From positions 1-39,399 of the IMG/VR virus record IMGVR_UViG_3300012920_009833: 39,399 bases of DNA; one strand, written 5' to 3'. A program made the translations under genes and the position numbers. This document shows positions 1 to 39,399 of this stretch, piece by piece. Position 1 is the first letter of the stretch. Every line of letters starts with the position of its first letter. The stretch comes from a virus. Below the pieces are notes generated by a model. It did not search any database, had not been told where the DNA came from, and worked only from the letters and a program-made list of their open reading frames with translations.

Positions 1-147
1 GGGTCTGACCACCTGGCTTCTGTTGAGCCACAAGGTCTAATCAAACTTGTCAGAGGAGTTCGTGAACTAGAGTCAGCGTATGGTGACGGAAGAAAAAGAG
101 TAACCGAGGGCGAGCTTCCAATCAGAAAGAAATTGAGAGGTTGTTAA
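1..147 (+). CDS. NeuB-like nonulosonic acid synthase, C-terminal end only (cut by window edge)
   Basis: Frame 1 is open from the first base to a TAA at 145-147 and gives 48 residues. They begin GSDHLASVEP and align well with residues about 249-296 of the complete NeuB-type synthase at 2929-4011, around its GPDHPFSMDP segment. This is the end of the TIM barrel of N-acetylneuraminate or pseudaminate synthases, which join PEP to a hexosamine sugar. The protein stops right after the barrel (ending RKKLRGC), where the other copy continues into a SAF antifreeze-like domain, so this paralogue has no SAF domain. The next gene starts directly after the stop. Family assignment rests on 48 residues and on the neighbourhood. 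The catalytic residues lie upstream of the window. Confidence 0.72.
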   Translation, partial: GSDHLASVEPQGLIKLVRGVRELESAYGDGRKRVTEGELPIRKKLRGC

Positions 148-1113
148 ATGTGGGAAAAGTATAGCTGTGTTTATAGAGATGTTGACCAAGAGGAAAACGT
201 TTTATCAATCGATGATCTTAATAAACTATTTCATTACAAAAGCACTCATACTGATCATACGAGTATTTGGCAAAACAATGAGACAGGTGAGTTTTTTGGG
301 CACACCATTCGGTTTGATCCACAATGGGCATCGAGCCCATGGTCTGGCGGCTGGTACAATTTCAACCATACAAGGGCAGTTTGGCAAGACTATTTTGCCA
401 ACACTTTTTTTAACAATTATTTTGGCAACAGGTCTTTAGATTATGGCGACATCAAAGTTGATGAAGAAATTGTTTACACCGAAAATGATGTTTTAGCTAA
501 AGTTAAAAACGCAAGTGTCTTAGTCCTTGGTGGCGGTCCTACTTTGGACGATCTAGATCTTGATAAAGTAAAAGATTATGATATTGTCATTAGTTGCAAC
601 TCTTATTTCAAGAGCGAAAAATTAAAAGATGTAAAAGTTGACATTGCCTTAGTAGGTCAGGGCACAGACCTTGCCGACCCAGAACTTGTTCAAAGAATTA
701 AAAGAGACGAAACTCTTATTGGTTTTGAACATTCACATAAGTTAACTATCCAAATTATCGATGAGTTTACTAAGACAAATGACACAAACACTTTCCTATA
801 TTTAACTAGGTATTTTTCAAGACTAGGCTTTGCTTCTAGAGCCGTGGTGCTAGCAAACTGTCTAGGCGCAAAGAGTGTTGATGTTATTGGTTTTGATGGG
901 CATCGACAAAAGAAAGAAGATAAACATGGGTTTGAAAAAACAAAGAGCTTACCTGAGTACTACAACACCATAAAGTATGAAGAGGCTGCCGTAGTTTTCT
1001 GGGATTACCTTACTTCAACCTTTGAAACCGAAACTAGTGTTCTATCTGAAAACAGCGAATATAATGTGTATAATGGTGTCAAGGAATATGTGAAGAACGA
1101 GGTAGAGGGATAA
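148..1113 (+). CDS. GT42/MptE-like Rossmann-fold protein, putative glycan transferase (copy 1)
   Basis: This 321-residue protein has an N-terminal extension of about 118 residues with no recognised domain, rich in Trp, Asn and His. It is followed by a Rossmann-like core. The core shows VLVLGGGPTL (124-133), then SCNSYF (149-154), then a helix-strand unit ending in VIGFDGH (246-252), and FWDYL near 284-288. The glycine motif followed by a CN-x-F motif resembles CMP-sialic acid transferases of family GT42 (Campylobacter Cst type) and the MptE/MAF group, some of which act in flagellin glycosylation. A paralogue lies at 5893-6921. Setting between NeuB-type genes and upstream of a NeuA gene supports a role in transferring a CMP-activated nonulosonic acid, but this is inferred. 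I cannot identify the catalytic histidine expected in GT42. A GAGAGG ribosome site lies at 135-140, seven bases before the ATG. Confidence 0.6.
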   Translation: MWEKYSCVYRDVDQEENVLSIDDLNKLFHYKSTHTDHTSIWQNNETGEFFGHTIRFDPQWASSPWSGGWYNFNHTRAVWQDYFANTFFNNYFGNRSLDYGDIKVDEEIVYTENDVLAKVKNASVLVLGGGPTLDDLDLDKVKDYDIVISCNSYFKSEKLKDVKVDIALVGQGTDLADPELVQRIKRDETLIGFEHSHKLTIQIIDEFTKTNDTNTFLYLTRYFSRLGFASRAVVLANCLGAKSVDVIGFDGHRQKKEDKHGFEKTKSLPEYYNTIKYEEAAVVFWDYLTSTFETETSVLSENSEYNVYNGVKEYVKNEVEG

Positions 1114-2085
1114 ATGAGTGCTAAAAAAGTTCTCATTACAGGTGGCACAGGCTCCCTGGGTAGGGCTCTTATAAAAAGAATAAAATGTCTTGGCTGGCAA
1201 ATAATCGTTTACAGTCGAGATGAGGGCAAACAAGCATTATACTTTGGGCAAGACAAAGACATAATTAGAGTTGTAGGAGATGTAAGAGATCTTGATAAAC
1301 TTTCTACTACGTTTCGCATCCACAAACCCGATTACGTTATTCACGCCGCCGCTTTAAAAAGAGTGGACGACATGGAGTTTCATCCTGATGAGTGTGTAAA
1401 GACGAATGTCATTGGCTCTCAGAATGTTGCCACGGCGGCACTAAAAACAGACGTTGAAAAATGTATTCTTATATCAACTGACAAAGCTTGTTTACCAGTA
1501 AACGTATATGGGTCTAGTAAGTTTATTGCAGAAAGAGTCTTTACGAACTTTGATTACTATTCTGACAACACTATTTTTTCAAGCGTAAGATACGGAAACG
1601 TGATCGCTAGTAGGGGATCTTTTATCCCTCTCTGGATGGACCTGATTAAATCCAGCAAAGTAGTTCCAGTAACAGACCTAGAGTGTTCCAGATTTTTGTT
1701 TACCCTAGGTGACGCTGTGGATACGGTATTAGGGGCACTTGATTTGGCACAGGGTGGGGAAGTATTTATTCCAAAGATTAAATCATATGATTTACAGACA
1801 GTTTTGGATTCGTTAAAAGTATTGTGTAAAACAGAAGATATTAAATATACTATTGTTAATATGAGACCCGGTGAAAAGATACATGAAGACATGTTGGCTA
1901 TGACAGAGTTGGACTTTACCTATGAAGCTAGCGATAAACTATTGGTGGTAACACCTCAATACACTAGAAAGTCTCACACATATAGTATCAAATATCAAGG
2001 ACCACATTTTAATTCTTCGCTGCATCTTAGTCAGGATTCTTTAGAATTGGCAGAGTTGATTAAGGAAGGGACTAAGGATAAATAA
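1114..2085 (+). CDS. UDP-HexNAc 4,6-dehydratase, PseB/FlaA1-like SDR
   Basis: This is a 323-residue extended short-chain dehydrogenase. It has the NAD-binding motif GGTGSLG at 10-16, the HAAALKRV segment at 77-84 typical of the FlaA1/PseB group, and the active-site run STDKA at 121-125 with Tyr132 and Lys136 (YxxxK). The family removes water from UDP-GlcNAc to give a 4-keto-6-deoxy sugar. The PseB branch also inverts C5 and starts pseudaminic acid synthesis. The presence of Tyr132 favours the PseB type over the CapE/FnlA type, in which a Met usually takes that place. Length is close to the usual 330. It directly follows the upstream gene (TAA then ATG) and overlaps the next by one base (TAATG). 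The substrate is inferred from family. Confidence 0.85.
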   Translation: MSAKKVLITGGTGSLGRALIKRIKCLGWQIIVYSRDEGKQALYFGQDKDIIRVVGDVRDLDKLSTTFRIHKPDYVIHAAALKRVDDMEFHPDECVKTNVIGSQNVATAALKTDVEKCILISTDKACLPVNVYGSSKFIAERVFTNFDYYSDNTIFSSVRYGNVIASRGSFIPLWMDLIKSSKVVPVTDLECSRFLFTLGDAVDTVLGALDLAQGGEVFIPKIKSYDLQTVLDSLKVLCKTEDIKYTIVNMRPGEKIHEDMLAMTELDFTYEASDKLLVVTPQYTRKSHTYSIKYQGPHFNSSLHLSQDSLELAELIKEGTKDK

Positions 2086-2927
2086 TGAGAGTTTTAGTTA
2101 CTGGAACTTCAGGTATGTTGGGTTCTGTTGTTGTGAGAGATTTAAAAAAGTTTAATCTTTTTTACGAAACAATAGAATCTGGACCAAGTTCGGTTTTGGA
2201 TTTAACAGATCTTGAGCTTGCAGAGAGGTTTGTAAGAGATCAAAATCCTGATGTTGTTATTCATTTGGCTGCTATGACATCATTAAAAAAGTGCGAAGAG
2301 GACCCTGACAAGGCTAAGATTTTACATGCTGACTTAACAAAAATACTTGCACAATCCTGTAACCGTATGATATATGTTTCAACTGACTCAGTTTTTGATG
2401 GATTGTCTTGCGTCCCTTATGGGGAGGCTTCTAATACAAACCCCTTGAATGCTTATGCTAGAACAAAACTTTTGGGCGAGGCTATTGCAAAAAACAACAA
2501 CAAGAATTCCTTAATCATCCGAACAAATATTTTTGGCAGCAAGCCTGGAATGCTAGCTGATTGGGCACTCCAGTCAAACAAGGATAATAAAGAGATAAAT
2601 GGGTTTGTCAATGTTAAGTTTAACCCAGTATACGTTGGGCATTTAGCGGCAGCGATTAGAGGAATGATCAACCACAATGTTACAGGTGTTGTTAACTTTG
2701 CTGGTGATACTTGTCTTAGTAAATATGAGTTCTTAAAAATATTGTACAATAGGTTTAATATGGATGCGGATATGATTAAGCCCAAGACCTACACTGAATC
2801 TAAGATAGACATAAAGAGACCAAGGTACACTTGCTTACAAACTGATTATGTATCAAAAGAGCTTGGCTACTCTTTTTGTTTGAATGATGGCTTAGATAAA
2901 TTATTTGAAGAGTACAAGGAGAACTAA
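2085..2927 (+). CDS. RmlD-like NAD(P)-dependent sugar reductase
   Basis: A 280-residue SDR of the RmlD (dTDP-4-dehydrorhamnose reductase) type. It shows GTSGMLG at 7-13, VVIHLAAMT at 57-65, STDSVFDG at 99-106, and YARTK with Tyr124 and Lys128. RmlD enzymes reduce the C4 keto group of a nucleotide sugar. Placed directly after a PseB/FlaA1-type dehydratase, it could reduce that enzyme's 4-keto product, as WbvR-type reductases do in UDP-L-rhamnosamine and L-quinovosamine pathways. In a pure pseudaminic acid route an aminotransferase would be expected here instead, and none is seen. Overlap with the upstream gene is one base. The last bases carry the ribosome site of the next gene. Confidence 0.82.
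   Translation: MRVLVTGTSGMLGSVVVRDLKKFNLFYETIESGPSSVLDLTDLELAERFVRDQNPDVVIHLAAMTSLKKCEEDPDKAKILHADLTKILAQSCNRMIYVSTDSVFDGLSCVPYGEASNTNPLNAYARTKLLGEAIAKNNNKNSLIIRTNIFGSKPGMLADWALQSNKDNKEINGFVNVKFNPVYVGHLAAAIRGMINHNVTGVVNFAGDTCLSKYEFLKILYNRFNMDADMIKPKTYTESKIDIKRPRYTCLQTDYVSKELGYSFCLNDGLDKLFEEYKEN
2916..2921 (+). promoter_or_regulatory. Ribosome binding site that fixes the start of the second neuB-type gene
   Basis: AAGGAG lies seven bases before ATG 2929. A longer in-frame reading from 2905 would place this site inside the coding sequence and add eight residues absent from the usual NeuB N-terminus, so 2929 is preferred. Confidence 0.75.
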
Positions 2928-2928
2928 G

Positions 2929-4011
2929 ATGTATTTTTCTGTAGATGGAAAAAAGATTGGACCTGACAGTCCAACTTATTTTATTGCAGACATTGCTGCT
3001 AACCATGACGGAGATCTGGATAGGGCACTTAAGCTTATCAAGTTAGCTCATGAGGCAGGTGCAGACGCTGTAAAATTTCAACACCACGACTGTTCAAAAT
3101 ATGTTAGTGATTACGGATTTAAAAATCTTGGATCAAAGATGAGTCACCAAACTAAGTGGAACAAAACAATTTATGAGGTCTATAAAGACGCTGAAGTTCC
3201 ATTGCAGTGGACAGATGTTCTAAAGGATTATTGCGATGAGCTTGGTATTACGTTTTTTACAACCCCATATGATTTGAATATGGTTGACAAATTAGACCCA
3301 TATGTACCAGCATTTAAAATTGGCTCAGGCGATGTTGCTTGGGAAGCTATGGTGGAGAAGGTGTCCCGCAAGGCTAAGCCTGTATTTATTGCCACTGGCG
3401 CAGCAAGTATGAATGAAGTCTTTAGAACGATGGAGGTTCTAGACTATCATAATTTACCAGGGATCTGCTTAATGCAGTGCAACACCAATTACACTGGTGA
3501 TATGGAAAACTTTAAGTATATTAATTTGAATGTTTTAAAGACGTATAAAAAGTATTTTCCAAATGTTGTTTTAGGGTTAAGTGATCATACGCCGGGACAT
3601 GTGACTGTCCTTGGTGCTGTTGCCCTAGGCGCACGAGCCATTGAAAAGCACTTTACAGATGACACCACTAGAAGTGGACCAGACCATCCGTTTTCTATGG
3701 ACCCCAAAGCCTGGAGAGAGATGGTGGACTTGACAAGATTGTTGGAGCAATCTCTTGGATCAGAAAAGAAGGAAGTTCAAGAAAACGAGAAAGAAACGAT
3801 TGTTCTCCAAAGGAGGTGCATTCGAGTCAACAAAAACATCAAGTATAGAGACACTATTTCAGAAGAGGATATTGAGTTTCAAAGACCGGCACCTCCGGGC
3901 TCTCTTAGTCCAAACTTGGTTCATGAAGTTGTGGGCAAGCCTCTTATGCGAGCAATACAACAAGGGGAACACTTGACGGTTGAACACTTGCCAAGGAAAA
4001 ATGGATGCTAG
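2929..4011 (+). CDS. neuB: Nonulosonic acid synthase (N-acetylneuraminate/pseudaminate synthase) with SAF domain
   Basis: This 360-residue enzyme condenses phosphoenolpyruvate with an N-acetyl-hexosamine sugar to make a nine-carbon sialic-like acid. The NeuB TIM barrel spans about 15-280: FIADIAANHDGD at 18-29, GADAVKFQ at 44-51, FKIGSGD at 129-135, NTNYTG at 185-190, GLSDHTPG at 216-223 and EKHFT at 239-243. His220 and His241 match the metal-binding histidines of NeuB. A SAF antifreeze-like domain follows at about 290-355. Sequence alone does not tell N-acetylneuraminic from pseudaminic or legionaminic acid, but PseB-like and GNAT neighbours lean to the bacterial 6-deoxy types. It overlaps the GNAT gene by seven bases. 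A SAF-less paralogue ends at position 147, so the phage carries two synthases. Confidence 0.92.
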   Translation: MYFSVDGKKIGPDSPTYFIADIAANHDGDLDRALKLIKLAHEAGADAVKFQHHDCSKYVSDYGFKNLGSKMSHQTKWNKTIYEVYKDAEVPLQWTDVLKDYCDELGITFFTTPYDLNMVDKLDPYVPAFKIGSGDVAWEAMVEKVSRKAKPVFIATGAASMNEVFRTMEVLDYHNLPGICLMQCNTNYTGDMENFKYINLNVLKTYKKYFPNVVLGLSDHTPGHVTVLGAVALGARAIEKHFTDDTTRSGPDHPFSMDPKAWREMVDLTRLLEQSLGSEKKEVQENEKETIVLQRRCIRVNKNIKYRDTISEEDIEFQRPAPPGSLSPNLVHEVVGKPLMRAIQQGEHLTVEHLPRKNGC

Positions 4012-4583
4012 AAAAAGATGGTATCACATTGCGTGCCATAGAAAAAGAAGACTTACCAGTTTTACAAACTTGGAGAAATGACGAGAATCTAAGAAAGTAT
4101 TTTCGAGAGTGGCGAGACTTTTCACTAACACAGAAAGAGAAGTGGTATGATCAAATGATTTTTGATGACCGCTTTCAGATGTTTGTTATAGAAAGCCAGG
4201 ACAAAATGTTTTCTAAGAAGGCTACGATGCTTGGTGTGGCTGGCATTACTTACGTTGATTGGGTTAATCGCCATGGCGACGTTCATTTTTATATTGGTAA
4301 AAATGGTCAGTGGATAGACAAGACGGTAGCTCCCGTAGCATTTGAGATTATTTTAGATTATGGTTTTAATACTATGAATCTAAACAAGCTTTGGGCGGAG
4401 ATATATCAAATCGATAGTCTTAAGCTTAAGTTTTTTATGCAGCGTGGTTTCAACGTAGACGCTAGTCTGAGAGAGCACTACTATTACCAGGGTCAGTATT
4501 ATGATTCTCACATTTTGTCGATGTTAAAAAAGGAATATGATGAAGAACTTCAAGAAAGTGATGGTGATAGCAGCACACCCTGA
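4005..4583 (+). CDS. GNAT-family N-acetyltransferase, RimJ/RimL type (PseH-like position)
   Basis: A 192-residue acetyl-CoA transferase. The N-terminus has the typical ITLRAIEKEDLPVLQTWRND pattern of this GNAT branch at 7-26. The core strand GVAGITYVD, the segment DVHFYIGKNGQW and the C-terminal MNLNKLWAEIYQ...FFMQRGF pattern follow the fold. The acyl-CoA loop (GKNGQW then a helix) is less glycine-rich than the consensus. In pseudaminic acid synthesis PseH, a GNAT protein, acetylates the C4 amino group, and location between the synthase and the deacetylase fits acylation of an amino sugar. The substrate is inferred. AAGGA at 3993-3997 is a suitable ribosome site. Its 3' end overlaps the next gene by 44 bases or slightly more, the longest overlap in the window. 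Confidence 0.8.
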   Translation: MLEKDGITLRAIEKEDLPVLQTWRNDENLRKYFREWRDFSLTQKEKWYDQMIFDDRFQMFVIESQDKMFSKKATMLGVAGITYVDWVNRHGDVHFYIGKNGQWIDKTVAPVAFEIILDYGFNTMNLNKLWAEIYQIDSLKLKFFMQRGFNVDASLREHYYYQGQYYDSHILSMLKKEYDEELQESDGDSSTP

Positions 4584-5241
4584 CGATGATGTTTTAGGTT
4601 GTGGCGGCACGATTAGTAAATTAGCTCGCCAAGGCGTAGATATTAGAGTTGTATTTATCGCTGAGGGGACAACCTGTAGGTACCAACACCCAGGAAACTT
4701 CGACCAAAGGGTAATAAAAGAAAAGATTGACTACAGAAACAAATGTGGCATAAAAGCTTTACAGGCACTCGGTGTTGATAACTATGTTTTTTATAATTTG
4801 CCATGTGGTAAACTCGACCAAGAGCCTGTTATAAGTATCGGAAAAATTATTGAGCAAGAAATAAAAAAGTATGAGCCGGACACCATCTTCACGCACTCAA
4901 AAAAGGATGTTAATGTTGATCACCAAATAGTATATCAGGCGACCTTGCAGGCAACTAGACCGGGCGCTAAAAACGCAGTGGACGTTGTGTTCTCATATGA
5001 GGTATTGTCATCCTCAGAATGGAATTTTTCTGAACCTTTTGCACCAAACTTTTTTATTGAAATATCAAAAAAAGATGTTGACAACAAGGTTAAAGCTATG
5101 TCATATTATGACACAGAAGTGAAGCCATTACCATTTCCTAGGTGCGAAGATATGATCCGTATGACGTGCAGCACAAGAGGTTCACAAATTGGTGTTAAGA
5201 ATGCTGAAGCCTTCTCATTGATTAGGGGTCTGGTTAGGTGA
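4540..5241 (+). CDS. PIG-L/LmbE-family zinc N-deacetylase
   Basis: About 233 residues. The signature AHPDDDVLGCGG lies near the N-terminus, with an Asp in place of the usual Glu of AHPDDE. DVNVDHQ about 110 residues further on supplies the third zinc ligand. By analogy with MshB, the first His, the second Asp of the PDD run and the later His bind zinc, and the first Asp is the general base. The family removes N-acetyl groups from GlcNAc-type sugars. Between a GNAT and a formyltransferase-fold gene it suggests exchange of one N-acyl group for another. ATG codons occur at 4537 and 4540. The AAGGA at 4530-4534 is five bases before 4540, so I chose that. The overlap with the acetyltransferase is 44 bases. 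The end overlaps the next gene by four (GTGA). Confidence 0.88.
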   Translation: MKNFKKVMVIAAHPDDDVLGCGGTISKLARQGVDIRVVFIAEGTTCRYQHPGNFDQRVIKEKIDYRNKCGIKALQALGVDNYVFYNLPCGKLDQEPVISIGKIIEQEIKKYEPDTIFTHSKKDVNVDHQIVYQATLQATRPGAKNAVDVVFSYEVLSSSEWNFSEPFAPNFFIEISKKDVDNKVKAMSYYDTEVKPLPFPRCEDMIRMTCSTRGSQIGVKNAEAFSLIRGLVR

Positions 5242-5900
5242 AGATTGTTTGTGTCGGCTATAGAGAATGGGCGATGGAGATATACCAGCGTCTAAGACTC
5301 TTTTATGGCAACAGGCATGATTTTGTTCTTGTAGATAAAAAAACATATTCAGAAGACTTACTTGACCAAGAGAACCCTGACTTGGTTTTGTTTTATGGGT
5401 GGAGTTGGAAGATACAAGAAGCGGTTATTGATAAGTATAAATGCTTAATGCTGCACCCGTCGCCCTTACCAAAATATAGAGGTGGCTCTCCGATCCAAAA
5501 TCAAATTATCAATGGTGAAACTTCTTCGGCAGTAACTATTATTGAGATGACTAGTGACTTAGACGCAGGAGATATTTTAGCCCAAGAGAAATTTGCCCTT
5601 GATGGCGACATAAGTACGATCCTTAAAAAAATTACTAGAATCGGAACTAGATTAACGAAGAGGATTATTTCTGGTGACTTTGTTAGGGTTAAACAAAATG
5701 AAAGCGAAGCCACCTTTTATAAGAGAAGAAACAAGAGAGACAACGAAATTACTATTCGAGAAATACTAAGCGAGGACAGTCAATACATTTACAACAAGAT
5801 TAGGATGCTTGGAGATCCGTACCCATACGCATATATCAAGGCTGCGGATGGCAAAAAAATTCTTATAAAAGAAGCCTCGATAGGGGGTGACAGTGATTAA
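5238..5900 (+). CDS. Formyltransferase-fold protein (methionyl-tRNA/sugar N-formyltransferase family)
   Basis: A 220-residue protein starting at GTG 5238, coupled to the deacetylase stop by a GTGA overlap. It shows HPSPLPKYRGGSPI at 73-86, VTIIEMTSDLDAGDI at 99-113 and a short C-terminal domain. In E. coli Fmt the catalytic residues are Asn106, His108 and Asp144. Here His73 and Asp109 are present with the same 36-residue spacing, but the Asn position is Met71. Sugar N-formyltransferases use N10-formyl-tetrahydrofolate to formylate amino sugars, so this could act on the product of the PIG-L enzyme. The Asn-to-Met change makes standard activity uncertain. It may use another acyl donor or be impaired. 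A housekeeping Fmt role is unlikely in this setting and at this length. Confidence 0.78.
   Translation: MKIVCVGYREWAMEIYQRLRLFYGNRHDFVLVDKKTYSEDLLDQENPDLVLFYGWSWKIQEAVIDKYKCLMLHPSPLPKYRGGSPIQNQIINGETSSAVTIIEMTSDLDAGDILAQEKFALDGDISTILKKITRIGTRLTKRIISGDFVRVKQNESEATFYKRRNKRDNEITIREILSEDSQYIYNKIRMLGDPYPYAYIKAADGKKILIKEASIGGDSD
5882..5887 (+). promoter_or_regulatory. Ribosome binding site supporting GTG 5893
   Basis: AGGGGG ends five bases before the GTG at 5893. The earlier in-frame GTG at 5887 overlaps this site, so 5893 is the better start for the next gene. Confidence 0.6.
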
Positions 5901-6921
5901 GTGGAACGAGTGTATATTAGTTTACAGCAATGGTAGTTTTATAGACGATGCCATGATGCAAGACATACGACAAGCGTTTATGTTTTATTACCAACTTATA
6001 GGCAAGAAAAAACCAGAGTATAATGTATGGTACGACACCGAGAAAGATTTTTGTTTTGGTTTAGATTTTACAAAAGAAAGATTCTTTTCTAAGACCTCAA
6101 CTGTTCACACAAGAAGAGGAAGAACTCAGATAGCACCGGTTATGCGGTCTTGCCCGGAAACTTTCCTAAGCAAAGATTTAAGTTTTGTTAAAGATCAATT
6201 GGCTAGCAATTTTGGTGCAGACGCCAATATCGGAACAGAAGCGATCATTCAAGACATTAGCGACTGCAAGAAGTTTAAAAATTCAAAGATCCTCATCGTT
6301 GGCGCTGGACCAACCGCTACACGGCAAAGCTGGAACCCTGATGATTATGATTATATTTGGTCTTGTAACCACTATTTTGAAAGTGAACTATTAAAGGATG
6401 TAAGGATAGATTTGGCAACACTGGGGGGTGAGGTAGATTTATCTGCTGATAACAAAAAGCTTCATGACCATATCAATAGAAGTAACACCATCTGTTGTTT
6501 TGATAACAATGACGATCATCACCTACCAAAAAGATTTTCAGATAAAAAGACAATCTTTGAGAACTATCCATCATTTTATGCCCATCTAAGATTTAATGCA
6601 AGGAATGGTGCTGTGCCAAGATTGTTATGTTTAGCAACTATGATGAAACCAAAGAGTGTTGATTTTGTAGGTATGGATGGGCTAAGACCTGATGAAGCTG
6701 GTGGTAGTGCTTGTGAACATGCGTTCCAAATAGATAAGAAATGGAATGGTACAGTAGATTATCACCTTTACAAAAGACACTATGTTATGTTATGGGACTA
6801 CATCTTAAATGTTTTAGATAAAGAGAGGCAAATAAAATTTCAAAATTTAGGAGAGGGATTCTCCGCTAATCAATCTACTGACATTTCTAGAAAAGAATTT
6901 CCTCTTGAGAGAGAACAATGA
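5893..6921 (+). CDS. GT42/MptE-like Rossmann-fold protein, putative glycan transferase (copy 2)
   Basis: A 342-residue paralogue of the protein at 148-1113. An N-terminal extension of about 130 residues shows no clear relation to that of copy 1. The core then aligns: ILIVGAGPTA, the SCNHYFESELLKD segment (SCNSYFKSEKLKD in copy 1), a helix leading to SVDFVGMDG, and LWDYI where copy 1 has FWDYL. Copy 2 carries His residues just before LWDYI at positions where copy 1 has Ala and Ile. It sits immediately before the NeuA-type gene (ATGA overlap), which favours a CMP-nonulosonic acid transferase of GT42/MAF type. The family call comes from motif shape, not from a search. Start is GTG 5893, and GTG 5887 is possible. 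Confidence 0.6.
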   Translation: MIKWNECILVYSNGSFIDDAMMQDIRQAFMFYYQLIGKKKPEYNVWYDTEKDFCFGLDFTKERFFSKTSTVHTRRGRTQIAPVMRSCPETFLSKDLSFVKDQLASNFGADANIGTEAIIQDISDCKKFKNSKILIVGAGPTATRQSWNPDDYDYIWSCNHYFESELLKDVRIDLATLGGEVDLSADNKKLHDHINRSNTICCFDNNDDHHLPKRFSDKKTIFENYPSFYAHLRFNARNGAVPRLLCLATMMKPKSVDFVGMDGLRPDEAGGSACEHAFQIDKKWNGTVDYHLYKRHYVMLWDYILNVLDKERQIKFQNLGEGFSANQSTDISRKEFPLEREQ

Positions 6922-7613
6922 AAAAGATAGACCAAGTTGCATTCATCGTCCAAGCTAGGCTTGGTTCTCAAAGGGTGCCACAAAAGATGATTAGACCTTT
7001 TGCTGACACAACCCTTTTAGACATTATGTTAGATAAGCTTACGAACAAATCGCCGATTATCCCAAACAAGAATGTGTTCTTGTCTGTTCACGAAAAAGAA
7101 CTAAAAGATATTGGCAACAAATATGATCTAAACATATTTCACAGAAGCGAGGCATCGGCAAACTCAGAAGGCACCCCAGTCACTGAAATGTATGAGTGGT
7201 GGGATAAACTGCCCCATGAGTATTGTGTGTTTATCAATGCTTGTTGTCCGTTCTTGACAGTTGATAGTATCGAAAGGTTTACGTCTGATTACTTAAAGTC
7301 AGACGCCAACGGTATGTTTGGGGTTGTTAATAAAAAGAACTATTACTGGGACGAGACTGGTGCAATGGTAACGCCTTGGCCAGATGGTCAGGATGTAATG
7401 AATACAAAAGTTGTTGGTGTTACCAAGGAGGCAGCCCATTGTTTGTATGCTGGTAAACTTTCTGATATTGGTAAAGGTATTTGGATGGGAAGGTTTGATG
7501 TTCCCGGTGATATAGAGTTATACTCAATGGATAATGAGTTTGAGATATTAGACGTGGATTATGAGTGGCAGTTTAAAATGTGCGAGGCACTCTATCAGGC
7601 GGGGTATAAATGA
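6918..7613 (+). CDS. neuA: CMP-nonulosonic acid cytidylyltransferase (NeuA/PseF-like)
   Basis: A 231-residue nucleotidyltransferase that would activate the nonulosonic acid with CTP to the CMP-sugar, the donor for sialyl-type transferases. The nucleotide-binding motif is VQARLGSQRVPQKM at 11-24, close to the AR-x-x-S-x-R-x-P-x-K form of the SpsF/NeuA group. HRSEASANSEGTP, INACCPFL and the acidic C-terminal EFEILDVDYEWQ (magnesium-binding type Asp pair) follow in the right order. Length is normal for the family (about 225-235). It is joined on both sides by four-base ATGA overlaps, which suggests translational coupling with the transferase-like genes on either side. A cytidylyltransferase for a different acidic sugar cannot be excluded. 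Confidence 0.85.
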   Translation: MKKIDQVAFIVQARLGSQRVPQKMIRPFADTTLLDIMLDKLTNKSPIIPNKNVFLSVHEKELKDIGNKYDLNIFHRSEASANSEGTPVTEMYEWWDKLPHEYCVFINACCPFLTVDSIERFTSDYLKSDANGMFGVVNKKNYYWDETGAMVTPWPDGQDVMNTKVVGVTKEAAHCLYAGKLSDIGKGIWMGRFDVPGDIELYSMDNEFEILDVDYEWQFKMCEALYQAGYK

Positions 7614-8425
7614 AAGTAGCAGCTTGCTTGTCTGGGCAGCTAGGTTCTTTTAGGAGGACTTATAACAACCAATATCAAACTTTTTTAAACGAAAACAATT
7701 GCGATGTGTTTGCCTTAACATCAAATGCCGTATCACAGCGTGTTAACATGAATTTACATTATCCGCCTTCAACCCCTGTCTATGAATATTTGCCCAATGT
7801 AAGATGGTATAAGTCCTACCCACGACCTTATGGTATTATTTACAATACTGATGAGAGAGCATTAAATTATTTGATTGGCGCTACCTACAAAGACAAATTA
7901 AAGAAGCTAAAAATACTAGACGAGTGTGCTAAAGAAAGTGTAAATGATATCAAGCTCCCGAGCAAGTGGGACTGGATGAGAAAAAGACAATTGAATAAGA
8001 TGTATGAGTGTAACAATATGTTGCGCTTATACGAACAAGAAAATAATGCTAAGTATGATATCGTTATCAGAGCTAGGTTTGACATCGCATTAGCCAAGAA
8101 GGTTAATGTTGAACAAATAGTATCTCAATATGATAACATTGATAACAAGCTATTTGGTGTGGGTGGATTCCCTTGCACGCCTCCAAATGTTTTTATGAAA
8201 GAGTTTCTTTGTGATGGTTTTGCATTCGGTACGCCAGAGGTTATGGACGTATATACGAGTTTATATGAGCAAGAAAAGCCGTACCCTCACTTAGAAGAAT
8301 ACGATGAGTATCATAGCCAATGGGGAGAGCATGTTGAGTCTCAATTGAGAACACACTTAGAAAGGAATGGTATTGAAATTGTTCACGTCATAAATGAACG
8401 AAAAGATTACCAAATTGTAAGATGA
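7610..8425 (+). CDS. Putative glycosyltransferase of an unassigned family
   Basis: A 271-residue protein. The start, VAACLSGQLGSFRRTY (2-17), is a strand-turn-helix that recalls a group of viral and bacterial putative glycosyltransferases. Further in, NNMLRLYEQENNAKYDIVIR then AR-FDI gives a YDxVIRxRxD pattern that could serve as the metal or nucleotide-sugar-binding acidic motif. DGFAFGTPEVMDVY and the closing histidine-containing EHVESQLRTHL helix fit a GT-A-like fold. No signal peptide or membrane segment is seen. It lies in the sugar cassette with ATGA overlaps on both sides and GGGG at 7601-7604 before the ATG. Donor and acceptor are unknown, and the transferase call is a moderate-confidence inference. 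Confidence 0.5.
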   Translation: MKVAACLSGQLGSFRRTYNNQYQTFLNENNCDVFALTSNAVSQRVNMNLHYPPSTPVYEYLPNVRWYKSYPRPYGIIYNTDERALNYLIGATYKDKLKKLKILDECAKESVNDIKLPSKWDWMRKRQLNKMYECNNMLRLYEQENNAKYDIVIRARFDIALAKKVNVEQIVSQYDNIDNKLFGVGGFPCTPPNVFMKEFLCDGFAFGTPEVMDVYTSLYEQEKPYPHLEEYDEYHSQWGEHVESQLRTHLERNGIEIVHVINERKDYQIVR

Positions 8426-9483
8426 GCAACGCAAGTGCGATGAGGAATATTTTAGAGGTTTACAATAAATACTTTGATAATGACGATCGTCATTTACTCG
8501 AAGAAGTGACCTCTTGTAAGTTTGATACCTTGATGTCACTAATATCCGAGTTAGATACTCGTACTTTTTGTGATATTTTTACGGGGGTAAAATCAATAAA
8601 TAAACCACGACTAAACGAAAGTGGTTTACAGGTTTATAGATCACTTCTTGCAGATAAGGTGCTGTCCGCAAGAGCAAAAAAATCCGGCTACCATGAATTA
8701 AAAGAATACCAAATGTTAATGCAGGATGGTTTTCTTATCCTAGAGGATTTTTTACCCGAGGAAAACTTTGAGTGGTTGGAGTCAAAGGTTCAGCAATTTG
8801 TTTCTATGCAAATGCCCGAGGGTGGTCGTGCTCCAATCCATAATCCTGAGAAGTTTTATAGCCTTAATCAAAAGATGTTAACATACCTTAAGATGGTTTG
8901 GGGCGTTACAGAATTTTATGACGACCTAAGAAATGGATACCCCAGGGTGGATATCGATAATTTAATACATAAAGATTACGACGGAGATGTACAAAAATCT
9001 TTACATACAGACACCTTTCACAACACAGTTAAGGGGTGGCTTTATATTGATGATGTTGCTGAGCACCAAGGTCCGTTTGCCTATGTTAAGGGCTCACATA
9101 GAAACACACAACAAAGAGTTAGTTGGGACTACGAAAATAGTAAACTAGCTTATGACCCTTCGCATCCGCTTTACAAGAAAAGAACAGAACGACGTGACAC
9201 CTGGGTTATGCCAGGGTCATATCGTATTGCAGATCATGAAAAAGGTGAAGGTGAAAATGCAGAGCTTAAAAGACTTGGATACGATGAGCCAATTTTATGC
9301 ACTGGTAAGAAAAATACACTTGTATTAGCTACAACAAAAGGATTTCATAAGAGACATGAGGTAGTGGAACCAGGCACTCAAAGATTAACAGTTCAAATCC
9401 AGTTCAGGGTCAACCCTTTTCCCCTAACTACAACTGACGCTCGAAACTATAGTTTGGGGCAAGATTTTTTGGAGCAACAATGA
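8422..9483 (+). CDS. Phytanoyl-CoA dioxygenase (PhyH)-like Fe(II)/2-oxoglutarate oxygenase
   Basis: A 353-residue protein with a mainly helical N-terminal part (1-90) and a PhyH-type double-stranded beta-helix after it. The iron triad appears as HTD (His195, Asp197) plus a distal His in the segment KGFHKRHEV (His309 or His312), and Arg321 nine to twelve residues later fits 2-oxoglutarate binding. DGFLILEDFLPEE at 102-114 and DDVAEHQGPFAYVKGSHR at 210-227 are typical family landmarks. Such enzymes hydroxylate small molecules, lipids or sugar-linked groups. Here, between a transferase-like gene and a methyltransferase, hydroxylation of the glycan or of a lipid carrier is possible. The substrate is unknown. 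Confidence 0.85.
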   Translation: MSNASAMRNILEVYNKYFDNDDRHLLEEVTSCKFDTLMSLISELDTRTFCDIFTGVKSINKPRLNESGLQVYRSLLADKVLSARAKKSGYHELKEYQMLMQDGFLILEDFLPEENFEWLESKVQQFVSMQMPEGGRAPIHNPEKFYSLNQKMLTYLKMVWGVTEFYDDLRNGYPRVDIDNLIHKDYDGDVQKSLHTDTFHNTVKGWLYIDDVAEHQGPFAYVKGSHRNTQQRVSWDYENSKLAYDPSHPLYKKRTERRDTWVMPGSYRIADHEKGEGENAELKRLGYDEPILCTGKKNTLVLATTKGFHKRHEVVEPGTQRLTVQIQFRVNPFPLTTTDARNYSLGQDFLEQQ

Positions 9484-10124
9484 AGAAAGTATTTTTAGAT
9501 TGTGGAGCTAACAACGGATGCTCATTTCGAGCGTTTAAGGAATATTATCCTGACTGGAGACAATACGAAGTTCACTGCTTTGAGCCACACCCAGGATTTA
9601 AAAGATTCTTTCAAGATCTCCCAGTTAAGTATCACCCAGACGCTGTTTGGGTTGAGAACGGTGAAATGGATTTTTATGTTACAGGTATGGCTTCATCAAC
9701 ACTTCTTGAAGAAAAAGTAAAAGCACAAAATAAAAATGTACAAGCTTTAGTTAAGGTGCCAACGATAGATCTTAGTAGTTGGATTATAGAAAACTTTAAC
9801 AAAGATGATCATATTGTGCTAAAACTGGATATCGAAGGTGCGGAGTACGATTTGGTTGAAAAAATGGACAGGGATGGATCAATCGAATATATTTCTGAAA
9901 TCCATGGTGAGATTCACGGTCCAAAGTGTGGCAAGGGCTACGAGGACGATATGAAGTTGATTCGTAGTTTTAAAAAGCACGGCTTGGATATCTATGCTTG
10001 GTCAGCAGCAGATGACGAAGATATGAGTTTCAAAGAAAACATTCTGGACGAAGAATATATGGTGAAAGTAATGTACCCAAACTGGATTAAAAAAGGTTAC
10101 GTTATTGAAGGGTTCAATCCGTGA
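9480..10124 (+). CDS. FkbM-family SAM-dependent methyltransferase
   Basis: A 214-residue methyltransferase. SAM motif I is FLDCGANNGCS at 5-15, the acidic residue after strand 2 is Glu35 in HCFEPHP, and the FkbM signature LKLDIEGAE lies at 115-122 or so. FkbM enzymes O-methylate sugars, glycans or secondary metabolites and are common in viral and bacterial surface-polysaccharide clusters. Length is usual for the domain. It overlaps the dioxygenase by four bases (ATGA) and the phosphatase by four (GTGA), so the three are probably translated together. O-methylation of the sugar built by the upstream genes is the simplest reading. Confidence 0.87.
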   Translation: MKKVFLDCGANNGCSFRAFKEYYPDWRQYEVHCFEPHPGFKRFFQDLPVKYHPDAVWVENGEMDFYVTGMASSTLLEEKVKAQNKNVQALVKVPTIDLSSWIIENFNKDDHIVLKLDIEGAEYDLVEKMDRDGSIEYISEIHGEIHGPKCGKGYEDDMKLIRSFKKHGLDIYAWSAADDEDMSFKENILDEEYMVKVMYPNWIKKGYVIEGFNP

Positions 10125-10438
10125 TTGTTTACATTGACATTGATGAAACTATCTGCACTCACCCAGAAGGTGATAAGGATAAGCCAAGAGATTATTCTTT
10201 GGCAAAACCGATAGTTGGAAATATTAGAAAAGCAAACGCACTTTATGATGCTGGTCATACGGTTGTTTACTGGACCGCCAGGGGTGCGACCACAGGCATT
10301 GACCATAGAGAACTAACTGAAGCTCAGCTAGACGAGTGGGGTGCGAAAAGACATGAACTTAAATTAGATAAACCATTTTATGATTGGTTTATAGATGATA
10401 GAAATATTAACACTAAGGATTGGAGGCATCCGCTATGA
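10121..10438 (+). CDS. Small HAD-superfamily phosphatase, capsule-biosynthesis type
   Basis: A 105-residue HAD protein beginning at GTG 10121 and overlapping the methyltransferase stop (GTGA). HAD motif I is DIDET (Asp6, Asp8), motif II is the Thr of YWTARG (Thr52), a Lys at 84 may be motif III, and motif IV is IDDRN (Asp92, Asp93). The length is short, without a cap domain, as in the capsular-polysaccharide-linked HAD group. It could remove phosphate from a sugar-phosphate such as a nonulosonate 9-phosphate, which would fit NeuB-type chemistry that begins from a phosphorylated sugar. That substrate is inferred. This is the last recognisable gene of the sugar cassette. Confidence 0.83.
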   Translation: MIVYIDIDETICTHPEGDKDKPRDYSLAKPIVGNIRKANALYDAGHTVVYWTARGATTGIDHRELTEAQLDEWGAKRHELKLDKPFYDWFIDDRNINTKDWRHPL

Positions 10439-10614
10439 AACTATCAAATCAAGCCGTTGGCGCTTTACTAATGACTTTGCAAAAATGTTTGTTGGAAGAA
10501 ACAGATATTGTTCCACTGTTAGAAAGCTGGGAACTAAAAGTTGAAAATGATGAGGTTGTGGTTATCAACCCGCCTACTTTTACAGTTCCAGAAACTGAAA
10601 GCGAAACCGCATAA
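10435..10614 (+). CDS. Small phage protein of unknown function (59 aa)
   Basis: A 59-residue acidic protein starting at ATG 10435 in an ATGA overlap with the phosphatase. GGAGG at 10421-10425 lies nine bases upstream, so I prefer this ATG to an in-frame TTG at 10420. The first half is an amphipathic helix (LSNQAVGALLMTLQKCL), then LLESWELKVENDEVVV forms a likely beta hairpin, and the tail is Pro/Thr/Glu-rich. I recall similar short proteins in marine T4-like phages but cannot name a function. It marks the move from the sugar cassette to phage core genes. Confidence 0.65.
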   Translation: MKLSNQAVGALLMTLQKCLLEETDIVPLLESWELKVENDEVVVINPPTFTVPETESETA

Positions 10615-10615
10615 T

Positions 10616-10885
10616 ATGCCAAAGTATGAATACCTTTGTAGTGCTTGCGGGCACACATTTACAAAGGCACATTCTTACAAAGAAGTGTTGACAGATTGTC
10701 CTGATTGTGGAGGTGTAGATACTCTAGGTAAACTACTAAACACACCGGTAAACTTGTCTTACAAACGTGTGCAGAAAAGCACTAAAACTGGCACGGTGGT
10801 TAATGATGCCATCATGTCAACCAGGGAACAAATTGAAGCTCACAAGGAAGAGTTGAAAAGCAGGGAAACAAAAGATGATGGTTGA
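10616..10885 (+). CDS. FmdB-type zinc ribbon protein
   Basis: An 89-residue protein. The start ATG 10616 is one base after the previous stop, and the beginning MPKYEYLCSACGHTF is typical of the FmdB zinc ribbon family. Two CxxC pairs (CSAC and CPDC, about 20 residues apart) would bind one zinc. The C-terminal half is basic and helical (STREQIEAHKEELKSRE). FmdB domains are called putative regulatory proteins and occur in T4-like phages near late transcription and structural genes. Its closeness to the sigma gene allows a role in late transcription, but nothing here proves this. It overlaps the next gene by eleven bases. Confidence 0.8.
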   Translation: MPKYEYLCSACGHTFTKAHSYKEVLTDCPDCGGVDTLGKLLNTPVNLSYKRVQKSTKTGTVVNDAIMSTREQIEAHKEELKSRETKDDG

Positions 10886-11177
10886 AATTTTATTAATCTT
10901 AAGCGTAGCCCTTAATATATTCGCTGTATGGTATGTAAGAGAATTACTAGTCAGGTTTAAATTCTATTCAGAAAACACTACTGAACTTTTTACAAACTTA
11001 CAAGAATATACAGAGCATCTTGAGAAAGTAAACCAAATGGAAGTTTACTTTGGTGACCCTACTATCCAAGGGCTACTAGAACACTCTAGAGATGTTACGG
11101 GTGTTGTGGCAGAATACCTAGAAATATTCTCTTTAGAAGAGGAGGGTCTAGTTGGCCAAACGGAAGAAAAAGAGTAA
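10875..11177 (+). CDS. Membrane-anchored small protein of unknown function (100 aa)
   Basis: The first 20 or so residues (VEILLILSVALNIFAVWYV) form one hydrophobic segment, probably a transmembrane anchor with the rest in the cytoplasm. The remainder is acidic and helical (FYSENTTELFTNLQEY, EHLEKVNQMEVY) and ends in a Glu-rich tail. No enzyme motif is visible. AGGG about nine bases before ATG 10875 is a weak ribosome site, and a second ATG follows at 10878. The 3' end overlaps the sigma gene by 26 bases and contains that gene's ribosome site. Confidence 0.65.
   Translation: MMVEILLILSVALNIFAVWYVRELLVRFKFYSENTTELFTNLQEYTEHLEKVNQMEVYFGDPTIQGLLEHSRDVTGVVAEYLEIFSLEEEGLVGQTEEKE
11141..11146 (+). 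promoter_or_regulatory. Strong ribosome binding site deciding the TTG start of the sigma gene
   Basis: GGAGGG, within AGAAGAGGAGGG, ends five bases before TTG 11152. No ATG or GTG occurs near the N-terminus in this frame, and the basic MAKRKKK-type start fits, so TTG is the likely start. A strong site with a weak codon suggests tuned output of the sigma factor. Confidence 0.7.
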
Positions 11178-11847
11178 AAGTAATCACTACTTTACTCAAG
11201 ATACTGAGGATGCTATTGTCGCATATGCTAGGACAGAGGATATTGGTATTAGGACAAAACTTTATGTTGAGCACATCCAACCAGCGTTTAACGAACTGGT
11301 AGATAAAATTGTCTATACCTATAAATACACAAGTCTACAAAACATCAACCCACTCAAAGAAGATTGCAAAATCTGGTTGACAACTATTTTAGACAAATAT
11401 AATCCAGACAGAGGAACAAAGGCTTTCTCTTATTTTTCTGTTGTTACAAAAAATTGGTTTACACACAAAGCAAAAAAACAAGCAAAACAAAACAAACGTG
11501 AGATTCATTATGATTCTATGATACGAGAAGTGGAAGCTGTAACATCACAAAACCATGTATCATTTGAGGATGACCGGGAGGATCGGGAGTTTTGGCTTTT
11601 TCTACTTAAAGAGATTGATAGCTGGAAAGATCTAAACCTGAAAGAGAACGAAAGAAAAGTTTTGAACGCAGTTGAAATTTTGCTAACCAGTATTGAAGAC
11701 ATCGATATTTTTAACAAAAAGGCTATTTACTTATATATGAGGGAGATCACTGGCTTGAATACAAAGCAGATAGTTAGTAATCTCAATCGTTTGCGTGAGA
11801 GGTTTCGCACTTTCAAAAGGAAGTGGAATAACGGCGAGGTAAATTAG
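11152..11847 (+). CDS. gp55: Late-transcription sigma factor, T4 gp55-like
   Basis: A 231-residue sigma-like protein that would direct host RNA polymerase to late promoters. The diagnostic stretch is YNPDRGTKAFSYF then VVTKNWF (83-103), which matches the FDPxxG...Y sigma region 2 pattern and the matching part of T4 gp55, followed by a basic run (HKAKKQAKQNKRE, 105-117). T4 gp55 is 185 residues. This protein has a longer C-terminus (about 150-231) with ITGLNTKQIVSNLNRLRERF, which looks like a helix-turn-helix and could act like sigma region 4. The very basic N-terminus (KRKKKSK) is unusual. It starts at TTG with a strong ribosome site and lies just upstream of the baseplate block it may switch on. 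Confidence 0.78.
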   Translation: MAKRKKKSKSNHYFTQDTEDAIVAYARTEDIGIRTKLYVEHIQPAFNELVDKIVYTYKYTSLQNINPLKEDCKIWLTTILDKYNPDRGTKAFSYFSVVTKNWFTHKAKKQAKQNKREIHYDSMIREVEAVTSQNHVSFEDDREDREFWLFLLKEIDSWKDLNLKENERKVLNAVEILLTSIEDIDIFNKKAIYLYMREITGLNTKQIVSNLNRLRERFRTFKRKWNNGEVN

Positions 11848-11848
11848 T

Positions 11849-12145
11849 GTGGCTAAAAAATCACTGGAAGAACTTATCGGACAAGCTTTAGATAATATTG
11901 AGCACGATAGGCAAGTTACAGAGGAAATGTTAAATGATCTCCAGTGTTACCTTAAGGCTAACGATAGTCGATATGCTGAAGTAGGAAATACTGCTGCTAA
12001 GTTTGTTGAAACATTACAGCGGTCAAATGAACAGATCGTTAAATTAGCAGCCTTAGTGCATAAAAAAGAAACAGTGAATGGTTCCACCGCTTTATCAGAA
12101 GATGATAAAGATAGTTTGTTTGATTTGATCAAGAAGGTGGACTAA
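11849..12145 (+). CDS. Small helical phage protein of unknown function (98 aa)
   Basis: A 98-residue acidic, all-helical protein starting at GTG 11849, one base after the sigma gene. GAGGT at 11836-11840 is a suitable ribosome site. The sequence opens AKKSLEELIGQALDNIEHDR and continues with long charged helices (VTEEMLNDLQCYLK, AAKFVETLQRSNEQIVKLAALVHK), likely an oligomeric coiled coil. The end LSEDDKDSLFDLIKKVD is a short acidic helix. No recognised family. Position between the late sigma and the hub gene suggests a small tail, baseplate or packaging factor, which is only a guess. Confidence 0.65.
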   Translation: MAKKSLEELIGQALDNIEHDRQVTEEMLNDLQCYLKANDSRYAEVGNTAAKFVETLQRSNEQIVKLAALVHKKETVNGSTALSEDDKDSLFDLIKKVD

Positions 12146-12146
12146 T

Positions 12147-14426
12147 GTGGCAGAGCAAAACAAATTAGATTTAATGGATTCTCACGGTGTCCTCAATGAT
12201 ATGCGAGAGAAGAATCCAAAAACACTATCCACAGACAAGAGTAACTTTCTTTCCACTGTTAGGAAAGAAACTCGGGACCAGTTCAAGCCTACGAAACTAA
12301 CAAACAAGAATGAGTTTAGAGCCTTAGTTCTTCGTAACGATACAATGAAAAACTTAAGCGCAAACAGTCGTAATCAGGCTACCATGGTTGCCTTTGGAGT
12401 TTTTAGCTCAAGGCAGGTTTTTGTAACTGCAACCATCCCAGAGATGTTTGGGCATTTACCTAAACCAAAAAATGCTGATGATCATGCTACAATTGACTTG
12501 TATCCAAAATTTGGTTGTACAATCGATGAAATTCCTGAAGCTAGAAGTTTAGAGGCAGGAGACATTATTCGTGTGGGATTTGAGGATGTCAGAGAAAGAA
12601 CAAAACCAGTAATCTATGGCGTTTTTAAAGGTGGGAAAGATAGCGAGAGAGTTGATATATATGGGGAATGCCCACCCGGTGAAGAGGCAACACCTAACAC
12701 CCAACCCGGTAGGGTGCCGCAGAATCAACCCGCCCCGTCTACTAACCCAGACCCGTGTGCGGATGGGACAGATTTGGCTGCAACGCCAGGATCAAATGAC
12801 CCTGAGTCTAAACACCTTGGCATCGACTTTGAGCCTCCTCCAGTTTCGTGTGGTCCTGAGTTATTTGAAAGCGTTTTTGGTGTTCCACCAGGGGCTGAAA
12901 CGGGGGAAGATAAAGAAGAATTTGATATTTTAGTTGCAGCCATCCAAGGAAAAAGACCGCCAACTCTTAAAGCTGGGATGCACTCGCTTTATTACCGAGG
13001 TCGTAGAACAGGTAAAGTTGAGATGATTGCAGTACCAGAGCCATACGCAACTAAAAATTATGGCATCGTAATGCCCAAATCAAGATGGCCACAGGTAAAG
13101 CAGATGTTGGACGATATGTATGCTGACTTTTGGTACCCAAGAAATCGAGATACTAAAGAATCATACTTAAAGAACAATCTGCATCATTACAATTATAAGT
13201 TATTGCAAGGGAAATACCCTGGTGTCCCCTATCCTGCAACCAGTATTGATGCAAAGAAAAATAGAAAAAAAGGTTTTACGGCTGGTTGTATTAACAGTGC
13301 ATTTAGGACCAGGGCACAGCAAGCATTTCTCAGGGTCAAATTTGCAAAAATTGGTGGACAAACAAAACCTGATAATCTATCTGTTCAAGAGTGGTCTCAA
13401 GAAATAGCAAAAGCTGTTCAGGCTGGTAGGGTTAGTGGTCCAACTAGATCCTTAAATCCTCACGAGAAAAAACTTATTCAAGAAAATCCAAACAGTGACC
13501 AAGCAAAGCTCGCTGCGACACTCGGGGGAAAAACAAAAAGATTTGAGTCTTTGTTTGATTTTATTATGAACGCTGGTAGCAGCATGTTTGAGCCTTTAGC
13601 TGGACCGCCAGGTCACGGTGCCCACCAAACAGGCGCTGCCATTGACTTTAATGGTTTTAGGGTTGGAAGAGGAGGACCCAATAACAATGAGGCTGGTAAG
13701 CAAATGTATAGGTGGATGTGTCGTAACGCTATTTTTTATGGCTTTGTGAGAACAGTTAGAAGCGAGGAGTGGCACTGGGAAAATATGCTTGCCGTAGAAT
13801 ACCCAAGATTTACACTGTATCATCCAAACAATTTCCGAAAAGAGGGATATAAAGGTCCTCCAATTGGACCCACTGGCGCACCCAAAGACTTTAATTCCCC
13901 AGAATACCTACAATGGGCAGATAAAACTAGATTTGCCTTTGTTTCTAAAAATAATACCAAATGGCATGGCTTTGGAAGAGATCCATTAGGTTCGAGACGA
14001 ATAACCCTATATGGTGCCAACACATACGGAAAATCTGATAACGGATATAATTGGACAGATATACCAACAAACAATCCACTGCAATACCCAGACGTCGAAA
14101 TACCAGATTCGGTCACAGGTTTTTCTAGAAAAATCCCGAGCATTAATATTAGCACTCCAAAACAGTATCATGCTTATCTGGTCGCTGCGGAAAGACAAAA
14201 ACTTGTTAAACAACTTGCGGACACAAGAAACAGGGCTATAACACAACTTAAAACAGGTAACGTTGGAAGAAACGCACCCGGTTTCCCAGAGGGTGAAGTT
14301 GATCAGTATGGAAGACTTCGCTCAGGAGGTATTGCAAATCCAACAACAAAACAAATTGAAACACAAGCTAACTTTGTTGACAGCAACTACACCAAAAATA
14401 GAGATCTTTTGAAAGCAAATAAATAG
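12147..14426 (+). CDS. gp5: Baseplate hub protein with VanY-type cell-wall peptidase domain (gp5-like)
   Basis: A 759-residue protein starting at GTG 12147 after an AAGGTGG site. Residues about 75-175 look like the OB-fold of T4 gp5-type hub proteins (FGVFSSRQVFVTATIPEMFG, then EAGDIIRVGFEDV). A Pro/Gly-rich linker follows at about 175-235. The second half contains a D-Ala-D-Ala carboxypeptidase (VanY) domain: CINSAFRTRAQQ at 381-392, GHGAHQTGAAIDF at 489-501 giving zinc ligands His493 and Asp500, and EWHWE at 541-545 with Glu541 and His543. T4 gp5 carries a lysozyme in this role, while here a zinc peptidase would cut the peptide part of the wall during DNA entry. About 90 residues separate the RT motif from the HxxG motif, a large insertion. 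The tail (560-759) has no recognised domain. The spike is a separate gene downstream. Confidence 0.8.
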   Translation: MAEQNKLDLMDSHGVLNDMREKNPKTLSTDKSNFLSTVRKETRDQFKPTKLTNKNEFRALVLRNDTMKNLSANSRNQATMVAFGVFSSRQVFVTATIPEMFGHLPKPKNADDHATIDLYPKFGCTIDEIPEARSLEAGDIIRVGFEDVRERTKPVIYGVFKGGKDSERVDIYGECPPGEEATPNTQPGRVPQNQPAPSTNPDPCADGTDLAATPGSNDPESKHLGIDFEPPPVSCGPELFESVFGVPPGAETGEDKEEFDILVAAIQGKRPPTLKAGMHSLYYRGRRTGKVEMIAVPEPYATKNYGIVMPKSRWPQVKQMLDDMYADFWYPRNRDTKESYLKNNLHHYNYKLLQGKYPGVPYPATSIDAKKNRKKGFTAGCINSAFRTRAQQAFLRVKFAKIGGQTKPDNLSVQEWSQEIAKAVQAGRVSGPTRSLNPHEKKLIQENPNSDQAKLAATLGGKTKRFESLFDFIMNAGSSMFEPLAGPPGHGAHQTGAAIDFNGFRVGRGGPNNNEAGKQMYRWMCRNAIFYGFVRTVRSEEWHWENMLAVEYPRFTLYHPNNFRKEGYKGPPIGPTGAPKDFNSPEYLQWADKTRFAFVSKNNTKWHGFGRDPLGSRRITLYGANTYGKSDNGYNWTDIPTNNPLQYPDVEIPDSVTGFSRKIPSINISTPKQYHAYLVAAERQKLVKQLADTRNRAITQLKTGNVGRNAPGFPEGEVDQYGRLRSGGIANPTTKQIETQANFVDSNYTKNRDLLKANK

Positions 14427-14430
14427 TAAT

Positions 14431-14436
14431 GGAGGG
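14431..14436 (+). promoter_or_regulatory. Ribosome binding site of the spike-like gene
   Basis: GGAGGG eight bases before ATG 14445, in the 18-base gap after the hub gene. It is among the strongest sites in the window and fits a spike needed in several copies. Confidence 0.65.
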
Positions 14437-14444
14437 TTATTAGA

Positions 14445-15410
14445 ATGGTTCGTGGACCATTAGAAAGAAACGATGACACAGGAAAGCGAAGAGCAGGTCG
14501 TGTAAAAGCCCGCAGTTTTGCTGGTATGAGCAACAAAAAGTTTCGAGCCCAAGCTCCAATTGACAGTCGCAAGCTTGGTGTAGATAATTCAAAACTTAAT
14601 GAACCTCACCCAAACTATAACGTTGCTCCCTGTGAGAAGGTTATTGAAGGGGACAACAACCAGTTTATTATCTTAGGGAGAGACAGACCCGCTGGACAAA
14701 CCAGTGGTTATGGTGGTGCGGGTGATACGCACTGTGCTCGTATCGAACTCGTAGCAGGCATGTCTGGGATGGAGGCAAAAGAAGTAATCCTTAAAAACCA
14801 GATTAAAGAAGGGTCTCAATATGACTCGCCAGACGACAACGAAGAGATGGTTTACACGGATGGTAATGTTTTTGCTGACGCCGCAAAGATCTACATGTCT
14901 GCTAGAACAGATGTTGATAGAAACTTTAAACTAAAGTCAAGCCAACTAGGTAACTTTAGTACCAGATCTGCTATCGCTGTAAAGGCTGATGCGGTTAGGA
15001 TTATTTCCAGAGATGCAGGAATCAAACTAATCGCTGGTGGAACTGACGCTATCAATTCACAAGGAAAAGAAGTCGCTGGAACAAGGGTTGGTATTTCGCT
15101 AAATGCTGGTAATGTTCCTGATAGTGAGATGTATAAGCTCGTAAAAGGAGAACCGTTGGTTGAGTTTCTTCAAGAGATGATACGAAACTTGAGTGAACTC
15201 AATAGTGCAGTTGGGCAAATTGCTCAAGCATTAATTGTCGCAGGTGGAAATTTAGCTGCTATTCCATTCACTGCACCCGCAGGTGCTGCGTTAGCTAGTG
15301 CAGGCACACTCGCAACCTTGACTACAACCACTCAACAAGTTAATGCCGGGATTAAGGAAATGGACTTAGAATTACAATCATTTTTAAGCCAATACAACTA
15401 TACTAATTGA
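14445..15410 (+). CDS. Baseplate spike-like protein (resembles gp5 C-terminal / VgrG beta-helix)
   Basis: A 321-residue protein. Its middle part (about 150-225) alternates polar and hydrophobic residues in short strands (FKLKSSQLGNFSTRSAIAVK, DAVRIISRDAGIKLIAGG), the pattern of the intertwined beta-helix of T4 gp5 and VgrG spikes. The C-terminal 90 residues are helical and Ala/Gly-rich (LVEFLQEMIRNLSELNSAVG). The N-terminus is basic (about pI high over 1-55, with RRAGRVKARSF). Following the hub-peptidase gene, it probably completes the central spike that gp5 makes as one chain in T4. No PAAR tip motif is evident. The spike call is based on pattern and context, not on a search. Confidence 0.62.
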   Translation: MVRGPLERNDDTGKRRAGRVKARSFAGMSNKKFRAQAPIDSRKLGVDNSKLNEPHPNYNVAPCEKVIEGDNNQFIILGRDRPAGQTSGYGGAGDTHCARIELVAGMSGMEAKEVILKNQIKEGSQYDSPDDNEEMVYTDGNVFADAAKIYMSARTDVDRNFKLKSSQLGNFSTRSAIAVKADAVRIISRDAGIKLIAGGTDAINSQGKEVAGTRVGISLNAGNVPDSEMYKLVKGEPLVEFLQEMIRNLSELNSAVGQIAQALIVAGGNLAAIPFTAPAGAALASAGTLATLTTTTQQVNAGIKEMDLELQSFLSQYNYTN

Positions 15411-15411
15411 T

Positions 15412-18400
15412 ATGACTATAAGCGCCAAAGTAAGTAAAGCATTAAAAGACACGGGGTCATTAGTTGTAAAGAGCCCAAGGTCCCCAGGTTCACCTGAAGA
15501 GGCTTGTAACAAAATAGAAAAAGCGATCAAAAGAAGAATCGGTATACTTTACGCACACAATGATGAGATCGTCGCTGTATTCCAGCCAAAAAAGCAAATA
15601 CAAGATAAGAAAATAAGTGACTTGTCTCTTAGAGATAAGACATACATGAAAGCTGAGTTAGTTAGGTTAATTTCTAAGATTGATGGATTAGAATACTTTA
15701 GGTTTGGACCGGTAGAGACAGGACCATATAACAGAGCAAAACACCCAGGAAACGTTCCAGCAAAAGGTGTGTCACGGTTTGGGACACTTTGGCACAAATG
15801 CTCAGATGTTACTGTGAGAGCACCCAAAAAATCACTTGGCTTTGGACAAGCCTCTCCCTTTTATGCCTTTATCAAAATTAAGGCAGAAGAGTTAGATAAA
15901 TTGATTACTGATTTCACAGTAAAAGTATCATCGTCACCTCTTGAAAAGCGAAAAACAAAAATCCTCGATGCACCAACTAATGAAGATGGTTCAATTAATA
16001 CTGAGGGTACATCAATACAGGCTTTTGTGGATAAGCTTAAAGAGGGTCTAGCAGCAGTTGGTGAAGCTCTTGGTGAAGAAATTGAAAAAGCCGAACTAAA
16101 GGAACTAGACGCTCAAACCAATGAGCTTTTAGCGGACCTTGAATTAGAAGAAGAAGAAAAGAGAGGCACATCTACAGATGAAAATGATTTGTCCCCCACA
16201 CAAAGGGAGGACGTACCAGAGGCAATTAGAAGAAACCTAGAGTCTCAAGTGTTTCTAAACAACGAGATTGTATCAACCGGTGCCGCTAACGCTGCCACAG
16301 TTTTAGAATATTACATTGAAGTTTTGGATGAAAATGATCCGCCTATTGATCCTGTTGATTTAAAGGGTATCAATCTTATTGATGAGTTAGAGAAGTTAGC
16401 AGCATTAAAAGACTACTTTGAAGATTTTAAAGACATGAATCGATTAGGGGCTGGTGATAATAATACAGTTCTAGAGCTTCGTGGGATCATAGATTTTCCT
16501 ATCGATCCCGATACTGGAGACAACCAAGATGGAATACCAGAAATCTTTGGTTTTGATGACAGATCTCCTTTTGCAAATTTGTTAAGACTAGACCCAGCAG
16601 TCGCAGAAGCATTTCAGCCAGATGAGGAATACTTTGAAGAATATGGAGAGGGGTCTTTCTTTAAGTTCCAGCCACCTTTTGATGAGCGTGAACCATCTCT
16701 AATTGGTAGCATTCTTGGCTTGGTTGATAAAATCAGGGATCATGATTATGGTTTTGTCGGCGGTGGAGGTTTACCTCCACGACCAGCCGCTGAAAAACAC
16801 CCCGCATACGATCAGTTAGCAAATATTAATGGAGACCCTCAGCCAGTACCAACAAGGGCAGAACCGCCGCCCGTTGTGTATGATGCAGACAATTTACCAC
16901 CACGGGTTATTAAAGAAATTGATATTACACGAGATGCCTATGAGCAAGGTGCGCCAGTTCTTAGAAACGAAGATATAGGGATTGGAGACTTAAAATTCAC
17001 TATCCAATATTTAGACCAAAATCAAATTAGGAATCGCCGTGGCAGCGATATCTTGATTCAACAAGAACTTAATTTTACAAACACCAACTTTGTTGCAAGT
17101 ATCCCAAGAAATCTTTTAAAGATACATATCTACGAGGCAGTTAAGCAGCCCAATGCAGACAAAATTAAGATCACGCTCGACAGTGAAATTAAACCTATTT
17201 TGTTTGAAACAGAATTGGATAAGATTGAGGCAGTCGGTGATTTAGAATTTGATTTTCGACCAGCACGCTTTAGTGGGCTAGGTGTCTCACCCGAAACTAC
17301 AAAGGGTGAGTATGAAGAGTTTGGATCAGATAACAACGGTCTAAATGCTTTCCCAGGATACACTCCTACAACTTGGTCAATTCTTAAGAATCTTAAACTG
17401 ATCAATGAGGAGTTATCAAAGTTAGGTAGTGGCGGAGCTACACCATGGACTGAATTTCTACCCAAGATCTTTGTACCCGCCGTTGAACTTTCACAAGAAG
17501 ATATTGACCAGCTTTGTAAAAAAGGTCAGGTTGAAAGAGCCGACGAGGTGTCAAGAAGAAGAGCCGGTGGCTCTACGCAGGACAACAAAGAGCCGCCTTT
17601 AACTGCGTTAGAAAACCCTGAAATTGATAAGCAACCACAAAAACCGGCGAGCCAGGTTGTAGCAGATCCCTCCGTAGAGGCGTCACGAATAAAAATAAAA
17701 CAACAACAAAAGACTGCACTTAGAGAGACGGTTGAATTAAGTGTGACAGATGCACTGGTTACATGTAACTCTGGATTAGTGAAACAAATTAAAAGTTTGG
17801 CAGACATCCTTAAGTTGATGGGCAGAGTAGACTTTGCCACAATGCTTGGGGCATTAGCTAAGAATCTAGCGGCTGATGTTTTGTTACAACAGGCTATCCT
17901 TAACAAACTAAACGAACAAGGTCTTTTGCCAGAAGAGTTAGCCGCTGAATTTATAAGGTGCGGTGGTGAAGTTAGTGATGCTCTTGACATTTTAAATGAC
18001 CTCGTGCCCAGTATTCTTAATACACTTAACGACCCAAACGCACTTAAGAATCTTGCTTTTGATGGTTTAGAGGATGCACTAAAGTTTTTGCTACCAAACT
18101 TGGAGCCCCTGCCTTTAGTGCCAAATCTTGACATCTATGGTTTTATTCGTTTGTTGTTACTTAAAGGAATAAAGGTTGCCCTAATTCAGTTACTGGGTGC
18201 GCTTTTAAGGGAAGCAATTCAAGAGTTATTAGGTTGCAATGGTGATTCGCTATTGGATAGCTTGATAGCTAAAGCTGCCGAGGGTTTGGACCTAGACATA
18301 GATTTAGATGCGTTTAGTATAAAAGACGGACTGAACTTATCTAGACTTATACCACCCATCCCAGGGGTTAATCCAAACGATTTGTTTGCAAATTTAGGTT

Positions 18401-20307
18401 TTGCTGCAAATCAAAATGATGTTGAAGCTTTTTATGATGCTATTTCTTCTGCCATAACCGGTGAAGAACTAAGAACCATGATATACGACACTCCAACAAG
18501 CGGGCAAATTTTTAGAACTGTTCGGTCTGTAGCAGACAGAGTTTTTGGAGATGACGCATTAACGGACTCTCAACTAGCAGCTTTCTTTATTGCACTTCGT
18601 GACGTCATACCCCCAGCAAGATTTGATGCTTATATCCCATTTCAAGCTGGACCTATTATTTGTGATGAGGGTCAATTAGATGACGCAGCAAATCAGGTGC
18701 TTGAAAATTCATCCGCTATGGGTATTGACCCTGCTGATTTAGCTAAACAATTTGTAGACGCATTGTGTGAGGCAGCCGAGGAGTCAAATAGATTAGCTGA
18801 CTTGTTAAAGCCTGGTGGGTTACAAAAGGCAGTGGGCAGCGCAGTTAAAGATCTTATTGATAACACAGAACAACCAGACGAAGTTAAGAACGTAATAAAC
18901 CAAGGCGCTGCTGTAGCAACACAAGCTAGTGTGTCCTTGGTAAAAGGGTCAGAAACTACCAAGCAATATCTGTCTGGTATTAAAACCAAGGGACCATCTT
19001 TGACAGAGGAATTTAAATTCACTGCTTTTAAGCCAGGTGATTTTGATAATGCTGGTTTACCCATAAATAAGTTCTGGGTTGTAGGAACATTTGATAATCA
19101 GGAAGAAATTAGGACTAGAATTGGTAGTGAGACAAATGTTACTTATAACCTTGATAATGATGTTTTTGTTAAGAATCTAAAAGAAGGCGAGGATCTTACT
19201 TTGCAAATTAGGGAGGTAACCCCAGAGTCAGCAGTCTTTTCTATTGCCAAAGAAGGGGAAAACTTTGATAGGCAAGTATTGGCTGAGGTGTCTACAGCAG
19301 GGGCTTTCTCATACACTGATATTCAAAACGAGGCGGGTAGAAATTTACTTCGAGCGACCCTAGCCCAAGCTGTATTCCAAACTGAAAGAGGGGACTATGC
19401 TGATCAGATTAACGGGTTTATTCTTAGGTCAGTACCGTTTCAAAGAAGTGCCGCAACAGAGGATAAGCTTGCAGTCGAGTTAACATTATATTATCCGAAC
19501 GATGACCCAGAGGTAGAAAATTATATCCAAACATATAGGCAGCAGGTTGTTGACCGTATGAATATTGATAAAGTTATGCAGGGAATCTCAGATGCATGTA
19601 TGGAATCAATGCCTAAAAACTTGAGTGCTGGTCCACTGGCAGTTGTAAGAAAAGACAAATGTCTCGCTGCTGCACAGATAGTTTATGCAGAGTTGATGCG
19701 TTTTTACTTTGCTGTTGTTCACTATACGGGGGCTAGAGATAGTAGGGATGAAACTTACTTTTTATCTGACCAAGATACAATCCTAACACAATTGATAGTA
19801 GACTATATCGCTAGAAGAGTTAGGAAAAATAATAAACTTGAAATAATTGAAGATGTTGAAAAGATAGTCGCCTCACTTGATCGATCACCAACTAGGGGTC
19901 GTCAACGATTTTTTTCCTCGGCTCTTTTTGGAGAAGATAAACTTAAGGAATTCATATACAAATGCTTAACTTATTTTGATCGGGATGATGATGGACAGTT
20001 GTTTTTAACATCAACTAGTAACAATGATGTTGCTGAAGATGCTAGGGAGTATTTCCCCAATGGATACACTATTGGACAAGGGGAAGAGGCGGAGTTGTTA
20101 ACCCCAACAGACAAAGAGCTTAATAACTTTGTTATGCCGCTACAGGGCATTGTAGCTATGCAAATCATGTGGGCAAGTGAGTACGACTTACCAGGCGAGC
20201 TAGGTTTAAAATTTGATGATTTTTTGGCAAACGCAAAAAAGCAATTCAATGACTCTAAAAGGTTGCTAGCTGGAAACTCTCTTTCTGAACCAGAAAAAGG
20301 AAATTAA
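15412..20307 (+). CDS. Very large virion protein of unknown function (1631 aa)
   Basis: A single open frame of 1631 residues between the spike-like gene and gp25. No domain is recognised. Visible regions: a basic N-terminus (1-190), an acidic helical stretch (about 226-263, ending ELEEEEKRGTSTDEND), a Pro/Gly-rich stretch (about 449-500), a helical and strongly hydrophobic part (about 860-960, including YGFIRLLLLKGIKVALIQLL), and a helical C-terminus. Cysteines are scattered singly at intervals (LCKK, TCNS, RCGG, GCNG, ICDE, LCEA) through the second half. Its place in the hub-wedge block makes a baseplate or tail structural role likely, and a tape-measure role is possible but not shown. It has no good ribosome site, so translation may be coupled to the spike gene, whose stop is one base upstream. 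Confidence 0.7.
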   Translation: MTISAKVSKALKDTGSLVVKSPRSPGSPEEACNKIEKAIKRRIGILYAHNDEIVAVFQPKKQIQDKKISDLSLRDKTYMKAELVRLISKIDGLEYFRFGPVETGPYNRAKHPGNVPAKGVSRFGTLWHKCSDVTVRAPKKSLGFGQASPFYAFIKIKAEELDKLITDFTVKVSSSPLEKRKTKILDAPTNEDGSINTEGTSIQAFVDKLKEGLAAVGEALGEEIEKAELKELDAQTNELLADLELEEEEKRGTSTDENDLSPTQREDVPEAIRRNLESQVFLNNEIVSTGAANAATVLEYYIEVLDENDPPIDPVDLKGINLIDELEKLAALKDYFEDFKDMNRLGAGDNNTVLELRGIIDFPIDPDTGDNQDGIPEIFGFDDRSPFANLLRLDPAVAEAFQPDEEYFEEYGEGSFFKFQPPFDEREPSLIGSILGLVDKIRDHDYGFVGGGGLPPRPAAEKHPAYDQLANINGDPQPVPTRAEPPPVVYDADNLPPRVIKEIDITRDAYEQGAPVLRNEDIGIGDLKFTIQYLDQNQIRNRRGSDILIQQELNFTNTNFVASIPRNLLKIHIYEAVKQPNADKIKITLDSEIKPILFETELDKIEAVGDLEFDFRPARFSGLGVSPETTKGEYEEFGSDNNGLNAFPGYTPTTWSILKNLKLINEELSKLGSGGATPWTEFLPKIFVPAVELSQEDIDQLCKKGQVERADEVSRRRAGGSTQDNKEPPLTALENPEIDKQPQKPASQVVADPSVEASRIKIKQQQKTALRETVELSVTDALVTCNSGLVKQIKSLADILKLMGRVDFATMLGALAKNLAADVLLQQAILNKLNEQGLLPEELAAEFIRCGGEVSDALDILNDLVPSILNTLNDPNALKNLAFDGLEDALKFLLPNLEPLPLVPNLDIYGFIRLLLLKGIKVALIQLLGALLREAIQELLGCNGDSLLDSLIAKAAEGLDLDIDLDAFSIKDGLNLSRLIPPIPGVNPNDLFANLGFAANQNDVEAFYDAISSAITGEELRTMIYDTPTSGQIFRTVRSVADRVFGDDALTDSQLAAFFIALRDVIPPARFDAYIPFQAGPIICDEGQLDDAANQVLENSSAMGIDPADLAKQFVDALCEAAEESNRLADLLKPGGLQKAVGSAVKDLIDNTEQPDEVKNVINQGAAVATQASVSLVKGSETTKQYLSGIKTKGPSLTEEFKFTAFKPGDFDNAGLPINKFWVVGTFDNQEEIRTRIGSETNVTYNLDNDVFVKNLKEGEDLTLQIREVTPESAVFSIAKEGENFDRQVLAEVSTAGAFSYTDIQNEAGRNLLRATLAQAVFQTERGDYADQINGFILRSVPFQRSAATEDKLAVELTLYYPNDDPEVENYIQTYRQQVVDRMNIDKVMQGISDACMESMPKNLSAGPLAVVRKDKCLAAAQIVYAELMRFYFAVVHYTGARDSRDETYFLSDQDTILTQLIVDYIARRVRKNNKLEIIEDVEKIVASLDRSPTRGRQRFFSSALFGEDKLKEFIYKCLTYFDRDDDGQLFLTSTSNNDVAEDAREYFPNGYTIGQGEEAELLTPTDKELNNFVMPLQGIVAMQIMWASEYDLPGELGLKFDDFLANAKKQFNDSKRLLAGNSLSEPEKGN

Positions 20308-20344
20308 TAAAAGACAAAGATACTTATGAAAGAGGTAAAATAAG

Positions 20345-20746
20345 ATGGCATCAAAACAGGGAATTAGCCTAAAGCTTCCGTTAGCTTATGACTCAGAGGA
20401 CGGACCATATCGTCTTACAAAAACCCTTGGGGAAAATGTTCAACAAAATTTTAAAAACTTAATGTTGACAAACCCAGGCGAAAGAGTTATGTTGCCTGGT
20501 TTTGGTGCCGGCATTAGGCAGTTGCTCTTTGAGCCAATAACCGAAGCTTTATTTGACAAGGTTCGAGCTAGAATTTTTAGCCAGGTACGCACATTTATGC
20601 CCTTCGTTACAATTGAAGATGTCTTTGTAAACTCTCAGAGTGACAGGCAAGATTTTGGACCTAACGAAGTGCAGATTACAATAGTATACAATATTTTACC
20701 ACTAGACACAAGGAGCACACTAACAATATCTAACTCTACAGTCTAG
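20345..20746 (+). CDS. gp25: Baseplate wedge protein gp25 (gpW/gp25 family)
   Basis: A 133-residue protein. The family signature is the segment NLMLTNPGERVMLPGFGAGI (38-57), matching the TxPGER...PxFG core of the gpW/gp25 group, followed by a helix (EALFDKVRARIFSQVRTFMP) and closing beta strands (VQITIVYNI). In T4, gp25 forms the inner baseplate with gp6 and gp53 and is related to the sheath-initiating part of contractile tails, phage-like bacteriocins and type VI secretion systems. Length is as expected. AGAGG at 20331-20335 lies nine bases before the ATG, in a 37-base gap that holds nothing else I can identify. Confidence 0.93.
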   Translation: MASKQGISLKLPLAYDSEDGPYRLTKTLGENVQQNFKNLMLTNPGERVMLPGFGAGIRQLLFEPITEALFDKVRARIFSQVRTFMPFVTIEDVFVNSQSDRQDFGPNEVQITIVYNILPLDTRSTLTISNSTV

Positions 20747-20766
20747 ATATTTAAAGAGGTAAGCAA

Positions 20767-22554
20767 ATGGCAAAGAGACCAATAAGTTATACAAGCAGAG
20801 ATTTTGAATCGATCAAGGATGCACTGGTAGATCATGCAAAAAGATACTACCCTGACACCTTTAAAGATTTCAATGACGCATCTTTTGGTTCTTTGCTTTT
20901 AGATACAGTTGCTTATGTTGGTGATCAACTTTCTTTTTATCTCGATTATCAAACTAATGAGTCGTTTTTAGACACAGCCCTAGAAAGATCTAATATCGAA
21001 AGACTGTCAAAACAGCTTGGGTATAGAGATATTGGAACCAGATCTTCAACTGGTGTCATGACATTTTTTATGTTAGTCCCGGTATCTTCTAATGGTTCAT
21101 CGCCAGATCGAGACTACCTTCCTATTCTGAAAAAAAATACTGAAGTTATTTCTGATAATGGAACAAGTTTTATCTTAACAGAAGATGTCGATTTTTCGGC
21201 GGACCAAAACCAATTTGTTATCGCAAGACAAAACTCTGAAACTGGTAGCCCAACTTTTTTTGCTGTTAAGGCATTTGGTAACGTTGTTTCTGGTGAGTTA
21301 AGGCAGGAGTTAGTCGATGTTGGTGCTTATACAAAATTTTTACAAGTAACTCTTGAGGATGATAACATATCAGAAATTATTTCTATCAAAGACTCAGAGG
21401 GAAACGAATACTTTGAAGTTCCATATTTATCACAAGACGTGATTTTTGATCAGGTTCCAAACTATGGCGCAGACAAAACTAGTGTTCCGTTTACCCTCAG
21501 ATCAAGACCGGTGCCGAGAAGGTTTACTGTTGACTTTGAGAGAGGTGAAACAAAAATCCAATTTGGATATGGGTCTGAAGAGAGTTTAACAAACGATGAG
21601 GTAGCAGACCCAGCGGACGTAACATTACAGCGATTTGGCAAAAATTATGTTTCTGATGAGTCATTTGACCCAACCAAACTTCTTAAGACCGACAAGTTTG
21701 GTGTTGTTCCGGCTAATACTGTTCTCACAGTTTCGTACAGGGTGAACACCACGGCTAATGTTAACGCTGCTGCAAACACTGTTACAACTGTTATTAGACC
21801 TTTGTTAGTTTTTAAGGACAGACCATCTTTAGAGGAAGGTAAAATCCGCATCATGATTGATACAATCGAATGCACTAATGAAGAATCTATTCTTGGGGAT
21901 ATCACTACGCCCACTATCAATGAGGTAAGACTAAGGGCTTATGATTATTTTGCTACACAGAACAGAGCAGTTACAACACAGGATTATATAGCCTTGTCAT
22001 ATAGGATGCCAAATAGATTTGGGGCTGTGAAGAGAGTTAACGTTGTTAGAGATCCAGATTCACTGAAAAGAAATCTTAACCTTTATGTTTTGTCTGAGGA
22101 CTCAGATGGTAGATTTGCAGAGGCGCCACAAAATTTAAAAAATAACTTAAAAAGATGGCTGACAGAGTATAAGATGATAAACGATACCATCGACATTTTG
22201 GACGGAAAGGTAGCAAATCTTGAAATTAAGTTTGAGGTTATTGGTGCGTTTGACTTGAATAAATACGATGTATTGCGTGCGTGCCTAACAAAATTGAAAG
22301 ATAAACTAAAAGTTCCTTTTGGTCTAGGTGAACCGCTCTATCTCACAGAGATTACAAAACACCTAAATTCAGTACCCGGTGTTATAGATGTGGTGTCGGT
22401 CCAAGTGAAAGAAAAAACTACATCTGGTTACAGTCAGTATCCATTTATTGCAAAGAATAATTTATCTCGTGATGGCAGGGTCTTAACTCCACCACAAAAT
22501 GTGGCGTTTGAATTTTATGATTTGGATGATGATATCATTGGGGTAGTTAAGTAA
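20767..22554 (+). CDS. gp6: Baseplate wedge protein gp6 (baseplate J-like)
   Basis: A 595-residue homologue of T4 gp6, the protein that dimerises to form the continuous ring of the inner baseplate. N-terminal landmarks are YTSRDFESIKDAL (8-20), then FNDASFGSLLLDTVAYVGDQ and LDYQTNESFLDTALER. The baseplate J-like C-terminal part has VTTQDYIALSYRMPN near residue 401, followed by VKRVNVVRDP. Size is near that of T4 gp6 (660). An AGAGG site precedes the ATG and gp25 is directly upstream, a pairing also found in other T4-like phages. The stop overlaps the next ATG by one base (TAATG). Confidence 0.93.
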   Translation: MAKRPISYTSRDFESIKDALVDHAKRYYPDTFKDFNDASFGSLLLDTVAYVGDQLSFYLDYQTNESFLDTALERSNIERLSKQLGYRDIGTRSSTGVMTFFMLVPVSSNGSSPDRDYLPILKKNTEVISDNGTSFILTEDVDFSADQNQFVIARQNSETGSPTFFAVKAFGNVVSGELRQELVDVGAYTKFLQVTLEDDNISEIISIKDSEGNEYFEVPYLSQDVIFDQVPNYGADKTSVPFTLRSRPVPRRFTVDFERGETKIQFGYGSEESLTNDEVADPADVTLQRFGKNYVSDESFDPTKLLKTDKFGVVPANTVLTVSYRVNTTANVNAAANTVTTVIRPLLVFKDRPSLEEGKIRIMIDTIECTNEESILGDITTPTINEVRLRAYDYFATQNRAVTTQDYIALSYRMPNRFGAVKRVNVVRDPDSLKRNLNLYVLSEDSDGRFAEAPQNLKNNLKRWLTEYKMINDTIDILDGKVANLEIKFEVIGAFDLNKYDVLRACLTKLKDKLKVPFGLGEPLYLTEITKHLNSVPGVIDVVSVQVKEKTTSGYSQYPFIAKNNLSRDGRVLTPPQNVAFEFYDLDDDIIGVVK

Positions 22555-24038
22555 TGGCTATAAAAAGATACGTTGCCGAGGCAGATAACACAATTACAAA
22601 TGCCTTTGAGTCAAACCTTTCTACAAGAGCAACTAAGGCAAACATGGGTGCTGCTGATGTTCTAGAAACGTTTGTTATTCACGGGCAAACATCAGCTAGT
22701 ATCAGTGCAGAAAGCGCAGAAGAAGCAAGAATTATAATTCAGTTTCCTATTTCTGGAACGGATACTGCAATTGAGACAATCCATAGAGACAGAAACGATA
22801 ATAAAATCCCAGCGCAAGGCAAAGTTAGTTTTTACCTAAGAATGTTTAATGCGCCGCACGCAGAATCAACCCCAGAGGATTTTGATCTTGATGTTAAGAT
22901 TATATCAAAAAGTTGGAGCGAAGGTCGTGGTCTTGATATGGACACTTATTCTGACACAGGTTTTTCCAGTTTTCTCTCAGCTTCATCTGGTAGTGCCTGG
23001 AACGAACCAGGGGGTGATTTTCATTCCTTAACAGATACAGATAATTTTTCTGCGTCAGTTAATTTTAAACATGGTTTTGAAGACATTGAGATTGATGTTA
23101 CCACGGCTGTTGAAAACTGGATTGATGGGACAAAAGAAAACTATGGCTTTCTGCTTAAGCATGTTGCCTCAAGTTTAAGCGGCAACAATGGCACACTTTA
23201 CACTAAAAAGTTTTTTGCAAGAACAACAGAGTTCTTCTACCGAAGACCTGTCATTGAGGCAAGATGGGACGATTCAAGGAAAGATCATAGAGGGTCGTTT
23301 TTTATAAGCAGTTCACTTTTAGATAAAGAGGACAATATTAATCGCCTGTATTTGTACAACAGATTTCGGGGACAACTTAAAGATATTCCTGGGCTAAACA
23401 GCAACAAACTTAAGGTCAGCATTTTTTCTAATGTATCAGAATCTGCTCAGACTGTGGTTAGTTCAAGCGGTGAGTCAGTAACTGCGGTTGAAGCCTCTAG
23501 ATTGTTTGAAAACGGTATACATGTTTCTGGTATTTATACTTGCTCCTTTGCGTCCACCCTTACCGCATCTATTTTGCATGATGTCTGGTTTACTGGATCG
23601 ACGACCTTTCACACAGGGTCTTTTAGACCTAAAAACCCTCAAGCTCAAGAGTTTGATGAAAGCAGAACATATCTCAACAGTATTAGAAATTTAAAGTCAA
23701 GCTACCGCCCTAAAGATAAGCCTAGGCTAAGGATTTATGCAAGACCAAAAGACTGGAGTCCAACGATTTATTCTGTCGCAAGCAAGAAAATCGAAACTTC
23801 GCTCATTGAAGATGCTTACTATAAGGTCGTTAGAATTACAGACGACACTGAGGCTATTGGCTATGGCACAGGTAGCGATAATCAAACAAGAACTTCCTAC
23901 GACGTAAGTGGAAATTATTTTGATTTAGATATGTCTTTATTAGAGCCCGGATACTCGTATGGAATTAGGTTGACATACTACTTACTTGGACAATACCAAG
24001 AACAACCAGAGGTGTTTAAGTTTAGGGTAGACGAGTAA
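22554..24038 (+). CDS. Baseplate-associated protein with DNRLRE-like carbohydrate-binding region (494 aa)
   Basis: A 494-residue protein coupled to gp6 by TAATG. Residues about 1-240 follow the DNRLRE module pattern: AEADNTITNAFESNLSTR near the start, EEARIIIQFPI, a set of strands ending VKIISKSWSEGRGLDMD, and later IEIDVTTAVENWIDGTKENY with GFLLKH. Such modules occur in secreted and surface proteins and are thought to bind carbohydrate. The second half has strands rich in Ser and Thr and a YRPKDKPRLRIYARPKDW segment. Its place, directly after gp6, is that of gp7 in T4, but it is not similar in length or visible sequence. A role as a wedge-attached host-surface binding subunit is reasonable inference. 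Confidence 0.66.
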   Translation: MAIKRYVAEADNTITNAFESNLSTRATKANMGAADVLETFVIHGQTSASISAESAEEARIIIQFPISGTDTAIETIHRDRNDNKIPAQGKVSFYLRMFNAPHAESTPEDFDLDVKIISKSWSEGRGLDMDTYSDTGFSSFLSASSGSAWNEPGGDFHSLTDTDNFSASVNFKHGFEDIEIDVTTAVENWIDGTKENYGFLLKHVASSLSGNNGTLYTKKFFARTTEFFYRRPVIEARWDDSRKDHRGSFFISSSLLDKEDNINRLYLYNRFRGQLKDIPGLNSNKLKVSIFSNVSESAQTVVSSSGESVTAVEASRLFENGIHVSGIYTCSFASTLTASILHDVWFTGSTTFHTGSFRPKNPQAQEFDESRTYLNSIRNLKSSYRPKDKPRLRIYARPKDWSPTIYSVASKKIETSLIEDAYYKVVRITDDTEAIGYGTGSDNQTRTSYDVSGNYFDLDMSLLEPGYSYGIRLTYYLLGQYQEQPEVFKFRVDE

Positions 24039-24041
24039 CAA

Positions 24042-27000
24042 ATGAGTATCAAAAAGTTATTTGACGACAAAAATCGTAAAAACTCTGGTAAGCTACTGAA
24101 AGCCAACAGTTTAAATACTTTGGCTAGAGAAGTGGAAGACCCGCAACAAATTGTGGAAGCTGAAAAGAAAAGACTTGAGTTTGTCCCCCCGGTGGACTAT
24201 TCAAGACCAGAGAATTTTGCAAAGTTTGGATCAGCCGAGGAATACTATAGAAACGCTTTTTCTCATGTTGTAAACTTTTATCCTTATGATGGTAGCAGCA
24301 GAGAAAAATTAAAGTTTGAAAATAGTTTAAATCCGTTTGAGAAATACATCTTTGACGTTAAATATCCAAAATCTACAGGGTTTGTTAATCTTGGTATTTC
24401 TTATGGCACCACTGGCTCGGCTATTGGTGGCTACTCGACCGCCACGGGTGGGAGTTTTATTATTGTAAAAGGTGGTCCACACCCTAGTCCTAATCTTGAT
24501 CGCTCAGGTAATCCTAAAATCAGAGACGGAAAAGCGAATGTATTTAAGACATCCGATTTAAAATCTAACAACTTATCATTCGGTGGACCAAGCGGATCTT
24601 CGGTAGAGTTTTGGTTTAAGAAAAAGAGTTTTACTGGGTCTGTCTCGCAGAGAGAAGTGGTATTAGATGTTTGGAATGGCGAACCAAGCGCCAGTGAGGC
24701 GTATGGTAGATTTACAATTGAGTTAAGCCGCTCAGCCGATAGATTTTATGTAACTCATCAATCTGGAACCAAGGGCGTGTTTAGACAAGGCGTACCACTT
24801 ACTGGTGGTTTATCTTTAGCTGACAATCAGTTTACACACTATGCCTTCTCTTTTCTCAGTTCTAGTACAGGCACTCAGATTGACTTTTATAAGAACGGTG
24901 AACCAGAGGGCAAACAAATACTCACAGGTCAAGGAATTGGTCTAGTAACAGGCACTTTAATTGCTCACATTGGTGCTCTTAGAACAAATCCATCTGGTAC
25001 CTCTACTTCTATCACAAGTGGCATGGGTAAACTATCAGCCTCCTTGGATGAATTTAGATACTGGAAACAGTTTAGAAAATCAGATGACATTGGGAGAAAC
25101 TGGTTTTCTAACGTTGATGGCGGCTCGAACCAAGAAGGTAGAAAGTCAAAACTTGGTGTATACTTTAAGTTTAATGAGGGGATAACGGAGAAAGATCAAA
25201 TTGATAAAGTTGTTCTTGATTATTCCGGTAGAATTAATAACGGCACCATTAGCGGTTATTCCGTTGGTACTAGGTCAACTAGTTCTGCTATTATGGAGTC
25301 CTCTGCTTCTGTAGTTGAATTTGGTGATCCGATTATTAGAACTTCTAATCCAATTTTAACCGGATCAAGAAATAGTTTGTTATCTGGTGGCATTGCTCAC
25401 GATCAAAACAATACATCAAATTTATTTTTTACTATGCCTACTTGGATTATTGAACAAGACGAAAATACCGGTGGTCAACTTAAACAACTAACTCAAATCA
25501 TATCAAGTTATTTTGATACTTTATACGCACAAATTAGCACACTGTCAAAAGTAAAAGATATTGGATACACTAGTGGTAGCAATAAGCCGTTTCCATATGG
25601 CGAAAGACTACTTGAATCTTTAGGGTTTGAAGCACCAGAGTTGTTTGCTAATGCTAGTGTTCTGGCACAAGTTTTACAAAAGGATGACAAGCGAGTCTTT
25701 GAGAGCAAACTTTACGACGTTAAGAATGAAATTTATAAAAACCTTTATAATAATGTTGTCTACTTGTACAAGTCAAAGGGCACTCACAAAAGCTTTAGAA
25801 ATTTAATACGATCTCTTGGCGTAGATGAAAAACTTGTAAAAGTTAAGACTTATGCTAATGACCAAACATACGAACTTAAGAGTCAATACCTAAGCTCTGT
25901 ATCTGATAAAAAGTATGTGGACGTTTCTGGTCTAAGAAGATACGATGACATGGAAGGTATCGTATACCAAAATTATAACACCGGATCTCTTGGGTCAGTA
26001 GGTATTCTTAGTGGGTCAAATATAAAAGACACAGCCATAACACTACAGGGTGAGTTTATTTTACCTCGCCGACCAGAGCCAGGAGAAAAACTGTACAAAG
26101 CTTTGACTAATGCTACGGCGTCTATGTTTGGATTTCACACCCCGGATAACTCGTCCCCTGTAAGCACAGGAAGAAAATGGGCAGATGCAGATAACGACTT
26201 TGGTTTGCAGGTATATTCGGTGCATTCAACAACGGACTATTCCGAGGTTATTTCTCCGATTCAAGCCTCTAGGGATGCTTATTTTATTATCAAGAATAGA
26301 GCAGGTGATGTGCTATTATCATCCTCAGTTGTGCGAAACGCATTTGATAATAGAAAGTGGAATATTGCATTACGATTAGCTCCGGCTAAAAGACCCTTTG
26401 CTGAGGGCGCTGGCGGCACGGAGCTTAGTGGTGCAACTGCTACTAAGTTCTCTTCTTCGTATACGCTAGATCTTTATGGCGTAAATATGTTACTGGGCGA
26501 GAAGCAGGCACACTTCTCAGCATCCGCAACACTAAATTATGCTACAGGTTCTAGTATCTTGATGTCCAATAAGGTTGTTTATGCTGGGGCTAGCAGAACA
26601 AACTTTACTGGTGCAGTGCTAACAAAGGCAGAAAGTAAATTTGCTAGTGTTCGTTTTTGGAATTCATTCCTTGATAACGAGACTATTAATGCACATGCTA
26701 TTGATGCTGATTCTTACGGGACTAAACACCCATTTAGAAATGAATATAATTTTGAAAGCACTCCAAGTGTTTATATTCCCTCTATTGAAACACTAGCACT
26801 ACATTGGGACTTCGCAAATGTCACTGGTAGTGATAGCGAAGGTAGGTTCAGAGTACTTGACTTTAGTTCAGGTTCTGTAGGTAACGAATATCAAGAAACA
26901 TATTTAGCAGCATTAAGCCAGAGTTTGCAGAAGCACAATGCTCGTGGTGACTTCTTTAAGGTAAAAGACAAGCCTGTAAGAAAAGAATTTGTTTACTCTG

Positions 27001-30000
27001 GCAAGTTGGGTTTGCCAGAAGAGCTTCATCCGCAAGATTTTGTCCAAGTGCTTACTACGGATGATGTACAATTTCAAAGAGATGATGTGCCAACGAGGTA
27101 TTTCTTTAATGTCGAGAAGAGCATGTACGATGCAATCTCAAACGAAATGTTAAGCTTCTTTGCGTCTATCGATGATTTTAATAATCTGATTGGTGAGCCG
27201 GTAAATAAATACCGTGCAGATTATAAAGACCTGTCAAAACTTAGAGAGATATTCTTTAGAAGAATTGAAAACACTCCAAATGTTGAAGCCTATGTCGATT
27301 ACTACAAGTGGCTTGACAGTGCGATTGGTAGTATGTTAACACAACTTTTCCCTGCCTCGGCTGGTGTGCCAGAGGAAGTTAAGAATATTATCGAAAGTCA
27401 CGTTCTAGAAAGAAATAAATATCAGTATGCTTATACACATCTTAAGAGAACAGAGCCAGAACCTATCGCTACGATTCAAGGTATCGAAGAGCGTTCTTAT
27501 AACTGGCGACTGGCACACGCACCACCCCGAACGGGTTCAAGAAAAGACGGTCCAGAAGAGCTAGCTGGTGATGGTCTCGGAAGCAGAGATCAGGATAGAA
27601 ACACTCAATGGTGGGCAAAGCGTGCCGAACGTGGGACAGGGATTCTTTCCGCTTCAATAATTGACAAAAACGTTGAGAGAACACCAAATAACTCAGATCA
27701 TTTATCGGGAACCCTTAATACAAGATCTAGAATCTTTACAACTATTAAGAGAACCGAAGATCACAAAGGTTATGCTAAGACGAGTTTGCAACTAAGCAGA
27801 TTTATACGTCAAGGTTCAAACCAGTTCCAACCTAAAGATAGAACCGCTCCAACAGAACAAATCTTAATTGACCGATTTGAAACGATCGAGAGCGAAGACG
27901 ACCTAATCCAAAGAGACGAATATGGTCACCCAGTTGGGCTAAAAAGAAAAGTTCCATTTAGAGCCAAGAAGAACGGATCGCTTGTTAAGGGTGAACTGTT
28001 TACACCGTTTACTGTTCAGAGTTCTAGTGTGGAAACTGGGTATCAACACAGCTTATTAACAGCGGGCATTAGAAAGGTTGATTTCTCTGGTTACCATGAA
28101 GACTCTGATGGTATGGATGGATTTGAAGACGGAATGCAGGGACCGTTTACCAGGCAACATGTCGGCGGCAGACAATACAGGAATCAACTTAATCATCTAA
28201 TGTTCCCACCAACTAGATCTGATTCTGTGGTGTCCGAACACACAGTTGACATTACTAATCGTCGAGAAGGTTTTACCTTAGATCTTAAAGGCAATGGCAC
28301 CGCATCGATCAATAGAGTTATTACCGGATCAACGCCCAAGGGTCACTTCCTTCGTGGGGTTGGTAACAGGACAGTTTTAAATATTGCAAACATTAAAACT
28401 ACAGCGTCAGCAGTTATTGTAGGAAACTTCCAAAACACATATGAAGTTGTGCAAACTAGCGACAGATCAATTAACAATTTAGATTATCGCAAGAACACAG
28501 CTAACTATACCTCCAACGCATCGTCCTCACCATATGTTGCCGGTATTGTTGACTTTTTGATTCCAAACAGAACAGTTACAAAGGGTGTGTTTGTGGAGAG
28601 GTTCTCTTCACCAGGGGGTATTGAAACACAAACACCTGCATATCTCGATAGAGAAACACAACAATTTTCTGCAAACAATGCCTTGACATTCAGAAACATT
28701 TCTGTTAGAAATATTTTAAACTCACAGCTTAGAACACACCAAGCCTTTGGTGGTTTTATCCCAGGCATCTGGGGCGGACTAAGTGTTTCAGGTACCAGAG
28801 TTCAGGGTAAGGGCTATAGGAATCTTCCGGGCGGTGTATCGACCGCCGAGCTATCTTTGCCTGATCACCTAGAATATTTGACAACAGGCAGCCAGGCTGG
28901 TTCAATTGATGAATTTATTGCCTCTGCACACAAAGTGCAAAGAAACGGTTTGTTGCGATTTGAGTACGGCGCACCTAATGCTGCATCGTCACCTGAGATA
29001 GAAGACTTGCATGGTGTAGCAAATCGTGTTGTCTATGTTACGGGTGCATCATACGATAACGCTTTTGTGTCGCACCCCATCCCACGGGCGGATAGAACTG
29101 CTTGGTTTATGAACATGTCCGGTGCTGATGCAGCACATATGGCGGGCGGTAGTGGATATGCAGCCGGCGAATCTTTGTACGACACCTGGGTAAGAAACAG
29201 TAGTTTGTATCCAACTGGTGGCATTGCTGTTCCAAGTCCTAGCTTAATATCAGGTACTTATTACACAGCTAGTAGTGGCTTGAACGCCTCTAGGGATGAT
29301 AATGTATTTGAAATAGATCACCTTCAGGGTGGAGTTCTTGGCAGATTTCAAAAACTATCGACAGATACTCCTGGCGATGAAGTTCCATCTGATGCTGATT
29401 TTGGCTCTCTTTTTGATCAAAGGTTTGATGGCGGCTTGCCCTTTGCATCCGGTGGTGGTAAGCCAGGAGTTCCTCTTAACGCACCAAACCCAGGTGTTCC
29501 TGCGGGTGATTGGCGAATGGATCGAGAAAGATATGTCAATCATGTTCTTGGTGCAGGGACTACCGGTAAAGCACCAACACAGGCAGAATTAGATAGTTAT
29601 CGATCATCCTCAATCCAAATCTCACGTCAAGATCAAAATAAAATGATTTGGAAATGGGCTGCTGATATCCGTGCTTTTGTTCCATTTACACAATTAAGGC
29701 AATACGATTTACATCCGCTTTCAAGGAAAAGACGTGGATCTAAATTTATGAACACAATACGATTAGTTACAAAGCAAAACCAAGCCAATGATCCTCAAGC
29801 TCCTGTGATTGAGGTTGCAGAAGAATTTACAGAATCGCCTGTGTCTATTAATCAAAAGCCTGATGAAATGGATATTGTTGTTGCTAACTTTGCAGAGGCT
29901 AACAATGATCCGCTAGATACAGCTTTAAACACAAACATCAATCAAGCTTTGCAAAGAAATGTTTTTTCTGAGCAAACAATTACTTTTTCTGAGGGTAATA

Positions 30001-33000
30001 TTCGTCAAGGATTTTCTAATGTTTTACTTGACAAAAAATTACAAAGGGGTAAAAACACCCAGACGCCTTACACCTATATGACAAGGTTAAGAAAAGACGC
30101 ACCGTTTCAGCAGTATTTAAATGGTATTTATGCTGTGACAAGATATAAACATGAAGAAGTTGTTCTCCCAAGGGACAAATTCTCAACACTGTCGGGTACA
30201 AGGCGAAGAGAAAATTATAGATTCCCATCTTGGGCAAATGACCGGATTGACCCAGATAACATTTTAGATACGCCATTTGCTGGGTTTCTTGGGAATACAG
30301 CAACCTCGACTAATAATATGTCATCGTCTGCTGAGCATATTAAATCACTGGTTGACACCGTGGCAAACAGGGAAAAGTTTACACCTCAAACACCAAGATA
30401 CAAGCTTTGGAGCTTTCATCCAAACCCTGTGTCCTCATCTTTCACTGTTAGACCAAAGAATCAACTAAGTGAAAACACCTCAGATGAAATGTCTCAAGCT
30501 AGAAATTGTTTTGGGCTTACTAGGCGCAAACAATCACCAGTTATGCAGTTCCAACATAATAGAAGCAGAATTACCGAGATTGAGTCTTATTATAGCAAAT
30601 TTTTTACAACTGATACTTTCGTAAACAAGAGTGGTTCGGCGTGGCCACTAGACTCATTTATGTTTTCTGACGCAGCCCTTAATACTGAGGGTTCAGGTTC
30701 GGTTTCCTTTGGTAGACTCGGCGTAACAGGTACAGCAATTGTCCATACTTTCCCAGCCGGAGAGCTAATGATGGTCCCATGGGACCCTATTGAATACTCT
30801 GGTAGTGTTGTTGCGTTTATGAGTGAAGAAAGATCAGGTCATCACTTTACACACCATACCGCTTCTAAACACAGAGCCATTGTCCGAGTTGCAGATTCAT
30901 CTTCTGTAGCAATTTCTGACTATGACAGATATATTATGCCAAAGTATGTTTACTCTGTAGCTAGTTCTCCTCATTTGTCTTTAACACATGAAAAGCACGC
31001 CGAGGCTGGACACTCTGTTGCTCTATCCGGTAACAATCCTGGCGTTTCTGATAACTTTGGACCGTTGGCTATGATTGCACATTCTCCGGGGGGTCCAACA
31101 ACAAGACCCCCTTGGATGGCTTATAGGAGAAGATATGATGCCGTTAATAGGTTAAACTCCCCTGATTCAGATAGTAGTATTAAATATATTCCAAAATTAC
31201 TGCCGTCTCAGAGAGGTCCATTTTATAACACCTATGGTGACTTTAAGAAAGATGTCGAAAGTGCAGGCAAGGATTATACTATTCTTGCGGAATATAAAAA
31301 CAGCGATCATGTCCTTGATAGACTTAAGAACAAGCAGGGTGATAATTTTGTTTTCTCTGAAAATATGTTTAATCTGACAGGAGCCGCAGTATCATCCTCT
31401 GGTCAAGATGGATTTATATCAAGGTTTATGTTGTCTGATTTATTTCAGCAAGGTGAAAAACTTTTGCTGGATGATCTTGATGCTCTTAGTAGACCAACAG
31501 ATTATTTGATCAAAACAAACACGGTGCAAAAGCTTTTACCTTACCATGGTTTTTATCCAGTAAATAGAACATTGCAAATTGCAACTTTGTTCTCCCAGTC
31601 TTATGTTGGCAATATAACAGGATCTGATAGTATAATTCTTGGTGGTGGAGGCGCATCAATAGAACGCCCAAGAGCATATCAAACACTTATCGACCCGCTG
31701 TTCGCCCCTGGGATTTTATATAATAGTATTAGATATGGTGTGGCAGTCGATCATCCAGTTAGGACAGTTGACCAATCATATGGGTTTAGTGTTACAGGTT
31801 CTCATAAGCGTCCTTTGGGTGGGGTGCTGTCTGCGTCCGTTGGTTTGTTATTGCCATCGGGATCTGTGCCTTACCAGATTGCTGCGGGAACAAGGTGCTT
31901 CCCAGCCGGACCAGATGAATTTGACGTTCAGAAAGACGATGATGCGATTGCTAACAACACTAGAGCAGTCAAATCGTTTTTCTATGGTCGTAGGCTACCG
32001 TTTGATACTCTTTTAAATCCAAAGCAATTTATAGGTCCAAAAACGCCTTTAGTAGATTATCATATTGATGCTACGTTTGCACAAAAGGTTACAGCTAGTA
32101 TTTCTGACGATGCCTCAGCACCAGATGACACTCCTTTCCGTAGTGCAATGGGTAATTTCCTGGGTTCTGTGCCAGACTTTTTCTTGGAAAATGAAGGTGT
32201 GACTATGGTGGTTGGGAAGCCAGAGGACCCTCAAAATATAACTGTTTTGTCGGGTGCTATGTATGTGGGCGAAGTTGTGCTCCGACAAACACCAAACTTT
32301 AATATCTATAGTAATCCTCAAGCTAATGGACCAGCAACAGCAACTGGATCAATCGGGTGGAGTGCTCTTGACACCTACATTAAAACAATTGCCAGTAAGC
32401 ACAATGCACACACCCCATTAAAAGGTCCTGACGGCGTGACACGTCACGACCAATGGCCAAAACACCATGGTGAATTTGCTCCTCATACCGCACCATATTA
32501 TTATGGTCCCTCTGTGGCTAGGTTCACATACATTGCCCCAGGTGTAGACGCTCAAGGGAACGCACTAAGAACAGATGAGGCTACAAGTGTAACACTTAAG
32601 CAAATCATTCAGGGGTGCAAAATTGATTTTCTCAACGAAGATAGTTGGAAGTACGATTGTGATCACTCTGGCACGGTTGTAATTCCACCTTATGGCTGGA
32701 ATCGAGCTTGGGCAAACAGAATGAATCTTGATGCAACACTTGTTCTAGACAATAGACATGCTGGCATTGAACCACAAAATTCTTGGGCTATTGGCACAAG
32801 GTGGGAAAGCCCAGTTCTTGATTTCCCAAATACCTCTTGGCATGATGATGAGGGTAGTAATGAGGTAGGGCACCCGTTTGCGGAGCGACCACAAGGGTCT
32901 TACAATTTTTCCTCATCAATTAAAAACGGAGAATTTAATAGGGTAGACAGAAATTTAAGTGCAGCGCCACACACATATGGAATGTGGCACCAGTATGGAA

Positions 33001-34268
33001 TTCTTCCATTCGAGGGTGAAGGCGTATTTATGGAACTGAACAACGTTGATCCTGACGAGCAGCAATTAGTCAGAAGAATTATTTCTAACGGCTTTGAAAG
33101 AAATGTGCAAGATAGTGTTGATGATACCAAGTCATCTGGTTCAGCCCTTTCTATAACTTCAAAACATTTTGAATATAGGTTTAGTGTGGATGAGGATAAT
33201 AGAACATCAATTGAAGAGTTTGGTGGTATTGTTTCTAACAACCACAGCATAGATGGTTTATTGTCGATTGATAGGTTCCGAGTTGACGCCTCTGGTAGTA
33301 TTTACAATCCAAATGTTTACTTGGTTCCTAAAATTAATGATAGCGAAAAGCCTAGGATTAAACACTTAAAAGGTTCGCTGTGGACACTAGCTGGATTTAA
33401 GCAAGAAGACATTGGTAAAAGATTTCAAATAGGTAAAGTTGCCACGAGTAAAACTATCTCTGAGGCTATTGTAGCTATTCCGTTTGTTAACACAGATGGA
33501 GAGGAATTTGAGTTTATTACAATACCTCCTCCAAGACGAGGGGAAAACGAAGGACCTCAAGTGGCAAAACTTAGGGAGAAACTAGCACAGTATAATTTAC
33601 CTCCCGCTTTGGAAAGAAATCTGTCAGTGCTCATTCCCAATGAATTTCCATTCACCCCAGATGGGTTTGATTTCTCACAGCCACGTTTAGATACAGAGAA
33701 AAGACCTTTTGCTATTTACTTGTTTGAATTTAATATGGAACTTAACCAACAAGACATTGTTGATATCTGGAATAATGTTATGCCTCGTGCATCAGTAAAA
33801 ACCTTGGGAGAGGAAACTAACGGCACGGTCTTTAGTGTTGATCATGCTATTCCCTGTGCAGATTTTACGGCGGAGTCCATTGGCAGAATTGACCGCCGGC
33901 TTAGGGACTTAATCGATATTCAAAATCCTCAAATTCTAGGAGCAGCACCAGGTCTAGACGATAGAGTCAGGTGGATGGTGTTTAAGGTTAAGAGAAGATC
34001 TGTGCAAAGCTATGAGGAGATGATCCAAAACAGCTTGCTTAATGCGGGCGCTATTGATGAAAGCGAGGCACCAGTTTTGAGGGGACCAAAAGCTTATGGA
34101 AAAAGAGAAAGAAACTTTAACTGGCCATATGATTTCTTTTCGATGATTGAAATGGCTAAGATTACAACTGGTGTGCAGTTCAGACCAGACGTTAGTGAGA
34201 TTGATGTAGCTGGCGACTTCAAAGTTAAGCAACCAGAAATTGGTGGCGGCGGCAGAGAAGAAGATTGA
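24042..34268 (+). CDS. Giant tail/baseplate protein with LamG-like domains (3408 aa)
   Basis: One uninterrupted frame of 3408 residues, a quarter of the window. Residues 55-115 contain FGSAEEYYRNAFSHVVNFYP and a YPKSTGF segment. A LamG/concanavalin-like domain follows (about 180-350: SSVEFWFKKKSF, HYAFSF, SASLDEFRYWKQFRK). Residues about 465-610 are helical (KLYDVKNEIYKNLYNNVVYL, KSKGTHKSFRNLIRSLGV) and could be the baseplate attachment part. A second LamG-like unit lies at about 720-895 (KFASVRFWNSFLDNETI). The remaining 2500 residues are rich in Ser, Asn, Gly, Arg and aromatic residues and have no recognised domain. The C-terminus (about 3110-3400) returns to a compact mixed fold. It likely forms peripheral baseplate structure or adhesins. 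It occupies the gp7/gp8 region of T4-like order. Confidence 0.75.
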   Translation: MSIKKLFDDKNRKNSGKLLKANSLNTLAREVEDPQQIVEAEKKRLEFVPPVDYSRPENFAKFGSAEEYYRNAFSHVVNFYPYDGSSREKLKFENSLNPFEKYIFDVKYPKSTGFVNLGISYGTTGSAIGGYSTATGGSFIIVKGGPHPSPNLDRSGNPKIRDGKANVFKTSDLKSNNLSFGGPSGSSVEFWFKKKSFTGSVSQREVVLDVWNGEPSASEAYGRFTIELSRSADRFYVTHQSGTKGVFRQGVPLTGGLSLADNQFTHYAFSFLSSSTGTQIDFYKNGEPEGKQILTGQGIGLVTGTLIAHIGALRTNPSGTSTSITSGMGKLSASLDEFRYWKQFRKSDDIGRNWFSNVDGGSNQEGRKSKLGVYFKFNEGITEKDQIDKVVLDYSGRINNGTISGYSVGTRSTSSAIMESSASVVEFGDPIIRTSNPILTGSRNSLLSGGIAHDQNNTSNLFFTMPTWIIEQDENTGGQLKQLTQIISSYFDTLYAQISTLSKVKDIGYTSGSNKPFPYGERLLESLGFEAPELFANASVLAQVLQKDDKRVFESKLYDVKNEIYKNLYNNVVYLYKSKGTHKSFRNLIRSLGVDEKLVKVKTYANDQTYELKSQYLSSVSDKKYVDVSGLRRYDDMEGIVYQNYNTGSLGSVGILSGSNIKDTAITLQGEFILPRRPEPGEKLYKALTNATASMFGFHTPDNSSPVSTGRKWADADNDFGLQVYSVHSTTDYSEVISPIQASRDAYFIIKNRAGDVLLSSSVVRNAFDNRKWNIALRLAPAKRPFAEGAGGTELSGATATKFSSSYTLDLYGVNMLLGEKQAHFSASATLNYATGSSILMSNKVVYAGASRTNFTGAVLTKAESKFASVRFWNSFLDNETINAHAIDADSYGTKHPFRNEYNFESTPSVYIPSIETLALHWDFANVTGSDSEGRFRVLDFSSGSVGNEYQETYLAALSQSLQKHNARGDFFKVKDKPVRKEFVYSGKLGLPEELHPQDFVQVLTTDDVQFQRDDVPTRYFFNVEKSMYDAISNEMLSFFASIDDFNNLIGEPVNKYRADYKDLSKLREIFFRRIENTPNVEAYVDYYKWLDSAIGSMLTQLFPASAGVPEEVKNIIESHVLERNKYQYAYTHLKRTEPEPIATIQGIEERSYNWRLAHAPPRTGSRKDGPEELAGDGLGSRDQDRNTQWWAKRAERGTGILSASIIDKNVERTPNNSDHLSGTLNTRSRIFTTIKRTEDHKGYAKTSLQLSRFIRQGSNQFQPKDRTAPTEQILIDRFETIESEDDLIQRDEYGHPVGLKRKVPFRAKKNGSLVKGELFTPFTVQSSSVETGYQHSLLTAGIRKVDFSGYHEDSDGMDGFEDGMQGPFTRQHVGGRQYRNQLNHLMFPPTRSDSVVSEHTVDITNRREGFTLDLKGNGTASINRVITGSTPKGHFLRGVGNRTVLNIANIKTTASAVIVGNFQNTYEVVQTSDRSINNLDYRKNTANYTSNASSSPYVAGIVDFLIPNRTVTKGVFVERFSSPGGIETQTPAYLDRETQQFSANNALTFRNISVRNILNSQLRTHQAFGGFIPGIWGGLSVSGTRVQGKGYRNLPGGVSTAELSLPDHLEYLTTGSQAGSIDEFIASAHKVQRNGLLRFEYGAPNAASSPEIEDLHGVANRVVYVTGASYDNAFVSHPIPRADRTAWFMNMSGADAAHMAGGSGYAAGESLYDTWVRNSSLYPTGGIAVPSPSLISGTYYTASSGLNASRDDNVFEIDHLQGGVLGRFQKLSTDTPGDEVPSDADFGSLFDQRFDGGLPFASGGGKPGVPLNAPNPGVPAGDWRMDRERYVNHVLGAGTTGKAPTQAELDSYRSSSIQISRQDQNKMIWKWAADIRAFVPFTQLRQYDLHPLSRKRRGSKFMNTIRLVTKQNQANDPQAPVIEVAEEFTESPVSINQKPDEMDIVVANFAEANNDPLDTALNTNINQALQRNVFSEQTITFSEGNIRQGFSNVLLDKKLQRGKNTQTPYTYMTRLRKDAPFQQYLNGIYAVTRYKHEEVVLPRDKFSTLSGTRRRENYRFPSWANDRIDPDNILDTPFAGFLGNTATSTNNMSSSAEHIKSLVDTVANREKFTPQTPRYKLWSFHPNPVSSSFTVRPKNQLSENTSDEMSQARNCFGLTRRKQSPVMQFQHNRSRITEIESYYSKFFTTDTFVNKSGSAWPLDSFMFSDAALNTEGSGSVSFGRLGVTGTAIVHTFPAGELMMVPWDPIEYSGSVVAFMSEERSGHHFTHHTASKHRAIVRVADSSSVAISDYDRYIMPKYVYSVASSPHLSLTHEKHAEAGHSVALSGNNPGVSDNFGPLAMIAHSPGGPTTRPPWMAYRRRYDAVNRLNSPDSDSSIKYIPKLLPSQRGPFYNTYGDFKKDVESAGKDYTILAEYKNSDHVLDRLKNKQGDNFVFSENMFNLTGAAVSSSGQDGFISRFMLSDLFQQGEKLLLDDLDALSRPTDYLIKTNTVQKLLPYHGFYPVNRTLQIATLFSQSYVGNITGSDSIILGGGGASIERPRAYQTLIDPLFAPGILYNSIRYGVAVDHPVRTVDQSYGFSVTGSHKRPLGGVLSASVGLLLPSGSVPYQIAAGTRCFPAGPDEFDVQKDDDAIANNTRAVKSFFYGRRLPFDTLLNPKQFIGPKTPLVDYHIDATFAQKVTASISDDASAPDDTPFRSAMGNFLGSVPDFFLENEGVTMVVGKPEDPQNITVLSGAMYVGEVVLRQTPNFNIYSNPQANGPATATGSIGWSALDTYIKTIASKHNAHTPLKGPDGVTRHDQWPKHHGEFAPHTAPYYYGPSVARFTYIAPGVDAQGNALRTDEATSVTLKQIIQGCKIDFLNEDSWKYDCDHSGTVVIPPYGWNRAWANRMNLDATLVLDNRHAGIEPQNSWAIGTRWESPVLDFPNTSWHDDEGSNEVGHPFAERPQGSYNFSSSIKNGEFNRVDRNLSAAPHTYGMWHQYGILPFEGEGVFMELNNVDPDEQQLVRRIISNGFERNVQDSVDDTKSSGSALSITSKHFEYRFSVDEDNRTSIEEFGGIVSNNHSIDGLLSIDRFRVDASGSIYNPNVYLVPKINDSEKPRIKHLKGSLWTLAGFKQEDIGKRFQIGKVATSKTISEAIVAIPFVNTDGEEFEFITIPPPRRGENEGPQVAKLREKLAQYNLPPALERNLSVLIPNEFPFTPDGFDFSQPRLDTEKRPFAIYLFEFNMELNQQDIVDIWNNVMPRASVKTLGEETNGTVFSVDHAIPCADFTAESIGRIDRRLRDLIDIQNPQILGAAPGLDDRVRWMVFKVKRRSVQSYEEMIQNSLLNAGAIDESEAPVLRGPKAYGKRERNFNWPYDFFSMIEMAKITTGVQFRPDVSEIDVAGDFKVKQPEIGGGGREED

Positions 34269-34299
34269 TAAGAATATTTGACGGGGAAATACTTAATAC

Positions 34300-35199
34300 A
34301 TGACGTTCTTAAATAAAAAAGAAGATGTTGTTGATATCGCTGTGACACCCCACGGAAAATATCTTATTTCCAAGGGTAAGTTCAAGCCTAAGTTCTATGC
34401 CTTCTTTGATGATGATGTAGTGTACGATGGCAAATATATTGATTTGTCCGAAGATCAGAATGATATCATTGGTCGTATCCGAGAGTCTTTATCTCTTAGA
34501 CCGGTTATGGTAACATCGGGCTCACTTAATGATGACGGTATGCCAATTACATCTGACAGTCCAGTGACCAGAAAAGGTAATAGTATGCTTTCAAATCCAC
34601 TTGGAACGTCAGATCTAAGATCAGATTTCTTTCCGTCGTGGAATATACAAACTATATCAGACTCTGTGCAAATTACTGGTTCTGTCGAATATAGTTCACC
34701 CTTTAGTCAGAGAACTGATATGGCAGAAATTCCACAAATACATTTTGATATTGAGTGGGCATATTATGTTCCATATGTGCCGCAAGGAACGGACCCTGAT
34801 ACACTTGCATATAATATTCAGGATCAAAAGGTTGTTTTATCTATCGAAGAGGAAAATGTTTTTGACAAAGTAGATGGAAATTACGATATCGAAGTTTTCT
34901 TATGCGAGGGTCCTACTGATACTGACACTAGTCGAGTATTTAAACATGTGCAGGATCTAAAGTTTATAACAGAAGATGCTTTTGATGAGCAAACCGGTGT
35001 TCTAATGGCAAGTACTGATGCTGAAATCGGCGGCAGATATCCTAGGTTAGACCCAAGTTACGTTGAATATTTTTTAAGTATTAAAGCAGACGGTGAGTTA
35101 ACTGATACTCTAGGTGAAAATGTGATAGAGTCCACAGCAGCGAGCAGTTTGTATTCTACTAGGTTTGGCGATGACGATTCAGGCGAGGTTTGTGACTAA
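34300..35199 (+). CDS. Virion protein of unknown function (299 aa)
   Basis: A 299-residue acidic protein. The N-terminus, VTPHGKYLISKGKFKPKFYA then FFDDDVVYDGKY, is a distinctive motif block (residues about 15-47) that I associate with marine phage structural genes but cannot assign. The middle has Ser/Thr-rich strands (SDSVQITGSVEYSSPFSQRT), and the second half alternates strands with acidic loops (FDIEWAYYVPYVPQG, NYDIEVFLCEGPTDTDTS). No catalytic motif. Position and length recall T4 gp8 (334 residues), a wedge protein, but I see no sequence support for equating them. The start is ATG 34300, with a weak GGGGA 12 bases upstream. It ends in a TAATG overlap with the next gene. Confidence 0.7.
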   Translation: MTFLNKKEDVVDIAVTPHGKYLISKGKFKPKFYAFFDDDVVYDGKYIDLSEDQNDIIGRIRESLSLRPVMVTSGSLNDDGMPITSDSPVTRKGNSMLSNPLGTSDLRSDFFPSWNIQTISDSVQITGSVEYSSPFSQRTDMAEIPQIHFDIEWAYYVPYVPQGTDPDTLAYNIQDQKVVLSIEEENVFDKVDGNYDIEVFLCEGPTDTDTSRVFKHVQDLKFITEDAFDEQTGVLMASTDAEIGGRYPRLDPSYVEYFLSIKADGELTDTLGENVIESTAASSLYSTRFGDDDSGEVCD

Positions 35200-38100
35200 T
35201 GGCGGATTTTAATGGGTGTTCGTCTTTTGGTGATCTAGCTCCCGAGATTCACATCGATAAGATTGAGAGGTTGCCAGACCAAGGCAGAAACCAAGTTGCG
35301 TCAAGTGACGAGGTGGAAACCATTAAGGCACGATTAAGTTTCAGGCAGACAGTCAGAAACCAGGCGCAGAAATTTTGGTTTGACCAAGAGGAATCTCTAG
35401 CGGTAACAAACATTCGAGTGGTTGCAACCACAAACCCCGTTATGACAAAGAGAATGCTTTATCTGTCGGAGCGCATAAGAAAATTTAAAATGTCTAGGGC
35501 TAACAGCAGCCAGACTGGCTTAAAAGATTTGCTATCTCTACAACAACCACTAGAGGTAAGAAATCTGTATAGAGAAATGTTTAGGAACAATATAAACCCT
35601 CAACATAGAGTAGCATCAGAGTCTTTGTCTCCTGTTGTTCTAGCTGCTGCACCTTTGGGCAATGTTCAGTTTTATGATATCAAAGCAACCGATGTGATTG
35701 ATAATAAAAACCCGGACATAGAGAAATACCAAGATGGCACAGAGATCAATAAAAAATTCTCTTTTGAGGTTGACTTTAGGTTTTACAAATCAACAAATCA
35801 AATACCGACATCAGACAACAATTTAATTGGCGTCGGTAAGTCAATCAACACTGGGGTTAATAGTAACAGTGGGCATTTAAGTATCTTTGCTTTCTGTTAT
35901 TTAGACCTGCGCTTGTTTGCAGGCTTAGCTCCAAGAAACATGACAGACCTTGATCCAATCACGACTGGTGGTATTAACTTTGTAAATGTTATAGGATCAT
36001 ACGATGAGAGTTATTTTGACGAAGGACTTCAGAGATTATTCGATATAAAATACCCAGGCTCAACCCCAATCGCACCAAATGGTGATTTTTTAGGAAGAGA
36101 TGAGGGGTTCGAGGGAATATATGCAAGACCAGATGATGTATTCTACTTAGATCCAGAACTGATAAGAACTAGTGGTGCTGGTGCTGCTGACGCAGATGCT
36201 CAAGTGCGAGCAGAGGATCGGTCTGAAGTTTTAGGTCTCGGTGGCGATATTCATGTTCATATTAATGATGACGGTGTTAAATCATATATGCCAGGTCGTA
36301 ATATGCAGGAATATAACCGTCGAGTTCTTAGAGATGCAAATCAAAATATTAGACCACCCCAGGTTTTTGGTCCGGGCAGGCAATTACTAAGAGATAAAAG
36401 GACGTTGGCTAATGTGGTAAGACCACAATCAGCACCAACGTTAGAAAATAACCTAGAGCGACTTTTTTCTGAGTTAACAGATGGTATTCGATCTTTTGGG
36501 GAAAAGCAAGTTAATAAGTTGTTTAACACAGAAAAAAATTACTTTACTAATTTGTGGGCAACTAAAGATCATCAAGAAAATATTAAACTAATGTTTGCTT
36601 TTGATTTGACTAAATTTATCGAGGACAACTCGCCAATCTACAATTTACTTAAACGACCCGCTTTTGTGCAAGTAGTCAATTCTATTAATTACCCACTGTA
36701 TGACATAAAAGATGTACGAGTGTCAAGGAAAAAAGTAAGACTTCGACCCGGTGCAGCGAACTCTTTAGGTTCAGGGTATTCTGACGACCCAGTTGAAGAA
36801 TATAACGTAGAGGAGTTTATTGGCAGTGCAAAGATGGCTAGTATAAATCCCTCCCGAACTAACGCAAATCATGCTGACAAAATGTTGAAGTTCTTTTACT
36901 GTAAAGATGATATGTCTCAAGAAATAGCAAGCCAGAAAGCAGGAAATTTTCAATACTCTGCTGAGGTTGCTATTGTTGATAATTCTGCGCTAGTGCTCAA
37001 GGCGATGTTGGGAGAGATAGCTAAAGACATGCTCGAAATACAATCCCATCGTGTTTCAATAGATTATGGTGGACCATTGTTTGATGCTAACGGCAGTGTA
37101 AACGAAGCAGTAAAAAGAAGGCTGTTTACACAGACATCTGAAAACATAACTGTGCTCTCTGTTTTCTTAGACGCTCTAATTCCTCGTGAGCAACAACTGC
37201 CATTTCTTAAGCCAATTGAAAGAGGCAAGAAAGGAAAGAATCAGGAGAAAGCTAAAGAGCAAAATCAACAACAAGGAATTCAAGCCGATGCTGGAAACGC
37301 ACAAGTTGTCGAGCAGGAGATGGCGCAAATTGAATTAGGGGCACCAAGTGCCTACTATCTGATGTTACAAGATTTAGCGGCTGAGGCTTATTCGGGCACG
37401 ATTCAAAGTTCGCTTGAGTCTCTTGATGCACTGATCGATGTCTACAAGGTGACACAAAATTCTTTGGTTAATTTAATAAAAAGAATAGCACCAGACTTTA
37501 CTTTTAGTTCCGACCCTGGTAGTCTTAGCACTGGTCTATCTGAAGGTGCCTCTCAGAAGATCAAGCCCATAAAAGTTCGCAAACAGTTTGAACAAACTGT
37601 AAGAATAGGAAAATATTACAAGTGTGGCTATGAGTATATTGTGCCCCGTGATACAACGTCTGAAAATTATAACCAAGTATATGATGGTCGGAGATCTCCG
37701 GGTTTTGATGGGACACAGTTTAGAACCATGAACCCAGTCACATATGGAAAAAGAACTGGATTTGAGAGAGTCAAGTTTTACAATGGTCCAACAGATGATG
37801 ACAGTTTATTAGAACAATCAGTTAGCGGTCTCGCTGGTTCGTTTCTAACGCCTTTATCTATCCGTGCTTTCGGTGGAGGATTCGCCGGACAGGGAGAAAT
37901 GTTCTTCCAGGGAATCAACACTAGAAATCTTTATGGTGTTTATAAAAAGCTGCTGGTCGATTTGTTAGAACTTCAATTTGGAAACGAAGACTCTGATTAT
38001 TATTACTTAAGAAATACAAGCGAAACAAATACCGATGAACAAGCTGATCAAGATGCTAATAGAACTGCATCACTAATAAACGCATTGTCAAGAGGATCAT

Positions 38101-39399
38101 TTTCTTTTGTTTTCCCAAGAGCCTTTAGCGAAGATGTCCGAAAGGGGCAGGGTAATCAAGGGAATGCAGATGATGTTTTTGGCGTAAGAGAACAACTTGA
38201 CGAGGGCGACGATAATTTTAGAAGAGCTAGAAATATAAGAAATGAGTTTAATGACATTGGCGATGAAGAAAGAGAAGCGAACAAAGATCGCCAAAAAGCC
38301 CTTGAGAAAGAGGATAAGGATATTAAACAATCATTTGCCAGTATATCTGACAGAACGTTGTTTTCCATGTTTAAGCAGTTTGTGATGACTGGCGAAAACG
38401 AGGCTCTAAGGAATGTTAGAATCGACTCTATTGCAAAAGTTTCTAAGCGATTTGCTGAGGGGGCTGGTATTGAAGAGCCTCGTGACCTTGAAAGAAATAG
38501 AGCCGCAAATAGTTTACCTTTAGCTTTAAAGTCAATGATTGAGATGAGCTTAGGAATAAATTCAAACGATGTAAGGTTGCCTTTGTTAAACGTGGATAAA
38601 GATGAGGCTGATAGATTAAGAAACCAAGATCGTTTCAATTCATTGTTTGTATCAATTCCAGACAGAGAACAACCCCTGTCAGTGTTTGACCCAATGAAAG
38701 ATCCGGTCAAGTTCCCAGCATTTTGGTTAAATCACAAGCAGCTTGTAAGAGTTGAATACTTAGATGGATTTTATAGCACTAATGGAGGGGAGAGAAATTA
38801 TTCTATTAAAGATGAAGCCTGGCTTCCACTACCTCTTGAGGTGCTATTTGGGGGACGTGCGGCTCTTAGAGCTTTTGTAGGAACCTTTAATCGACAGGCA
38901 GATTTTTTAGAAGGTGTTGAGGAGGAAACACAAGAAGCAATAGCAGGGAACGCAGCACAAAGGAGAGTTAATATTTCTGAGCAAGACTATTTTATTTGTA
39001 GACTAGTTCCATACACAAATCCACGGCTTGGAGTCCAAAAGATCGATACCTTTGATTTGCCAATATATGATCAATATTTTATTTTACATCATGGCTTTAA
39101 TTACATTGATCAGTTTGAGGGATTAGTAGAAACAAGAGACCCAGAGAGAATTGAGTTAACGCAACCTCAGCCTCCTCCGCCACCACCCGTCCCTGCGGTT
39201 GATCCTGGCAGAGATAGAATTGGTGAGAACGAAGAGGAAAATCAGATTAGGGTTGGTTTACAACTTAGGGACGTTGCAAAACAAATTATGATACCTGTGA
39301 ATGTTAGTCCGCAAGATCTTTTAGCAGGGCTTAGTTCTAACGCTGGTTCTCCACCTCCTTCTATAAGAAGAAAAATTGATCTTGGTGATGTAAGGGTAA
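35199..39399 (+). CDS. Very large virion protein, C-terminus beyond the window (more than 1400 aa)
   Basis: Starting at ATG 35199 in a TAATG overlap, the frame stays open to the last base, giving 1400 residues without a stop. The N-terminus is MADFNGCSSFGDLAPEIHID. Long amphipathic helices occur at about 50-135, then a beta-rich part with GGDIHVHIND near 350. A charged helical stretch at about 1000-1045 (REQLDEGDDNFRRARNIRNE, EEREANKDRQKALEKEDKDI) is a likely coiled coil. A Gln/Lys-rich linker lies at about 675-690, and a poly-proline linker (QPQPPPPPPVPAVDPG) near 1320 separates off the next domain. No enzyme motif is recognised. The fourth very large protein of the block, it is probably a tail or baseplate component. 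The missing C-terminus may hold informative domains. Confidence 0.72.
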   Translation, partial: MADFNGCSSFGDLAPEIHIDKIERLPDQGRNQVASSDEVETIKARLSFRQTVRNQAQKFWFDQEESLAVTNIRVVATTNPVMTKRMLYLSERIRKFKMSRANSSQTGLKDLLSLQQPLEVRNLYREMFRNNINPQHRVASESLSPVVLAAAPLGNVQFYDIKATDVIDNKNPDIEKYQDGTEINKKFSFEVDFRFYKSTNQIPTSDNNLIGVGKSINTGVNSNSGHLSIFAFCYLDLRLFAGLAPRNMTDLDPITTGGINFVNVIGSYDESYFDEGLQRLFDIKYPGSTPIAPNGDFLGRDEGFEGIYARPDDVFYLDPELIRTSGAGAADADAQVRAEDRSEVLGLGGDIHVHINDDGVKSYMPGRNMQEYNRRVLRDANQNIRPPQVFGPGRQLLRDKRTLANVVRPQSAPTLENNLERLFSELTDGIRSFGEKQVNKLFNTEKNYFTNLWATKDHQENIKLMFAFDLTKFIEDNSPIYNLLKRPAFVQVVNSINYPLYDIKDVRVSRKKVRLRPGAANSLGSGYSDDPVEEYNVEEFIGSAKMASINPSRTNANHADKMLKFFYCKDDMSQEIASQKAGNFQYSAEVAIVDNSALVLKAMLGEIAKDMLEIQSHRVSIDYGGPLFDANGSVNEAVKRRLFTQTSENITVLSVFLDALIPREQQLPFLKPIERGKKGKNQEKAKEQNQQQGIQADAGNAQVVEQEMAQIELGAPSAYYLMLQDLAAEAYSGTIQSSLESLDALIDVYKVTQNSLVNLIKRIAPDFTFSSDPGSLSTGLSEGASQKIKPIKVRKQFEQTVRIGKYYKCGYEYIVPRDTTSENYNQVYDGRRSPGFDGTQFRTMNPVTYGKRTGFERVKFYNGPTDDDSLLEQSVSGLAGSFLTPLSIRAFGGGFAGQGEMFFQGINTRNLYGVYKKLLVDLLELQFGNEDSDYYYLRNTSETNTDEQADQDANRTASLINALSRGSFSFVFPRAFSEDVRKGQGNQGNADDVFGVREQLDEGDDNFRRARNIRNEFNDIGDEEREANKDRQKALEKEDKDIKQSFASISDRTLFSMFKQFVMTGENEALRNVRIDSIAKVSKRFAEGAGIEEPRDLERNRAANSLPLALKSMIEMSLGINSNDVRLPLLNVDKDEADRLRNQDRFNSLFVSIPDREQPLSVFDPMKDPVKFPAFWLNHKQLVRVEYLDGFYSTNGGERNYSIKDEAWLPLPLEVLFGGRAALRAFVGTFNRQADFLEGVEEETQEAIAGNAAQRRVNISEQDYFICRLVPYTNPRLGVQKIDTFDLPIYDQYFILHHGFNYIDQFEGLVETRDPERIELTQPQPPPPPPVPAVDPGRDRIGENEEENQIRVGLQLRDVAKQIMIPVNVSPQDLLAGLSSNAGSPPPSIRRKIDLGDVRV

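Follow-up and report, generated by a model that had tools for sequence, protein, structure and literature searches.

The locus considered here raises the question of why a phage should carry two related genes, encoding proteins A and B, within a cassette for nonulosonate (NulO) biosynthesis, and on what their products act. The window, i.e. the whole analysed stretch of 39,399 nucleotides, is a contig of a T4-like phage, a point left unremarked by the initial annotation of this DNA. The source virus is uncultured and probably of marine origin, with a bacterial host, and its closest cultured kin, as compared by the baseplate protein, is a Flavobacterium phage (33% identity). PF03102, PF02348 and PF02719, the three families by which we recognize a NulO biosynthesis cassette, all occur in the window (Table 1). 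PF03102 is present in 20/20 related contigs, and NeuC (PF02350) in none of these 20. NeuB1, which is represented here by its C-terminus, is entire in a relative that is 99% identical (L005), and the RmlD-like reductase occupies a slot held by a DegT-type aminotransferase in other relatives. No T4-type late promoter (TATAAATA) was found upstream of the cassette genes, a negative that would, if anything, speak against a virion acceptor but is uninformative.

Table 1. Genes and motifs of the cassette, with positions in the window; fractions refer to 81 aligned relatives.
Feature	Position	Strand	Evidence
NeuB1, short NeuB without SAF domain, C-terminal 48 codons	1..147	+	matches end of 277-aa NeuB1, L005:7167-8000
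Protein A, MptE/GT42-like putative CMP-nonulosonate transferase, 321 aa	148..1113	+	PF01973 E=4e-7 (below cut-off), model, PDB matches, A-type profile
N-terminal extension of A, distant homologue of that of B	148..447	+	hhalign 30.8 vs shuffle maximum 19.1
A core motif GGGPT, residues 128-132, opposite Cst-II GNGPS	529..543	+	G130 80/81, P131 76/81
A motif SCN, residues 149-151, opposite Cst-II RCN31	592..600	+	N in 68/81
A His260 within HxF(E/Q), opposite Cst-II Tyr162	925..927	+	H in 67/81, N in 11/81
PseB-like UDP-sugar 4,6-dehydratase	1114..2085	+	PF02719 E=4e-78; TIGR03589 E=2e-77, below cut-off
RmlD-like reductase	2085..2927	+	PF04321 E=2e-45
NeuB2, second NeuB/PseI-like nonulosonate synthase, with SAF domain	2932..4011	+	PF03102 E=4e-68, PF08666
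GNAT N-acetyltransferase, PseH-like	4005..4583	+	PF13302 E=3e-13; TIGR03585 E=1e-13, below cut-off
PIG-L-type N-deacetylase	4537..5241	+	PF02585 E=4e-25
N-formyltransferase	5238..5900	+	PF00551 E=5e-16
Protein B, MptE/GT42-like putative CMP-nonulosonate transferase, 342 aa	5893..6921	+	PF01973 E=0.002 (below cut-off), model, PDB matches
N-terminal extension of B	5893..6222	+	hhalign profile comparison and column shuffles
B core motif GAGPT, residues 137-141	6301..6315	+	family alignment
B motif SCN, residues 157-159	6361..6369	+	family alignment
B His276 within HxF(E/Q)	6718..6720	+	family alignment
NeuA/PseF-like CMP-nonulosonate synthetase	6918..7613	+	PF02348 E=8e-12; TIGR03584 weak
Conserved cassette protein phrog_13607, possibly glycosyltransferase	7610..8425	+	recurs in cassettes
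PhyH-like dioxygenase	8422..9483	+	PF05721 E=1e-7
FkbM-type methyltransferase	9480..10124	+	PF05050 E=4e-11
Small HAD-like phosphatase, recurrent in cassettes	10121..10438	+	phrog_1238 E=4e-25; phrog_415 (polynucleotide kinase) E=3e-8

A and B are genuine, conserved genes. Strong purifying selection acts on both, with dN/dS values of 0.032 and 0.043 against relatives that are 94% and 88% identical. The two proteins share a core of 211 aa (30% identity, E=1e-26) that carries the motifs listed in the initial annotation, and their placement beside a NeuB-type gene and before NeuA also holds: A lies directly 3' of the NeuB1 C-terminus, and the reading frame of B, for which an alternative upstream start (GTG at 5887) is possible, overlaps the start of the NeuA gene by 4 bp. 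The tree separates an A clade of 11 rows (SH-aLRT 100) from a B clade of 18 rows (SH-aLRT 98), with both types present in L009, L013/L014, L016, L018, L022 and L029. A and B are ancient paralogues, co-retained in several phages.

The N-termini had been described as unlike each other and as a basis for acceptor choice, and the comparison supports neither description. The A-type and B-type N-terminal profiles align with an hhalign score of 30.8 (probability 71%), above the best score obtained from 200 column shuffles (19.1), and the AlphaFold models of A and B present the elements ahead of the core in identical order (strand-helix-strand-strand-helix-strand-strand). Across the family, 13-233 residues precede the GxGPS loop and the N-terminal part is short or missing in many relatives; since its length differs so widely, the part is optional. 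Because the two extensions are distantly homologous as well as optional, a role in acceptor choice is unsupported, and their interpretation as unrelated acceptor modules is rejected.

The proposed likeness of the core to GT42 sialyltransferases and to the Maf/MptE domain is seen in both profiles and structures. In Pfam, PF01973 is the sole match of A (E<=1) and of B (E<=0.1), with scores of 30.5 and 18.3 bits that lie below its cut-off of 34.6 bits, and it weakly matches 26/33 relatives. The GT42 profile PF06002 matches neither A nor B; an orthologue of A (L018:7977-8768) exceeds its cut-off (26.2 vs 25 bits). When the PDB is searched with the family profile A5, the best match is the GT42 enzyme 9c08 (E=1.8e-3), and the best nine matches of the A-type profile are all GT42 (E=8e-4 to 0.17), so kinship to solved GT42 enzymes is evident at profile level. 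The B-type profile by itself gives no GT42 match, although the B model does match 9c08.

The predicted structures have pLDDT 88 and pTM 0.90 for A, and 85.5 and 0.88 for B. The best PDB match of the A model is M. jannaschii MptE (8sbu, 4e-5), followed by the GT29 enzyme ST8SiaIII (1.5e-4), and the B model matches ST6Gal1 with CMP-sialic acid (4.6e-4), 9c08 (9.8e-4) and 8sbu (1e-3). For the leading solved structures, TM-scores are low (0.19-0.46) and rmsd is large. Similarity to the MptE fold is thus found for both proteins, and the core unites three folds: MptE-like, GT42 and, by structure, GT29. A match to pterin pyrophosphokinases only, which the initial annotation had named as evidence against a transferase, is not what we observe, given that GT29 follows MptE for A, and GT29 and GT42 lead for B. 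An activity as 6-hydroxymethylpterin pyrophosphokinase of the MptE type, or a related nucleotide chemistry without glycosyl transfer, would agree with the naming of PF01973 and with the archaeal enzyme topping the structural matches of A. It is nonetheless highly improbable, as B is closer to sialyltransferases than to MptE, the sequence profiles match GT42 and miss MptE, the annotated neighbours of A and B include no pterin gene, and the linkage to NeuB and NeuA is constant.

Comparison with the characterized enzymes refines this placement. A and B share with GT42 (Cst-I, Cst-II and P. multocida 9c08) the order of the core, the G-x-GPS loop, the (R/S)CN-F, GxD and (Y/H)xF(D/E) motifs, and NeuB and NeuA as partner genes; they differ in low identity, in the additional N-terminal part and in the histidine. 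In Cst-II, His188 is catalytic, and Tyr156 and Tyr162 bind phosphate. A matching histidine had been anticipated, and one is indeed conserved (Table 1), but, on sequence mapping only, it lies opposite Tyr162, the Tyr156 position is variable, and no conserved histidine is found in the His188 region across the 81 relatives. With the Maf flagellin glycosyltransferases, which have a three-domain architecture (PMC11339370), A and B have in common a PF01973-like core, adjacent nonulosonate genes and possibly direct protein glycosylation, whereas they comprise only about 320-340 aa, with one core domain and a short N-terminal part, and belong to a phage setting without flagellin. GT29 resembles them in structure, yet its sialyl motifs (PF00777) are found in neither A nor B nor any of the 20 related contigs.

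Gene order bears on the likely donor. Among 80 phage loci picked by NeuB1 alone, 72 contain the A/B family (57/64 after removal of near-copies), and 73 of 93 family copies adjoin NeuB1 or NeuA, compared with a permutation mean of 19.8 and maximum of 36 (2000 permutations). The family is absent from 80 cellular NeuB1 loci, and the A/B alignment, scanned against a genome collection, returned no cellular member; a cellular source was therefore rejected. In the 22 records searched for GT29, only two NeuB1 phages, L196 and LR756508, encode it (PF00777 E=4e-32 and 8e-32), close to NeuB, and no A/B-type member was found in either. Three further NeuB1 phages (L135, L162 and L188) have neither the A/B family nor a recognized GT29 in the DNA examined. 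It might be argued that A and B are glycosyltransferases of the same fold acting on another nucleotide sugar, with NeuB and NeuA merely sharing the sugar island: similarity to any tested enzyme is low, the His188 equivalent is not seen, and the islands hold several types of glycosyltransferase. We consider this improbable in view of the adjacency far above the approximately 20 copies expected, the specificity of the matches to CMP-sialic acid enzymes, and the replacement of the A/B family by GT29 in two NeuB1 phages.

Profile, structure and gene order hence lend good support to the earlier reading of A and B as CMP-sugar transferases. Counting against it are the low TM-scores, the pyrophosphokinase as best structural match of A, the sub-threshold PF01973 scores and missing PF06002 matches of A and B, the want of a conserved His188 counterpart by sequence, and the three NeuB1 phages with neither family. 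A and B probably belong to a phage family that transfers nonulosonates from CMP, with a fold intermediate between the MptE/Maf domain and the sialyltransferases of GT42 and GT29, and a CMP-nonulosonate is quite likely to be the donor. During infection, the phage NeuB enzymes would produce sialic-acid-like nine-carbon sugars, NeuA would convert these to their CMP-activated forms, and A and B would transfer the sugar from CMP onto acceptors in the host cytoplasm. The idea of one transferase per CMP-sugar is unsupported as a general rule: one 112.7-kb relative has 1 NeuB and 2 transferases, other relatives have 2 or 3 NeuB and a single transferase, and one transferase per NeuB pathway was rejected because the counts in 20 contigs are unrelated. 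Since even a phage that has just one NeuB retains the pair, the two proteins would most likely serve different acceptor positions or successive steps rather than one donor apiece, and we give such a division of labour about an even chance.

As to the acceptor, the window cassette encodes no TM-like product, and Wzx and PF02397 (PglC-type) are seen in 0/20, and WecA and PF00303 (thymidylate synthase/dCMP hydroxymethylase) in 0/17, of the large relatives, whose contigs are possibly incomplete. Genes for a lipid-linked glycan route were thus not seen in these relatives. Taken together, the lack of a membrane protein and of these four gene types argues for glycosylation in the cytoplasm, possibly of virion proteins. 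Protein glycosylation, raised earlier by analogy with Maf, is possible, although the likely target in a phage is a virion protein and not flagellin. The most likely acceptor would be such a protein, or a short glycan begun on it by GT4 enzymes of the cassette; that the virion is the acceptor falls somewhat short of an even chance.

The same enzymes could instead cap host surface glycans, such as the LPS core or another host-made sugar, altering the receptor and blocking superinfection. Characterized GT42 enzymes cap lipooligosaccharide (9c08 is an LOS sialyltransferase), the GT4, FkbM and PhyH genes of the cassette could act on LPS, and the LPS core is accessible to cytoplasmic glycosyltransferases. 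We regard this as rather unlikely in light of the same missing Wzx, PF02397 and WecA-type genes in 17-20 large relatives and the absence of a TM-like protein, and lytic T4-like phages profit little from altering a doomed cell, although superinfection exclusion is possible. Attachment of the sugars to phage DNA, in the way that glucose, arabinose or a pentose is attached in other phages, appears extremely improbable: GT42 and GT29 enzymes are not known to use DNA as acceptor, and the PF00303 family is missing from the 17 large relatives mentioned above. In its favour, phages do modify DNA through sugar pathways of their own, as in Shewanella phage Thanatos (PMC12838424).

The most far-reaching reading, with a probability of roughly 0.38, would be that many uncultured T4-like phages coat their own virion proteins with sialic-acid-like sugars through a dedicated pair of cytoplasmic transferases, from a family that is intermediate between MptE/Maf and GT42 and so far restricted to phages. 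A literature search for phage nonulosonate transferases found no case described among the papers covered. A collection of 50,697 phage records includes 3 with a relative of this NeuB and none with a relative of A, B or this NeuA (E<=1e-5), while at least 572 IMG/VR stretches encode NeuB; the A/B trait is near-absent from cultured phages and very common among related wild ones. By connecting MptE and Maf with GT42 and GT29 in sequence space, the A/B family helps to trace the origins of sialyltransferases. Should the virion prove to be the acceptor, sialic-acid-like coats would be present on many uncultured phages, with consequences for receptor binding, for grazing and for the decay of particles.

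Proteins A and B, the two MptE/GT42-like proteins of the window, are best placed within the MptE/GT42 superfamily as a separate, new branch from phages, acting like CMP-sialic acid transferases, outside the curated GT42, Maf, MptE and GT29 memberships. Their best Pfam family is MptE-like PF01973, with 30.5 bits for A and 18.3 bits for B, under the 34.6-bit cut-off; among 33 phage relatives, 26 match PF01973 and five match the GT42 model PF06002. When compared with all PDB sequences, a profile of 11 A-type proteins places GT42 sialyltransferases first to ninth (E = 8e-4 to 0.17), and the profile of all 33 relatives places the GT42 structure 9c08 first. In Foldseek searches, the A model retrieves MptE (8sbu) followed by GT29 enzymes, and the B model retrieves, in order, ST6Gal1 with CMP-sialic acid, ST6Gal1, 9c08 and MptE, at low TM-scores of 0.19-0.46, implying that the kinship to solved enzymes is at the level of fold rather than close homology. 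No phage nonulosonate transferase is described in the open-licence literature that we searched.

To avoid circular sampling, IMG/VR was searched with the short NeuB (NeuB1) as the sole query, and 80 of at least 572 loci were kept. A member of the A/B family is present in 72 of the 80 (57/64 once near-copies are removed), and two loci lacking one, L130 and L122, have a member elsewhere on the same contig (L028 represents that of L122). Directly adjoining NeuB1 or NeuA are 73 of 93 family copies, against a mean of 19.8 and a maximum of 36 in permutations. The same NeuB1 search in cellular genomes gave 80 loci, none with a family member. In two NeuB1 phages where no member was found, the huge phage LR756508 and L196, GT29 sialyltransferases lie near NeuB (PF00777, E = 8e-32 and 4e-32, respectively). 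That another sialyltransferase family occupies this position lends good circumstantial support to the transferase role of the A/B family. As to the origin of NeuB1, the NeuB of a Neomarinimicrobiota contig (L037) is a possible cellular source.

The active site was mapped by sequence alignment with the GT42 sialyltransferase Cst-II, using the roles of Cst-II residues such as Tyr162 and His188. The G-x-GPS loop is preserved, the Gly at the helix start and the GxD are invariant, and the Asn of (S/R)CN is retained in 68 of 81 relatives. The Arg129 position is basic (Lys in 43, Arg in 19 of 81), and that of Tyr162 is His in 67/81. No conserved His was found around the His188 position in the 81 aligned relatives; the best candidate for the catalytic base is the His at the Tyr162 position, in the HxF(E/Q) motif (H260 in A, H276 in B).

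A and B share a common core, as initially annotated (30% identity over 211 residues, E = 1e-26), and codon-level comparison with close relatives yields dN/dS values of 0.032 and 0.043, respectively, indicating that both are working genes. Their N-termini, initially regarded as unlike, are so in pairwise reading only: the N-terminal profiles match with a score of 30.8 (best of 200 column-shuffled controls, 19.1), and the AlphaFold models (mean pLDDT 88 and 85.5) have an identical strand and helix order ahead of the core. Since 13 to 233 residues precede the GxGPS loop in 81 non-redundant relatives, the N-terminal part is an optional, diverging extension. In the tree, A belongs to a clade of 11 (SH-aLRT 100) and B to one of 18 (98). 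Both clades are represented in each of L009, L013/L014, L016, L018, L022 and L029, implying an old duplication whose two products have been retained together. A rule of one enzyme per sugar is not borne out, because NeuB and member counts are unrelated in 20 contigs: the L016 contig (112.7 kb) has two members but a single NeuB, and that of L028 has a single member with three NeuB. The better fit is that the paralogues serve different acceptors or act in successive steps. Another MptE-like domain of the cassette, the third, fused to a GT4 glycosyltransferase, lies directly upstream of NeuB1 in L004/L005, near-identical relatives of the window.

The window spans an entire virus record of 39,399 bases. 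From about 10.6 kb on, it carries late genes of a T4-like phage with a contractile tail; the gp6-like protein of Flavobacterium phage immuto is 33% identical to that of the window over its full length. The first 10.4 kb form a compact sugar cassette with all genes on one strand.

Cassette genes in order, phage late genes, and related loci
Feature	Location	Remarks
NeuB1, C-terminal end	1-147	short NeuB, no SAF domain
Protein A	148-1113	321 aa
PseB-like
RmlD-like reductase	within 2085-5900	in place of DegT-type aminotransferase of related cassettes
NeuB with SAF domain	2932-4011
PseH-like acetyltransferase
PIG-L deacetylase, formyltransferase	within 2085-5900	after RmlD-like reductase
Protein B	5893-6921	342 aa
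NeuA
Unknown protein
PhyH, FkbM methyltransferase, small HAD	8422-10438	recurrent on 3' side of related cassettes
T4-like late region	10607-39399	comprises the next four rows
FmdB-like zinc ribbon		PHROG match
gp55-like late sigma		weak PHROG match; 51-65% conserved beside cassette in relatives
Baseplate proteins		gp25-like, gp6-like
Very large structural proteins		1631 aa, 3408 aa, at least 1400 aa
A orthologue	L018:7977-8768	clears PF06002 cut-off
GT4 with fused C-terminal MptE-like domain	L005:5076-7157; L009:2962-4917	GCGPSL motif; directly upstream of NeuB1
More distant proteins	L028:488-1294; L028:8749-9480; L011:3252-4043	weak PF01973, GPS-type motifs; same islands
L036, uncultured phage (484 kb)	LR756508.1 309194-326809	seven GT29 matches, several close to NeuB1-like gene
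L035, Kyanoviridae single-cell virus	MH319754.1 72482-103288	NeuB1-like and cytidylyltransferase genes near photosystem D1 (PsbA) look-alike
L037, Neomarinimicrobiota chromosome contig	PAHD01000025.1	NeuB 71% identical to phage NeuB1, then NeuA-like, KdsC-like genes

The RmlD-like gene in the aminotransferase place, together with the deacetylase and formyltransferase, suggests that the nonulosonate made by the cassette is unusual and possibly N-formylated, and the recurrence of PhyH, FkbM and HAD genes suggests that the glycan is trimmed or decorated further. NeuC was found in 0 of 20 relatives; therefore, the NeuB1 precursor must come from the host or an unrecognised enzyme.

No TM-like protein occurs in the window cassette. 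With working controls, Wzx and PF02397 were each found in 0 of 20 large relatives, and WecA-type proteins and the thymidylate synthase/dCMP hydroxymethylase family, required for DNA glycosylation via hydroxymethylcytosine, each in 0 of 17. Each absence, that of NeuC included, is weak evidence by itself because the relatives' contigs may be incomplete; the absences bearing on the acceptor argue for a soluble, cytoplasmic one. Capping of host LPS by A and B is possible. For a phage, the most natural acceptor would be a virion protein.
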